From Athripsodes cinereus (lineage: Eukaryota; Arthropoda; Insecta; Trichoptera; Leptoceridae), in contig OX388318.1 of the NCBI GenBank assembly GCA_947579605.1, positions 25,096,098-25,160,097 on the forward strand: 64,000 nucleotides of DNA, given 5' to 3'. Shown here piece by piece: positions 1 through 64,000 of this stretch. The notes under the pieces are model-generated. The model searched no databases. It was not told the DNA's origin and saw nothing but the letters and a program-made list of their open reading frames with translations. The position numbers and the translations under genes were made by a program. Position 1 is the stretch's first letter. Every line of letters starts with the position of its first letter.

Positions 1-145
1 CTTACTGTATAGGTAATGTGTAGAGTCTTGATTGGTTTATGTATTATAAAATATTGTTATTATATTATATTGTGAGATAAACTGTATAACTCTGTTACAA
101 TAAAATAAAATAGTAAATAAAATAAATAAGTTGAGTCGAGTTGAA

Positions 146-316
146 TTCGTCGGTAGCCTGGATGTAGAGTCTCGGCCTCGTGCACAAGGGGTCCACGGTT
201 CGATCCCAGGTGCCGACAAACTCCCCTTTCACTACAAAAGCTTTTAGCTTACTGTGAAAGGTGTAAAAGGTTGTATTTGGGTTTATAACAAAAACCCAGA
301 TATATCTTTAAAAAAT
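146..316 (+). mobile_element. SINE-A copy 1 (tRNA-derived SINE)
   Basis: The head carries RNA polymerase III promoter-like boxes. The A-box-like stretch GGTAGCCTGGATGTAGAG is followed about 40 bases later by a B box, GGTTCGATCCC. A body follows with the pair CCCTTTCAC / GTGAAAGG, and the element ends near TTTATAACAAAAACCC and a short A-rich tail. Further copies lie at 20264, 45554, 49838 and 54997 on this strand and at 22145 and 63141 on the other. It has no coding capacity and would depend on a LINE for mobility. It is not a functional tRNA gene because no cloverleaf can be completed. Confidence 0.8.
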
Positions 317-1676
317 ATTGAGTTATATCAATTGTATTTCAATATAACGTATGCTCCATGTGGATAATATGGTTTTGAACATTATATTATAAGCATATGG
401 GCATAACAATACACAAACAGGCATAAGAATACACAAACATACATTACACAGCATACATACATACAAACATACATGATTATATATAGGGAGACACTTTGCG
501 TTGGTACAATACTTTTTCAAGCCACGCGTAATATAATGTGACAATTTGACAACATACAGGATGTTGCATCTTATACTGCAATCATTTTTATTAATCGTAG
601 TAGATATATCTTAACTTTATTTATTTATTTATTCTTTTTGCACATCATCGTTATATACCAGTGTTAACAAAATAATACAAAATTTAAAATACTAGGACGA
701 TATGCAGTATTCTTCCTTCTAACCACAGTGATATGTTACAACTAGATTCGCAATGTCAAAGAGAATATAATACTACGTAATAAGAGACGCAACTCCATAC
801 AAACAAAATTGACAGAAAAAATGTATGGAAGATCCGACTTAAAGGTACCAATATTGGGATTCGAAATTCATTATGATTATATTGGTATTCTGGGGGAACT
901 ATACACTGCCATCTATTGAGACTGCAGTGTAATAGTTTGTAATAAAAGCTTTCCAGAATAACCACAGATGGCACATAATATGTGTATATTATAGGTAGGT
1001 ACTACTTTTCAAATCATAATTTTTTTTTCTTGATAAAATGAAACAATACTTTTTGAAAATTGATTTATTACAGTATAAGAAACATATATTAAGTATAACA
1101 TTTAAGAACAAATTGCATTATTATAGTTATAATACTGAACATAATTTAATACAGGCAAACAGGCACAAATCACTTGTCAAGCGGAATGCCTTAATAAAAA
1201 TATATTACAACTTTAGTAAAAGGCAAGAGTTATATTACAACTGTCAATATTAAATAAATTAAGAGTTCTTTGAATATAGCAGAATATGAATTCATTTTTA
1301 TATTTGGCAGCTGACTCTCATCTTAAATTGTTCATACAAGGATATTATATCCAATTCTGAATCTTAGTCGCACTAACTAAACCAACTTTTACAGCTCAAA
1401 TGCTGTCAAAATGAACTATTTCCTTATACAAAGTTAGTGCAACTGTTGAATCAACAATAATTATATTTTTATTTATAGTATTTTTATGGTGGCAACACCT
1501 CATACATTTGCAGTGTAGTAGTACTGTATGTTGTATTTCCTCTTCCCTATAAATCGTCGAATAAAGAAGTACTGTTCAAAATCACTCCCAGAGTTCTAAA
1601 TTAAATAAAAGATAATTTTTTCCCCATCCCCACATCTGGAGTTCAACAGAAACTAAGATTCAGAATTGGCATACTG
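317..1676. other. AT-rich interval without recognisable gene
   Basis: No open frame resembles a protein. It contains low-complexity A/T runs and a 25-base string at 758-782 that recurs exactly at 3946-3970. Confidence 0.5.
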
Positions 1677-1923
1677 TATTAAAAATATGTATGTCTGATG
1701 ATAGATGGACGAAGAAAGTGCTGGACTGGAGGCCTAGAACAGGACGCAGAAGCGTGGGTAGGCCCCAAACAAGATGGTCCGACGATATTAAAAGAGTGGC
1801 GGGCCTGCACTGGAGGAGAGTTGCGTCCAACAGAAATTTATGGAAGTCCAAGAGGGAGGCCTTTGTTCAATACTGGACACAAGAAGAAGGCTGAGTAAGT
1901 AAGTAAGTAAGTATTAAAAATAT
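1677..1923 (+). mobile_element. 5'-truncated RTE-like LINE tail with target-site duplication
   Basis: The 223-base insert (1689-1911) encodes the last residues of a non-LTR polymerase protein. The reading frame from 1691 has WTKKVLDWRPRTGRRSVGRP followed by a TRW motif and a WKSKREAF..YW ending, typical of the C-terminus of RTE-type LINE proteins. It ends in a (TAAG)n tail. The 12-base string TATTAAAAATAT occurs exactly on both sides (1677-1688 and 1912-1923), which marks target-primed insertion. A second tail of the same family is at 34025-34253. Confidence 0.85.
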
Positions 1924-1969
1924 ACAAAAACACAAGTAACATAGGCGACACGCCGCATTAGGACAGTAA

Positions 1970-3328
1970 CATTTTGAAACGTGTTCCTACAACTCGACAA
2001 AGCAACATAATCTTCAAATTTGATGAAGAATAATATACAAATCAGGATCAATAAGGATGGCAGTTATTCCTCATATCTAAACAAATACACATAGATGAAT
2101 GGCGCATCAGAGTATTGAGATGCAATTTCTTAGAGTATTATCGGACAGATGTTCACAGTGGCTGACGATCTGAAAACAAAAAAATACAATGAAAATCTAC
2201 ACACAAAACAAACTACTTTTGTGAAATTACAATGACTTTAGATGTTAAATATTCACCATTTTGAAACGTGTTCCTACGACTCTACAAAGCAACATAATCT
2301 TCAAATTTGATGATGAATAATATACAAATCAGGATCAATAAGGATGTCAGTTATTCCTCATATCTAAACACATACACATAGATGAATGGCGCATCAGAGT
2401 ATTGAGATGCAATTTCTTAGAGTATTATCGGACAGATGTTCACAGTGGCTGACGATCTGAAAACAAAAAAATACAATGAAAATCTACACACAAAACAAAC
2501 TACTTTTGTGAAATTACAATGACTTTAGATGTTAAATATTCACCATTTTGAAACGTGTTCCTACGACTCTATAAAGCAACATAATCTTCAAATTTGATGA
2601 TGAATAATATACAAATCAGGATCAATAAGGATGGCAGTTATTCCTCATATCTAAACACATACACATAGATGAATGGCGCATCAGAGTATTGAGATGCAAT
2701 ATCAGTTATTTTAGAAGGATTAACTATGTAACAGTTACGAGATATTTTGAATGTTTTTTACGTATTCTACAATGCACATCCGTTACTTGATTATTAAAAT
2801 CGCGATCGATTTCGGTAAACCATTGACGAGCGAGATAATACTATTATCTCGCTCGTCAATGGTAAAGGTTTACCGAAATCGATCGCGATTTTAATCATCA
2901 AGTAACGGATGTGCATTGTAGAATACGTAAAAAACATTCAAAATATTGAGATGCAATTTCTTAGAGTATTATCGGACAGATGTTCACAGTGGCTGACGAT
3001 CTGAAAACAAAAAAATACAATGAAAATCTACACACAAAACAAACTACTTTTGTGAAATTACAATGACTTTAGATGTTAAATATTCACCATTTTGAAACGT
3101 GTTCCTACGACTCGACAAAGCAACATAATGTTCAAATTTGATGAAGAATAATATACAAATCAGGATCAATAAGGATGGCAGTTATTCCTCATATCTAAAC
3201 ACATACACATAGATGAATGGCGCATCAGAGTATTGAGATGCAATTTCTTAGAGTATTATCGGACAGATGTTCACAGTGGCTGACGATCTGAAAACAAAAA
3301 AATACAATGAAAATCTACACACACAACA
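1970..3328. repeat. Tandem satellite, 287-base unit, about 3.8 copies
   Basis: Units start with CATTTTGAAACGTGTTCCTA at 1970, 2257, 2544 and 3088. The first two steps are exactly 287 bases. The third step is 544 bases, which equals 287 plus a 257-base addition made of a 13-base duplication and a 244-base insert (2701-2944). The units are nearly identical with only scattered substitutions, so the array is young or has been homogenised. The last unit is incomplete. No protein-like frame is present. Confidence 0.9.
2688..2957. mobile_element. 244-base insertion holding a loopless hairpin, 13-base duplication
   Basis: ATTGAGATGCAAT is present at 2688-2700 and again at 2945-2957, flanking an insert at 2701-2944. 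From 2744 to 2944 the insert is an inverted repeat centred on base 2841. The left arm is 97 bases and the right arm 103. I see one substitution and one 6-base difference between them, with essentially no loop. The first 43 bases are not part of the palindrome. The 13-base duplication resembles retrotransposition rather than cut-and-paste transposition, and no coding sequence is present. Confidence 0.75.
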
Positions 3329-3499
3329 AAAGAAAGAAAAATAAAAATAAAATAAATAAAAATAAGACAATAAACAGCCTCCACCTTTTACATTGACAAT
3401 TGACTTGGAAATATATAATTTTACTCAAGCAAGGCAAGTCTAACATTACAAAGTAGTATTTAGATACTCTTTGATTACAAACGCCTTAAGAACATTTCA

Positions 3500-3632
3500 T
3501 CATTATGGGAGAATCAGCCAGTGACCACATTCAGAAGCAGGTTGAAGACATTACCGTTTGCCGGCGCCCTTGAGACGACCTGAGTGCTGTTAAACGGCGC
3601 AGAAGAAGTCATCCATCATCATCATCAAAGTT
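3500..3632 (+). mobile_element. LINE 3' fragment (family R) with CAT-repeat tail
   Basis: The frame reads VTTFRSRLKT..FAGALETT and then stops. This is the C-terminal pattern of a non-LTR polyprotein, and it recurs on the minus strand at 7418-7582 and on the plus strand at 63655-63930. A (CAT)n tail follows. The element is heavily 5'-truncated. Confidence 0.65.
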
Positions 3633-3635
3633 TTT

Positions 3636-4770
3636 GTCCACCACACATTTTGAAACAAGTTTTTATTTGGCAGCACTATGAAGTAAACATTTTGGAGTAA
3701 ACGATTTACGTATGAATGAGTAAGAAATGATAAAAAAAGTACTTACCGATTTTCATCCAGTGGGAACCGTGAAAAAAAGTCAGTTACGCTATATTTTTTA
3801 CATATAAAACATCTTCTTCCACCAGCCATTTTAAATATATATTATTCCTTTGATATATACTGGTCTACAAATAAATAAATGGTAAAGGTGTACTCAATTT
3901 ACGAATAAACAGAGTTTTAACCGTTTTAACGATTTGCTTACAAACAAAGAGAATATAATACTACGTAATACTTACAAAAATATGCTCTCAGAGAACGGCA
4001 AACATCGAACAAACGAATGAAAGTAAATGACGCGTATGACGCATGGTTTCTTAAGTTGGCTACACCGTTTCCGTTAAATTTTTGATATTGTAATGTTGTT
4101 CATTCTAGTCGGATAACCCCATATAAAAATTCTTGAATGGTAGTTGCGCCCCACTGCGCAATGTCATACAAATATTCTCTAAAAATGTGTACCCACCCTT
4201 CGAGGTACAATATCTGAGTAATATATATTCATCCCTTTTCTTATATATATTCATCTCTATCTACCGGCCTTAGTCTTCTGTAATAATCCCCATGCTCATA
4301 TTGTCTATCTCTTGTTATCTACAAACAATTTATATGTGTGTCGCTTTTTTTCAAACTGACAATGGGTATTGTCGAACTTCAGTAAATACTGCAAGTAGCA
4401 TTGTTTAAAAAGGTGTATTACTTTTGTACCCACTATCGACATATTCCATATCAATAACAACATTCTTTTTACAAATTACATGTTCCCTAGTTTTGTTGGC
4501 AAATTTCAAACTTGATGAAGTGCTCGCTATCTCAAAACGTTCATCAAAAATTCAAACCATTTCTATGTTATCATTTAAGCACAATGCGACATTTTTACTT
4601 GATGACATTTAATCCAACGACACTGAGACGACAAGCTGCCACGGAAGTTCTAAGCAAACTAAATAAAAATTGCGGCGCCAAAGACCGCAACGAGATTTTA
4701 TTGATGGTACATGTTTGAGATTCATATTGCAAATCTAGGTATAACATATCACTGTCTAACCATTTATTAT
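3636..4770. other. AT-rich interval, no gene seen
   Basis: No recognisable coding sequence. AGAGAATAT at 3949 and ATATTCTCT near 4175 could be remains of a short inverted-repeat element, but the evidence is weak. Confidence 0.35.
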
Positions 4771-4772
4771 TT

Positions 4773-4985
4773 TGAGCCGTGGAAAACCCAGCGAAGAATT
4801 GGACATCCATTCTTTTCCGTAAGTTTTCAAATAAAGACATTTTATATCTTAAGTTCGGCAATAAAGATAAAGATGAACATATCCTGAATGTTTTAATTTT
4901 TTTATTGGCACGTAGACGACAGTTTGTATGTTTATTACATGAAGTCTGTTCGCTGACTACCCCTTTTGAGAAATATTTATTTAAG
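4773..4985 (+). mobile_element. Family B repeat, diverged copy
   Basis: This is a diverged member of the roughly 250-base family described at 37139-37388. Recognisable blocks are the CTTTTCCGTAAGTTTTC segment, the CCTGAATGTTTTAATTTTTT segment and TGTTTATTACATGAAG. The open frames over it on both strands are by-products. Confidence 0.6.
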
Positions 4986-5159
4986 CACACTCACGGCTTT
5001 CGCCTTTTACATGTTGACATACTAGACTTGCAGCGCGGTATTTTTTTTCGATTTTTTTTGCTCCAACATTAATACTAATAATAATATTATGTTGTTTTAC
5101 ACATAAATTAATTAGATATTTGATTTAATTATGCATCTGAAGCCGACAATAAAATAACA

Positions 5160-5330
5160 ACAATCTACAAGCTATTAGTTCCTTCCAGTTTTACATTTAA
5201 ACTGTTTGGGAGAACACCGAATAATAGACTAAATATTCGGTATTCGGCCGAATAGTAAAAATGTTGCCGAATAGACAGGATACCGAATATTTGCCTTATA
5301 TTCGTTGCATCTCTATAAATTTTACCTCTA
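5160..5330. repeat. ATTCGGCCGAAT-rich palindromic segment
   Basis: Repeated CCGAATA/TATTCGG words, including ATTCGGTATTCGGCCGAATA around 5235-5260, form overlapping palindromes. It looks like part of a dispersed repeat. No boundary could be set. Confidence 0.4.
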
Positions 5331-5695
5331 AGTATATTCTTTTGTTCTACTTCTTTTCGCGTCGGTCAACAAACGATATATAACAATACATTTAAATCTA
5401 TATTCCCATTCCCTCCCAGAAAGCCACGACCTCTCTTGCAGCTCCCCCCTCCCCCCAGATACAAGGTGAGTTTGCTCCACGAATTCCTCCCAGTGACACT
5501 GTCTGGGAGCCATTGGGCATGTCAGGAGGTGCCCAGTGTTTCGCTCCTCTCCACAGTCACACACCGTGCTCTCAGCCAAACCTCATCTCTGAAGGTTCTT
5601 CCTAGTGCGTCCTACTTCTGTTCTAATCTTGTCGATGGTTTTCCACATTCCTTTGTTACAAGTATGACACGTCTTCTGTGGTTGGACACTCTGTA
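5325..5695 (-). mobile_element. LINE reverse-transcriptase C-terminal fragment
   Basis: On the minus strand the product contains CDCGEERNTGHLLTCPMAPR, a Cys/His-rich CxC..HLL.CP signature found near the C-terminus of many insect non-LTR polymerases. Upstream in another frame is a WKTIDKIRTEVGR segment, so at least one frameshift has occurred. It is a dead fragment without start or end. Confidence 0.75.
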
Positions 5696-5854
5696 TATAG
5701 TTAATAAGTATTGTATGTAAATGCGAGAGTAACAAAGAAAGACGGAAAGCTGTGAACTTGATATATCAACTCACACATCTTGTATAATATATAAAGTAAT
5801 ATATAGGCATAATATGTACATAATAACATATTGTGATGTAGGTACTATTGTACT

Positions 5855-6658
5855 AAGGTGACCAAATGTCTTCCTTCTGGAAGGAAAGTCCTCTTTTTTG
5901 AGTTTTGTCCTGCCTTGATAAGCACCCACCTTTTTGTCTTTGTTAAAATTATAAAACAAATTTGTAAAATATTCTTCGATTATATTTTATTTTATTTCTT
6001 TCTCAAACTTACAGTTTTAACATTACTCATAAAATACAACTAAATCAATTAAAACTAGAAAACCAGAAAAGTTTGCAAACATTTTTAATATTATGAAATG
6101 CAACATACATGTAGTTGACACGAAAAAGCAAATATTTCACAAAAGCATTACAGCACTATACCTGTAATCAATCGTCTCCACAAGAAGGAAATAAAGGAAT
6201 GAGACTGAAAATGGAAGTAGAAAGAAAAACCATCAAATGATTAAACTCTATGAGACCCAGAAGTCGTCAGAGATGTTTTTATAATTCCATTTAATCGCAG
6301 TATAGATATGTCAAATATCATGAAAATTTTCAAATTGCTATACCCTTTCAAAAATTGGGCGACGACGGAGTAGAATTTTGAAATATGAGACCTAAAAAAT
6401 GTCCTCACTTTTAAAAACTTGACCAAATCATCAAATTGTCGGTATGTGAGACCTAAAAACTAAGCCCTGACTTTTGAAAAATGGACCAAAACTAACAAAT
6501 TTGGGAGCGTAAGAAAGTATTTTTTTAACAAAACATGGCCGTCTTCCTTTTTATTAAAAATGCACCTTAACAAAACCGAGGACTATGCGAAAAAATTAAA
6601 TTCCTATACCATATCTTGAAAAGCCCTCTTTTTTGTTGTAAAAAATATTGGTCACCTC
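5855..6658. mobile_element. Possible short-TIR DNA transposon remnant
   Basis: AGGTGACCAA near 5856 is mirrored by TTGGTCACCT near 6648-6658, and ATTGTA stands close outside both ends. A CCTCTTTTTTG block near each end is in direct rather than inverted orientation. No transposase frame is visible. The assignment is tentative. Confidence 0.3.
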
Positions 6659-6944
6659 AATTGTATATATGGTGTATGTACATAAGCGTAAGCACAATAT
6701 CCACCATATTTAATCAGCCAAGTGCATGTTGAAAACAAAGTGTTTCTCTCCAAAGTAATGTTTAGTTGGAAGAAATCATATTTTTGTGATAAACTCGGCC
6801 CCTACATACCCACTGAAGGAATGTATTTCCGTGCAAATTTTCTTGTAAACATTGCTCGGTAAATAATTAATAAGTACATAAATAGTTAGGTGTTAATCAG
6901 GGTAGGCGAAAGTAAGTAGCTCCTTACAAAATCAGCTAACAACG

Positions 6945-7725
6945 AGCTAACTGGATTGGCTAACTTCAGCCACCCAGGCATGATCATCACCATCGCGGAA
7001 GGAAAGACAGAAGGCAGAAATGGTAGAGGCCGACCAAGAGACACCTACATATATGGATCAAGTGAAGAAGGACATGATGATATGTATACCTAATTAATCT
7101 AATGTATACCTATTATTTTGTTTGCTATATATTAGTCATAATGTAAAACTACATAGGTAGGTACATACATGTTACACGAGTTATGTTATTATATTATGTA
7201 TATCATGTGATTACCTTATATGTAGGGAGAATAACATTATAAATATTATATTATAAAAATGTTTTTATTATGTTTCATAATAATTAATTAATTAATTAAG
7301 GGTTGTGAATCATTGCTAGTATTATTATTTTTATTAAGTGTATAGTTCACAATTAAAGCTGGTTTCTGCACTGTTTTGATTTGCGACTCTTGCGATTTCC
7401 TAAATTCCCCTTATGATGATGATGATGATGATTTTGGATGATTTTATTTATGACGCCGTTTTACAGTCCTTAGACCGTCTCAAGGGCGCCGGTGAAGAGT
7501 TCAGTTTTTAATTTGCCTCTGAAGCTAGTGACCGTCTGACCGTCTCTCAGCAGCACCGGTAGGCGATTCCACATAACCGGTCCATGAACTGTGGAACATG
7601 CGTAGAATTAAAGAGACTAGCTGAAAATAGGGAGGAATGGAGAAGAAAATCCAAACTCGTTGCAGATCAATCCAACGGATTGTTATAACTCACCATATAT
7701 GTAAATAGGTAAATAAATATGTTGT
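6945..7725 (+). mobile_element. LINE C-terminal fragment split by a nested insertion
   Basis: Bases 6945-7077 and 7583-7725 are two halves of one LINE segment (ANWIG..HPGM, EGRP-type GRGRPRDTY, ELKRLAENREEWRRK). The undivided homologue lies on the minus strand at 21375-21590. The intervening 500 bases, with CATGA at both junctions, contain AT-rich DNA and a minus-strand LINE family R tail. The host LINE was therefore already present when the second element arrived. Confidence 0.75.
7418..7582 (-). mobile_element. LINE family R 3' fragment, nested
   Basis: The minus strand reads VHGPVMWNRLPVLLRDG..FRGKLKTELFTGALETV and then stops, followed by a (CAT)n tail (7413-7431 as TGA on the plus strand). 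It matches the family R end at 3500-3632. It sits inside another LINE (6945-7725). Confidence 0.7.
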
Positions 7726-7889
7726 GAATGCTTCTAAAATATTGTGAAGACTTCTCAGCGACCAGCAGTAAGAAAAAATCATTTATAAAGAGGAATCAAC
7801 ATGCAAGCTGTCCAGATTAAAACATTGAGGATGGATGGCAAGCCTCGTTGCTGAATTTAATATGTAAAATGTCTTCCGAAAGTAAACTG

Positions 7890-8065
7890 GTTTTCGAAAA
7901 ACTTGAGATATTTTACACCTCAAATTCTGCGATGAGTTTGCCACCCATCCTGAATGTCTTAATTTTTTATTGGCATGTTGAGGGCAGCTTGCATGTTTAT
8001 TACATGCGGCTGGTCTGCTAGCTAGCCACTTGTTGGATAATATGCCGTGCTGGGATAGTAGTAGT
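7890..8065 (+). mobile_element. Family B repeat copy
   Basis: Blocks GCCACCCATCCTGAATGTCTT, then CATGTTTATTACATGCGGCTG, and an end in ATAGTAGTAG match family B (see 37139). The 5' part is diverged. Confidence 0.75.
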
Positions 8066-8232
8066 GCTGTAGTAACCTTTTGAAGACAAACTCTTAATAA
8101 GATGGTTATAGAGTTACGTACCTAGGTATATGCCTACCACATTTACCAATACATCTACAAAATTACACACAATGACACACATTGACACTACATTATAGTA
8201 TTATTATAGATCTTGAATATACAGGTCTATAA

Positions 8233-8276
8233 TATTATAGGTATTATTATAGACCTGTATATTAATAATATTATGT
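8233..8276. repeat. Short palindrome
   Basis: AATATACAGGTCTATAAT is followed after a few bases by ATTATAGACCTGTATATT, giving a stem of about 17 pairs with a short loop. There are no flanking features. Confidence 0.6.
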
Positions 8277-8550
8277 TCTACAATAACTGTATTGTATTGT
8301 GTTTGTGTCGTATGGAAATGGAGACGCCGCGGTCGTATGACTCATTGGAAACGTTTATTTAAATGTTGTCCAATTTTTTTGGTAACAATATGGTTACTAT
8401 TGTCGTTTGTTATTCCGAGTAGGTAGCCAGTTAGGTATATGAGATTTCACGCATTGGCAAAAAATAATTGCAAAAACAATAATAGCCACATTAACTAGTA
8501 TTAAGTATACACATTTATAGAATAGAAATATTGTACCAGTACACTTTACT

Positions 8551-8777
8551 GTTTAGAGCAGTATTTCCCAAACCACGCGTCGCGACCCACCAGTGGGTCC
8601 TGAGCGAATATTGAGTGGGCCCTAATGGACGAGTCGCCACTGTATAAGACAAAAATAAAATAAAAATGTTGTTGGAGCAATGTTTGGAGAAAAAAAGCTG
8701 AAAGGCGGGTCCCAAAATTGGATTTTTTTCCTAGATAGGTCGGAGCCCAGTCAACTTTGGGAACCACTGGTTTAGAG
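8551..8777. mobile_element. hAT-type MITE with 8-base target duplication
   Basis: The 211-base element (8559-8769) begins CAGTATTTCCCAAACC and ends in the reverse of CAGTGGTTCCCAAAG. It is flanked exactly by GTTTAGAG (8551-8558 and 8770-8777). Terminal CAGTG..TTCCCAAA repeats and an 8-base duplication are hallmarks of non-autonomous hAT elements. It has no transposase. Confidence 0.9.
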
Positions 8778-8794
8778 TATTTACTATTTTTTAT

Positions 8795-8975
8795 TGTTTT
8801 ACTGGATTTGGGCATAACGCTGAGATGACAAAACCAATCAGATATTTAGATTGGAGAACCATGTGCAAAATCTAATCGGAAGAAGTGAGATAGGTATCCC
8901 AACGTTTTCGAACTGGCTCTAGGCTGGCTAAAATGATCGCTTTCAGTGTCCATGGACAACGCTGTTTTTTGTGCT
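8795..8975. mobile_element. Family E repeat copy
   Basis: It shares TGGATTxGGxCAxAACGxxGAGATGA, a GCAGA..TGGA segment, AACCATGT and GCAAAATCTA with 43025-43205. A third copy is at 12530-12840. Probably the 3' part of a retrotransposon, but the class is unknown. Confidence 0.5.
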
Positions 8976-8984
8976 AAGATGAAG

Positions 8985-9110
8985 AGCTTAAGGTTCGCCT
9001 GAAGGGCTTCCCTTGACAAAATCCTTCCTGAAACTAAAAACAATGTCCACCAACTCTTTATTTTTACAATATAGACATAAAATTAGCTTACAGTTATATA
9101 TTTTTAGTTG
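8985..9110. repeat. Family F repeat copy
   Basis: Shares CTTGACAAAATCCTTCCTGAAA and the segment AATGTCCACCAACTC with 15855-16345. In that copy the two parts are separated by about 360 bases of inserted DNA. Class unknown. Confidence 0.55.
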
Positions 9111-9231
9111 TTTGCTTAAATACGTTTTTGGACTTAAGCAATCGTTCTGAAAATCGCCTCCTGTTATCGGAGAAAAAGACGTCACAAACAATGAAAGATA
9201 AACAAAAAATGTAAGAAATATTTAGAGTATG

Positions 9232-9652
9232 CAAGGTTACTCTTGACACAATCTAAATACGATCTAAATTTTGTCTTGATTTTAATCATACGACTCGCGA
9301 AGGGACTTTTTTGTGTAAGGTTTTAGGGTTGACTGGAAGACGTTGTTCAGCAACAAGTCCGCCCTTTGGTCCAAATTATTTTAATTATAATGTTGTGTAT
9401 GTATTGTATATTTATTTTAAATTTGGACAGTAAAGATTAATTAATTTATTATTTATTTATTTAAGGGACTGCTGTCAAAAATACGTGCTACTACATAATC
9501 TCGCTTTTGTGGCAGTGCCGTATTTTTTATTACATAGTCCCTTCGCGTGTCGTATGATTAAGAGCAAAATAAGATTAGGAACGTATTTAGATTTCGTCAA
9601 GAATAACTTAGGTGTTTTTTATCGTATTTAGATTTTGTCAAGAATAACCCTG
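9232..9652. mobile_element. MITE-1 long variant
   Basis: It starts CAAGGTTACTCTTGAC and ends GTCAAGAATAACCCTG. The sub-terminal arms ATCATACGACTCGCGAAGGGAC and their complement match the compact MITE-1 at 11911. The centre is longer and more diverged than in the compact copies. No coding sequence. Confidence 0.7.
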
Positions 9653-11500
9653 GTGTTTACATACAGAGTACAGAGACACGGAAAACACAGCAGCCTATAA
9701 TTAAATTAAATTAGAGGCATTGCATACATTGTTTTGTATGATAGCTAATGTATGATTACCCAAAACTAACAATACTTATCTATTATTTACATTATACATG
9801 ATATTATATTACCCATATGCCCCATATGGATAAAAAATAGTCATTGTTACACATTAAGCATACTTATTTTCTATTATCTACCTATCTAAATACCTTTGGT
9901 TGTTGTACGGCTCTCGTATGTAAATCAGATTAAACATAATTATACAAACAGAAAGGTTAAAGAGAATAATAATAAAAAAATACAATATGTATTATTTACT
10001 TATCTATTGATTTACGTTACTACTTTTTCTAGTCGTCGAAACCAGGAAAGTAAGTTTTTTTAGTTGAATGAAACTGAATTTGAAACAATGTTTTTTTCAT
10101 ACCAAAAAAATGAGTTAATTTAGTCGCACCAAACTGAATCTGAAACTATGTTGTTTTAGATTCTTATAACCTGAAAATATCTGTAATGTGAAATAAAACT
10201 TCAAGAATATTGAACGAAAATTTATCTTAAACATTTTTATGACTCGACCTTTACATAGAGCTGCAAGCTGCAACATCTCCGGGTTTGACCCGAAGTATAC
10301 GGGTTTGAATGGTGCGTATCCGAGCTACGGGTTTGCATCCCATATCTCTGGGTCAGTCGACATGGTGAAATCGCAGTTAATTGTAAATATTAACTACGAT
10401 ATGACCTGACAATATTGTAGATATAATTAGGTATTATTTATTCTGTTTGTTTTCTCTGTTGTAGGTATAATGAATTATATTCAAAAGGAATAAATAAATT
10501 AAAATACAAAACAATACAAATCTATATAGGTTTACCTTACGCAAAACAAACATTAGTTTTCTATTTACCAGAAAATCTATATAATTATCTATAATAATTA
10601 GCTAGTGTTGTGTTATTTAACATAATTATAGAGGCGATGGTAAGTATATAGCAGTGGCGGGACTAGATTTTTCATATTATGCTTTGCAAAAAATGTACTA
10701 ATAGAACACTCGCCGATAACGAGTGGATCGCTTTGAGAACAATATAATTTACTTTTTTAGATCCATATGGAACACAACAGATGAAAGAAATATAAAATAC
10801 AAATAATATGTAAGAAATAATAATATTCCAAAATTCTCATATCCAAACAGTGCATACGTCAGCAATAACATACAAAACAAACATAGAAAATTTCTCAATC
10901 TCGCACACATAATACAACTCATTCATACGAAAACATTCACACTTCTAAAATGTATGTAAATACTAAACAAATAAGTTGAAAAATAATAAAAGAATATACA
11001 AAAGTAGGTACATATTTACTATGTAAATATGTATTACGTATTTTTTCAAGATACTTATAAAATTACCTTAGATTTTAATTGACAAATTAAAAATGATGAA
11101 AAATTTATGTGCCAATAAATTAGAAGCCTACACAAAATTTTAAACGTTGAAGTAAACTACTCTATATTTTAAATGAACCTAAGTGTACTTCCTATCATAA
11201 CACATTACTTTTAAACTCAAATTAATCAATAAATAATAATAAATATTGTACTCGATATTCAAGAACTTAATAATGAATATCTTACACCGTTATATAAATC
11301 GATGTGAGCACAAAATTCAACTTAATCTGACGTCACAAAGTGCATAACAATTTATTACAAAGTTAAATATGGTTGTTTATAAAAAATAATACATGATTTA
11401 AGATACACACTAAACTTCGCCTTTTAATTTACAAAAAAAAAAAAAATAGTGTCACAACCGTAGGACAATAAAACATTTTTTTAGTTTTTTTTTTCAATTA
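9653..11500. other. AT-rich interval without recognisable gene
   Basis: Nothing protein-like or clearly repeated. One odd patch at 10277-10350 repeats the word CGGGTTTG several times. Otherwise low-complexity AT sequence. Confidence 0.45.
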
Positions 11501-11728
11501 TTTTAGGGCATGCGTTGCATATTTACATGTATGAATGGTACGCCGCTGTTATATAGGCAAGCAATATATTATATCTATTCTGAATGGTGATTGTACTGAG
11601 AGTTTTGATCTTGACATTTAATGAGTACATTTCATTGCTAAATATTAATAATAGTAATGTCAATATAGTTAAAATAAATTAAATGTAACAAAATGTCATT
11701 AAGAATATATATCAACATAATATCTATC

Positions 11729-11822
11729 TATACCATCACAGCATATCCCACAAGTGGGGTAGCCAGCAGACCAGCTGCATGTAAGAAACATGCAAGCTGT
11801 CCTCTCCGTGCCAATCAACATA
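11729..11822 (-). mobile_element. Family B repeat, partial
   Basis: Reads ACCATCACAGCATATCCCAC, AGTGGGGTAGCCAGCAGACC and GCAAGCTGTCCTCTCCGTGCC, the complement of the 3' third of family B. Confidence 0.75.
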
Positions 11823-11907
11823 ATATTTGGTTTAAAATGTTATATATATTCAAATCGAGGTGATCGGTAGTGTGATAGTGGAGTTTTAGACTTTTGATTA
11901 AGAGGTT

Positions 11908-12124
11908 CAGCAGGGCTACTCTTGACAAAACTAAACACGATCTTAATCTAGTCTTGATCTTGATCATACGACGCACGAAGTGACAATTGGCCAAAAATAC
12001 ACGCAAATCGATCGCGCGTTAGCGGTAGAGCGGTGTTTTTGATCATAGTCCCTTCGTGCGTCGTATGATCAAGATCAAGACTAGATTAAGATCGTGTTTA
12101 GTTTTGTCAAGAGTAACCCTGCAG
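11908..12124. mobile_element. MITE-1 copy (long hairpin), CAG duplication
   Basis: The 211-base element (11911-12121) begins CAGGGCTACTCTTGAC and ends with its near-complement. Arms of about 80 bases surround a short centre with TACACGCAAATCGATCGCGCG. Both flanks are CAG. Copies with the same ends lie at 18054-18264 and 21800-21992. A CWG target duplication is reported for some PIF/Harbinger elements, but the superfamily is an inference. Confidence 0.85.
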
Positions 12125-12261
12125 TTTAGTTCTGCTGCCGACCTATTCCGCCCTCGCGACACAAGCATATTATTATTTGTTGCGTTTTTTTATCATTTCA
12201 AAATTTTGGTCAAATGGTGACAGTAATAAATCTATTTTCTGGCTGAAGTTCGAGAACACAA

Positions 12262-12525
12262 AGAACCGCGCCGACTATGAGGCTGAGAGTCAAAAAATTG
12301 AAAGATGAAAATATACAGGGAGAGTATAAAATGTAGACGAATGACAGATTTAGGTCGCATGAAGGGAATGAATGCACATTGAATGAGCAATGGGAAGAAA
12401 TGAAAGGTGTGCTAGTAGAGTATGCAAGAGAAGTATGTGGTGAAACTACCGTTGGACGCAAGAAAGGTGATGCATGGTGGGACGATGATGTGAGAAAGAC
12501 TGGAAAAGAATAAGAAGAGGTAGTA
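12262..12525 (+). mobile_element. LINE fragment from the endonuclease-RT linker
   Basis: The frame gives PRMRVKKLKDENIQGEY-like residues, then LNEQWEEMKGVLVEYAREVC, GETTVGRKKGDAWWDDDVRK. This matches the pattern of the region between endonuclease and reverse transcriptase in insect RTE/CR1-like elements. There is an internal stop and no flanking catalytic domains. Confidence 0.7.
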
Positions 12526-12529
12526 AGAA

Positions 12530-12840
12530 GCTTAAAAGATTTCCACAACGGCGACAGATGTTTGGCCGACCGGTCCTTCAGGACTGCCCAATAGGCTGTC
12601 CGTGAGGACAATTTTGGTATGAATATGCGACAAACTCGCCCTCTGTAGGTACATTGAATAACTGATATTTTTATGATACTTTGTATTGATTTGAAATAAT
12701 GTAACCAATGTACAGTGAAGAATACAATAACTAAATAAATAAAAAATAAATAGGAATCAACAACTGCTGAAATATTCGGGTGGGAGTTGAGTCTCTCTTC
12801 AATATTTGTATTAGCCCACTGGAATATTAATTCTATCATT
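12530..12840. mobile_element. Family E repeat interrupted by a LINE tail (about 12637-12753)
   Basis: The left part (TTTGGCCGACCGGTCCTTCAG, GGACAATTTTGGT) and the right part (CTGAAATATTCGGGTG, TCTCTCTTCAATATTTG) align with continuous sequence at 42865-43015. Between them is about 115 bases ending AAATAAATAAAAAATAAATA. That tail recurs at 41047-41158, inside a family B copy. Confidence 0.7.
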
Positions 12841-13383
12841 GTACCACCCGGTCAATATCAGAATTATTTTGTCAAGTATACAATGTATACATAATAATAT
12901 ATGACATATTATTATCATTATGTATGTAGGTTTGACACAGACAATAGATAGGTATATTATATTACAGATATATGTAATTTGTATCGACAGCACCCACCCA
13001 CATTACCATCATACACGTAGCTGTTACGTTTCAGAGTATTGAATAGCATAAATGTGTAATGTCTACGTTATTGGAAACTTTTAGATAAGCGATAAAAAAA
13101 ATCAGTGTAGACGCGATCGATGATAAAAGAATAATTATTGAATGAATTTGAGAAACTATAACTTACCGACTGAAGTTTATTGAAATAAGAAATTAAAAGT
13201 AGTAATTTTCTTTAGTACGTTTTTCAATTTAGTTATTGAGGGATAGAATACAGAATGAGGAAATAACGGAAAAGAAAGTGTGCAAAGCATGAGCAACGAG
13301 AGGTTGTTTTGGCACTCCATCTCCTTTGATTATCCTCAATGTATGAAGGTGAATGGATATAAACTGACAAATTAGATTAATGT

Positions 13384-13810
13384 CCCAGATGGAGTGGATG
13401 GCGTACCCATTGTCAGTAATGGCAATGTGTAAACATGGCTACAATGCTAGTACAAAATACCATTCTGATACCAGCACCTATATGCAAGCGGAGCATTTAT
13501 ATGCAAGAGGGGTGGTGAGAAAGTGCGGTCATCCAAGAAATACGTATATAAAATTCTCAAAGATGGCCGTGTATTGAATAAGAAAAATCAGCGTGCATGT
13601 GTGAGAAACTGGATGAATTTGAAGGAAGCAGTATGTATGGACTTATTTATTTATTTATTAACAGTATTTAAAACATAATTTATGTCATAAAATCTACCTA
13701 ACTGGACATGAGCCCGTACCAAGGCAAACTGAGGATAGATCAATATGGCGTTCCGTTCTTTCTGTCTAGCTCCCTTGAGATACAGTGTGAGGGTATAGAT
13801 AAATATTTTA
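13384..13810 (+). mobile_element. LINE polymerase C-terminal remnant, interrupted
   Basis: It aligns in pieces with 52155-52695: ATTGTCAGTAATGGCAATGTG, then KCGHPRNTYI and QRACVRNWMNLKEAV, then the 3' segment GGCGTTCCGTTCTTTCTGTC..GGGTATAGATAAAT. A minus-strand tail at about 13641-13736, starting TTTATTTATTTATTAACAG, interrupts it. That tail resembles 39139-39214. Several frameshifts make it non-functional. Confidence 0.7.
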
Positions 13811-13974
13811 TTGTGAAATAATAAACGTGATATGTGTCAAATTTTTGGCGATGGTGTATTTGTAGTAAAGCTATGCAATGCTACTGTAGGCATTCTTTTG
13901 ATTTCTCCATGCAACATTTTGGATATGTACAAGTGTAATGTTATTCAAAATGGCCAAAATTAAACATTTCGCTT

Positions 13975-14285
13975 CTCTGTAGAATGAGGATAGGACATTG
14001 TGTTATTGCCTCTCATTTGGCCAGAATCAATATTCTGGATTCCCCTATGTGCGAATGCGCGGAGGACACGGAAACTCTGGACCACGTTTTCTTTGGTTGC
14101 CCACTCCTACCTAATCAAGAATTTTCTCAGACGATTAGGAAGTTGGGTTTTAATTTCCCCACTTCTGTCCATTCTCTTTTGGCCCAAAATTGTAATAAAG
14201 TGAACCTAGCCTTAATAAATCACCTTAAAAAATTTAATAAGAACATCTAAATTATTAATTTTAATAAGAATAAATTTCAATAATA
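13975..14285 (+). mobile_element. Jockey-like LINE C-terminus
   Basis: An 88-residue frame (13984-14250) contains MRIGHCVIASHLARINILDS, a CEC..D.ETLDHVFFGCPLL zinc-binding-type motif and a terminal LINHLKKFNKNI. This is the standard end of Jockey-type reverse transcriptase proteins. An AATAA-rich tail follows. It is 5'-truncated. Confidence 0.8.
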
Positions 14286-14390
14286 AATTATACCTAATAA
14301 TAAATTGTTTTATAGCAAATGTTTTTGAAACAAATTATTATTATAAAAATAATAATAAATTTTGACAAGAATTTTTTTTTTTTGTAAGAC

Positions 14391-14575
14391 TACGATGTAT
14401 TTAACATCAAATATATTCCTGAAAACGGCCCTGTGATTGCAACGATGTCGCCACACAAGCGGTGTGCGTGTATTGGTTACTCGGGCGGGGAGTTCATTGA
14501 TCCCAATGCCCTTGAGATGTACTTGCCGCACGTGGCGACTGAAACGGTAGTTACTATGTAATGAATACCCACTAC
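14391..14575 (+). other. GC-rich pocket with an open frame; exon or LINE fragment
   Basis: After a T-run and GTAAG at 14380-14390 there is about 160 bases of markedly higher GC. On the plus strand a frame reads YIPENGPVIATMSPHKRC, YSGGEFIDPNALEMYLP and stops at a TAA near 14561. On the minus strand a 73-residue frame also spans it. I do not recognise either. It could be a diverged exon or a piece of an unidentified element. Confidence 0.3.
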
Positions 14576-14934
14576 GTTAAGACATTGTACTCACAGCAGT
14601 GAGTATATAGGCATAATTCACTCGATGTCGGGTGCCTTGCCGAAAAGAAAAAGAAGAAGAAGTGTAATGTTATTATTATCTTACGCTACGTTACATTTAT
14701 ATAGTACTCAGTGTCCATTCCATTCATTAAAATACTTATCATATATCAGATTGTACAATCGTGACGACAGCTACAATAAGGACTCGTGGACCTATGAGCC
14801 CTATAAAGAGCTTATTTTTACAATTAACCATTGTATGAATTAACACAACAATGAAATTATTTTATAAGGCTTTGAAAAGAAAATGCCACTTTATTTGTTA
14901 GTACCCTGGACGGGACATGACAATTAAACTTCCA

Positions 14935-15345
14935 AAATACTGTATACATATTCTTAAACATGCTCCAAACATTCATTTTCAACCTTTATTTCACACATTG
15001 TTCTATTGGTCTCTCTTTCAAACACTACCACTTTCGTCCCCGTAACATTCATTTTCATCCCATTCATATACTACAACTATCATAGACAACCGACACAATA
15101 TTTTGGAAATCACTTTCAATACCAAATCATCTGCATACATCGACGCATTCACGGGGTTTCATTTACTTCAACACCAACATCCCATCATTTTCAAAGGTCA
15201 GAAAATAAATTGAACAACCACAGAGACATCATGACATAACCTTGCTTCACTCACATAGTGAGGGTACTTCAAATAGACGTATCTCAAAACGCCATTTTGG
15301 TTTATGGACCCTTTTCTAGCCACGGCGTCAACCATCCATCTTTAT
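14935..15345 (-). mobile_element. LINE reverse-transcriptase palm fragment
   Basis: The minus strand encodes QGYVMMSLWLFNLF, corresponding to the QGCVMSPWLFNLF block, and about 35 codons later SMYADDLVL, the YADD catalytic box of non-LTR polymerases. KVVVFERETNR, a KTKVMVF-type block, follows. Frames change between blocks, so it is a pseudogenised fragment. Confidence 0.75.
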
Positions 15346-15566
15346 ATTATCATTTCCTTGTCTGAATAAACAAGGTATAAATAGTACACAATAATAAATA
15401 ATACTTATTATTATGATTGTTTCTATATGGAACATCTCACTGAAGCCTACACAATACATTGTAAGAGTACATACTCTTCTCGTCCTATAATAGGACAGGT
15501 GCTCAATGGTGATAATACCTAGGGATACTTACTATATGGTCATATTATAAATAGATACATTGTCTT

Positions 15567-15750
15567 CAGTGGGCCTAGTCAAAACACATTTAAGCGTTAC
15601 GTTTTCGTTCAAACGCGGACGACGTTGCAAGAGCGCGTCAATTTTCGGAGCTAAAATACACAAGTAGCTCCGAAAATTGACGCGTTCTCGCAACCTCGTC
15701 TTGTTTGAACGAAAACGTAACGCTTAAATGTGTTTTGACTAGGCCTACTG
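15567..15750. mobile_element. MITE-2 copy 1 (178-base hairpin)
   Basis: The element at 15570-15747 has arms TRGRCCTAGTCAAAACACAT and runs into long complementary arms that include TTAAGCGTTACGTTTTCGTT. The centre is GAGCTAAAATACACAAGTAGCTC. It is flanked by CAG on the left and CTG on the right. The second full copy (45766-45943) has the same length with four substitutions that I can count. No coding capacity. Confidence 0.88.
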
Positions 15751-15854
15751 TAAATAAAACACCCACGAAGATGATACAAACATACATTAAGAGAGGCACA
15801 ATCCCTCACCCATGAATGTTATAGGAATGTCAGTTCCTTCATGCAAATTCTTCA

Positions 15855-16345
15855 TAAGAAAAGGCTCAAGTTTCATCTGAAGGGATCCCCCTGACAAAAT
15901 CCTTCCTGAAATTAAATACAATCGTTAATTATTAATATTATTATTATTATTCTAAAAACATCACCTTGCACTGAGTTGGCCAAGGCGGTCTTAGCAGGAA
16001 AAATGAAAAAACAAAAGAAAAAAAACAAACAAACAAAAAAAAAACAAAGAAATGCCAAATCAAAAAAAAAAACAAAAGATATCATCAAAAAGAGACAGAA
16101 TTAAAGGAGGATCTCTATCCTGGTGATAAAGTCATTGTATGTTGTGTTGAAAATATCGACATAAACATTCAAATTATTAAACAATTTTATAGCCTTTCCG
16201 ACAGGAGAGTTTGGTATTATGATTGTGTGTTCTGCTACCAGGGGGGTAAAAAAGTAATGTTGTCGAGAACGATTGAACGATACTTAATGTCCACCAACTC
16301 ATTACTTTAACAATATAAACTTAAAATTAGCTTACAGTTAGGTAC
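15855..16345. repeat. Family F repeat copy split by inserted DNA
   Basis: CTGACAAAATCCTTCCTGAAAT at 15892-15913 and AATGTCCACCAACTCATTAC near 16286 are adjacent in the copy at 8985-9110 but lie about 360 bases apart here. The intervening DNA starts with (ATT)n and contains an A-rich, C-poor stretch at 16014-16080. Confidence 0.5.
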
Positions 16346-16920
16346 GTATTTTCTACGTAGGTTCTAGTTGCATTGACTAATACGGTTAAGACTATTGATA
16401 CAAACAATCGAATAAAAATGATCAGGGCAAGTGTTAATATTATAACTGAGATAATGGTAATACATGAGGACGATTTGAATGTTTATTACAAGTAATATTG
16501 GTCTGCTGGCTACCTCACGTACGAAAATTGCCGTAATGTGATGAAAAAAATTCAACATTTCAGATTAATATTTACAATCAGACCACATTGGGTTTTTACT
16601 ATTCTCTACCTTGTAATTGATAATGTTATTCCTTATCAATATTTAAGTGGTTCCATACGATAAAGGTAACATGTAACGGAAACCTTTGAGGAGAACCAAA
16701 TCCTTATCTCAGAAGAGGATGTCAGCTGGTACTATACTTAAATAGTGAGTGGTTTCTGAAAACCATACAGAAAACGGATATGGCATTTACTAAACTGATA
16801 AACATAATCTAATTTATAAGAAATACAAAAATACCTAAGTAGATATGTAGTAGTATAATAGTATACAGTGCTAAACGTTAACAGTTAATGAACAACGAGA
16901 TAATTAATTAATTCGTTCAC
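16346..16920. other. AT-rich interval, no gene seen
   Basis: Only a weak family B-like fragment (GTCTGCTGGCTACCTCACGTA, near 16500-16520) is recognisable. Confidence 0.4.
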
Positions 16921-17060
16921 ACCGTCACGTAGCGGCTTGCCTTCCATACAAGTAATTAATAATCTTGAAAACTGTACAATGTACATATTATATCTAATAT
17001 AGTAGTGTGTAATAGCATTCTAAGATTCTTTTTTAATTTCGGTATTTCAAAATAGTAGGG
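16920..17060. mobile_element. Family I repeat, copy lacking the hAT insertion
   Basis: CTTGCCTTCCATACAAG, ATCTAATATAGTAGTGTG and CATTCTAAGATTCTTTTTT align with sequence on either side of the hAT element at 35801-36252. It therefore shows the uninterrupted arrangement. Family I itself has inverted-repeat character. Confidence 0.6.
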
Positions 17061-17064
17061 CAGA

Positions 17065-17135
17065 GAATGTACCAAGTGCACCCAAAAACATGCTAACTGT
17101 CTTCTCTGCGCCAATAGAATATAAGGCATTATTAA
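17065..17135 (-). mobile_element. Family B fragment
   Basis: Contains CATGCTAACTGTCTTCTCTGC and GCCAATAGAATATAAGGCATT, a diverged piece of the complement of family B. Confidence 0.45.
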
Positions 17136-17918
17136 TATTAATGGCATTTACAATGTGATAATTCCGCAACATGGTTAATGGAAACGAGTTTTCTTACTTA
17201 GTTTTCTTAATTTTCAGTTTAAATATTAAAGGCCATTAGCACTACAGACGTTTTTTAGCTTTTGTCTCTGGAATTAACTGTAACTTACACTAGACTTCCG
17301 AAAATTAACGACTTATAGTCGGTTCGTTCTAATAACCTGCCTATCCATTACTATCAGTCAAAATATAAATATAATTCATGTTAATTGGTATATAGTACTT
17401 ATACTGACAGTAATGGATTAACATATTATTGGAACCAACCGTTAATGAGTAACGATTTAACTTTTAGGTTAACGAATAAACGATTAACTTTGTTAAAATT
17501 TGGATTAACGGTGGACAGCTTTAATTACATATTAGAATACATATTATATTTTATCAAATAGTATTAATTGTTAATATTACCATATTATTATCTGTTATTG
17601 CCCTACTCACTTGTAATTCAGGGAAGATTATCTACTACGTAGTTAGTGATTTCCTATAAAGATTTATTAGTTAATATAGGTAGTTATCTAATTCCTAATT
17701 GGCAGCTAGATATCTTTATTGTAATACACTTATGTAATAATCCAGAATTTCTCGGATTTAATGTTCTATGAATCTTATCGAATGCAGTATATGATTGGAA
17801 TTTTTTTATCAAGAAATAAAATATGATTGTTTTGTTTAACTTGTTACTGGTAAGAGTTAATTTAATTTTATTAGAGTTAATCGAGTTTCGACATGTAATG
17901 TCTTTTTCAAACTGCAGT

Positions 17919-18043
17919 CCTAGACAAATTGGATTTGGCGATTGACTATAAACGAACTTTTCGACGATGTATCGTAACATTAAATATAATGTACATTGCC
18001 GAAAAGTTCGTTTGTAGTCGATCGCCAAATGCAATTTGTCTAG
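17919..18043. mobile_element. MITE-4 (125-base hairpin)
   Basis: CCTAGACAAATTGGATTTGG at the left is mirrored by a near-complement ending at 18043. The arms also share GACTATAAACGAACTTTTCG with its complement. The centre is about 35 bases. MITE-1 copy 18054-18264 begins only ten bases downstream. Open frames across it are artefacts of the palindrome. Confidence 0.8.
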
Positions 18044-18050
18044 GTGGGAT

Positions 18051-18267
18051 CAGCAGGGCTACTCTTGACAAAACTATACACGATCTTAATCTAGTCTTGA
18101 TCTTGATCATACGACGCACGAAGTGACTATTGGCCAAAAATACACGCAAACCAATCGCGCGTTAGCGGTGGCGCGATGTTTTTGACCATAGTCCCTTCGT
18201 GCGTCGTATGATCAAGATCAAGACTAGATTAAGATCGTGTTTAGTTTTGTCAAGAGTAACCCTGCAG
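18051..18267. mobile_element. MITE-1 copy, CAG duplication
   Basis: The element is 211 bases (18054-18264), the same length as the copy at 11911, with the ends CAGGGCTACTCTTGAC and GTCAAGAGTAACCCTG. CAG is present on both sides. A few substitutions distinguish it from the 11.9-kb copy. Confidence 0.88.
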
Positions 18268-18470
18268 AATAACAAAATAAAGATTGTAAAGAATATGTAG
18301 ACTCCATAATGTTTTGTGAAGGAATGGATGTCTATGGTAACTCACTGATGGGGCTCACCGACTCCGGAGATGTGTTGCTTTTATATTTTTGAGTTTATAG
18401 GTACGTTGAATTAGTCAAAATAATATTTCTTCCATTTCAAAGTTTTACTTTTTTAATAATCAATTACTAA

Positions 18471-18514
18471 TCGCCTGATGATGGAGTCGAGAGTCTCCGA
18501 ATACTAGTACGCGA
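18471..18514 (+). ncRNA. Hammerhead-like fold, degenerate core
   Basis: TCGC, CTGATGA, a GGAG/CTCC hairpin, GAA, a TAC/GTA hairpin, one base and GCGA occur in order. This gives stems I, II and III of a type I hammerhead layout. The first stem III pair is U-A where the canonical ribozyme has A-U, and a U is unpaired before stem II. Activity is therefore doubtful. A matching copy lies at 33897-33943. Confidence 0.4.
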
Positions 18515-19277
18515 AGTTAATAAAAGTCATTTGGAAGTTAACTACATATTGTGTTTTTCTTTTCAATTATCTTGAAATGGTAGGTTATCTTTGTATTGTT
18601 TCTGTTTTTGTCTTTTCGATTTAAGGATGTGTGATTTCTCTTGTTCATTTTAATCAAGTGTGTAGCATCATTTGATCGTTTTTATTGATCTCGCATAGCG
18701 ATTGTTGTGCGAGGATAAAAAATAAAGTTATCAATTTCCTTGAATCCTTACTTTTTATCATAAATATTTCGTTTATATTCATTTCTACTTCTGTGTATAT
18801 TTTTTTTCATTATTATTGTTATTTTAATATGTATGACAACCGAATGGGCTTTGATTAAAATAATTAATTTAATATTTGAACACTTATAAAGAGGACATTG
18901 CATTGAGTACTTCTTTTCTTGTATAATATTTGGTTGTATTAGATATGTATGTTTTGTATGTAGAGATTGATTGAATAAAAAAAAATGGACTTCCAACAAG
19001 TACCTTCGGTCAACAACAACAACGCTTTTTAATCAATTATTGTCTAAGCATGTGAGTGTGAGTCTGGTTTACTGAATTTGGGTTGGACAGACGCTTTTAT
19101 TTTTCCCTTACATTTGCTTTTTTGTATAATTTTGTTTCAACATGTATGCTGTAGACACGCTTAATTGGGGAGTTGGCTTGACCAGATCAATGTCTTTTTT
19201 ATCTTTTTTTATGAATGTTTTATCAACTCTCTTTGTCTGTCTCTGCGAAATAAATTAATCATTTATAGGTAGGTAAA

Positions 19278-19600
19278 TAATTATTTATTTATTTACATAT
19301 CCACGGCGTGAGCCTTTTACATGTTTAAAAATACACAAAAAATATACAAATCAAATTTCTCATTCACAACACAGTTGGAGCAAGATAAAAACAAAAAAAA
19401 CTGTCGAAGAACAAAACATAAATGGGAATCAATTCATAATATCAATAACTTTAGTCAAATCACAAAATATTGAGAGTGTCGGTATAGAATGTCAATGAAA
19501 TGTTTAGCTATATGTCAGGAATTCAAATTAAAATTGTCATAAAGTTAAGAGATGTCAAGTAGATAGAAGAAAGAAAAAAAATCTATGAGAAATGGTAGAT
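19278..19600 (-). mobile_element. LINE 3' untranslated tail
   Basis: On the minus strand it ends CATGTAAAAGGCTCACGCCG and TAAATAAATAAATA. The same terminal block appears at 26290-26352 (plus) and 48585-48640 (minus). The body (CATTCACAACACAGTTGGAG, GTCAATGAAATGTTTAG) matches 54040-54385. No coding portion remains. Confidence 0.65.
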
Positions 19601-20063
19601 ACTCAATCGTTTTTGTTTTGTAAAATATTAGTTTTGTTTGTTTGTAATGTTTTAAGATAATCCCGGGACATATTATTACTTTTAGTACGTATCAATCATT
19701 GACAGGGCTGATAAGAACAGAATGTATGCTATGTAAACATTGTTTACTAAATATTTGTTATACACAGTCGAGTATTTGTTCTAATACATATTAATATAGG
19801 TACAACAGTGATAAGATTCTCGTGTTTAGACTTAAGTTTATTTGTATACAAATGGGTGATTTGAAAAACATTCAGCGTGGATTGGTGCCGATTGAGTATT
19901 TGTTCAACGACCTGAAAAAATGAAAATATTATATAGCTAGGTCTCATTGACAAAATATTAAATGATTTATTTATCTTTTCTTCATTGGATTGATATTTAC
20001 TTATTTATTCATTTATTAAATAAAAAATAGAATTTACCAATGATGCTTCTCTCGGGGGTGCAG

Positions 20064-20240
20064 AGTAATGTTGAAATAACTTCTTTTCCCGGATATTTCA
20101 GGAATCCAAGGTCTCCTATATATCCGTTTGGATGACAATTTCTGTATGATTTTTAACTCTTTCAATTCCATCAGTACTACTAAGCCAGTATTGGCATCTC
20201 CGACCCTACCACGTCAATGCATGGTGGACCCGGCAGAGTA
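20064..20240. repeat. Family C repeat copy
   Basis: Shares CCGGATATTTCAGG-like, TACCACTA-like and TGGCATCTCCGACCCTACCA segments with 46061-46230. Class unknown. It may be the 5' region of a retrotransposon. Confidence 0.5.
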
Positions 20241-20263
20241 GAAAAAAAGATTTCTTTCTAAGA

Positions 20264-20445
20264 GTTCGTCGGTAGCCTGGAGGTAGAGTCTCGGCCTCGT
20301 GAACAAGGGGACCGTGGTTCGATACCAGGTGCCGGCAAACTCCCCTTTCACGACACAAGCTTTTAGTAGCTTACTGGGAAAGGTGTATAAGGTTGTATTT
20401 GGGTTTATAACAAAACCCAGATATATCTTTTTAAAAAAAAAAAAA
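20264..20445 (+). mobile_element. SINE-A copy 2
   Basis: Near full-length: A-box-like TAGCCTGGAGGTAGAG, B-box-like GGTTCGATACC, a 3' hairpin and an A-rich tail of 12 A. It lies directly after a family C repeat. Confidence 0.85.
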
Positions 20446-21158
20446 TCTTAAGGCTATAATTACCCAACCAGAAATAATCCAACGATATCAAGTGAAAAAA
20501 AGCATACGCAATGCAATCAGATAGAGTCGACTGTAGGAAAATATACATCACAATGGAGTCATTGAAAAATGCAGCATATGCAACATATAAGAACAAAGAT
20601 AATATGATGTCTATGTGCTTACGAAATTGAAATAGTTTTATTCAAATCATATATATGCGATGCTCCTCGCATACTGGATTTGATGTTGTGTCGGCCATTA
20701 TGTAAGATGGTCCTGACGAGACACATGCGCCAATGTCGAAACATAACATCTCTTCAATGCAGATGTATGCAAAGGCATGAGCCAAGTCTCTGCCCGACTG
20801 TACGCAGTGAAATGGAGTAAAACCTTCACCTCATATATATCTATATATACATAAGTATCCGCCTTATTGCGTCCATTTATGAACATAGACCTCTCTCTTG
20901 TAACTAAACACCTCTCTTTATTGGTTAAAAGTATGAGTGAAAATATTGAGTATGATACCAGCCAATCGCATTGTTGACTTTTTAGACTGACATGAGTCGA
21001 TAACGTATAGACCTTTCACCCACCCTACTGTGCGTGCATTACAAAACAAATTGTAACAGGTGGTACTACTTACCAACTCATTAATTTTCTGATGATTTGT
21101 GATGTGTATACCTCTGGTGAGTGCCCCAATGTGAAGTCAATGGACATAGTACTCTGTA

Positions 21159-21785
21159 CAGCAGAGTTACTTATGACACCATCTTAATTTTGCCTTATCT
21201 TAAATCCTACGATGCTCGAAGTGACTACCTATAGTCAAAAATACGTGCATGACAATCTGCGGTAGCTGAGAATATCATGAGTATAATGGTTGCATAGCCC
21301 ATGAATGTACCAGACTTGTAGGTGTATATATTAGTACATATAATGAGTTACAATCCATTGGATTGGTCTGCAACGAGTTTGGTTTTTCTTCTCCATTCGT
21401 CCCTATTCTCAGCCAGTCTTTTCAGCTCCACGTATGAGCCACAGTTCATGTCCCTCTTCAGTTGGTCCATATATGCGTCTCTTGGTCGGCCTCTGCTATT
21501 TGTCCCCTCGGTTTTACCCTCCGCGATGGCGATGAGTAGTCCTGGGTGCCTAATATTGTGGCCAATCCAGTTAGCTCGTATTAGTACTGTTGTGATTTTT
21601 ATAAATTTTTCAGAAATATGTATGACTTCAAATTTTGTTAATTTTATTTAATAATACTCATGTCAATGTTAATAAAGACTATCCTCAGCTACCACGGAAA
21701 TGACATGCACGTATCTCTTTACTAAAGTCACTTCGGGCATCGTAGATTATAATATAAAGACAAGATTCACATCGTATTTAATCAC
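21159..21785. mobile_element. Diverged MITE-1 relative enclosing a LINE fragment
   Basis: CAG at 21159 is followed by CAGAGTTACTTATGAC, then a left arm with CCTACGATGCTCGAAGTGAC. The right arm (GTCACTTCGGGCATCGTAG) is near 21727. The DNA between the arms contains a minus-strand LINE piece. The right end merges into the next MITE-1 copy, so the outer boundary is lost. Confidence 0.55.
21375..21590 (-). mobile_element. LINE polymerase C-terminal fragment
   Basis: The minus strand reads ANWIGHNIRHPGLLIAIAEG, then GRGRPRDAYMDQL, then YVELKRLAENRDEWRRK. This is a C-terminal segment of the same LINE family as 6945-7725, here uninterrupted. The apparent 109-residue plus-strand frame is its shadow. 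Confidence 0.75.
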
Positions 21786-21799
21786 ATCACATCATAATC

Positions 21800-21995
21800 T
21801 AAATACGATCTTAATCTAGTCTTGATCTTGATCATACGACGCACGAAGGGACTATATGGTCAAAAACACCGCGCTACCGCTAACGCGCGATCGGTTTGTG
21901 TGTATTTTTGGCCAATAGTCACTTCGTGCGTCGTATGATCAAGATCAAGACTAGATTAAGATCGTGTTTAGTTTTGTCAAGAGTAGCCCTGCTGC
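21800..21995. mobile_element. MITE-1 copy, left end missing
   Basis: Long complementary arms around ATCATACGACGCACGAAGGG and its reverse match the other copies. The right end GTCAAGAGTAGCCCTG is followed by CTG, again fitting CWG. The first 20 bases of the left arm are replaced by the end of the preceding MITE relative. Confidence 0.8.
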
Positions 21996-22144
21996 AGGTA
22001 GGTACTGAGAGGAACATTAGGATACTATTATTTATCATCACATAAGCGCTAATGTCTAATTAGTATTGAAGTATTGATAAGAGAATTTTTAAACCATATT
22101 TGTGATTGTTTTAATTTTAGTATTTTTTTTTATTTTCAAAGTCA

Positions 22145-22287
22145 AGATGTATCTGAGTTTTTGTTATAAACTCAAATACAACATAATACACATTTCACAG
22201 TATACTAAAACTTGTGTCGTGAAAAGGGAGATTGTCGGCACCTGGGATCGAACTGCGCACCTCTTGTGTGTGACGTCGAGACTTTAT
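22145..22287 (-). mobile_element. SINE-A copy, diverged
   Basis: In minus orientation the B-box region TTCGATCCCAGGTGCCGACA and the 3' body are recognisable. The A-box part is partly lost. Confidence 0.7.
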
Positions 22288-22519
22288 ATTTAATCTTCTT
22301 TTACATTTGAAAATTGATTCAAATGATTTGTATATTGTTTTGACGTTGTGAATAATTGTATTGGTTTAATTTTGTATTGTGCTGGTAGATTTTGTTGAAC
22401 GTTTGATGAACGTAGGTACATGAGAACTGAAAGTTTGCTATTTGTAACGAATTCTTATATGTGTATTAATATTTCTAGCTGATTCTTATATGTGTGTTAA
22501 TGTTATAATTGAAATCCGA

Positions 22520-22720
22520 CCCTCCGCACAAGCATTTAGTTGCTTATGGAGGGAGCATTTTTACCGTGTGTTATATTGTTTTTTTTTTTTTTATTATTTT
22601 ATTTTATTCAATTTTTCACAATTACAAATAAAAACAAAACTTAACATAATATACCATTTACAATAATTTTACTCCACTCCTTTTAAGCAACTTAATGCTT
22701 GTGTAAGGAGTGTAGATGTA
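22520..22720. mobile_element. Two retroelement 3' tails in inverted orientation with hairpins
   Basis: At 22520-22553 CCCTCC..GGAGGG closes a loop with ACAAGCATTTAGTTGCTTA. At 22675-22712 on the minus strand CACTCCTT..AAGGAGTG closes the very similar loop ACAAGCATTAAGTTGCTTA. The SINE-A hairpin (CCTTTCAC..GTGAAAGG) has the same loop type. A T-run and A/T-rich tail lie between the two hairpins. These look like 3' ends of LINE/SINE partners. Confidence 0.6.
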
Positions 22721-23179
22721 TAGCATTACAGATAAAATTTATAAAAATATCACCAACAGATGTGTAAAAAAAATTGTAACGAGAAAAAAATATATATATA
22801 TACCTAACGTACTGCAAACATAATTACGTCTGTAATAGAAAAATATTTTAATAAAAATAAACAACTATCAAACATAAATATTATCTACAAACATTAACAA
22901 ATCAATTGATAATTTATTAATGTAATATCAATGTATACTGTGTATTTATGAATAAAATTAATATATTTAAAAAAAAAAAAACTTCTAGTAGGTAATATAA
23001 AAAAATCAATAAATTTCCGAGGGATCCCTGGTAATAATTGATTTCCCACTCTTTTCTGTAAGTTTTCGTGTGTCCTGCAATTCAAGTTTAATAGATTTTT
23101 TAGTTAATTAAATGACATTTTTGGAGTTGTCTACATTCGATTGTAAATCACTCATAGGTACATTTACTGGGTATACTAC

Positions 23180-23470
23180 TTCTTCTTCTCCTTGGGCAAT
23201 TATTAGTCCCACATGGTGGTGGGGTCTGCCTTTCTTGTTTCGTTACGCCACTTGGTTCTGTCGAAAGCATCCTCATGGGAAACATCGCAGCTCCTCATGT
23301 CTTGTCTTACTACTTCACGCAATCTGCGCTTTGGCCTTCCTCTAGGTCTCTTGCCGGTAACCTCGATACATTGTGCTTAATTGCCTACATACTCAGGTGG
23401 TCTCCTGCCACATGGCCATACCATCGCAATCTGCTCTCTTGTATTTTATCTCGTATTTTACTGGGTATAC
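23180..23470 (-). mobile_element. RTE-like LINE C-terminal fragment
   Basis: The minus-strand frames give SRLRWYGHVAR, GKRPRGRPKRRLREVVRQDM and, near the end, DRTKWRNETRKADPTTMWD with a stop. RWYGHV, GKRPRGRP and TRKADP form the typical tail of RTE-type insect LINE proteins. It is interrupted by at least one stop. Confidence 0.8.
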
Positions 23471-23693
23471 TACGGACTGGGCATACTACTGAATAAATAA
23501 CCTGCCTATTGTAGAAATTGACTGAAACCTGATGTTTCTTTTAAATCGAAATTTGCAATCAGAAATCAACTATGTATGTTAGTAAATACTATAGCTTTTT
23601 AGTTCAAAAGGTCATATTTTACCATATTTATCATTACCGGCTATACTATACTAAATGTCTCGTAACACTCCTCTTTAAAACACACGGCAATAA

Positions 23694-24398
23694 TCTGTAT
23701 AAATAAAAATTAATTGACCATGTATGTTCCCCCAAAACTTGAGAACGGCTGAACCGAATCGGCTGATTTTTTTTTGTTGTGTTTGCGTGAAAGAAAATTT
23801 TTGGAAAATTCAACGGAAAAGTCGGAAATCTGGATCGTATTTTTGTATGAAAGTGACGTTTGTATGACAGTTCCGCTGTCGCGTGTTGCCATAACGAAAA
23901 ACTATGAAAAAATGTTTTACCCACCATCAACGACTTTTTTTTTGTTATGTTCAATAAAAGAATATGGATAATTAATAATTATACAAAATCAACGATGAAG
24001 TTTTTTATAGATTGGCCTTAAGACCTTAAGGCCTTGATTATAGACAAATTATTGTAAGTAGGGTATATATTTTCAAATTAGAATCTTTAACCATACAATT
24101 TAACATCTGTGGTTCTGAAATTTATATTTTGAAAAAATATAGAAAGAATCATAAATTTAAAATGAATAGGTATCTAGGTACCTAAAAAATAAATTAGTAC
24201 CTACATAATTATATTACGTACAGCAGATAACTTATGAACAAATCTGAGTTAAATATAATTGTTCAACATAAATGAATTTTATTTATTTACACTATACGAT
24301 GACACACTTGCACAATTACGGGAGTTTGTAAAGATATTAAAAATAATATTAATTACTCATTGATTGTTAGGCGGTACGAAGTTCGCTGGGTCAGCTAG
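23694..24398 (+). mobile_element. Helitron-like non-autonomous element
   Basis: It begins TCTGTATAAATAAAAATT after an A and ends GGGTCAGCTAG before a T. This is the TC..CTAG / A-T insertion pattern of Helitrons, and the ends resemble non-autonomous lepidopteran Helitrons. The internal AAAACTTGAGAACGGCTG motif is widespread in such elements. No Rep/helicase coding is present. A second element with the same 3' end is at 54389-54673. Confidence 0.75.
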
Positions 24399-24399
24399 T

Positions 24400-25330
24400 A
24401 AAATATAATGTTCATTTCGTATACGTAGATCCTACCTGCAGTATTTAATAATTTTCTATTATGCTCATAATAATATGGATATTTGGAAACACTTACAGTG
24501 TAATATACAAACTGACAAACATATAATTGTATATTATGTAAACAACAGGTGTATCTATTTTTATATACGGTGTCCTATAACCATAACAAATATGGAATGA
24601 GTTATGTTAATACCTATGGATTCCTTTTAGGGCCGAAATTATAAACGAGGAACCCAATATTCGTAAGTATGTCGACACTTTACGAACGGATGGCGATCTA
24701 AAAAACTATTTTGACAATTCGTTAAAAAGAAATATTTTTGCCTAATATACCCATTGTTTTCAACCGGTGGTCACATAAGATCTTGCCTGTCCCTTTTATC
24801 TACCTGCTCCCCATTCATAAAAACTCCACCCAACAATCTCATAATTTACACAAAACAAATGAGTAAATGACAGCGGTTCTATGAGAATATATCCTAACAA
24901 AACACGTGCGTAGATTCATCTATTGTTATTTCTTTCTCTCTTCAGGCAAATAGTGAGACAGCAATGCTAGTCGTCAAAACTAATCCCTGGTCGGTCGGCC
25001 AGTTAAAGCCGATGGTAGCATTTTACTGAAATAATATCAACGGATGTTTATAATGATGAAAAACGAGTAGTTATATCAAATTTTGGACCATATTAAAATG
25101 ACTTGAGCTAACGGACTTTTATAATGTTGGCCCTAAGAGTGAAATGTGTGGCAATACAAAATAGCGCCTAGCGACGTCACACCGGACTAATTCAATAACA
25201 GTAAATATGTATTTTTAAAATGAAAATAATGAATGAAAAGTTTTATTTTATCGTTTCTTATTAGGATATTCGTGATCAGTGTATATTTATTAATATGAAT
25301 TGATAACATTTATTCATATTCCTCACACAT
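24400..25330. other. AT-rich interval without recognisable gene
   Basis: No motif, repeat or long frame could be assigned. Confidence 0.4.
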
Positions 25331-25339
25331 GCATGTTCC

Positions 25340-25790
25340 CCCCACAAATAAATGTTTCGAATTGTTTAATTATTGAACGGAACAAAGACAATGTATGTCT
25401 TTGACAGAGCGTTTATTATATAGTATTATTTCAATTTCTGACTGTGTTTTTTAAGCATAATATTAATATAGGTACCTAAATTACAAAAATGTCGATTTCT
25501 CGAATATAAGACATTTCTAGTTGTAGCGTTATGGAACAGAGGCCTGAGTCAACAACACACTATCGCGTCACGTTCCCGCTCCGCTAGCGTTCGGGTGCAG
25601 ACGATGGTGCGCCAAAGTGTTAATTTTCGTAACTATTGTGTATCTTAGCAACGAAATTGACACTTGCTTGCAACATCGTCTGCACCCGAACGCTAACGGA
25701 GCGGGAACGTGACACGAAAGTGTGTTGTTGACTCAGGCCTCTGGACAGTTGATAATATTGACCTGTTGATCATTGTTTGACCTTGAAAGA
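25340..25790. mobile_element. Family D repeat carrying MITE-3
   Basis: Family D sequence (TTTCGAATTGTTTAATTATT, CGATTTCTCGAATATAAGAC) continues to ATGGAA and resumes at GACAGTTG. MITE-3 (25537-25743) separates the two. The copy at 48056-48275 runs through this point without interruption. Confidence 0.75.
25537..25743. mobile_element. MITE-3 (201-base hairpin), CWG flanks
   Basis: The element at 25540-25740 starts AGGCCTGAGTCAACAACACA and ends with its complement. The arms include GTTCGGGTGCAGACGATG-type sequence on both sides. CAG and CTG flank it. Its ends (AGGCCTGAGTC) and centre resemble MITE-2 (TAGGCCTAGTC), so the two are probably sister families. Confidence 0.85.
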
Positions 25791-26149
25791 TTCCAGAATT
25801 TGTTTTTACTTACATATAAATATCCATAATTTTAAATAATTCAAATATTGATAGGTATTGAAATTTGTTTTTTTTATTCGTCTCTTCATAATTTATCTAT
25901 TATATTTTTTCCGAATTGTTTAGTATAATTTCAATTTAATTTAATTCAAGATTTTGTGTTTCTATTTTGACCATACTTTTTTTTTAATATTGACTATTTT
26001 ATTTCTTGTCTCTAAAACTATAATTGACAATATTTTCTTTTGACAATTTATTTTTGTCCTAGTATACATGTTTTAATTTTTATTGGTAAATCACATTCAA
26101 TTGTTGTATATATATTTTTTTTGTTTGTCTAGTAATTTTAATCATTTTA

Positions 26150-26352
26150 AATTCAATTTATCCTTTGTACCTGCATGTGAAGTTTGTTTCAGATTATATA
26201 TTTTTTTCTCATTAATTTATTATCATGAAACTGTAACTGTATAATGTCTTCGTCTGTCAAATTGTTTTAATTGTTATTTTTATTTTATTGTTCAACATGT
26301 AATGGGCTCTGCCGTGTAAAGAAGTTAAATAAATAAATAAAATAAAATAAAA
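26150..26352 (+). mobile_element. LINE 3' untranslated tail
   Basis: Ends CATGTAATGGGCTCTGCCGTG and AAATAAATAAATAAAATAAA, matching the terminal block of the minus-strand LINE tails at 19278 and 48585. The upstream boundary is unclear because the body is low-complexity. Confidence 0.55.
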
Positions 26353-26550
26353 TATTGTTTATGTGAATGCTGTGCTTTTTCTCCACTCTGTAGATTTAAA
26401 TAAATGTTAATACATAAGTACGATATGTTAAAAACATAATATGTATTATAAGTAGGTATATAATATATTGTCTTTGTTATTGGATATGTACCTACTTAAT
26501 ACATAGCAATTTACATAAAAAAGGAGTGTTAGCAGTGCGGAATACAATAA

Positions 26551-26813
26551 TTACTACTATTACTACTACACCATCACGGCATATCCCGCAAGTGGGGAAG
26601 CCAGCATATCAGCTAAATGTAATAAACACGCATGCTGTCCTCGCTGTGCTAACAAAAAAATTAAGGCATTCAGGATGGGTGGCAAACCTCACCGCTGAAT
26701 TCAAGACGTAAAATGTCTTCACTTTTTCGAACACCTGCCTTTTGCAGGACACTCGAGAACTTATGGAAAAGAGTGGAAGATCAATTTATTCTTTGCCGGC
26801 TGCTCCAAGGAAC
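26551..26813 (-). mobile_element. Family B repeat, near full-length
   Basis: Starts with a (TAC)n run, then CCATCACGGCATATCCCGCA. It runs through AGGATGGGTGGCAAACCTCA and GCACCTGCC-like blocks to TGCCGGCTGCTCC. It is the best minus-oriented copy. Confidence 0.85.
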
Positions 26814-26924
26814 TTGATATAGTTGTAGTACAAAAATAAATGTAAGATGTTTTATTCCACTTTATAGGTTTAAATTGAAAGAAACGTCTTTCGTCTTTCA
26901 ATCACATTGCCAATCTAATTGATA

Positions 26925-27165
26925 TACCTACCTGTTAAAGCAATCAAAAGACATTTCCAATAAAAAAAATAATGAGTGTTCTTCAAGTCTGCAAAATAAA
27001 AGATATTATGTACCCTAATTTTAATAAACAATGGTGATTGTTGTAAAAAGGTGCACTTCTATTATATGCACCACCAAAATATTCTGAGTCAACACTATGA
27101 TAATTTTATAAATGCATCTAAAACAAAAGACTCGAGGGAGATATTATTATGAACGTATCTTTTCA
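26925..27165. repeat. Family H repeat, uninterrupted copy
   Basis: Shares ATACCTACCTGTTAAAGCAA, GTAAAAAGGTGCACTTCTA and ATAATTTTATAAATGCATCTA segments with 59898-60215. The sequence TTCTTCAAGTCTGCAAAAT here is the continuous form of a site that carries an insert there. Confidence 0.6.
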
Positions 27166-27272
27166 AACCAACGTTCATTGACTGATTGATTCGAAATTTT
27201 TCCTTTGAACATCCAATCTATATTAAAGATCATTGTTATTTATATCAGTGTTATTTGTACTAGGTATACTAT

Positions 27273-27647
27273 TGTAACGTAAATCGTTTTTCTATAACTT
27301 GTGTCAGGGAAAATAAAGTCTGAATTCAATTAAAAGGATGACATCTTGAAAATTAACAATTTATTTAAACGTTTTTATTTATTTACAATTATTATTTATT
27401 TAAAATACATATTACAACATCTATTATTTATATATACGTCACATATTATTACAGTTCACACAGATTTCTTATATACACATTATATAACATCTTTCTTCAA
27501 GCCTATCTAGATCTTTCTTTTTTTCATCAAAACCAAAACAACCACCTGTCATTATTTTCCAAACATTCCATAACCAAAAATAATATAAAAATTCAAATTC
27601 ATTAAACTTCCAAACTTAAGTACCCTCCTAATGGTGATTACGTAACA
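27273..27647 (-). repeat. 3' LTR
   Basis: Begins TGTAACGT and ends ACGTAACA on the plus strand. Read in the sense direction it is TGTTACG..CGTTACA. A TATATATAAATAA box and several AATAAA strings are visible in sense orientation and could serve promoter and polyadenylation roles. Confidence 0.95.
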
Positions 27648-27660
27648 TTGCCTCCCTCTT
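27648..27660 (-). promoter_or_regulatory. Polypurine tract
   Basis: Sense sequence AAGAGGGAGGCAA lies directly before the 3' LTR and just after the stop codon, the expected plus-strand priming site. Confidence 0.85.
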
Positions 27661-27663
27661 AAT

Positions 27664-30600
27664 TTAGTTCGTCCCGAACGAATTCTCTGGATGAAGATAG
27701 GAGCATCCTGAATCCTCTCTGCAATGTGAAGTCTTGAAGAAATAACAAGGTACAGACTTCTTGATGTTCTCACTATACCCTGGATTAAAACAACAAACTA
27801 AAACATTAATTCCAGTATTACAGAAGATCTCTTCTATCATATTTCGAACAACTTTCCAATCCATACTGCCACTTATCCTTGCTATGCCGAGCTTCGTAAG
27901 ATTCATTTGTAACATTTGATCCCGCAAACTTTGTAAACAGTGCCACATCTGAACATACTCTGTTTGTTCTTCAGGGATTGCTTTATTTACCATGTAAAAT
28001 ATATGTCGTTCCCCATGCTGTAGATGGACCGCTTCTCCAATTTTCAAACTCTTGGCCTTAATCTCTTCCAATATCCCGTACTTCTTCTTGAAAACTTTGG
28101 CTATGCCATTAGTAAATTTTGCATTCTGAGCCAAGCAATGAGCCAAAACATAATCCTCTGGAGTGTCAAAAAGATCTTGCTCAACTTCGATAGTGACACC
28201 ATGATGAATTCTTCGTTGAGGCGTCTTCATAAACTCTTCAAAACTCTTCTCTTCACTTAGGACTTTACAGACTTGAACAATCGGGTTGTTTCCTTCACTT
28301 TTATTGTCTCCTAAAAACGGTGCTAAGCGATTGAAATGTACCACCCTCGGCTTGCCATTTGATTTTCGTCGTATTCGATAAATAACGTCATTTATTCTTT
28401 TAATCACCTCGTACGGTCCTTCCCAGGATTTTTGAAGCTTCGGTGAATAGCCTCGTCTCCGTTGAGGATTGAACAACCAAACTAAATCTCCAGCTTGATA
28501 CCCTCCTTCCACAGCTTTGACATCATATCTTTCCTTCATCCTGTCACTAGCGACTTGAATATTAGCCCGCACACGTTCATGGATGTCGTTCATCTTTCTC
28601 CGAAGTTCCGATACATAATCTTCTCCAACAAGATCCTCTCCAGGCTTAGATCCATACTGCAAGTCGCAAGGTAACCGTAGTTCACGGCCAAAAATCACAC
28701 TTGCTGGTGTTTGTCCCGTTGTCTCATGAATTGCCGAACGATAGGCCAATAAGAACAAGTGGATGTATTCGTCCCAATCCTTCTGATGATCAGACACCGC
28801 CTTCGACAGATATTTTCCACATGTTCGATTCATTCGCTCCACCATTCCATCCGACTGTGGATGCAAAGCAGTTGTTCTCGTTTTTCGAATTCCCAATATC
28901 TCACATACTTGCTGAAATACGGCTGACTCAAAATTTCTTCCTTGATCCGAATGAAGCTCCAAAGGTACTCCAAAACGACTTATCAGCTCTCTTACCAAGA
29001 TTTCAGCAACAGTGGTAGCCTCTTGATTTGGTAATGCATAGGCTTCTGTCCATTTACTAAAATAGTCCATTGCTACTAAAATATACTTGTTCCCTCTTTC
29101 AGTTGTGGGAAACGGTCCTGCTATGTCGATGGCTATTCTTTCAAATGGACTACCTACATTGTACTGTCTCATTGGCGCACGCCTCTGTTTTTGAGGTCCG
29201 TTCGAAGTAGCACAAGTCACACATCTTCTACACCAATCTTTTACATCTTCAGTGTAACGGACCCAATAAAATCTCTGACGAATCTTTTCTGTAGTTTTTT
29301 TAACTCCCAAGTGTCCACCAGACACATCATCGTGAAGCAGCTTAAGGACATCAGGAACTCTCTTCCTTGGAACCAATAGCTGTTGTTTCTGCTGTGTTCC
29401 ATCTTCACTTTCCAGAATACGTTTCAACAACCCGTTTTCCACAACTATGGATTGCCATTGTGCCCAATATGATTTAACATTTGGTGAACATGAAGCTATT
29501 TCTTCCCATGAAGGTTTTCGATCATTTTCTTTCCACTGCATCAAAAGTCCAAGGTCAGGATCTTCCAACTGGTGCGCTCGAATTTCATCATCTTGCCAAA
29601 AATTATCGATGACTGTAGTTCTACGAATCATGACGAACCTTTCCTCCGCTTTATTACAATGCTGGCAATCCTCTGGACATGGACGCCTTGACAGTGCATC
29701 AGCATTTTTATGACGAAGTCCAGCTCGATGCTCAGAATCATAGTCATATTCTTGCAATCTTTCTATCCATCTTGCAACCTGACCTTCAGGATTCTTGAAT
29801 CGTAACAGCCATACAAGCGCCGAATGATCTGTCCTTAAAAGAAATTTCCGTCCATATAGGTATTTGCGGAAGTGCTCAACTGACTTGATTACAGCAAGTA
29901 ACTCTCTTCGCGTTACACAATAGTTGCGTTCCGGCCTTGACAAAACTTTACTGAAGTACGCAATTACGCGTTCTTGACCATCCTGAACCTGAGATAGTAC
30001 ACTTCCAATGCCGACGTTGCTTGCATCCGTATCCAGAATAAAATTCCCTTCGGCTCGAGGATAACTTAGAATCGGGGAATTAATCAATACCTTCTTCAAT
30101 TCTTCAAACGCGCATTGGCATTTTGAATCCCATATAAATTCATTACTTTCTTCTGTGAGTTTTGTCAATGGTTTAGCGATATCAGCGAAGCCCAAAACAA
30201 ATCGCCGATAGTAAGTGCTTAAGCCTAAAAAGCTTCTTACTTCATGCTTGTCTTTAGGTGTAGGCCAGTCTTGAACAGCTCTAATCTTCTCAGGATCCAC
30301 CGCCACTCCTTCCTCAGAGACAACATGACCCAGATAGTTGACTTGTCTTCGGAACAATGTACATTTCTTAACATTGAGTTTCAAGTTGGCCGCTCTCAAT
30401 CGTGAAAACACTTGTTCCAAATTTCGTAAGTGCTCCTCAAAACATTTTCCAAGCACGATGATGTCATCCAGGTACACTAAACAGGTCTCCCACGACAATC
30501 CTCTCAGCACGCTTTCCATTAAACGCTCAAAAGTAGCCGGAGCGTTACAAAGTCCAAACGGCATAACAATGAACTGCCATAATCCACTTCCAATAGAGAA

Positions 30601-33000
30601 TGCTGTTTTCTCTCTATCCTTAGGTTCCAGTCCAACCTGCCAATATCCACTCTTCAAATCCAACGTTGAAAAGATTTTACAGCCAGCCAATGTGTCCAAC
30701 GTATCATCAATACGAGGCAAAGGGTAACTGTCCTTCTTAGTAACATTATTAAGTTGGCGAAAATCAACACAGAACCGAGTTGAGCCATCCTTCTTCCTAA
30801 CCAGCACTACAGGTGAACACCATGGACTGCTTGACGGTTCTATTACCTTGTCCCGTTCCATATCTTGAATAATTTGATCTGCTTCCGCCCGTTTTGCTAA
30901 AGGTAATCTTCTGGGTACTTGACGAATGGGTCTTGCATCACCTGTGTCTATTCGATGACTAACAACACTTGTTCTTCCTTTGGGTTGACTTGGGTTCTCG
31001 AAGACATCCTGATTTCTAGCGATGAAGGATCTAATCTGTTTGCTCTGTTCCTTGGTAAGTTCCTTACAAGCCTCCTTCACTAAGTCGTCAAGGTGTTTTG
31101 GTACCTCCTCTGAAGAAACTTGGCCACCGCTCACTCTACATGTTACTGACGAAACCGATGAACACATACTTAAATAAACTCCTTCTTTGATAGTCACTGG
31201 ATAGTCATTGATATTCATTAGCCTGACCAAAATATCCTTTTTAGCTTGAATCAGGACTCTCGCAATCAACACTCCTTTTCCAGCTTCAGTATTAGCGTTG
31301 GACTCCACTACTAAAACATGTCCATTTGGAATGTCACAATCTAAGTAGGCTCGTACTAACATTTCACTTTGTTTTGGAATAGTAACAACTTCTGCCGCAA
31401 GCACACGTGTAGCGAATTCTTCATGCTCTTGTACAAGAATATCTTCATCCCCAATTTTCAGAGTTCGCCTCTTCAGATCCAGTTTGAATCCATACTTCGC
31501 CATTACATCCATTCCAAGAATAACTTCCTCCTCTATCTCAGCCACCAACACCTGATGATCGAAGATGGTGCTTCCAATGTGAAAGTTGGCAACTGTCTCA
31601 CCGCATACAGACGCCGACTCTCCAGTTGCCGTCCGTAATGTCCATTTAGTTGATTTTATTTGTTTTTTTTCGCAAACTAAATCAGGTCTCATGATTGTCT
31701 TTGTTGCTCCAGTGTCCAACAAAAGTTTCAAATTCTTTCCATTTACTTTGCCATTTATAAACATGCTGCTGACTTGTCCGCTGAACGACGCAACATCTGC
31801 ATATCTCTTCGAGGCATTGGCAATGCGGGTCGACAGTTGCCCCTTTCCATCAACCCTTTTTAGTTTTCCTGGACACCGATTACGCAGGTGTCCAATTTGT
31901 CCACAGTCCCAGCAACGTAGTTGTCTCTTTTTTCCTTTCAAGGCCTCCAAAACCTTCTTAACTACGTCTTCTATTGAAAGTGGTTGATTTTCTTGTACAG
32001 CTTCCATCACACAGGATTGAGCGTGACCTCGTACGGATTGTCTTACAGCTTCAAATTCGAGTGCTTGGGTTAAAGCATCCCTAAGAGTTTGTGGTCTAGC
32101 CAGTTTTATAGCTTGTTGTGTCTCACTTGCTCGTAGTCCATCCAAAAACTTGTCTACTGCAAGACTTTCACATACATCATCAGAAACTGTAGGGTATGCA
32201 CATCTCACTAGACGCGCTACATCCGCCTCGAATTCCTGTAGAGTTTCATTGGGCCTCTGCACACGATTCTTCAACTGTGACCTATAAACTTGTTCCACAT
32301 GCTTTTGTCCAAATCGCATCTCCAGTCTCTCAACCAAAGATTTAAAGTTTTGTCTGTCCGCAAGCGGAATCATCTGAAGGACTCTTAAAGCATCTCCTCG
32401 TAAAGATATACTCAATACTGATGCTTTTCTTGTCATCGACCAGCCATTTATCATAGCTACTGTTTCGAACAAAGTTAAGTACTCTTCCCAAGAGTTCTTT
32501 CCATCAAAAGTTGGCATATCACTACGCACATGCTCCACCATTGAAGATGCACCACTCTCTACACACTTGAACTCTGTGTCCACCGTTGTGTTCTGCTCAA
32601 AATCCGTTCTTGCTGTTGAAGAAAGCGCCTGATTCTCCAAAACTTTCACCTGCTTTGTTAACTCGCTAATCCTTTCATCAAAGGACACAGAATATTCTTG
32701 AAACTTCCTTTCAATTTCTTCTTTCGTTCCTCTAGAATCTTCTCGAAGCCTTTCTATTTCTTCTTTCATAGCTGTAGCATTTTCTTGAAGCTTCTTTTCG
32801 ATTTCTTTATAAAGCTCACTGGTGGTTATAGGCAACTCGAAGATATATGTTTCCGGATCTTCACCTGCTTCTTCCATCACCTTTCTTAGTCGAAGTTGGA
32901 GCACACCCTTCGTTCCAGATGTATCCGCGTCTCTTTCTTCTAGTTCGCGCTTCAGATCCACCACTTTCAAGTCAAGTAGAGTTAATTTTTTTGATGACAT
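27664..33000 (-). CDS. gag-pol: Gag-Pol polyprotein with SAP-like, macro and CCCH domains
   Basis: This single frame of 1778 residues would supply all proteins for reverse transcription and integration of the element. Domains by residue: SAP-like helix-turn-helix at 8-44; coiled coil about 60-125; Gag core about 155-320; CCHC knuckle C363, C366, H371, C376; aspartic protease DTGA at 429-432; reverse transcriptase about 690-870 with YLDD at 843-846; RNase H about 984-1105 with D990/D992, E1033 and D1058; integrase zinc-binding region with H1223, H1230, C1260 and C1263; catalytic D1292, D1352 and E1388 (spacing 59 and 35); GPY at 1528-1530. Unusually, a macro domain follows at about 1597-1741 and a CCCH finger at 1752-1770. 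The start at 33000 is the first ATG of the frame and lies 67 bases inside the 5' LTR edge. No frameshift separates gag from pol. No envelope is present. Confidence 0.96.
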   Translation of the reverse strand: MSSKKLTLLDLKVVDLKRELEERDADTSGTKGVLQLRLRKVMEEAGEDPETYIFELPITTSELYKEIEKKLQENATAMKEEIERLREDSRGTKEEIERKFQEYSVSFDERISELTKQVKVLENQALSSTARTDFEQNTTVDTEFKCVESGASSMVEHVRSDMPTFDGKNSWEEYLTLFETVAMINGWSMTRKASVLSISLRGDALRVLQMIPLADRQNFKSLVERLEMRFGQKHVEQVYRSQLKNRVQRPNETLQEFEADVARLVRCAYPTVSDDVCESLAVDKFLDGLRASETQQAIKLARPQTLRDALTQALEFEAVRQSVRGHAQSCVMEAVQENQPLSIEDVVKKVLEALKGKKRQLRCWDCGQIGHLRNRCPGKLKRVDGKGQLSTRIANASKRYADVASFSGQVSSMFINGKVNGKNLKLLLDTGATKTIMRPDLVCEKKQIKSTKWTLRTATGESASVCGETVANFHIGSTIFDHQVLVAEIEEEVILGMDVMAKYGFKLDLKRRTLKIGDEDILVQEHEEFATRVLAAEVVTIPKQSEMLVRAYLDCDIPNGHVLVVESNANTEAGKGVLIARVLIQAKKDILVRLMNINDYPVTIKEGVYLSMCSSVSSVTCRVSGGQVSSEEVPKHLDDLVKEACKELTKEQSKQIRSFIARNQDVFENPSQPKGRTSVVSHRIDTGDARPIRQVPRRLPLAKRAEADQIIQDMERDKVIEPSSSPWCSPVVLVRKKDGSTRFCVDFRQLNNVTKKDSYPLPRIDDTLDTLAGCKIFSTLDLKSGYWQVGLEPKDREKTAFSIGSGLWQFIVMPFGLCNAPATFERLMESVLRGLSWETCLVYLDDIIVLGKCFEEHLRNLEQVFSRLRAANLKLNVKKCTLFRRQVNYLGHVVSEEGVAVDPEKIRAVQDWPTPKDKHEVRSFLGLSTYYRRFVLGFADIAKPLTKLTEESNEFIWDSKCQCAFEELKKVLINSPILSYPRAEGNFILDTDASNVGIGSVLSQVQDGQERVIAYFSKVLSRPERNYCVTRRELLAVIKSVEHFRKYLYGRKFLLRTDHSALVWLLRFKNPEGQVARWIERLQEYDYDSEHRAGLRHKNADALSRRPCPEDCQHCNKAEERFVMIRRTTVIDNFWQDDEIRAHQLEDPDLGLLMQWKENDRKPSWEEIASCSPNVKSYWAQWQSIVVENGLLKRILESEDGTQQKQQLLVPRKRVPDVLKLLHDDVSGGHLGVKKTTEKIRQRFYWVRYTEDVKDWCRRCVTCATSNGPQKQRRAPMRQYNVGSPFERIAIDIAGPFPTTERGNKYILVAMDYFSKWTEAYALPNQEATTVAEILVRELISRFGVPLELHSDQGRNFESAVFQQVCEILGIRKTRTTALHPQSDGMVERMNRTCGKYLSKAVSDHQKDWDEYIHLFLLAYRSAIHETTGQTPASVIFGRELRLPCDLQYGSKPGEDLVGEDYVSELRRKMNDIHERVRANIQVASDRMKERYDVKAVEGGYQAGDLVWLFNPQRRRGYSPKLQKSWEGPYEVIKRINDVIYRIRRKSNGKPRVVHFNRLAPFLGDNKSEGNNPIVQVCKVLSEEKSFEEFMKTPQRRIHHGVTIEVEQDLFDTPEDYVLAHCLAQNAKFTNGIAKVFKKKYGILEEIKAKSLKIGEAVHLQHGERHIFYMVNKAIPEEQTEYVQMWHCLQSLRDQMLQMNLTKLGIARISGSMDWKVVRNMIEEIFCNTGINVLVCCFNPGYSENIKKSVPCYFFKTSHCREDSGCSYLHPENSFGTN
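27691..27747 (-). other. C-terminal CCCH zinc finger within Gag-Pol
   Basis: C1752, C1760, C1766 and H1770 give C-x7-C-x5-C-x3-H, the CCCH spacing seen in RNA-binding fingers. It ends eight residues before the stop. Function could be RNA or poly(ADP-ribose) binding; the sequence alone does not decide. Confidence 0.75.
27778..28212 (-). other. Macro domain (TARG1/OARD1-like) within Gag-Pol
   Basis: Residues 1597-1741 follow the pattern of the TARG1 macro domain, which removes ADP-ribose from acidic side chains. Visible blocks are DLFDTP..YVLAHC, NGIAKVFKKKYG, an IFYMVNK strand, ARISGSMDW and NMIEEIF. K1673 and D1714 fall at the positions of the two catalytic residues known in human TARG1 (Lys84 and Asp125), judged by alignment from memory. 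The domain is in frame with integrase and inside the LTRs, so it belongs to the element. An ADP-ribose hydrolase or reader role is an inference. Confidence 0.85.
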
Positions 33001-33049
33001 ATTTTACACAGTCTTTATTTCCACTAAGCACTTAAATATCTGATTCACA

Positions 33050-33067
33050 ACCCCACACCTGACACCA
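33050..33067 (-). promoter_or_regulatory. tRNA primer-binding site
   Basis: One base inside the 5' LTR the sense strand reads TGGTGTCAGGTGTGGGGT. The first nine bases fit the 3' end of an insect tRNA-Leu (..CTGACACCA), and the fit weakens beyond that. Primer identity is inferred. Confidence 0.65.
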
Positions 33068-33068
33068 G

Positions 33069-33443
33069 TGTAACGTCAATCGTTTTTCTATAACTTGTGT
33101 CAGGGAAAATAAAGTCTGAATTCAATTAAAAGGATGACATCTTGAAAATTAACAATTTATTTAAACGTTTTTATTTATTTACAATTATTATTTATTTAAA
33201 ATACATATTACAACATCTATTATTTATATATACGTCACATATTATTACAGTTCACACAGATTTCTTATATACACATTATATAACATCTTTCTTCAAGCCT
33301 ATCTAGATCTTTCTTTTTTTCATCAAAACCAAAACAACCACCTGTCATTATTTTCCAAACATTCCATAACCAAAAATAATATAAAAATTCAAATTCATTA
33401 AACTTCCAAACTTAAGTACCCTCCTAATGGTGATTACGTAACA
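33069..33443 (-). repeat. 5' LTR
   Basis: 375 bases, matching the 3' LTR except for C at 33077 where the other has A. It ends ACGTAACA next to CTAT. Confidence 0.95.
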
Positions 33444-33896
33444 CTATAATATATCGAATAGTCTACGGTTAGTACTAGATTATACATTTATGTATATAAG
33501 TTCATAAAAAAACAGCTATTATTATTCATAATGAGGATTAACTATAGTTTATACCTTTGTTTTAATGACCTACATCAAGTCAACTCATTTGTTTCAAACA
33601 AACATACACACATGCATATAATATCTACATAAAAAAGTAGTATTAAATGTACGTACTAACCCATACACGTATGTATATAATTATTAATAATATTTACATA
33701 CAATAAAATACATACTTACTCACTTATAACTATTCTGCTTATGATTTTTAAAGTCATTGAGGAGAATGTTATTAATAATTTTTTTTTTTATATGTCTTAT
33801 AATTACTTTCTTATCGATATGGGCTTCTCCCAATATTTTTTTGTTTAAATTTTATAAATACTGCTTGTCTCCGTATCTTATTTCACTTTGTTCTAA

Positions 33897-33943
33897 TCGC
33901 CTGATGATGGAGTCGAGAGTCTCCGAATACTTATTGTAAGCGA
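33897..33943 (+). ncRNA. Hammerhead-like fold, degenerate core (second copy)
   Basis: TCGC, CTGATGA, GGAG/CTCC, GAA, TAC-TTATT-GTA, A and GCGA occur in order. The stem III loop differs from the 18.47-kb copy (TTATT instead of TA) while the pairing bases are kept. It shares the same non-canonical U-A pair. The surrounding 90 bases are also similar. Confidence 0.4.
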
Positions 33944-34013
33944 AGATAACAGTGTCACGTGGAAGATTACTACACACTGTGTTTTTTAAGTATGTATCTC
34001 TATTTCATTCGTC

Positions 34014-34264
34014 TAACCATCAGGTTGGATTATTTCACTTGTCCATCAGATGGACTCCTAGAATCCTCAAATGGCGACCATGGAGTAGCAAAAGAAGCAT
34101 CGGCAGACCACAAAAGAGATGGACTGACGACATTAGTCCAATCGCGGGAAGGAAATGGATACAAAGGGCACATGACCGCGACGATTGGAAGAGTTCGGAA
34201 GAGGCCTATATCCAGCAGTGGAGAGATGGCTGACTATATAGTAAGTAAGTAAGTAACCATCAGG
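34014..34264 (+). mobile_element. 5'-truncated RTE-like LINE tail with target-site duplication
   Basis: The insert 34025-34253 encodes LKWRPWSSKRSIGRPQKRWT, then RAHDRDDWKSSEEAYIQQW, and a stop. It ends with (TAAG)n. TAACCATCAGG occurs at 34014-34024 and 34254-34264. The insert is 229 bases, close to the 223-base relative at 1689. Confidence 0.88.
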
Positions 34265-34689
34265 ATTATCAAATAAAAATTAGGTATTCTCGCTTCAAAG
34301 TTTTGTTCGTAAAGCAACTTAACTTTGTGAGATTAGAGATAATAAAACATTCAAGTCACTGCCCAAATAATATCTAACAATATCTCTGTCACTATACACT
34401 CTCCAATATATTTGTATGTTTACATTGTAATGTAAAAGATATAATAATATGTATTGGCACACAGTATGTCATTCACCTCAAGTAGAAAACAATGCACATA
34501 TTATTATTTAAGTAAGTGCACAACATATTAACAAACTCATGTGTAAATATCTACTGGTATGTCTGTTTTGTGTATTTTGACACAACCATGTAATATTTTA
34601 GTAAGTATAGGTATGTATGGCTTTGTCCTTTTTAGTACCTACCAATTCCTCTTAGACACCGCTGAAAAACTTGGTGCTTAACTGGATCG

Positions 34690-34965
34690 GCTGCAGAATT
34701 CGTTTCATTTAATGACCACATCTCTCAATTCCGTACTGAATTCAAATGGCCATCATTTAAGGATACCCCTAACATTCTTTGCTTCTTTTTTAATGCCTTC
34801 AAGTGTGTAGCTCCTCGATACGTCTTCGAACGATTTGTTCCCCTTTCTTTCCATTATCGATCGCTAAGGTCTCAAAATAATCGACCTCTAGAATTCCCAC
34901 CTCATTGTACACTTTTCACATATCATCTTTCACCTTACATTCTATCAGAATCTGGAACAAACAAA
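34690..34965 (+). mobile_element. LINE C-terminal fragment
   Basis: Pieces of a non-LTR protein end are visible across frames: AEFVSFNDHISQFRTEF, APRYVFERFVPLSFHYRSLR and HCTLFTYHLSPYILSESGT. Frames shift between pieces, so it is a remnant. The clade is uncertain. Confidence 0.5.
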
Positions 34966-35144
34966 TAGTTGGTAAATTTACCAGCGATTTGTTTGCGAAA
35001 AGTTCATATTATAGATTCGTACTAATGAATCGTTTGTACTATTTCTGGTCCTGATCTGATTGTACGTACCAATGATTCGTTGTGAATATTCGTTAGTATT
35101 TTTCTCAGTGTACTTGACACACACTTATACAAAGAATTAAATAT

Positions 35145-35380
35145 ACCTACTTGGCTGAAAATAATGGGGCTCGGAGAAGTGGCCATCCGAGAATCAAATG
35201 GCAAAACCATATCCTACAGGACGGTCACCACGTATTGAATACATTGAATAGGCGAGCATGTATGAGGTATTGTATGACAGTAACGGAAGCGAAAGATGCA
35301 TGCATCAAAGACAGGAGGAAGTGGAGCTCGATACTTTCTGACTACCCCACGAAGGTAGGAAATTTATACTTGCATGAATA
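35145..35380 (+). mobile_element. LINE polymerase C-terminal fragment
   Basis: A 76-residue frame (35151-35381) reads ARRSGHPRIKWQNHILQDG, LNTLNRRACMRYCMTVTEAK and DRRKWSSILSDYP. This is the GRPR..W..H..NRRACM..W..SAYP end of a LINE family also seen at 13384, 36560 and 52155. Confidence 0.75.
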
Positions 35381-35667
35381 ACAAAATTGTCATTATGTAC
35401 ATTATGTACTATATTCTGACAATTATTCATATAAGTGTAAATTTCCTTACATAAGCTTATTCTTTTTTAGGACAATGTACTTTTATTTGTGTCATCGAAT
35501 CCTAAATAATGGCCAAATTGACGTAAAATAATGCTTACTCCAGTCGCACGTAATAGAGATTAGTTTAATCAGCAAAATGACAACAATGCCTACGTCATTA
35601 GATTCTTTATACTGATACGTAAGCTAAGAAAATGAATAACAGAAATTTCAAAATTAATATATTTTTT

Positions 35668-36384
35668 ATACCACACCATCTCAACATATTCCACAAGTTA
35701 GGTAACCAGCAGCGGCATGCCTTCCATACATGCAAATATGCGACGCATGCCCTACAATAAATGTAAAATCTTAAAAATTGTCTAATATAATAGTGTAGAA
35801 CAAGCATGTCAAACTCAAATCCTAACTCGGGCCAAATAAAAAATTAAAAGTTTATGTGGGCCACAAAAAATGTTTATACTGTAAACTAGGTTTATTTTGA
35901 AAAGTATAAAAGAAGGTAAAATTAATATTTTTTCCCAGATGTTGTTTGACATGCGTAGAAATAACCGTATTTTCGTGGTATATTTTTGTGTAAATATAGC
36001 CAAAGGTACCGTTTTTTAAACACATTTTTACAAACAATTGAAAGCAGAAAACGACTATGTAAAAAATTAATGAATGAAGAAAAATATAATATGTGGAGCC
36101 TATGATTATTTGTAAATATTTTTTTAATTTTTTTTTATTCCCTTTAAATTTTCTAATTTTTTTGTACTGTTATGCAAGATTATTTTTTTGTACCTTTATG
36201 TTATGTACTGTGGGCCGCATGCGGCCCGCGGGCCGCAAGTTTGACATGCTTGGTGTAGAATATCATTTTAAGATTATTTATGAATTTCTAACTATTATAG
36301 TACTTGATTTTTAAGATTTATTACCTTATTTTAGGGCATGCGTTGCATATTTGCATGTATGGAAGGCACGCGCCTGGTAACCAG
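35668..36384. mobile_element. Family I inverted-repeat element carrying an hAT insertion
   Basis: GCCTTCCATACATGCAAATA at 35719 has its complement at 36344-36370. The similarity continues inward (CGCATGCCCTA..TCTTAAAAAT), so the outer element is roughly palindromic. The hAT at 35801-36252 lies in its centre. A short family B fragment (35668-35710, minus) abuts the left side. Confidence 0.6.
35793..36260. mobile_element. hAT-type non-autonomous element, 8-base duplication
   Basis: The 452-base element (35801-36252) has 15-base perfect terminal repeats CAAGCATGTCAAACT, with GGGCC-rich sub-terminal sequence. It is flanked exactly by GTGTAGAA (35793-35800 and 36253-36260). No transposase is encoded. 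The related site at about 17000 lacks the insert. Confidence 0.93.
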
Positions 36385-36556
36385 TATATAATGAACAACC
36401 AAGCTGTGCTCTCCGTGCCAATAAGTCATTCAATAACATTTAGGATAAGTGGCAAAAATCATCGTTGAATGAAAAATTTCTTTATTTTTTCGAGCACCTG
36501 CCTTTTACAGGACATTCAAAAACATTTCGGAAAGAGTGGGAGACCAATTGGGTACT
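36375..36556 (-). mobile_element. Family B repeat copy
   Basis: Contains GTGCTCTCCGTGCCAATAAG, GAGCACCTGCCTTTTACAGG and GAGTGGGAGACCAATTGGG, in minus orientation. The 3' third is diverged. Confidence 0.75.
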
Positions 36557-36559
36557 TTA

Positions 36560-37020
36560 ATTTCACGCCGTGTCCCAGGTGGGGTAGACAGAGAGGACGG
36601 AACGCCATATAGATATACCCCTACATATTTCCTTCGCTTCCTTTACATTCATACAATTTCTCATACATGCACACCAATTTCTCTTACTCACTCAATACGC
36701 GGCCGTCCTTAAGAATTTGATCCACGTGATTGAGCCACGTGGTTCTTGGACGACTTGGACGACGTGTATTTTCGTAGCTAAAATACACAAGTAACTACGA
36801 AAATTGACACGTTCTAGCAACGTCGCGTCGTCTACATTTGATCGAAAACGTAACTCTAAAATGTGTTTTGACTAGGCCCACTGATATCCTCATTCTTCAC
36901 TCAATCTCGCAGCGTTTTACCAACCATTCATTTCAGTGAACGCATCTCCACAGCATTTATTTCAGTTTCGTCCTTCTTCAACCATGTCCAAGTTTCGATT
37001 ACATACATTCGCTTGTTCTA
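36560..37020 (-). mobile_element. LINE polymerase remnant interrupted by MITE-2
   Basis: On the minus strand, GRPRTTWLNHVDQILKDGRV-like residues and a GGCGTTCCGTCCTCTCTGTC 3' segment are on one side of MITE-2 (36749-36880). On the other side is a WLKKDETEINAVEMRSLK-like region. Both align with the undivided relative at 52155-52695. Frameshifts are present. Confidence 0.7.
36749..36883. mobile_element. MITE-2, right part
   Basis: The centre TTCGTAGCTAAAATACACAA and the right arm ending GACTAGGCCCA are present, followed by CTG. The left arm is largely missing. Confidence 0.7.
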
Positions 37021-37138
37021 TATGGTATTGCATGTTTTGTTTTATAAATGGTAACTATCTCTTGCATGTGTTGGATAATATTATTCCTATTTGCATATGA
37101 CAAATTTTACTATTGAATTTTAAATAATGTTAAATCTA

Positions 37139-37388
37139 TCCCGTGGAGCACCCGGTAAAGAATTGGTCTCCCACTCTTCTACGTAAGTTTTCGAGTGTCC
37201 TGTAAAAGGCAGGTGTTCGAAAAAATTAAGACATTTTACATCTTAAATTCAGCGATGAGGTTTGCCACCCATCCTGAATGTCTTGATTTTATATTGGCAC
37301 GGAGAGGACAGCTTGTATGTTTCTTACATGCGGCTGGTCTGCTGGCTACCCCACTGGTGGGATATGCTGTAATGGTATAGTAGTAGTA
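37139..37388 (+). mobile_element. Family B repeat, reference copy
   Basis: Full-length member of about 250 bases: GTGGAGCACCCGGTAAAGAA, CTTCTACGTAAGTTTTCGAG, GGCAGGTGTTCGAAAAAATT, GGTTTGCCACCCATCCTGAA, CTTACATGCGGCTGGTCTGC, and an end in GGTATAGTAGTAG. A trinucleotide tail suggests a retroposed element, but I see neither a tRNA-like promoter nor terminal inverted repeats. About twenty copies or fragments occur in the window on both strands. The short frames in it (LARRGQLVCFLHAAGLLATP) are shared by several copies but probably not translated. Confidence 0.8.
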
Positions 37389-37389
37389 A

Positions 37390-37731
37390 ATTTTGAATTT
37401 TAAATTTTGAGAGATTTTATATGATGTTATTAATTTTATTTTTCATGACTCATTTGTATTGTCTTTATTGCTTATTGTTTAATCCTGCGATTATTGCTTT
37501 GTGAGCATTATTCTATTAATTTTGTTAACATAATTTACTCTATTCTATTTTAATTGTTGTTTGTTGATTTTATCTGTTGTGTTTAGTTATGTATGTTTTG
37601 TAGAGCACACAAGGGTAATATAGGGATCTTCACTGGTTTGCTTATTGCTAAATATGTTGTAGACCATTGTATTTTTTGTATTAACTGTATATATCCTGTA
37701 AAATTGAAATAAATAAATAAATAAATAAAAT
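37390..37731 (+). mobile_element. LINE 3' untranslated tail
   Basis: T-rich body ending CCTGTAAAATTGAAATAAATA followed by (AAAT)n, directly after family B. No coding portion. Confidence 0.5.
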
Positions 37732-38142
37732 AGGCATAGTTAAATAAACAGTTTTGCTGTTGAGACCCCGGAATGGAATAGATCTCCCACACTTTTGTAT
37801 AAGTGTCCCGTAAATATTGTCTGTATGTTATGTATCAAGGCCCACACACATTAAAATATCATATTATTATATACTACAATAATTTCCTTTGTATTGGTTC
37901 CGTAAATTACAAGAAGTAGATCCATTTAATAATAATATTATAAAACCTATAATAAAATAATGTTTAATAAATTCACTGTACTTTATATGCTGTAATGACA
38001 GCTATTGTGAATCCAACATATAAAATAATCATATAAAGTTGTAGCAGGGGCGGGTTAACTGAGGTCAATTAATAGTGCCCAGGGGGCAGAACAATACCTA
38101 GACACGTACGTATGTAATAGTCTCCTCAATAATGAACATTAT

Positions 38143-38705
38143 AGTGTCTTCACACGAGGCGAATATCGCCAGGAAACCAAAAAATATCGTCGGTCATTTG
38201 AACCGTGTGAACAGATTTACAATGAAATTGAAACGATATAACCAGTAAAAACGACATCGTCACAAGTCGAATACCTTTCAACTTTCGTTTGCTCGATTAT
38301 GTTGGTTTCTCTATACGTGCTGCATTCATATTTATTGTCGAAACTGTTTGTCATTTATTTATTTAATTTAATATGGTAAACAACAGTTTAAAGATATAAT
38401 ATAATACTGGTCTGTTTGTGTTTTTTTTGTGTCGCTTTTGCATATTTCACATTTTTCCCTTATTTAAAAGATGTATTACATCGTGTACTACAACATTATC
38501 GACCAAAGACGCACACTTCGCGATCTCCATCTCAATGTTCGCCATTTATGAAACTACGTCAAAATCAAAGCGCACCTACATAACAGGTTGAATATATTTC
38601 GGTGAACTGACTGAACACGTTACATCTTTATGGACGATCGACGATTTTTGTTTTTTCGTGCAAGCGACATTGTTCGACATTTATGTCGCTTCGTGTGAAT
38701 ACCAC
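38143..38705. mobile_element. Possible DNA transposon with about 20-base TIRs
   Basis: AGTGTCTTCACACGAGGCGA at the left pairs with the complement of GTGGTATTCACACGAAGCGA at the right. No clear target duplication and no transposase frame. Confidence 0.45.
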
Positions 38706-38751
38706 ATAAGGAAGCATGTATTTCAATTTAATGTCTATGTATAGCTGGAAG

Positions 38752-39066
38752 AAATCCATGCGGAAAAGAGTATGGGAGACAAATTCTTCACCGGGTGCTC
38801 TACGAAACAATTATTAGTTTTACAGTACTTCCGTGGAGCACCCATCAAGGAATTGATTTCCCATTCTTTTCCGTAAGTTTTCGAGTGTCCTGTGAAAGAT
38901 AGGTGTTCAAAAAAATAAAAACATTTTACATTTAAATTCAGTGATTAGGTTTGCCACCCATCCGTAATGTCTTAATTTTTTGTTGAACCGGAGAGGACAT
39001 CGTGCATGTTTATTGCATGTAGCAGGTCTGTCGGTTACCCCACCTGTGAGATATGATGGTAAAATA
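38752..39066. mobile_element. Two family B copies, head to head
   Basis: A minus-oriented 5' fragment (38752-38817, GAGACAAATTCTTCACCGGG) is followed nine bases later by an almost full plus copy (38826-39066, CGTGGAGCACCCATCAAGGA to GATATGATGG). The arrangement gives an imperfect inverted repeat. Confidence 0.75.
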
Positions 39067-39213
39067 TGAAGATAGTAGATAGTAATTATAACGGTAAATA
39101 GGGAATTTTAGAGAAATTACAATAATATTATAGTACCTACCTATTTATTTATTCTTTCATTAATTATACAACAGTATTTGAAATATAAAAGTCATAAAAA
39201 CCTACCAAACTGG

Positions 39214-39285
39214 GCACGTTCTCGCAACGTCGTCAACGTTTGAAGGAAAACGTAACGCTTAAATGTGTTTTGACTAGTCCTACAG
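39214..39285. mobile_element. MITE-2, right-end fragment
   Basis: CACGTTCTCGCAACGTCGTC to GACTAGTCCTA, followed by CAG. The left half is absent. The preceding 39139-39214 resembles the LINE tail at 13641. Confidence 0.7.
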
Positions 39286-39289
39286 GAGC

Positions 39290-40235
39290 CTACGATTAAT
39301 TAATTTATTTTAAATAACTTTAACAAAATTATTATAAAATAACATGTATCGACATTTTATAGAACAAATAAAATCAATAAGAAAAATAAAACAACAAATT
39401 CGACAGCAAATTTAATTTAAAAACGAATTTATTTACAAACAATAATACAAGTCTTGCAAATGTTGACATATACAGCATTCGAGACATAGGCATAAACCAC
39501 AAACAATATTTAGTTAAGTTGAAGAATTATGTATAATTCTTACATAGTTAATACCTATTAGGGATTAACCTAGTTTTGCAATTAATAATATCAGTTAATA
39601 TTGCATTGTATGTATATAAATTGTTAGGTTCATGAAACAAGATAGGTAAGTCAGTTGTTACCAAACTCAACAGTTTAATATGGAATGTAATAATAATATA
39701 ATCTACTATTACTTTAAAATATACTTCATGGACAAGCAATAATAAGAACGTGAAAACCCAAAGAGTTGCGTAAGTGAACGCAGTGTCCAGTACTGAGTAC
39801 AACACGCAACCAAATTGAGAGATCCGCCTCACGTCTGGGAAATTTTGATAGTTACAATTCTAGGCCTAGGTCATACTTAATATAATATTAATTATAATAT
39901 AACTTGCACTACTTTATAACATTATGTAATAATTTTGGCGGATGTAGATTTATAAGTCTCACTAAAGAATGTATGTCGAGTCTGAACGAAATATTATTAT
40001 GTAACTTGAGTTTTTCCACAATATTTCCTAAGCACGGCTCTAATTTTATTATAAATATTAGATACCTACATATTTATTGAGAAATGTTTTACTCAATTTT
40101 TTCGTACATTGAATAGGTCCCACCTGAGACCCGGAGATCTAAGGAGTCATAGATCCCTATTCCTCCGCATACTCAATGCCTCATCGTTGAATCGTTTGAA
40201 ACTAAAACATATAATATTTTTACGAGAAGATACCT
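39290..40235. other. AT-rich interval without recognisable gene
   Basis: No assignable repeat or frame. The 94-residue minus frame at 39548-39832 shows no recognisable motif. Confidence 0.35.
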
Positions 40236-40240
40236 CTATA

Positions 40241-40563
40241 TAGAGCAAAGGTGGCCAACCCGCGGGGTGCCTGCTTGTGGCCCGCGAAGCATTTGAACAA
40301 TTTTTATAATAGTCGGTACAAGTACCCGTTACATTTTTGAAAGAGGTATTTTGAGAAAATATTCTTAATGAAAACTAAAGAGTTTTGAAACATTTCAAAT
40401 TCCTATACCATATTGAAAATTTGGCGACGGAGGGGTAGAAATTCTAAGGTGAAATAAAATTATCAAATGTTTCATACTGTATATGGAGAATATTGTTGTG
40501 CGGCCCGGTAGGAAATTTCGTTCCGAAATTTGGCCCGGCTGCTGAAAAGGTTGGCCACCCATG
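40241..40563. mobile_element. hAT-type element remnant
   Basis: CAAAGGTGGCCAACCCGCGGG at the left and GGTTGGCCACCCATG at the right are inverted repeats of a common animal hAT type, with GGCCCG-rich sub-terminal sequence. CTCTATA stands just outside both ends, giving an imperfect duplication. The internal part has no transposase. Confidence 0.7.
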
Positions 40564-40570
40564 CTCTATA

Positions 40571-40692
40571 CTATACTATCACGGCATATCCCACAAGTAG
40601 GGTAGCCAACGGACTTGCTACAAGTAATAAACACGCAGATTGTCCTCTACGTGTCAACAAAAAATAAGACATTTCGGATGGGTCTTATCGGT
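40571..40692 (-). mobile_element. Family B repeat, partial
   Basis: ACTATCACGGCATATCCCAC to AAGACATTTCGGATGGGTC. Immediately adjacent to the hAT remnant. Confidence 0.75.
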
Positions 40693-40967
40693 GCTGTTTT
40701 ACAAACAAACAAAAAAACCTCTACAAGTATGTATACGAACTAATCTAATACAGGCATATTATCTACTGCTAAATACTCACTTTCACTCGCTTTATACCTA
40801 ATAGCTTAATATACAGTAGTGTAGATTATTATAATGTACAGTATATACACACTTGCCTTATGGAATATTGTATTGTATAACCAGTCACAACAAAGGCAAA
40901 TATATTGTAATTATTATGAACCATGCACAAACAATATTGATAAATGCGTTATGTAGTTATGTACTAC

Positions 40968-41245
40968 TACTACTACACCTTCACGGCAAATCCTACAAGT
41001 GGGGTAGCCAGCAGACCTGCTACATGTAAATAACCGGGTTAGTTGGAACCTACATTGAATTATTGTATAACTGATATTTCTATGATACTGTTTTGTTTTG
41101 TGATATTGTACCTAACCAATGTACAGGTACAGTGAAAATTAAAATAAATAAATAAATAACGTGAAAACCGTTTTCTATGTGCCAACTAAAAAAATAAGAC
41201 ATTCAGGATGGGTGGCAAACCTCATCACTGAATTTAAGATGATGT
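40968..41245 (-). mobile_element. Family B repeat split by a LINE tail (41041-41160)
   Basis: The B sequence runs to GACCTGCTACATGTAAATAAC, is broken, and resumes at TTTTCTATGTGCCAAC..AGGATGGGTGGCAAACCTCA. The inserted segment carries ACATTGAATTATTGTATAAC, ends (AAAT)n and matches the tail inserted at about 12650. AATAAC occurs at both junctions. Confidence 0.75.
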
Positions 41246-41249
41246 CCTG

Positions 41250-41592
41250 ATTTGTGTACCTATTAACTCAACCTCTAACTGTTATATTTCATTTTATTCT
41301 TTTATTTTTGTGTACATATTTTATCTTATTTTAATTTAATTTATACATTTACATTTTATTTTGCATATTTTGTTATGTTTTGCTTGTATATTTGATTGTT
41401 TAATTTTTGCTTGACAGGATAAATCGATTGTTAGGTATATAAATCCATTGTTATCCTGCCACAACACAGCCTTGCGGCTAGTGTGGTAGACAGATATTTG
41501 TGCATGTTTTTATATATTTTCATGTGTGTGATATGATTGTGAACAGTATTATTTTTAATAAAGAATATTATATTATTATTATTATTATTAAA
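41250..41592 (+). mobile_element. LINE 3' untranslated tail with hairpin
   Basis: Contains a strong hairpin at 41456-41489 (CTGCCACA..TGTGGTAG closing around CAGCCTTGCGGCT) and ends AATAAAGAATATTATATT plus (ATT)n. The hairpin has the same general plan as the SINE-A 3' hairpin. Confidence 0.6.
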
Positions 41593-42329
41593 CTCTGTTT
41601 ATTTTTTCGAGCACCTGCCTTTTACAGTATGACACTCGAAAACTCTAAGGTCCCTGAACAAAAGAGTCTTAAACCATGCCTTGAACACCTCTACACTCTT
41701 CAGAGTTCGCAAATCATAGGGACTTCTGTTCTACAGGCATTATTGGCACAGAGAAAACGATTTGCATGTTTATTACAAGCTGTTGGTACCCCAATTGTGG
41801 ATGGAGAGATGAATATCCAAAGACAAAAAAAGGATCTCAGTTTTTTTGAGTAAAACTAAACAACAACGCCATTTTCATAGGATATCGTTTTATTCAAAAA
41901 AAAAGTGAGAACATAACTAGCAGCAAATGCCTCACAGAACATTTATGACAGTTATTCTGTTTTTACAATTTGAGAAGAAAATGTAAATATTGTAATAAAG
42001 ATTTGAATAGTCATACTGCAAAATGACTTAGAGTAGTTTTGCTCTGGCATACAGATTTGGCGAATGAGGCTACATCCTGATTGCGACTTTTCTTTCTCAT
42101 TCTCTCTGTACAGTAATAATACAATGTACATAACATTTATACAATATGTGTACTCACATTTTATTTTGTTAATTTATTCTTTTGTCTAACATGTAGGAAG
42201 GAATTTGAAAGTAGTTTTTGTACAACAACCATTTTAATAGAGCGACGTTTCTAAAACCTTAAATTATTTAGTCGATTCGAAGAAGATATTAATTATTTGG
42301 ATTAAGTTTGGATTTAACACTTAATTGTT

Positions 42330-42830
42330 TGTTTGTCCCAGACCAATATGGTTTGGGAAGGTTTTGCAATGCCCAAGGAACCTAAAGGCATTTTTGAGGT
42401 TTGTGGATGTTTGGGTATCTCGTTGGGAGCTTCTGCGTCAGCCGGGTTTACCCCCGCCTGCGTAGGTGTGTCTTAGGGTTGGTTTTGCCCATTGTGGCGG
42501 TGTTGCGTATGGCAAACTCGTCTTTTCGTTGTGTCGTCTTGTCTCCCTTGGTGGAGAGTAGGTTTGGTAGGGATGTCCCTTTCGGGAGGGTTTAATGTTT
42601 CCACACCATGCTGGCGCTGGCGACTCTCGGGCTCGCGCCCTTTAAACGCCTAACTGCGCGTCTCTGGACACCTCACCTCGGTTATATACATAATACTCGT
42701 ATATATTTTATTATCATGTTTTTTTTTTACTTTACCTCACTTTTTGTATTATTTTGTCTCATTTTGTTTGTTTTTCTCTTTTCTTTTTCAGTACTTATAT
42801 GTATTATATTATATCAATAAATGTTTTACC
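42330..42830 (+). other. GC-rich block of unknown nature, then an AATAAA-type end
   Basis: Bases 42330-42690 are markedly GC-richer than the surroundings (for example GTCAGCCGGGTTTACCCCCG and GACTCTCGGGCTCGCGCCC). No frame resembles a known protein; the 64-residue frame at 42401 is unrecognised. A T-rich stretch and ATATCAATAAATG follow. Family E starts shortly after. It may be the 3' region of an unidentified retrotransposon. Confidence 0.35.
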
Positions 42831-42856
42831 ACCCAAAAGGGACATTGAAGAGAGAA

Positions 42857-43205
42857 GTAGTATAAAAGATTCCCACGACGGCGGTTTTGGCCGGCCGGCC
42901 CTTCAGGCCTCCCTAATGGCCCGCCCGTGAAGACAATTTTGGTTGAATGTGCGGATAAGTAGGAGTTAACGACCCCTGAGATATCCGGGTGTGAGGTGGA
43001 TCTTTCTTCAATGTTTGTTTGTTTAACTGGATTAGGACACAACGTGCAGATGAGAAAAGCGTGCAGACATCTGCACTGGAAAACCATGTTTAGGTACCTA
43101 CACAATGTGCAAAATCTAGTCGACAGAAAGACTAGGTATGTCGATTGGTAGACCTTATGTCGTGACAGTCAGAATGGGGGAATTGGTGAAGGTTGTCCAT
43201 GGACA
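42857..43205. mobile_element. Family E repeat, longest copy
   Basis: Runs CGACGGCGGTTTTGGCCGGC, GAAGACAATTTTGGTTGAAT, GATTAGGACACAACGTGCAG, AACCATGTTTAGGTACC, GCAAAATCTAGTCGACAG. It matches 12530-12840 (left half) and 8795-8975 (right half). Class unknown. Confidence 0.6.
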
Positions 43206-43214
43206 CCGTCAAAG

Positions 43215-43268
43215 AATAAGTCTCCCGTTCTTTTCTGTAAGTTTCCGAGTATTCCGTAAAAGGTAATT
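43215..43268 (+). mobile_element. Family B 5' fragment
   Basis: GTCTCCCGTTCTTTTCTGTA and AGTTTCCGAGTATTCCGTAA match the family B 5' region. Confidence 0.6.
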
Positions 43269-43363
43269 CTTCCCGAAGGTATAGATTGGATAATAGGCGG
43301 GTGCTGTGGTCATGTATCTGCATTGTGTGATTGCGAGTATGTATGTGTGTGATAAAGGTGTGT

Positions 43364-43800
43364 GCATTGTATATTGATTACAAGCAATTTCACAAAGAAA
43401 CACAATTATTTTAAATACAACCGCGATTTTTTCCAACTAACTCAATTTCATGAAACGTTCACAAAAAAAAAACATTTAAGGAAAGACAAGAGAAGGTAGA
43501 TAGAAAGGAGAAGAATAGGTAGGAAAAGGGACTAGAAAAGAAATATCAAATTTTGAGTGGGAAAGTAGTGCCTGACCAACGGCATGAAAGCATGAAGAGT
43601 GGGGAACAATCTTATTCTGGATGGCAGACTATTCCAACAGCGAGCTCCATGAACTGAAAATGAGTTCGCAAAAAAGTTTGAGCCATGAGCTGGTACCGCC
43701 AGAAGATGTATATTGAAATGGTAAAAGAAAATGGCAAATTGAATTTTCTGAAACCTACTAAGTACTAGTTGAGTTAAATATATTTTAGTTAGATTCACTC
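43364..43800 (-). mobile_element. LINE C-terminus and 3' untranslated region
   Basis: The minus strand encodes NSFSVHGARCWNSLPSRIRL, FPTLHAFMPLVRHYF near the protein end. This is the A..WN.LP.xxR....F...L pattern of many LINE C-termini. The 3' region contains GTTGGAAAAAATCGCGG and GCTTGTAATCAATATACAA, matching 62086-62297. Confidence 0.7.
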
Positions 43801-43929
43801 AATTTCATTAAACGTGTCGTTGCAGAGAAATTTGAGTGAAGGTAATACATTGCCATCTGCGCGTGTTACTTGTAAGTTAGTAAATATTAAAAACTTTTAC
43901 CTAACTTTATGATATAAAGATTTACAATA

Positions 43930-43995
43930 TAGTTAGTAAATAGTATAGTTGAGAGGCGCGCCGGGGCGCCCGTCCGCCCGCCTAGCGTCGAGACG
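43930..43995. other. Very GC-rich pocket
   Basis: GGCGCGCCGGGGCGCCCGTC and CGCCCGCCTAGCGTCGAGAC stand in otherwise AT-rich DNA. No frame, promoter or known repeat is recognised. Confidence 0.4.
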
Positions 43996-44119
43996 TCATT
44001 ATTTTGTACTAGATTTAATTCTGGCTTCCTTTAGGAATTAGTTATTACATCGACATAAACATCATCATGCTGTTTATCACGATATATACAATTTTATAAA
44101 ATAAAATGCAATCAATATT

Positions 44120-44290
44120 CAAAGGGTGAGCTTATCGCAAAGAACCGAACTCTTCCAACTAAACCAATTTAGCAATTTACTTGAAGAATAGGAGAGAAAA
44201 CAATAAAAATTCAGTTAGTTTTTAGGCTCTGCTGATCTCTTACTACACATTTATATGTCGGATTTTCATTCCAAGTCACTCAATCATATG
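44120..44290 (-). mobile_element. LINE 3' tail with GTTGGAAGAG hairpin
   Basis: The minus strand contains TAGTTGGAAGAGTTCGGTTC and TTTGCGATAAGCTC, a degenerate version of the GGAAGAGATCGC..GCGATA hairpin common in insect LINE tails (better copy at 50095). Confidence 0.45.
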
Positions 44291-44627
44291 AACGAACTCA
44301 ATAAATTATTTATTAGAATATACAAAACTCGTATTACCAATGTGTTGCTAGTACAACTATAGAAAATATATGAATATAGGTAATTATGTATATTGTGGGT
44401 GGATTCACGAAATCTCGTATGTGCGTTTATAAAGATTTTACAAGAGATCAAGCAACCGTTCTACTGTACTACATTTTCATTGCGTCGTTATGTGGAAGGT
44501 GTCAGAGAAATTCTATAGTAGGTATGTTGGTTTTCTAGTCATGATTCGAAAAATATCACATAATCATTTTTTAAGACATATATCCTGTATGTCTTAATTC
44601 TAAATTTGATTCGGACACTATACAATA

Positions 44628-44690
44628 TCCATGTTTATTACATGCAGCTAGCTACCCCACTTATGAGATGTGCCGTGATGGTATATAGTA
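44628..44690 (+). mobile_element. Family B 3' fragment
   Basis: CCATGTTTATTACATGCAGC to GTGCCGTGATGGTATATAG. Confidence 0.65.
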
Positions 44691-44699
44691 GTCGGTAGT

Positions 44700-45255
44700 C
44701 GCATTAGTATAATTTTTTTCAGAACATGCGAGTTTTCAAGAATTATCAAAAAGAAGCAGCACGTAAGATATTAAATTTCTCCCAATAACTATTTTCGAGG
44801 ATATCACAGCATAAAGATTTTTTTCATCGATAGATGCAGCCGGACGAAACAAATAACTTGTTACCAATAACTCATTTTAGGAATAAAAAAAAATGACACA
44901 TAGGAGGTATTATGAAACTACAGACGATATGTATTTTCCATGTATTTAGTACAGGGTATTGTAGACTATACCAACAGAATTTGTTCTATAGCTTTATTCA
45001 GCTCAGTAACGTAACGTCTAGCTATACCTTTGCCAGTGGCGTCACATAATTTAAAACTTTTCCAAACACTTTCATTAAAATTATTTCACTCTCGTTATAG
45101 TAATTCCACGATATCGACGAAATGCCAAATGGGACTGTTCACCCTATAGTCAAACTTTGTAAAAATCAGTAACTAGTTAAACTTTGCAACATTATTTTTA
45201 TTTACTTATAAAAACTGTTCACCCTATTTGATATTAAGCAATTTTTTATTTATTC
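44700..45255. other. AT-rich interval without recognisable gene
   Basis: No assignable repeat or frame. Confidence 0.35.
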
Positions 45256-45262
45256 ATTCATT

Positions 45263-45378
45263 CATACCATCACGGCATTTCCCACACGTGGGGTAGCCAG
45301 CAGAACAACTGCACGTAGCAAACATGCAAGTTGTCCTCTTCACGCCAATTTAATTGAGACATTCAAGATGAGTGGTAT
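45263..45378 (-). mobile_element. Family B repeat, partial
   Basis: ACCATCACGGCATTTCCCAC, GTGGGGTAGCCAGCAGAACA to GAGACATTCAAGATGAGTGG. Confidence 0.75.
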
Positions 45379-45553
45379 TATTATTTACTGTATTTATTTT
45401 TTACACACTCTGATGTAAAGTTATTTTGGGCCTTTTACACTCGAAATAACTTCAACTAGTCCGCCGCTTGACAGAACACTGTCGATAGAACGGGTGGATA
45501 ACCGAAAAAAACACTTTTTGTTTTATGTATTTTGCGTAAATATTGTATTTCTT

Positions 45554-45655
45554 AAACTCCCCTTTCACGACACAAGCTTTAAGTAGCTTACTGTGAAAGG
45601 TGTATAAGGTTGTATTTGGGTTTATAACAGAACCCGGATATATCTTTTTTTTTTT
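45554..45655 (+). mobile_element. SINE-A copy, 5'-truncated
   Basis: Only the 3' half remains: AACTCCCCTTTCACGACACA through the 8-pair hairpin stem CCTTTCAC (45561) / GTGAAAGG (45593) to TTTATAACAGAACCC. The tail includes a T-run. Confidence 0.8.
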
Positions 45656-45762
45656 AAATTGCTCTATCAATCAAGTTTTAATATTATTGTTATAATGTTT
45701 TTTTTTATTATTTATTTATTTTAATAGATTGTAGCCAATGCACAGTAACGTATAAAATAAAC

Positions 45763-45946
45763 CAGTGGACCTAGTCAAAACACATTTAAGCGTTACGTTT
45801 TCGTTCAAACGCGGACGACGTTGCGAGAACGCGTCAATTTTCGGAGCTAAAATACACAAGTAGCTCCGAAAATTGACGCGTTCTCGCAACCTCGTCTTGT
45901 TTGAATGAAAACGTAACGCTTAAATGTGTTTTGACTAGGCCTACAG
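45763..45946. mobile_element. MITE-2 copy 2, CAG duplication
   Basis: The element 45766-45943 is 178 bases, flanked by CAG on both sides. It is about 98% identical to copy 1 at 15570 by my count. Confidence 0.92.
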
Positions 45947-46060
45947 TTTAATTGCAAAATTAATTTACAAACCAATTGTGACCGGTAGATCTTATATCAA
46001 AGCATAGCAAAATATTATAATGATTTAACATAATCAACATCACCACAATAATATTGAATT

Positions 46061-46230
46061 AATTTTATTTCTCGGATATTTCGGGGGTCCAATGACTCCT
46101 ATTTATCCATTAAGGTTACAATTTCTTTATCCTTTCAACTCTCTTTTGTCTGTCAGTACCACTATACCAGTGTTGGCATCTCCGACCCTACCACGTCAGT
46201 GGGCGGGGGACCCGGTTGACGTAGCAGATC
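46061..46230. repeat. Family C repeat copy
   Basis: CTCGGATATTTCGGGGGTCC and GTTGGCATCTCCGACCCTAC with CCACGTCAGTG match 20064-20240. It extends further right into GACCCGGTTGACGTAGCAGA. Confidence 0.5.
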
Positions 46231-46269
46231 CCACCGTGAGACCCACACAACCACGAATACTTTAAAGTG

Positions 46270-47560
46270 TGCAGCGTTTGTGGCATTTAAAAACACTTTC
46301 CCAAACCAGATGGAGATGGGTCGAGTATTTTTAACATATTTTTTTAACTACAGTATCACTACAGTATTTTTAACATAAAATATTCGTGGCGTTACTGAAC
46401 TTTCTGCAGTTGGTACCGTCGAGGCGCCATACACTTGAACTTCAGCGACGCCATAATAAATAACATGCTTAGTACGTAGGTATGTTAACGTCAACCTATT
46501 TATACTTACATTATAAAACTAACATGCACCGTTGTAATCGAAACCAGTAGGTACACATACCTGTTACATATTATGAAACACAGAGCTTTCACAATGATTA
46601 TATTATTATATTATTATTCTTCACAAATCACGTGCTTCGGACGGGTTGCCATTTGCCGGAAACAAAAATAGCTCTACTTCTTTTCACCCATCATTCTACG
46701 ACTGGATGTAGACATCTTCCGAATATTTCAAATTCATTTATTTTCTTTAAATATGAACAGTTCAATTCAGCTGTACAATATGTACCACTATTACAAGTTT
46801 AATTGCCTCACTAGGCTAGAGTCTGTGTCGAAGCAGATGAAACGAATTTCTGGCAAATCAGTTGAGTTTGTATGAAATATAAAATTATTTATATATTGTT
46901 ATAAATAAATTACAGGTATACAAAATAAAAGATGATAATTATGTATTTATAGATTAGTATAAAGATCCTGCCGGTCTGCTGGCTACCCCACTTGTCGGAT
47001 ATACTGTGATGGTTTAGTAGTAATGTCTTAGAAATCAGGTGTTGCAAGACTTGAAGAAAACTGATTGTTTTTAATTGAAGGGGTTATTTCATAACTTTTT
47101 CAGTAAAGCATATGGGTTGACAATACTTCAGTTTAAAGTAGAAAAGGGACTATTAGCAAAGGGACTATTACATGGAATGAAACAATTAGTTTAAAGTATA
47201 ATTATTCAGAACATGTTTTCCGAGAAAACTAGTACTGCGTTACCAATATGTACCTACCAAATGGGTCTTTAGGACGATATTTTGAAATGTTTTTTTTTTT
47301 CAATAATACACAATAAGTATCTACGTGTTTACTATTTTTTACTAAGAAAATAAGAAAATTGTGTTTAGTTGTATAATAAATTAAATAAGTAAATAAACTT
47401 TTCCCCATCCAACCGCTTTTCCTAGAATCGACCCTGTACTATAGAATATAATACAGTTAGGAGTCTACATTGCCACTTGCGTATTCTGTGAACTATATTA
47501 CAGTACAAACTACACCATGTACAATGAATATATGGGGGTAGTTTTAGTTTAGTAGAAAGG
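46270..47560. other. AT-rich interval with one family B fragment
   Basis: A family B 3' fragment lies at 46968-47026 (GGTCTGCTGGCTACCCCACT). Otherwise no frame or repeat can be assigned. Confidence 0.4.
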
Positions 47561-47639
47561 GAAAGTAAATTATATTGCATAATACAAAACACCAGACACC
47601 TACCTACACAATCATGCTTACATTTTTTTATTACGTAGC

Positions 47640-47870
47640 GGTAGAACTACCATCCACACTTCTAAGAATTATATTCTGGAGGTGGGGAAAAAGGGATTCC
47701 CCTGATTGTAAATGTGGAAATGTCCAAAATGCGACACATAGTACAAGACTGCCATCACAAAAAAATCAACGGTCAACAGTACGATCCCAGACACAACAAA
47801 ACATTCACCACAGTGTTTCCGCCTTCTGATTATCTGAAACTCATTTTAATGATATGGAATTTGATTGACT
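47640..47870 (+). mobile_element. LINE C-terminal fragment
   Basis: RIIFWRWGKRDSPDCKCGNV followed, after a frameshift, by MRHIVQDCHHKK gives the W..DSP.C.CG..QTM.HI...C pattern of LINE protein ends. The frameshift lies between the two halves of the motif. Confidence 0.75.
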
Positions 47871-48055
47871 ATATTTTTTATGTGTATATATCGACACATC
47901 AACAAGTCAAAAATTTGGAAAATTGCTTTAATTGGTAATTCATAAAATCAAACCCACTTTATCAATTCCACAAACAAATCACCATAAAAAATAAACGGTT
48001 CCCCATCCCATATATTAAAAATTAAGTTAATGAAAAAAAATATGTAGGTACCTTC

Positions 48056-48275
48056 CTCAACAAATAAATATTTCGAATTGTTCAACTATTAAACGGAACA
48101 AAGACAACATAATGCCTCGAACTGTGCGATTATTATATGGTATATTCACATTCTGCTGTGTTTTTAAAGCATAATATAAATATACCAAAATTATAAAAAT
48201 GGCGATTTCTCGAATATAAGACATTTCTACTTGTTGAGTTATGGGAACTGGACAGTCTAAATGTCTTCCCACTGT
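48056..48275. repeat. Family D repeat, uninterrupted copy
   Basis: Aligns with 25340-25790 except that GTTATGGGAACTGGACAGTC is continuous here. It represents the site without MITE-3. Confidence 0.7.
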
Positions 48276-48584
48276 TTTCAGTTTTCCATCAACGTCACGA
48301 ATATAAATATACCTAGAAAAGCATTAAAATTTCATTAGGGGAGTCTTGTTCTTAAATTCCATTTCACTAAAACGCTTTCCCTGTCCGTGTTGTTCCATAT
48401 TCTACCCCTATCTCAAATTCGTATATAATCACCCCCCAAACTATTAACACTCCAACGCACCCTTCTCTAGACAAATTGGAGACACATAAATAAACACCTC
48501 TAGACTATAAAACGCAAGAAATAAAAATGTAGTTTAATGAAATAACCAACAAGCAATTTCAAAAAAAAATACTATGTACTATTT

Positions 48585-49690
48585 ATTTATTTATTTATTT
48601 ATCTATTCACGGCCTGGGCCCTTTACATATAAATATTAACATAGGTAATTATAATAAGTACACAAACAGTATTGACATACACAACACATAAAATGGACAA
48701 TAAAATAAGAACCACAAATGAATAAAAATTTAAACATAGGTACATTGGGAAAACGAACGGATTTTTTTTTTTTTTTTAGATTTTATATGTCAACTTGATA
48801 ATATCTTTTACATAGTCTGCATGAAATATTCTTAACAAAACAAATGAGATGTCAAAAAATACAAGTAATTTAAATAGATGTCAAAAATTAAAAGTAAAAA
48901 GTCAAAGGTATGTAATATTATTAGACCACCTGAGGAATGTCAGTCAATAAAGAAAAGTCAAGAACGAGATATAAAATAATTTAAAGTGGTCGATATGTTG
49001 AAATGTTAAAAGGTTAAGATATATAATAAGCTATTTAGTGTCAATTCATAAGGGTAAAAACAATATACCGAACAAAGATATAAAACATCGCGGAATTCTG
49101 ATATTGAAAATTCAATAAATAATCCATAGACAAACAACAAACCACAACTGCCCAATGTCAATTTATACACTTAAATATGTTATAACTTCACGTTTGAATT
49201 TGAGGAAATTGTCAATAAAAATATCCGTGTTATCCCCGACCAAGTTTCCCAGTCTATGAAGTCTATTCATAGGAGAGTGGAAGGTGTAATTATTTTTAGT
49301 GTTAAACTCTCGAAATAACACAGATTGTCTAGTACTTCTGGTCGGAACATTAAATTGGATCATTTCGATCAGTTCTGGAGAGTCGATTGCACCATTCAGA
49401 AGTTTGTGCAGGAAGCAAAGATCAAACATAATTCTTCGACTCTCCAAACTGAGGAGACCGAGCTCATGCATTAGAACGGGGTAGTCAATATCTTCGACAG
49501 GTATCCCTAACTTGAAATTCACAAGCCTCAAGAACTTTCTCTGTATTCTCTCCACTGCCTTGATATGTATAGCATAATTTGGTGACCATATTGTAGTGTT
49601 ATATTCCAGTAAAGGTCTTACAAGTGAAACAAAGATCAGTCCATAAGACTGGATAAATTGGAGGTCGGTTGTCAGTCTAAAAATAAAGCC
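48585..49690 (-). mobile_element. Jockey-like LINE, 5'-truncated
   Basis: From the right, minus frames read LIFVSLVRPLLEYNTTIWSP and NYAIHIKAVERIQRKFLRLV, then a 130-residue frame (49555-49163) with LMHELGLLSLESRRIMFDLC, HKLLNG and the terminal FLKFKREV. SLVRPLLEY..WSP..HI..VE.IQRKFLR is the typical end of Jockey-type polymerases. About 570 bases of 3' untranslated sequence end GGCCGTGAATAGATAAATAA. No TSD was found. Confidence 0.82.
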
Positions 49691-49837
49691 AAGTGTACTA
49701 TGTAGGTATATAGTTACGTTGAGCAGATCTTCTCCTTTTTCTCTTTTCCCTTCCCCTTCCTATTCTTGTTATATGTGCTTTATTGTTTTTTTTAGATCCT
49801 TTAGATCCAATTTATTTTATATATATATAATTTTCGT

Positions 49838-49990
49838 GTTCGTCGGTAGCCTGGAGGTAGAGTCTCGGCCTCGAGAACAGGGGGTCCGTGGTTCGATCCC
49901 AGGTACCGGCAAAAGCTTACTGTGAAAGGTATATGAGGTTGTATTTGGGTTTATAACAAAACCCAGATATATATTTAAAGAAAAAAAAAA
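49838..49990 (+). mobile_element. SINE-A copy with internal deletion
   Basis: Complete tRNA-like head (GGTAGCCTGGAGGTAGAGTC, GGTTCGATCCC). About 25 bases of the body, including the first hairpin arm, are missing. It ends with a 12-A tail. Confidence 0.85.
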
Positions 49991-50019
49991 CATTATTACC
50001 TAACTTATTTAGTATTTAT

Positions 50020-50180
50020 TTTTATATACCTATTTTCTATATTTATTCATTTATCTTTTTTCTGGGTTGGCTGGAAGAGATCGCTTATGCGATATGCCCG
50101 CCTTTTGGTCTTTTTTGTAAACATGATGTGCTTGTATACATCATACCCAATACTTTGCCAATAAAGTTTTATTTATTTAT
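50020..50180 (+). mobile_element. LINE 3' tail with ATCGC..GCGAT hairpin
   Basis: GGCTGGAAGAGATCGCTTAT followed by GCGATATGCCCGCC folds into a nested hairpin. Then CCAATAAAGTTTTATTTATTT ends it. This tail type is common in insect CR1/Jockey elements. Confidence 0.6.
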
Positions 50181-50189
50181 ATATTTTAT

Positions 50190-51080
50190 ATAAATTTTCT
50201 GTTGACTGAAATATTTCAAAATGTAACCACTACTTTTTTCTTTGTTCCTGCCGTTTTTTTTTAAAAGGAACCTCAAGGAAACATGAAGAGCGATTAAAGA
50301 AACTTTGAACCATCAATCTTCTTTATTTCTGGTAGTTATAAAGTTTTTTTAATAACATATTTGGTTGTATACCTGCTTCGTTAATTATTTATGCGAGTCC
50401 CTCCCACACTTGCCTCAATTGTATATTAAAGATCTGAGGATAGTCCTCATGTATTCGAAACCGCAACCCAAAAAGGAAGCTTGGATAAATTTTAACAAAA
50501 CGTACTAGTATAATTTGTGCAGTCACTTTTATGTAAAACCTAAACAATTCTAACTTTAAATGAGTTCTTGTTTTTTTTTTGTATTTATTCACGACTTACT
50601 TTACATATTGACAAACATTAAATAAGCTTAAAAAATAAGAACAACAATAAGTGAATCAATATACAGTTGAAACAGAAAAATACATACAGAAGTGAAATGC
50701 CAAAATATTCCAAACAATTTCAAGAGATTTTTATGAGCATCTCAAATTCTGAATGAATAATATGTTTCAGATTATCTTCCATTGTTTATCAACCTTCGTA
50801 AAAAAACTTGAATGGGATACAAACGATGAAGGAAAAATTATCTGTAATTGAAATCCATCCCCAGTCAAGACATGTGTTATAGACAATACTCCTAGGAACA
50901 CTGGTGAACACATTTAAATTCAAAGTCAATTGTTTTTCTTTTTTTAAATATTTCACATTTTCAATACATATGTATTCACACAACTGAAATATATAAATGC
51001 ATCAAAAGTTCACATTAATTTCATTAAAATAATTTTGAAATAAGAAATAACTCAGTTTTACAAAAGTGTATACAACATAT
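50190..51080. other. AT-rich interval with one likely LINE tail
   Basis: TTTGTATTTATTCACGACTTAC at 50577 looks like the end of a minus-strand LINE tail. Nothing else is assigned. Confidence 0.35.
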
Positions 51081-51097
51081 TATACCACAAGTATGTA

Positions 51098-51136
51098 CGC
51101 CTAGCGCTTTCACCAACGAATTGGCATCATCAGGAC
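51098..51136 (-). ncRNA. Hammerhead-like ribozyme motif
   Basis: On the minus strand: GTC, CTGATGA, a GCCAA-TTCG-TTGGT hairpin, GAAA, AGC/GCT-type closure, A, GGC. All invariant hammerhead core strings (CTGATGA and GAAA) are present, and stem II has a UUCG loop. Stems I and III are very short, as reported for hammerheads in Penelope-like elements. Function is inferred. Confidence 0.5.
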
Positions 51137-51891
51137 TTAGTGTAGTTTAAGTTTCACAATTGTTTTTAAAAACGCTTGTAATTATTTTATTATATATTCC
51201 ATTTCTAGGCCGTCAATCGATTTATCAAACTTATTACAGGAAAACGATTTTCTATGTGCCAATCCTACTTAAACAAGTTCCCACACAGGGAATTTAATAT
51301 ATCATCCAATGATCCAATCCAATTTGGTTTCTAAGCTATTTTGATATACTTTGTAGTTATAAAATAGCCCGGACAGACATACATACAATCACAATGTTTT
51401 ATAACAATAATAAGAACAACAACGTGCTGGTATAATAATATTTGTTAATATGTTTTAAATTGATGCCATTGCCATTATGAGCCCTTACAAGTGCGGAGAC
51501 CTATTGTATCTACTACAATAATGTATCATGAACCTCCCGTTCTGAATGTCACAAAGGTCGAACCACTGGAGTCTTTGTTAAAAGATAATAACATTTGTTA
51601 TAATTCCTTGTATAGGTACTTTTTATGTTTTGTATTAACTGCAGTTAGACATAATTATACTAAAGAATGTATTTGTACCTATATTGTGTTATTAAAGAAT
51701 GTTCGTTATGTTAATTAACATGTAGAGAGTATTTTTGAATAAAAACAATTTAAATTAATTGTCCTTAATTTCTTACATGAGCCCTCTTTCTGTCTATAAC
51801 AGCAAATGATGAGAAAAAATTAATAAAATCTTTTCTTCTCTACACCAACAACAATATATACAAAAGTAATTTTATATTGGTATACCTCTTA

Positions 51892-52152
51892 ATTTCCTGA
51901 TGAATTTAGATTTTTTATATGTAGTACAGCGAATTTTCTTATGCATTTACATTTTTTATATGTAGTACAGCAAATTTTCTGATGTATTTACTTTTTTGAT
52001 GTGTAGTGCAGCTAATTTTCTGATGTATTTACATTTTTTATGTGTAGTACAGCAAATTTTCTGATGTATTTACATTTTTTATATGTAGTAGGTACAGCTA
52101 ATTTTCTGATGTACCTATTTACATTTTTTTATACTTATGTAGTACAGCTAAA
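51892..52152. repeat. Minisatellite, 41-base unit, about 6 copies
   Basis: GTAGTACAGC recurs at 51921, 51962, 52003, 52044, 52085 and 52139. The unit contains AATTTTCTGATGTATTTAC. The last unit is enlarged by insertions, including a GGTAC word. Confidence 0.85.
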
Positions 52153-52154
52153 TG

Positions 52155-52695
52155 AACTGTGCACTTCGACGCGTTCATTGTCAGCAATGGCAACGTGTCG
52201 AACATGGCAAAAATGCTGATGCACAACAAAGACTTGAACAAAACCATTCTGGTTCATTTATGTATGCAAGCGAAACATAGATGTGGTTGTAGTGTAGAGA
52301 GACGAAAGTGGAATAAATGCTGTGGATATGCGATCGTTGAGAAGAGTAGTTGGTGAAATGTTGCGTGATAGAGTGAGGAATGAGGATATTAGGAAAATGG
52401 AGCGGATGCAAGAGGAGTGGAAAGAATGCGTTGCGACGGTTTAGACATGTGGAAGAAATGGATTAAGAAAGGGTGAGGAAGAGAGTGTATATTTTTGAAG
52501 GACAGGGTGTGAGAAAACGTAGATTGCTGAGAACTACGTGGCCGGAACGTGAGAATTAAATTCTGCAGGATGGAATAAGAGAAATCGGCATGCATGAATG
52601 TGGAAGAAGGGAATCAAGTATATAAAGATAGGACGCTCCGTTCTCTCTGCCTTTCCCATTTAGGATACGGCGTGAGGGTATAAATAGATGAAACA
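52155..52695 (+). mobile_element. LINE polymerase remnant
   Basis: Frames give IVSNGNVSNMAKMLMHNKDL, then a MNKCCGYAIVEKS-type region with RVRNEDIRKMERM..KECVAT, then RKRRLLRTTWPERE. The 3' segment GGACGCTCCGTTCTCTCTGC..GGCGTGAGGGTATAAATAG matches 13737-13810 and, inverted, 36566-36620. Multiple frameshifts. Confidence 0.7.
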
Positions 52696-52699
52696 GCCA

Positions 52700-53900
52700 A
52701 AAATCTCATCACTTATTAGGCAACATTACGTATTTATATTTTTGTACCTCATTTATGATAAAACAAATTAAAAATTATAAAAAATAGTATAGACAAAAAT
52801 ACTTTCTTAAATTTAAGACATTTTTATACACCAGAACTTCCCTAATATCACTGACCATTATAATTCCATCTAGGTAACTGACCCTTGCTCTGTGTTGCCC
52901 TTGAAAATATATGGGGAGTGAGAGTGAGTTACCCTCCTATAGTAAGCCTACATATACATTTGGTATTAGAATTATATACATATTATACCTATTTACTTGA
53001 ATATCACAACCCTCATTCTGTTCTATGGAAATCAATATGTATAAATTCACCAGTATACATTGACCGATAGTTATTTAGATCACATTCAACGAATGTCTAG
53101 TATATTTACGAATTTTGTTTTAACAATTAATCATTGTACGAGGTTATGTAGTAATGTCCGGCTCTAGCCTAGTGAGGTGGCTGAGTGGAGAAAATTGCAT
53201 TGTATTATTTTGTATTATTGTAACAGTTCATGTAAAAAGAAATATGTAAAATGTCATATTTATAAAGATTAGAAAAAACAACATCACCTTATTTGGTAGT
53301 GCCTTGAACGGGATTTGGTTCTGCAACCCATCCTTATCGCAAAGTGAGCCTTGTCCAATTAAGCTATCAGGAAAGATACTGAAGACCTCAAAATTCTCTC
53401 TTATAAATCACAATGGCAGCTTCATGCGTAGGTATTGTTCAAGCATATCTATGTAAGTATAGGTATTGTATCCAGCATTAAATACTCATAGCTCATTCTC
53501 CCATCTGAGTATGGTTGCTATGAACTAAAGATGAATGTAAGTAAGTATTGAAGAAACGATTCGTATTATTGCATTTAGTTCCTATAATTTCCACCTTCCA
53601 CCTCGTGTCGGTAGAAGTGTAGCTGTTAAATAATTCTCCTCAGCGACCCTCATAGACTTTATTTCGCATTTCTAGGAATCGCTACCCCAACTTAAATAAA
53701 TTCCAAGAATAAATGAACTAGGGTGGGAGGATGTATTGAGCTTTCCAAGAATTTGGAAGTTTCCATGTTATGTTACAATTATCTATGTTATACCAAACAA
53801 CATTATATATGTACTGTTTATAATACAAGAAGGAAAATATTGTGAAAATTTTGTCTAGAATAAAATAAGCCATACCTCGACATTTCTTTAGAGAAAATCT
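52700..53900. other. AT-rich interval, possible small repeat fragments
   Basis: CTCTAGCCTAGTGAGG at 53162 recurs inverted at about 46808. A degenerate TTATCGCAAAG LINE-tail hairpin is near 53335. No gene is seen. Confidence 0.35.
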
Positions 53901-53907
53901 CAGCTCC

Positions 53908-53972
53908 GTGGAATATCCGGCAAAGAATTAGCCTCCCACTCTTTTTTGTAAATTTTTCGTGTCCTGAAAAAG
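53908..53972 (+). mobile_element. Family B 5' fragment
   Basis: CTCCGTGGAATATCCGGCAA to TTTTTCGTGTCCTG. Confidence 0.65.
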
Positions 53973-54039
53973 TGAATACAAATCTTCTAATAATCTTCTA
54001 ATATGTAATTACCTCCTAAGCGAAGCCTGGTCTAATTTA

Positions 54040-54385
54040 GTAATTTATTTATTAATTAATCTAATTTCTCATTCATAAGTTTACAACACAGTTGGAGCAA
54101 GACAGGAACAAAAATTGGTGAAGAATAAAACACAAAAGGGAATCAATTCATAACAACAATAACTTCAGTCAAATCATAAAATATTGGAGTGTCAGTATAA
54201 GAATGTCAATGAAATGTTTAGTTGTCAAGAATTAAAATTGTAATTAAGTTAAGAGCTGCCAAGCAGATAGAAGAAGGAAAAAATCTATAATAAATGGTAC
54301 ATATTATTTAAATGTCACAAAAAATGTAGTAAATATTTGAAATGTCAAAAGAATTAATCTATAATAGATTAAAATGTCAATAAAA
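54040..54385 (-). mobile_element. LINE 3' untranslated tail
   Basis: Matches 19300-19600 over CACAGTTGGAGCAAGA, AATCAATTCATAAC, GTCAATGAAATGTTTAG and AGCAGATAGAAGAAGG. It is directly followed by a Helitron-like end. Confidence 0.65.
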
Positions 54386-54388
54386 ATC

Positions 54389-54673
54389 CGATTTTGATGA
54401 AATTTTGTATGCTTATCGGGTAGGTCTGAGAATTGGGCAATATCTATTCTTCATACCCCTAAAAGTTAAGGATAGTCCACCCCGAATTCTTTTTTTATAT
54501 TTATTGACAGTTTTTTTATTTTTATTTTTTTATGGCGAGGCATTAAAAAATACATACAGCCCTAAATTTTCACCCTTCTACCGTGAACTTCTTTTTTTTA
54601 ATAGCGATATTAGTAATCTAGAAATAATGTACCTACATGTATATGGTAAAACAACGTTTGCCGGGTCAGCTAG
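54389..54673 (+). mobile_element. Helitron-like 3' fragment
   Basis: Starts within GATTTTGATGAAATTTTGTA and ends CCGGGTCAGCTAG before T. This is the same end as the Helitron at 23694-24398. The 5' terminus is missing. No coding. Confidence 0.65.
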
Positions 54674-54996
54674 TAATATACCTATAGAATATAAATAAAC
54701 TGTATTACGTCTTAAAGTATATTTTAATATATCCAGTTGTATACCTTGCAATACTTGCCTGATAAAAACATACAAAATAACACATCTAGAGAACCTATAA
54801 ACACATAAGTTTAAAAGACAATGTATATAGGTATGTTAATCTTTTATAATATCCCTCGCTTGTAAGAGCAATGTCATAAAACGAAAAATGCGAGTTTTCA
54901 GTTAAAAATACAGAATTTTACAATATCTGTGTTGTCTCCAATCCTCATTATCTCTGTCGTTGCGAACAAGAAAGCACATCTGTCTTTATTACATGA

Positions 54997-55157
54997 GTTC
55001 GTCGGTAGCCTAGAGGTATAGAGTCTCGGCCTCGGGTTCGATCCGAGGTGCTGTCAATATCCCCTTTCATGGCACAAGCTTTTAGCTTGCTGTGAAAGAT
55101 GTATAAGGTTGTATTTAAGTTTATAACAAAAACCCAGATATATATATCTTTAAAAAG
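54997..55157 (+). mobile_element. SINE-A copy
   Basis: Head GTTCGTCGGTAGCCTAGAGG, B-box region GGTTCGATCCGAGG and the 3' hairpin. A short segment between the A and B boxes is deleted. A LINE tail fragment resembling 59958-60019 follows at about 55157-55200. Confidence 0.8.
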
Positions 55158-55209
55158 TCTTCTTAAGGCCATCTACGAGTACTTGTTTGAGAGTGATTTA
55201 GCATTTTTT

Positions 55210-56070
55210 ATTTGACATTTTCTTAATAGCAAACATTTTGAAAGAACACGGAAATATTTTTGATAAAAAGTAGACATATCGATACTTATTTTGTAAAAGT
55301 TAGAGACCGATATATTAATGTAGAATATACTAAATGTTAATTAGAAAACGCGCGTTTTTCTTAAAACTGCATTTTTTTTAGATATGTCACTGCACTAGCA
55401 AGCGAGCGATACATACAGTGCCTGCTGTGAAATATTAATATGTACCCACTTAATATAATTATGCATAGTATAGGCGAAATGCAAGTATAAGTGTTCAATT
55501 TGAATTTTTATTTTATTTGAACATGTTAATAGATGTCTATGGGTCTATATATATTATAGACATCAATACATCGTACTACGGAATATCAGCATTTCGCTTA
55601 ATGAATCTTCACACTATTTTATTTATTATTTTATTTTATTTATTACACACTATATTATTTTATTTATTGAGGTTGCTTTTGCGTCATTCACAATTCACAA
55701 AATATTAATAAAATCAAATAATTGTCTATATTTGATGAGAGAAAAAGAGGGAAAAAGCATAGGTTGAACCAATTATCTAATATAATTGTTATTATTTATT
55801 TATTCTCAATTCGTTCTCTTTGAACATTCTTATAAATGCCACCTTAGTAACTATGAAGTACAGGTCATATCGTAAATCGAAAATAATAGCTATTATTTGT
55901 AATTGATCTCATTATGCAACATTTGAAGCTCTATCTAATATTGTTTAATATATATTTACCTTGTTTATTACTAAGTTATTCTTAGTTTTGATTTTTTTCA
56001 CATTTTTCAAAAAATGGTATATATTCATTGATGGAATATACACTGCACCATTAAGCCACACTCAATATTA
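55210..56070. other. AT-rich interval without recognisable gene
   Basis: No repeat or frame assigned. Confidence 0.35.
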
Positions 56071-56074
56071 AAAT

Positions 56075-56190
56075 AAAGACATTTTACATCTTAAATTTAA
56101 CGAAGAAGTTTGCCACCCTGAATGTATTATTTTTTTGTTGGCACGGAGAGGACAGCTTTCATGTTTGTTACACTTTTGAGATATGCCGTG
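56075..56190 (+). mobile_element. Family B repeat, partial
   Basis: GACATTTTACATCTTAAATT, GTTTGCCACCCTGAATG, GGCACGGAGAGGACAGCTTT to GATATGCCGTGAAGG. Confidence 0.75.
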
Positions 56191-56199
56191 AAGGTAGCG

Positions 56200-57720
56200 T
56201 ATTTTGAAAGTACATATATACAATGCCAGTACGCATTCATAGTGTTCTTGCAATGTATGTTTTAAAATTGTGTAACGATAAATATTCTCAGAAAATATAC
56301 ACGATTTCTGCGTAATTGTCGCGTATACTTTCTGACGCTGATTCAGTGAAGGTATAGTAGAGTATATTTTTTAATACGTGTCTTGAAAAATCGTGAAAAT
56401 TCCGGATTTCCGAACCCAAAGATCCACTTAGTAACTATTACTTACTCTTTGTCCGATCCTCTCGATTGAAATGGTTTTAGTGTACTTTTCCATACACACA
56501 CACAATTACATTTTCTAGTATTAGTAGGTACCTACCACTGATGTAAACTTAATATATGTTCGTTGTACACCAACATATTCAATAATAAAATACACTTGCG
56601 CGATCTGCGAAAAGTTTACACCAACACAAACATATAGGAAACAGACCCGTCTTAAGCCCAACAAGCGCCCGGGTACAACTAATCTTCTAAAGCTCTTTCC
56701 CTCCACCATAAAGATTTTTAAGAAACCTGATATTGGACATAAATTCTTTGCAATATTTAGTAATAACAAATATATTATAACTGTATATCTTTAATACAGT
56801 TTTAATAGATAGTTTTGTTAATTAAATTTATCTTTATATAAACATTAAAAAAACATCCATATATGTAATCCACACATAAATATTTGAGTCCGTTCGTATG
56901 TATGTATGTATGTATGTATGTATGTATGTATGTACGTATGTCCTTAATGGACTCAGAAATTAGGAAAGACCGAAGTAAAATAATACACTCTATACAAGGT
57001 CTCATCTTCTGGGCAGGTTTAAGGCTAAAAACATTTTAAATATCTTACGTATTGATAAAGATATTTTAATTTTAATGCGACCATGTCACAAAATTAGCAA
57101 CAAAATGTATGTAAAATTAATGCAAGATTTAGTAAATAGCAATATTCACAATCAAACATTTTTCATTGTATTGAATTAATATCAAAATGGATGTAACAAT
57201 AAATACAACAATTCTGAAACTAAATATTTAGGGTTTATTTTCGTAATAAAATATCGTGTTTGCTAATGAGAAAAGCTCTTGAATTACGTGAATAAAAATT
57301 GCATATTTTTGACATATTGGGCTATTTTCATAATGGAAGACATTATGAAACCATAGAAAACTATACTGTAGAATAATAATAGTTTTACCTATAAAATCCA
57401 TAAACAATGTTAAATGATTTTCAATGAGTGGGAACCTATTTATTTTCACCTAATATTTTTTACATAAATTATGAAATATTTGATAGTAAAATATTCTGAA
57501 ATATTGAAGGATGCAGATAATCCATTTTTAAGGTTTTTTGGGAATAAAGAGTAAATACTTATATGACAATTTATTCTTGACTTTTTTTAATTTCATAGCA
57601 AATACCCATTTATGCACTGCAAACCAAAAATACAAATTCGAATGTGGACAATTATAATATTTTAACATTTATGTGACTACAATTTTTTCACGAAAAGGGA
57701 TGTTTACCCTTTTTTTCTTA
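56200..57720. other. AT-rich interval with a (TATG)n microsatellite
   Basis: A (TATG)n run of about 11 units lies at 56896-56939. The remainder has no recognised frame or repeat. Confidence 0.5.
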
Positions 57721-57741
57721 TAGAAATTTGGGATGACAATC

Positions 57742-58600
57742 TTCGAGTTTTTACATTAAGATGAGGTTTTTAGTAGTTTTTGCACGTAGGTACCCGCCTA
57801 TTTTTCTAAATAAAATATGAGCTTTCGAGGTGTCGAGCTCACATATTTTTCATTTGGAAGAGGTTTTTAGCACTTTTTCCATGTAGGTACCTACCAATAT
57901 GTGGAATTTCTTAACTTCAAGCTTTTTCATCGGGACGAGGTTGTTAGTACTTTTTTTTCCATGTAGGTGCCTACTTATTTTTTTTTTACATAAATGTGAA
58001 CATCTGAGGTGTCAAACTTCAAGATTTTTCAATGGGAAGAGGTTTTTAGCACTTTTTTCGATGTTGGCACCTACCTATTTTTTTTACCTAAGTATGGGCA
58101 TGTGAGGTATCAAACTTCATGATTTTTCATTGGGAAGAGTTTTTCAGCACTTTTTTCGATGTAGGTACCTACCTATTTTTTTTACCTAAGTATGGGCATG
58201 TGAGGTATCAAACTTCATGATTTTTCATTGGGAAGAGTTTTCCAGCACTTTTTTCGATGTAGGTACCTACCTATTTTTTTACCTAAGTATGGGCATGTGA
58301 GCTATCAAACTTCATGATTTTTCATTGGGAAGAGTTTTTCAGCACTTTTTTCGATGTAGGTACCTACCTATTTTTTTTACCTAAATATGGGCATGTGAGG
58401 TATCAAACTTCAAGATTTTTCATTTAGAGATTTGCAATGCTTTTTATGATGTAGGTACCTACCTATTTATTGTTACTAAGCTATGGGCATGTAGGGAGTC
58501 AAAAATTAAGTTTTCTCATTGGGAAGAGCTTTTTACTTCTTTTATCCACGTAAGTGCTTACTCCGTTTTTTTTTTCAATAAGATTTTGTTGTTTTAACCC
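57742..58600. repeat. Minisatellite, 97-base unit, about 8-9 copies
   Basis: Each unit has a GTAGGTACCTACC-type palindrome followed by ACCTAAGTATGGGCATGTGA, CAAACTTCATGATTTTTCAT and GGGAAGAG. The palindrome recurs at 57786, 57883, 57963, 58063, 58161, 58259, 58356, 58451 and (degenerate) 58550. Steps are 97, 80, 100, 98, 98, 97, 95 and 99. The middle units are the most alike. It is followed by AACCCGAGCGATGCCGGGTT, a small hairpin seen near some Helitron ends. Confidence 0.88.
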
Positions 58601-58659
58601 ATGTATTTGCAAGGTTTTCTATTTAATTAAACCCGAGCGATGCCGGGTTACATACGCTT

Positions 58660-59060
58660 GTCAAAAATAATAACGAATTTACTAAAATGTTTGCTACCTT
58701 CTCTAATCCGCTTTATCGTTTTATGTGTCTTCACTTATTAAAAGAAATTGAAATATATATTTGTAACTGAACCATTATTAAACATAACAAATTTAGGAAA
58801 AAATCAACATCAAAATGTCTAATCACTACTTACTTATATCATTTTCATCACGATGAACAATGCTTATTTACAAAAAGTCAAATAAAATCTTATCTTAGTT
58901 GAAAAATTTCAAATTATCGACTTCAGTTATTAATATTAAACAAGAGATACGTATGGTTATTCCACTGTTGACTTTATTAATTGACTCTCGAAAGGCGACT
59001 CGCAAATATATTTTGTTCAGTATAATATTTTGTTTCATTACCTAATAACCTATAAACATG
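58660..59060. other. AT-rich interval with a Penelope-type tail fragment
   Basis: CCACTGTTGACTTTATTAATT at 58964 is shared with 63388-63408, next to the hammerhead there, but the ribozyme itself is missing here. Confidence 0.4.
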
Positions 59061-59062
59061 GC

Positions 59063-59206
59063 TTAAAAATTATTTACGTTTTGGTTGGGGACACCTTCTA
59101 GGGCGTGCGCTTCACCAATAGTCCAAGACTTAATCATCGGCGAGGCACTCTCCAAAACGCGACACCCGGGTTTTTTGTATGTCCCGCACTCTGGATCGAA
59201 ACGGGC
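59063..59206 (-). other. Candidate host exon or unidentified element fragment
   Basis: A GC-rich island has a minus-strand open frame of 47 codons ending TAA at 59063 (ARFDPECGTYKKPGCRVLES, then MIKSWTIGEAHALEG). It is preceded by TTGTTTTCCTGTCAG, a good splice-acceptor sequence, at 59207-59221. A possible donor GTAAAT lies at 59077-59072, giving a 129-base internal exon. The plus strand is also open over much of the island. I do not recognise the protein, and no neighbouring exon is seen. Confidence 0.35.
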
Positions 59207-59209
59207 CTG

Positions 59210-59890
59210 ACAGGAAAACAAGCATAGTTAAATAATCATAGGTATATGTTTGATTTTAAATAACAAATACAACTATACGACATGAATGTGTTGGTGCCAC
59301 AACTCTATGGCATTTCCGGTTAACAAATACACATAAAAAAACAATGTGTACGTTACAATCTTATGTCCGGAGAGGACCACATATTTTATTTATATAATAT
59401 TATCTATTCTAAAAAGTGTAGAATAAATTGATAGATATAACATACACTACCTACATATATTATTATATATTTATATATAAAATGTGTCTGAGGAAATATT
59501 TACTTCTTTATTAGCGTGCCATTTTCATTAGCACTTTAAAAACAAAATGCACATTGTGTTAGATACTGGTCAAGTGTATGTTAAATGCCATTATTTTGGC
59601 ATTTGTTTATTTCATTATGTGTTGTGCATCGACAGAGCTGAATGCATATAAGTAAATATCATTATAATCTATACGTACAATAAAATGCATAAGTTGGTAA
59701 GTTTATTCAGAATATTGCTAGGTATTTCTTATAATTAGTCATTGACATAATAGGTCGGAAACGCAGCACAAATTTTAGTATTATTAGAATATTAGTTCCA
59801 AAATTAATCATAGGTAATAATAGTATTATGCTGTTACACTCATAACTGTTTCATATCAAGATGGTAATTGTCTTTTTTCTACTCATCAGT
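59210..59890. other. AT-rich interval, no gene seen
   Basis: No repeat or frame assigned. Confidence 0.35.
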
Positions 59891-59897
59891 CGTCTGA

Positions 59898-60215
59898 TAT
59901 ACCTGTTAAAGCAATAGAAAGATCTGCACAATAAATAAAATAATGTCCTTCTAGTCTATTCTATTCTATTCTATTCTATTTTTCTCAAGGCCATCCACTC
60001 GTTTGCGAGTGATTTAGGGTCCTTCTAGTCTGCAACACAAAATGTATTATCCACCTGTAGAAACATATAATATAAACAAACTGTGGTGATTATTGTAAAA
60101 AGGTGCACTTCTAATATATGGACTACCAATATTTATTCTGAATCAACAGTTACGTATAATTTTATAAATACATCTACAATTTAGGGGCTCGGGGGAGATT
60201 GTGAACGTATTTTTA
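59898..60215. repeat. Family H repeat carrying a 62-base insert
   Basis: Aligns with 26925-27165 except for an insertion at 59958-60019 and its duplication. Confidence 0.65.
59946..60031 (-). mobile_element. 62-base LINE tail insertion with 12-base duplication
   Basis: TCCTTCTAGTCT is present at 59946-59957 and 60020-60031. Between them the minus strand reads CACTCGCAAACGAGTG (a perfect 6-pair hairpin), GATGGCCTTGAG, and a (TAGAA)n tail. This is an extremely 5'-truncated retrotransposon end. Confidence 0.85.
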
Positions 60216-60231
60216 AAATCAACCCTCGCAT

Positions 60232-60345
60232 GCCTTAAATAATTACATAAGTATAAGCTTTTATAGGCATGGAGAGAACGACCTGCATGTTCAGTGCAAG
60301 CAGTTTATACGCTGATTATTTCACTTGTGGGAGATGCCGCGAATT
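60232..60345 (+). mobile_element. Family B repeat, diverged 3' part
   Basis: GGCATGGAGAGAACGACCTG, TGCATGTTCAGTGCAAGC to GAGATGCCGCGAATTATG. Confidence 0.55.
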
Positions 60346-60849
60346 ATGAAATACGAGATATCTATAATTTATTTATTATTAACCTGCAGCAATGCATGTA
60401 AGCAGTAAGCCCTAGATAGAGATGCAACTACTCAATACGAAGTAAGGTTTTGAATGCAAAATATATAATTTATTTAATGTATTCATGATTTTATTTAGTC
60501 TTTAATTATATGCAGACGGTAAATAATTGATGCAATGAATATACTTATTATAATGTATATGTCGCAGTCGTTTTGAAGAATCCGTCCGTTTACAAACGGC
60601 GTCGTCGTTTTACAAACGGCAGGCGTATTATAAAATGACGAACGTGCATTCCGGCATATTACAAAACGACTAGTCAAATTGTAATATTTTGGTTCTTTCT
60701 CGCCGTATCATGGTGTTGTGTATCAAAACATTTATATATGGGGTTGCGTGGGAGATCGTAAAATAATGGTTCTATTTTATAATATAATACAGTATATCAT
60801 CTATTTTTCACTTAATGCCGCACCGATAGTAGGTATTTTAAAATAATAT

Positions 60850-61010
60850 AATAAGTAATATATAATTTATTTATTTTTGGGTTATTTAGAAGAGAAGAAG
60901 AAATTTGCCTTCTTTATATTTATTGTATTTAAGAATGCATTTCTCTTTAAAATGATTTGTATTGTAATGAATGCACAGAAATAATGGATAAATAAATAAT
61001 TCGATAATAA
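60850..61010 (+). mobile_element. LINE 3' tail inside the long-TIR unit
   Basis: GGGTTATTTAGAAGAGAAGA with TTTGCCTTC and an end AATGGATAAATAAATAATTC looks like a LINE 3' tail of the 50.0-kb type. Confidence 0.4.
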
Positions 61011-61789
61011 TAAAAACGATTTTAAACTATAAGACAATAATAACAGTACACTATTCTTCTGTTTTACAAAAAAAACTAAAGCATATTTTTTTTAATAATA
61101 CATAGGTTTACATTTTTACAATAGATGTACTATTTTTTTGGTGGATGCTAAATTGCGTAACCACAAAACAGTTTTTTTTGTAAACTATAGTAAAAAAATA
61201 TCCCTTCTTCTGCATTAACAATTATACATTTGTTTCATTTCTTTGTTTTAAGTTAGGTCTTTATATTTATTGTCTTCATTGTCTTTTTATCTCAGTGGTA
61301 GGTATTTCAATAACGATTTTTTATTTATTTTTACAATCCATAAAGCTTTGTGTTCGCAAGTCTTAAGGTACACAGATAGTAATTGGGTACATAATATTTT
61401 TATATGAATTGTTAAAAACAATAAATCTTTTTGCAATTGCACCAAAAAGGATACTAACAAAATTATGCCATATTCAGGAGCAAAAAATTAAAGTCGTCTT
61501 GTAATAGTTTAGACAACCCTTAAATGTATATTGATGAAAATTTATATATTACCAAATATTTCGGTATAAATAATTATTTGTATCCAATAATAGTGGTATA
61601 TTTTTGTAAGGTGGTAATAAGCTAGAGAGTTAATTTATGAATTTAATTAAAAATAAAAATGAATCAACCCTTTTGACAATGATTTTTTAAATTAATACAA
61701 CAATATTCCGTAGAGCATCCAGCAATAAATAAGTCTCCCACTCTTTTCAGTAAATTTTCAGTGTCCTGTAAAAGGCAGTTGTACAGATC

Positions 61790-62035
61790 ATATTTTTTTT
61801 AAATAGGCAAACATACATAATAGAAAATTCACACAGATCGAGCTAGTCCCAAACTAATATTAATCTTGTATTATGGGTACTAACGCGACGATACACACAT
61901 ATACAATGCACTACACAAATATACATGTAACACCCAGATCCAGGACCATTTGAAAAAGGTCATTCTTCACTTTGCCCTGGCTGGGAATCGAACCCGGGAC
62001 CTCGTGACTCAAAGGCAAGAGCGTCCTTACTTTAT
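61790..62035 (-). mobile_element. SINE-C (second tRNA-derived SINE family)
   Basis: The minus strand has GGTCCCGGGTTCGATTCCC, a strong B-box with tRNA-like T-arm, near the head. It continues through AGTGAAGAATGACC, GGTCCTGGATCTGGGTG and ends in an A-run (the T-run at 61793-61801). It is distinct from SINE-A. It is inserted in a family B copy. Confidence 0.75.
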
Positions 62036-62085
62036 TTTACATCTTAAATTCAGCGATGAAGTTTACCACCCATATTTTGATTATT

Positions 62086-62297
62086 TATTCTTTACTCTGC
62101 ATTGATTACAAGCAATTTTACATAAAAATATAACAATAAAAAAATTTACTGCACAAAAATAGTATACAAGGAGAAAATAAATAATTTAAACTAGACAAAT
62201 AAATTTTGTGCAATGGGCAAGTTTATCGCAGAAGCGCGATATCTTCCAACTAACTCATAAAACCCAAATATTATTATTTGAAACACAATATACAATC
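62086..62297 (-). mobile_element. LINE 3' tail
   Basis: The minus strand has GAGTTAGTTGGAAGATATCG followed by CTGCGATAAACTTGCCCATT, then ends GCTTGTAATCAATGCAG and GTAAAGAATAAATAATC. This is the same terminal type as 43364-43440. Inserted in family B. Confidence 0.6.
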
Positions 62298-63140
62298 AAA
62301 ATGCAGAGAACAGCACATCCTGAATTACTTAATTTTTTGGTGGCACAGAAAAGACGTCTTGCACGTTTATTACATGCGGGTGGTCTGCTGGCTTCCCTAC
62401 TAGGGAGATATGTCTTGATGGTATAATAGCAGTAGGTACAATAATAAATTATCTGATGACTTTTAATTTACCAGAAATATTACTAATGAATTGACATGAT
62501 ATTTCACATTTTTTTCTGATTAACCAGCATTTACACTAACTTATTTTATTTATTATAATAGGTATCTCATATAACTTTCATATCTACATATGGTTTTCGT
62601 TCGGCAGGGTGTGGTTACTAAAGGGACTATCTCCCGCGCAATCTTATACACGAATGCGTGTAAGTTTTAGTTTTGATGCGCAACGCCATGAGACGGTGAG
62701 AAATGGAACTAAAATTCTTCAATTTGACTAGTCAGATTGTAAAACGCCTAGACGTATTGTAATTTGCCTGAATATTATACTTTCGTCATTTTGTAATATG
62801 CCTGCCGTTTGCAAAAAGACGACGCCGTTTGTAAACGGACGGATTCTTCAAAACGACTGCGACATATATATTATACAATGTATATTTATGTAGAATGTGG
62901 ATACCACAGAACGACCATGACACACATCATGTCAAGACTATGGGAGTATAAACATTATTATTATTATATGGGACTGGCTATGGGCTATAGGTCGCCGCAT
63001 GCTTACCAAGCGGTTTAGTGAGGGTCACATTATAAACTTAGTAGACCTATAGCATAATCCCTATTGAGTACCTACTTATACGAATTCAATACAAATTTTG
63101 TAAACACCATGGGTATGCATTATGTAAATGTGAGTGCATT

Positions 63141-63240
63141 TTTTTAAAGATATAAATCTGGGTTTTTGTTATATACCCAAATACAACCTTATACACCCTT
63201 CACAGTAAGCTACTAAAAGCTTGTGTCGTGAAAGAAAAGT
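63141..63240 (-). mobile_element. SINE-A copy, 5'-truncated
   Basis: The minus strand has the 3' half: ACACAAGCTTTTAGTAGCTT, TGTATAAGGTTGTATTTGGG, and ends at AAACCCAGATTTATATC. Confidence 0.8.
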
Positions 63241-63387
63241 TTGGAAGTTTTTGAAATCTAAATAATATCACCATTGATTGAAGAGTACCATTGACTGGAA
63301 TATCCCTTATTGGACAGAAGGCAAGTTTCCACATCACCCCGTAATTCATAATTTAGTAATAAAACAAAATATATGGATATCCACTTG

Positions 63388-63470
63388 CCACTGTTGACTT
63401 TATTAATTTTGCGAACCGGCTTTCAAGAGCTTCTGCTCTCATCATCAGGCAAATCGGTGACCCCAGAGGG
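63388..63470 (-). mobile_element. Penelope-like terminal fragment with ribozyme
   Basis: The hammerhead (63408-63453) is followed on the minus strand by ATTAATAAAGTCAACAGTGG, which also occurs at 58960. This arrangement is like the terminal repeats of Penelope-like elements. No reverse transcriptase or GIY-YIG coding region is found nearby. Confidence 0.5.
63408..63453 (-). ncRNA. Hammerhead ribozyme, near-canonical core
   Basis: Minus strand order: TTTGC (stem I), CTGATGA, GAGAGC-AGAA-GCTCTT (stem II), GAAA, short stem III within GCCGGTT, TTC cleavage triplet, GCAAA (stem I). The core strings are intact, A15.1-U16.1 can form, and the triplet fits NUH. A single U before stem II is the only oddity. 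Confidence 0.65.
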
Positions 63471-63654
63471 GCTAAAAAGGCCACTTTATATGAATCATAG
63501 TAGGAATTTTAAAACGATTTAACGGTAACATTTCACCAAATATGAATTGTAGAGGAATTGCTCAATGTGGCCATTTTAGGTATATTGCTCACTGTCTTAA
63601 TACCCAAACGTTTCTGGACACATAATCTCTGCTAATTGTACCAATTATACTAGG

Positions 63655-63930
63655 TCTTGTCATGATATAACAACTAAATTGGAGGTGACCTACTGTATCG
63701 AAACCAGTGTACGTGGAGCGTGCTTTTGCAATATCTGCACCTGTAGTCTGGAACAGGCTTCCACAAACGATCAGAGAATCGCAGGACATATTTCGTTTCA
63801 AGAACCAATTGAAAACTTATCTATTCAAGAAATCTCACGGAATAATTCAAGCACAACCTTAGTTAGCAAAGAGCGCCCTTGAAGTGGATTTTTTTTCACA
63901 AAACGGCGCTTTACAAATCATCCAAATAAT
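63655..63930 (+). mobile_element. LINE family R C-terminus
   Basis: The frame ending at 63862 reads VERAFAISAPVVWNRLPQTI, then FRFKNQLKTYLFKKSHG. Upstream residues are in a different frame. The 3' sequence GCGCCCTTGAAGTGG, AACGGCGC and an AATAATAAT tail match the family R ends at 3500 and 7418. Confidence 0.72.
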
Positions 63931-64000
63931 AATAATAGGATAATCGTTTTCAACTTTTACATGAGTATTGTGGTTGTGACATAATCCTAAATATTTACCA

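What the first reader, a model, noticed from the sequence alone, without database searches (positions are those of the whole stretch)
27778..28212. Ty3/gypsy retrotransposon carries a TARG1-type macro domain after integrase
The continuous Gag-Pol frame extends about 145 residues past the integrase GPY motif into a sequence with the block order of TARG1/OARD1 macro domains. Both catalytic positions of TARG1 appear to be kept (K1673 and D1714, my alignment from memory). ADP-ribosylation is a known antiviral and DNA-damage signal, and several RNA viruses carry macro domains to reverse it. A retrotransposon with its own hydrolase could counter host ADP-ribosylation or repair signalling at integration sites. 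I do not know of a described gypsy lineage with this layout.
Basis: partly seen in the sequence, partly recalled or inferred. Interest (0 to 1): 0.93.

Follow-up and report, generated by a model that had tools for sequence, protein, structure and literature searches.

The report
Retrotransposon carrying an ADP-ribose-eraser-like domain
A recently multiplied retrotransposon carries, fused to the enzyme that inserts it into chromosomes, a domain related to a cell enzyme (TARG1) that removes ADP-ribose tags, so it may read or erase a signal that host cells use in DNA repair and gene silencing.

Summary

Four distant matches belong to another Ty3/gypsy group. Its member L031 has a baculovirus-F-type env, and the TARG1-like domain lies between RNase H and integrase.

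The catalytic lysine is identical in 88 of 88 checked copies. The aspartate's equivalence to TARG1 Asp125 depends on gap placement, the catalytic loop is shortened and pocket residues differ; activity is unproven. I favour an integrase-tethered ADP-ribose eraser, or a reader, acting at the integration site. The listings of ten literature searches (several capped) showed no such Ty3/gypsy layout; macro-domain ORFs are reported in fish endogenous retroviruses.

The parts
27269..27272 (.). target-site duplication CTAT, left copy
27273..27647 (-). 3' LTR (375 bp, TG...CA)
   Evidence: BLAST 374/375 identical to the other LTR
27648..27660 (-). polypurine tract AAGAGGGAGGCAA next to the 3' LTR
   Evidence: sequence
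27664..33000 (-). single Gag-Pol ORF, 1778 aa
27691..27747 (-). CCCH zinc finger (C-x7-C-x5-C-x3-H), residues 1752-1770
   Evidence: pattern in both P0001 and P0002; 31 of 200000 shuffles of the last 40 residues reach it; Pfam zf-CCCH 3.4e-4, 20.9 bits against a cut-off of 20.5, in P0002; window copy best CCCH model only 0.14, below cut-off
27784..28200 (-). TARG1/OARD1-class macrodomain, residues 1601-1739 (K1673 at 27982-27984, D1714 at 27859-27861)
28318..28419 (-). integrase p58/GPY C-terminal module
   Evidence: Pfam PF22938 1.6e-13
28864..29148 (-). integrase catalytic core (rve)
   Evidence: Pfam PF00665 3.4e-16
29200..29373 (-). integrase H2C2 zinc domain
   Evidence: Pfam PF17921 4.3e-20
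29746..30048 (-). RNase H
   Evidence: Pfam PF17917 3.1e-35
30322..30801 (-). reverse transcriptase
   Evidence: Pfam PF00078 1.3e-36
31708..31716 (-). protease DTG motif, residues 429-431
   Evidence: partial gag-asp_proteas match 1.8e-4, below cut-off, the query piece ended inside the domain
31864..31920 (-). Gag zinc knuckle
   Evidence: Pfam zf-CCHC_6 5.9e-4, 20.1 bits, just below the cut-off of 22
32131..32415 (-). Gag core
   Evidence: Pfam PF03732 9.9e-9
32881..32970 (-). SAP domain at the N terminus of Gag
   Evidence: Pfam PF02037 2.1e-6, above cut-off
33050..33067 (-). primer-binding site candidate TGGTGTCAGGTGTGGGGT, one base after the 5' LTR
   Evidence: sequence; the primer tRNA was not identified with a tool
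33069..33443 (-). 5' LTR (375 bp)
33444..33447 (.). target-site duplication CTAT, right copy

Best explanation
This is a complete, recently multiplied Ty3/gypsy retrotransposon family whose Pol ends integrase - TARG1-class macrodomain - CCCH finger. Shown: the layout, the predicted fold, its presence in at least 118 copies and in a diverged relative, and a related domain at another place in an env-bearing group. Inferred: the macrodomain stays linked to integrase (or is cut off by the protease) and reaches the nucleus with the element's DNA. There it binds ADP-ribose on chromatin or repair proteins at the integration site and, if still catalytic, removes it through the TARG1-type lysine. That would blunt PARP-dependent silencing or repair signalling while the insertion gaps are closed. 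The CCCH finger would add RNA binding, for example to the element's own RNA. Confidence in what it is: about 0.97. Confidence in the mechanism (an ADP-ribose module acting with integrase, mainly as an eraser): the figure below.
Against: The catalytic loop lacks three residues and TARG1's GCG becomes SGS in the window copy; at residue 1712 the other copies carry S in 58 and N in 30 of 88. TARG1 G123E blocks ADP-ribose binding (PMC5928194), though serine is a milder change. hhalign does not match D1714 to D125. Between P0001 and P0002, columns conserved in OARD1 are no better kept (48 of 68) than variable ones (57 of 79). Within the family, replicated variants in the macro segment are 3 N to 1 S against 15 to 7 among singletons, p 1.0, so no purifying selection is shown. 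The same test is significant for integrase: 6 to 17 against 96 to 45, p 0.0003. In the env-bearing group the lysine is lost in L034 and D125 has no clear partner. For the parp-1 result the authors allow an indirect route.
Confidence: 0.45

Rival explanations
1. Reader, not eraser: the macrodomain works as an integration-targeting module. It tethers integrase to ADP-ribosylated chromatin (breaks, nucleolus, PARP-rich sites), in the same place after the GPY module where chromoviruses carry a chromodomain.
For: Position directly after the p58/GPY module. Pocket loop altered more than expected for a maintained enzyme. [quoted passage not shown] Chromoviruses are named as chromodomain-bearing Ty3/gypsy elements in a passage of PMC2577118; the position of their chromodomain after GPY is recalled.
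Against: The catalytic lysine is identical in 88 of 88 copies and kept in P0002, which a pure reader would not need. Insertion sites were not compared with chromatin marks. The env-bearing group carries its domain before integrase, not after it.
Confidence: 0.28
2. RNA-binding or structural add-on: macro and CCCH together bind the element's RNA or help assemble particles, and ADP-ribose chemistry is vestigial.
For: TARG1 binds RNA even when its ADP-ribose pocket is mutated (PMC5928194). CCCH fingers commonly bind RNA (established knowledge). The four CCCH ligands are identical in 88 of 88 copies. Catalytic residues are degraded in the env-bearing group, in L034 more than in L031.
Against: The D20-, G43-, I44- and K84-equivalent pocket residues are kept in 88, 88, 87 and 88 of 88 copies.
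Confidence: 0.18
3. Passive passenger: a host-derived OARD1 sequence captured by chance, retained only because the copies are young.
For: Median identity of 85 sampled copies to the window copy is 99.63% over 2157 nt. No selection signal in the macro segment within the family.
Against: P0002 keeps an open, gap-free tail at 73% identity with lysine, aspartate and CCCH ligands kept. A related domain recurs in a distant group at another place.
Confidence: 0.08
4. Artefact: chance similarity, misassembly or a read-through into a neighbouring gene.
For: Only that curated profiles stay below threshold.
Against: Stop codon 16 nt before the 3' LTR, inside the LTR pair with a target-site duplication; at least 118 full-length copies; relative P0002 on another contig.
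Confidence: 0.01

Closest known systems
TARG1/OARD1 (C6orf130), ALC1-like macrodomain class
   Different: Part of a retroelement polyprotein, not a free protein. A linker precedes and a CCCH finger follows it, whereas ALC1-like hydrolases are described as minimal without extensions (PMC7050489 passage). Shortened catalytic loop.
Ty3/gypsy LTR retrotransposons with p58/GPY integrase
   Same: LTRs, PPT, Gag, PR, RT, RNase H, integrase order; 4-bp target-site duplication.
   Different: Macro plus CCCH tail after integrase; SAP domain at the N terminus of Gag.
Chromoviruses (Ty3/gypsy with integrase chromodomain)
   Same: An extra chromatin-type module after the GPY module (position recalled; clade named in PMC2577118).
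   Different: A chromodomain reads histone methylation (recalled); a macrodomain binds ADP-ribose.
Fish epsilonretrovirus-like endogenous retroviruses with macro-domain ORFs
   Same: Retroelements that carry a macro domain (review passage in PMC4977317 citing Basta et al. 2009; the original was not read).
   Different: Vertebrate retroviruses with additional ORFs; here a fusion to integrase in Ty3/gypsy. Whether the fish domains are TARG1-like was not checked.
Env-bearing errantivirus-like elements, group B here (L031-L034)
   Same: A TARG1-like domain in a Ty3/gypsy Pol.
   Different: Domain between RNase H and integrase (Pfam-tested in L031 and L034); baculovirus-F-type env in L031; lysine lost in L034.

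Membership tests
Ty3/gypsy LTR retrotransposon | RT - RNase H - integrase order in Pol | tested here: met
   Pfam matches in this order
Ty3/gypsy LTR retrotransposon | paired LTRs with TG...CA ends and a target-site duplication | tested here: met
Ty3/gypsy LTR retrotransposon | placement in a named lineage by RT phylogeny | not tested
   no reference RT set was aligned
TARG1/OARD1 (ALC1-like) macrodomain | macrodomain fold closest to TARG1 | tested here: met
TARG1/OARD1 (ALC1-like) macrodomain | catalytic lysine (TARG1 K84) | tested here: met
   K1673; 88 of 88 other copies and P0002
TARG1/OARD1 (ALC1-like) macrodomain | catalytic acid (TARG1 D125; one review passage calls it Glu125) | tested here: inconclusive
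   D1714 aligns but not in hhalign
TARG1/OARD1 (ALC1-like) macrodomain | GCG motif in the phosphate/ribose loop | tested here: not met
   SGS or SGN in the family, SDG in P0002; loop three residues shorter
TARG1/OARD1 (ALC1-like) macrodomain | ADP-ribosyl-acceptor hydrolase activity | not testable with these tools
   needs protein
Errantivirus-like (group B, L031) | baculovirus-F-type env | tested here: met
   Pfam Baculo_F 3.5e-44; the downstream ORFs of L034 were not tested
Errantivirus-like (group B, L031) | placement among errantiviruses by RT phylogeny | not tested
   no tree was built
TARG1-like domain in group B | sequence similarity to TARG1 between RNase H and integrase | tested here: met
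   phmmer 4.2e-10 (L031), 3.9e-7 (L034); hhalign 98.3%, 1.7e-14; flanking domains; Pfam Macro not hit

The most novel reading that the evidence does not exclude
TARG1-type macrodomains are a recurrent weapon of Ty3/gypsy elements. At least two lineages in one genome carry one, one family at the end of integrase and one env-bearing group between RNase H and integrase. The module may have moved from one element lineage to another (weak linker similarity, p 0.015-0.05). They would counter an ADP-ribosylation-based defence or repair checkpoint against integration in arthropods, a retroelement parallel to viral macrodomains.
Probability: 0.3. Interest if true: 0.92.

Novelty: new variant of a known kind. 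Interest (0 to 1): 0.82.

Why it matters
Viral macrodomains are a classic sign that ADP-ribosylation restricts a virus (established knowledge). An abundant, recently multiplied retrotransposon with a TARG1-class domain tied to its integrase suggests that the same modification matters for transposon silencing or for repair at insertion sites in its host. It offers a direct test: does a Pol-linked ADP-ribose module change insertion, repair or targeting? A related domain at a different place in an env-bearing group argues that this is not a one-off.

Tried and rejected
Rejected: chance similarity (shuffles). Rejected: read-through into a host gene (stop 16 nt before the 3' LTR; 118 full-length copies). 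Led nowhere: scans of viral contigs with P0001, with the two-member alignment, with the RT piece and with the group B alignment, and two scans of prokaryote contigs: no relative confirmed. A protein search with a 1128-residue Pol piece limited to the tail found 0 of 90 candidates, so longer relatives are not in that database or share no words with it. The search with P0001 alone found 1 of 86. The profile search returned 3561 of 3724 candidates, but its query alignment contained human TARG1, so it does not test membership. Only 120 hits were listed; no insect is among those that show a source name, so the donor of the domain is unresolved. In the viral-structure search none of the 50 rows shown is named as Metaviridae, but many rows have no name; this proves nothing about known errantiviruses. 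The Pfam Macro model misses these domains. One piece sent to Pfam (second protein) was out of frame and says nothing.

Limits of the copy data: the genome was searched with the tail, so copies without it could not appear. The sample for the selection test was 89 of the 117 other full-length rows, taken from the top of the ranking by tail score (one row on a short contig skipped), hence biased towards unchanged tails. One search handled orientation wrongly and is superseded. One search dropped 1 of 89 copies, one search dropped 4 of 89 (below 97% identity). Sites where every other copy differs from the window copy (1 amino-acid change in the macro segment, 1 silent in integrase) are left out of the shared counts. 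Not answered: copy number of group B, and whether the genome has a free OARD1 gene (genome search busy; the OARD1 search was never sent).

Literature: ten searches of an open-licence library; eight aimed at macro domains and retroelements, one at PARP and retrotransposons, one at errantivirus structure. No title or abstract start listed describes a Ty3/gypsy-macrodomain fusion; lists were cut short (20 of 62; 20 of 24; 10 of 104; 12 of 37; 10 of 19). I read passages only, by term search, of PMC4977317, PMC8672886, PMC7050489, PMC5928194, PMC4695847, PMC7712786 and PMC2577118. In PMC8672886 'macro' occurs only in a reference title; in PMC2577118 not at all.

Full report
What is there. The window holds one complete LTR retrotransposon on the minus strand. 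The LTRs are 27273-27647 and 33069-33443, 375 bp each, with one difference and TG...CA ends; CTAT flanks both sides. A polypurine tract borders the 3' LTR and a TGG-starting primer-binding site follows the 5' LTR. One ORF, 27664-33000, encodes 1778 residues. Searched in pieces against Pfam, it gives SAP, Gag, zinc knuckle, partial protease, RT, RNase H, integrase H2C2, rve and p58/GPY modules in Ty3/gypsy order; knuckle and protease are below their cut-offs. The ORF ends 16 nt before the 3' LTR, so the tail lies inside the element.

A family trait. P0002, from a 990-nt contig of unknown organism, is 73% identical over 98% of the tail and begins with the end of an integrase p58 module (Pfam 3.7e-4, below cut-off). 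In the window's genome (716 Mb, 160 contigs, unnamed) the tail has 146 matches, with 150 of 173 candidates scored, so a lower bound. By my hand count, 118 cover residues 1-219, 4 of these 118 contain a stop, and 42 lie in a 1779-codon open frame. Copies without the tail could not appear in this search. Of 89 other copies fetched, 85 passed a 97% filter; their median identity to the window copy is 99.63% over 2157 nt. I read this as a recent burst. In the 88 copies kept, K1673, D1714 and the four CCCH ligands never vary; 1 of 88 has a stop and 0 of 88 a deletion in the tail. Third-position GC of tail and integrase part is similar (0.380 and 0.352), total GC somewhat lower in the tail (0.386 and 0.425).

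A second group. Four matches at 22-24% identity were fetched. L031 is an element with gag, pol and a 565-residue baculovirus-F-type env (Pfam 3.5e-44). In its pol the TARG1-like segment lies between RNase H and the integrase zinc domain. PDB sequence search gives C6orf130 at 4.2e-10 for L031 and 3.9e-7 for L034, which is only 40% identical to L031 in this segment. Profile comparison with OARD1 gives probability 98.3, E 1.7e-14; with the window family 97.7, 2.3e-12. L032 and L033 are broken copies. L031 keeps the lysine; L034 has glutamine there. Whether the two groups share one capture is open: the linkers before the domain resemble each other only weakly (p 0.015-0.05). No structure was predicted for this group, and its copy number is unknown.

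Is it an enzyme? For: the lysine that forms the TARG1 intermediate (PMC7050489) is invariant in the copies checked, and the D20-, G43- and I44-equivalent pocket positions are kept in 88, 88 and 87 of 88 copies. Against: the G19, S35, T83, G121 and G123 equivalents differ in the window copy (numbered by counting from K84), residue 1712 is polymorphic (S 58, N 30 of 88), the loop is three residues shorter, and alignment programs disagree on the aspartate (against 74). OARD1-conserved columns are not better kept between P0001 and P0002 than others (48 of 68 against 57 of 79). Within the family, integrase shows purifying selection on replicated variants (6 N to 17 S, singletons 96 to 45, p 0.0003). 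The macro segment (3 to 1, singletons 15 to 7) and the whole tail (4 to 3, singletons 23 to 14) do not; numbers are small and the sample favours unchanged tails. The best argument for use is that the tail has stayed open and gap-free to 73% identity although a stop in it would spare integrase. P0002 was found as a predicted protein, so broken relatives would not have been seen.

How it may work (inference). The position after the GPY module means that, unless cut off by the protease, the domain travels with integrase to the insertion site. PARP activity is triggered at DNA breaks (established knowledge). In parp-1 mutant flies most of the misregulated mobile elements go up. Some are of the gypsy superfamily; nine of ten further up-regulated elements are of that superfamily too, but those ten fail the authors' significance limits, and they allow an indirect route (PMC7712786 passages). 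SIRT6 silences mammalian L1 by mono-ADP-ribosylating KAP1 (PMC4695847 passages). An eraser would weaken such marks; a reader would use them to choose a site, as a chromodomain does in chromoviruses (recalled). TARG1 also binds RNA outside its pocket (PMC5928194 passages), which together with CCCH allows an RNA role. I put 0.45 on an ADP-ribose module acting with integrase mainly as eraser, 0.28 on a reader, 0.18 on an RNA or structural role, 0.08 on a passenger, 0.01 on an artefact.

Known or new. Fish endogenous retroviruses with macro-domain ORFs are mentioned in a review (PMC4977317 passage). None of the titles and abstract starts listed by ten searches of an open-licence library describes a Ty3/gypsy-macrodomain fusion (five of the ten lists were cut short). 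Subscription papers and repeat databases were not searched. I file it as a new variant of a known kind: a Ty3/gypsy element with a captured accessory domain. The host is probably an arthropod, inferred from the baculovirus-F env and low GC; no tool named it.

Noticed in passing
L031:4001-4618 (minus), L034:3848-4465 (plus): TARG1-like domain between RNase H and integrase in an env-bearing errantivirus-like group of the same genome (env tested in L031 only).
   Followed up: partly
window 32881-32970 (minus): SAP (DNA-binding type) domain at the N terminus of Gag (Pfam 2.1e-6); its spread was not checked.
   Followed up: no
own genome: 18 copies (hand count) share a 1412-codon open frame instead of 1779, suggesting a subfamily that multiplied with a stop or frame change in the Gag part; cause not examined.
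   Followed up: no
window 11904-12124, 18047-18269, 21794-21994: Three copies of a roughly 200-bp element, about 95-96% identical to each other and 85-88% identical to their own reverse complement, MITE-like.
   Followed up: no
window 15567-15750 and 45763-45944: A second palindromic short element, two copies 97.8% identical.
   Followed up: no
window 1970-3330 and 57734-58573: Locally repeated blocks of tandem type.
   Followed up: no
L033:7381-8352 (minus): A further 323-aa ORF that by eye looks like an integrase fragment, next to the broken group B copy (not tested).
   Followed up: no
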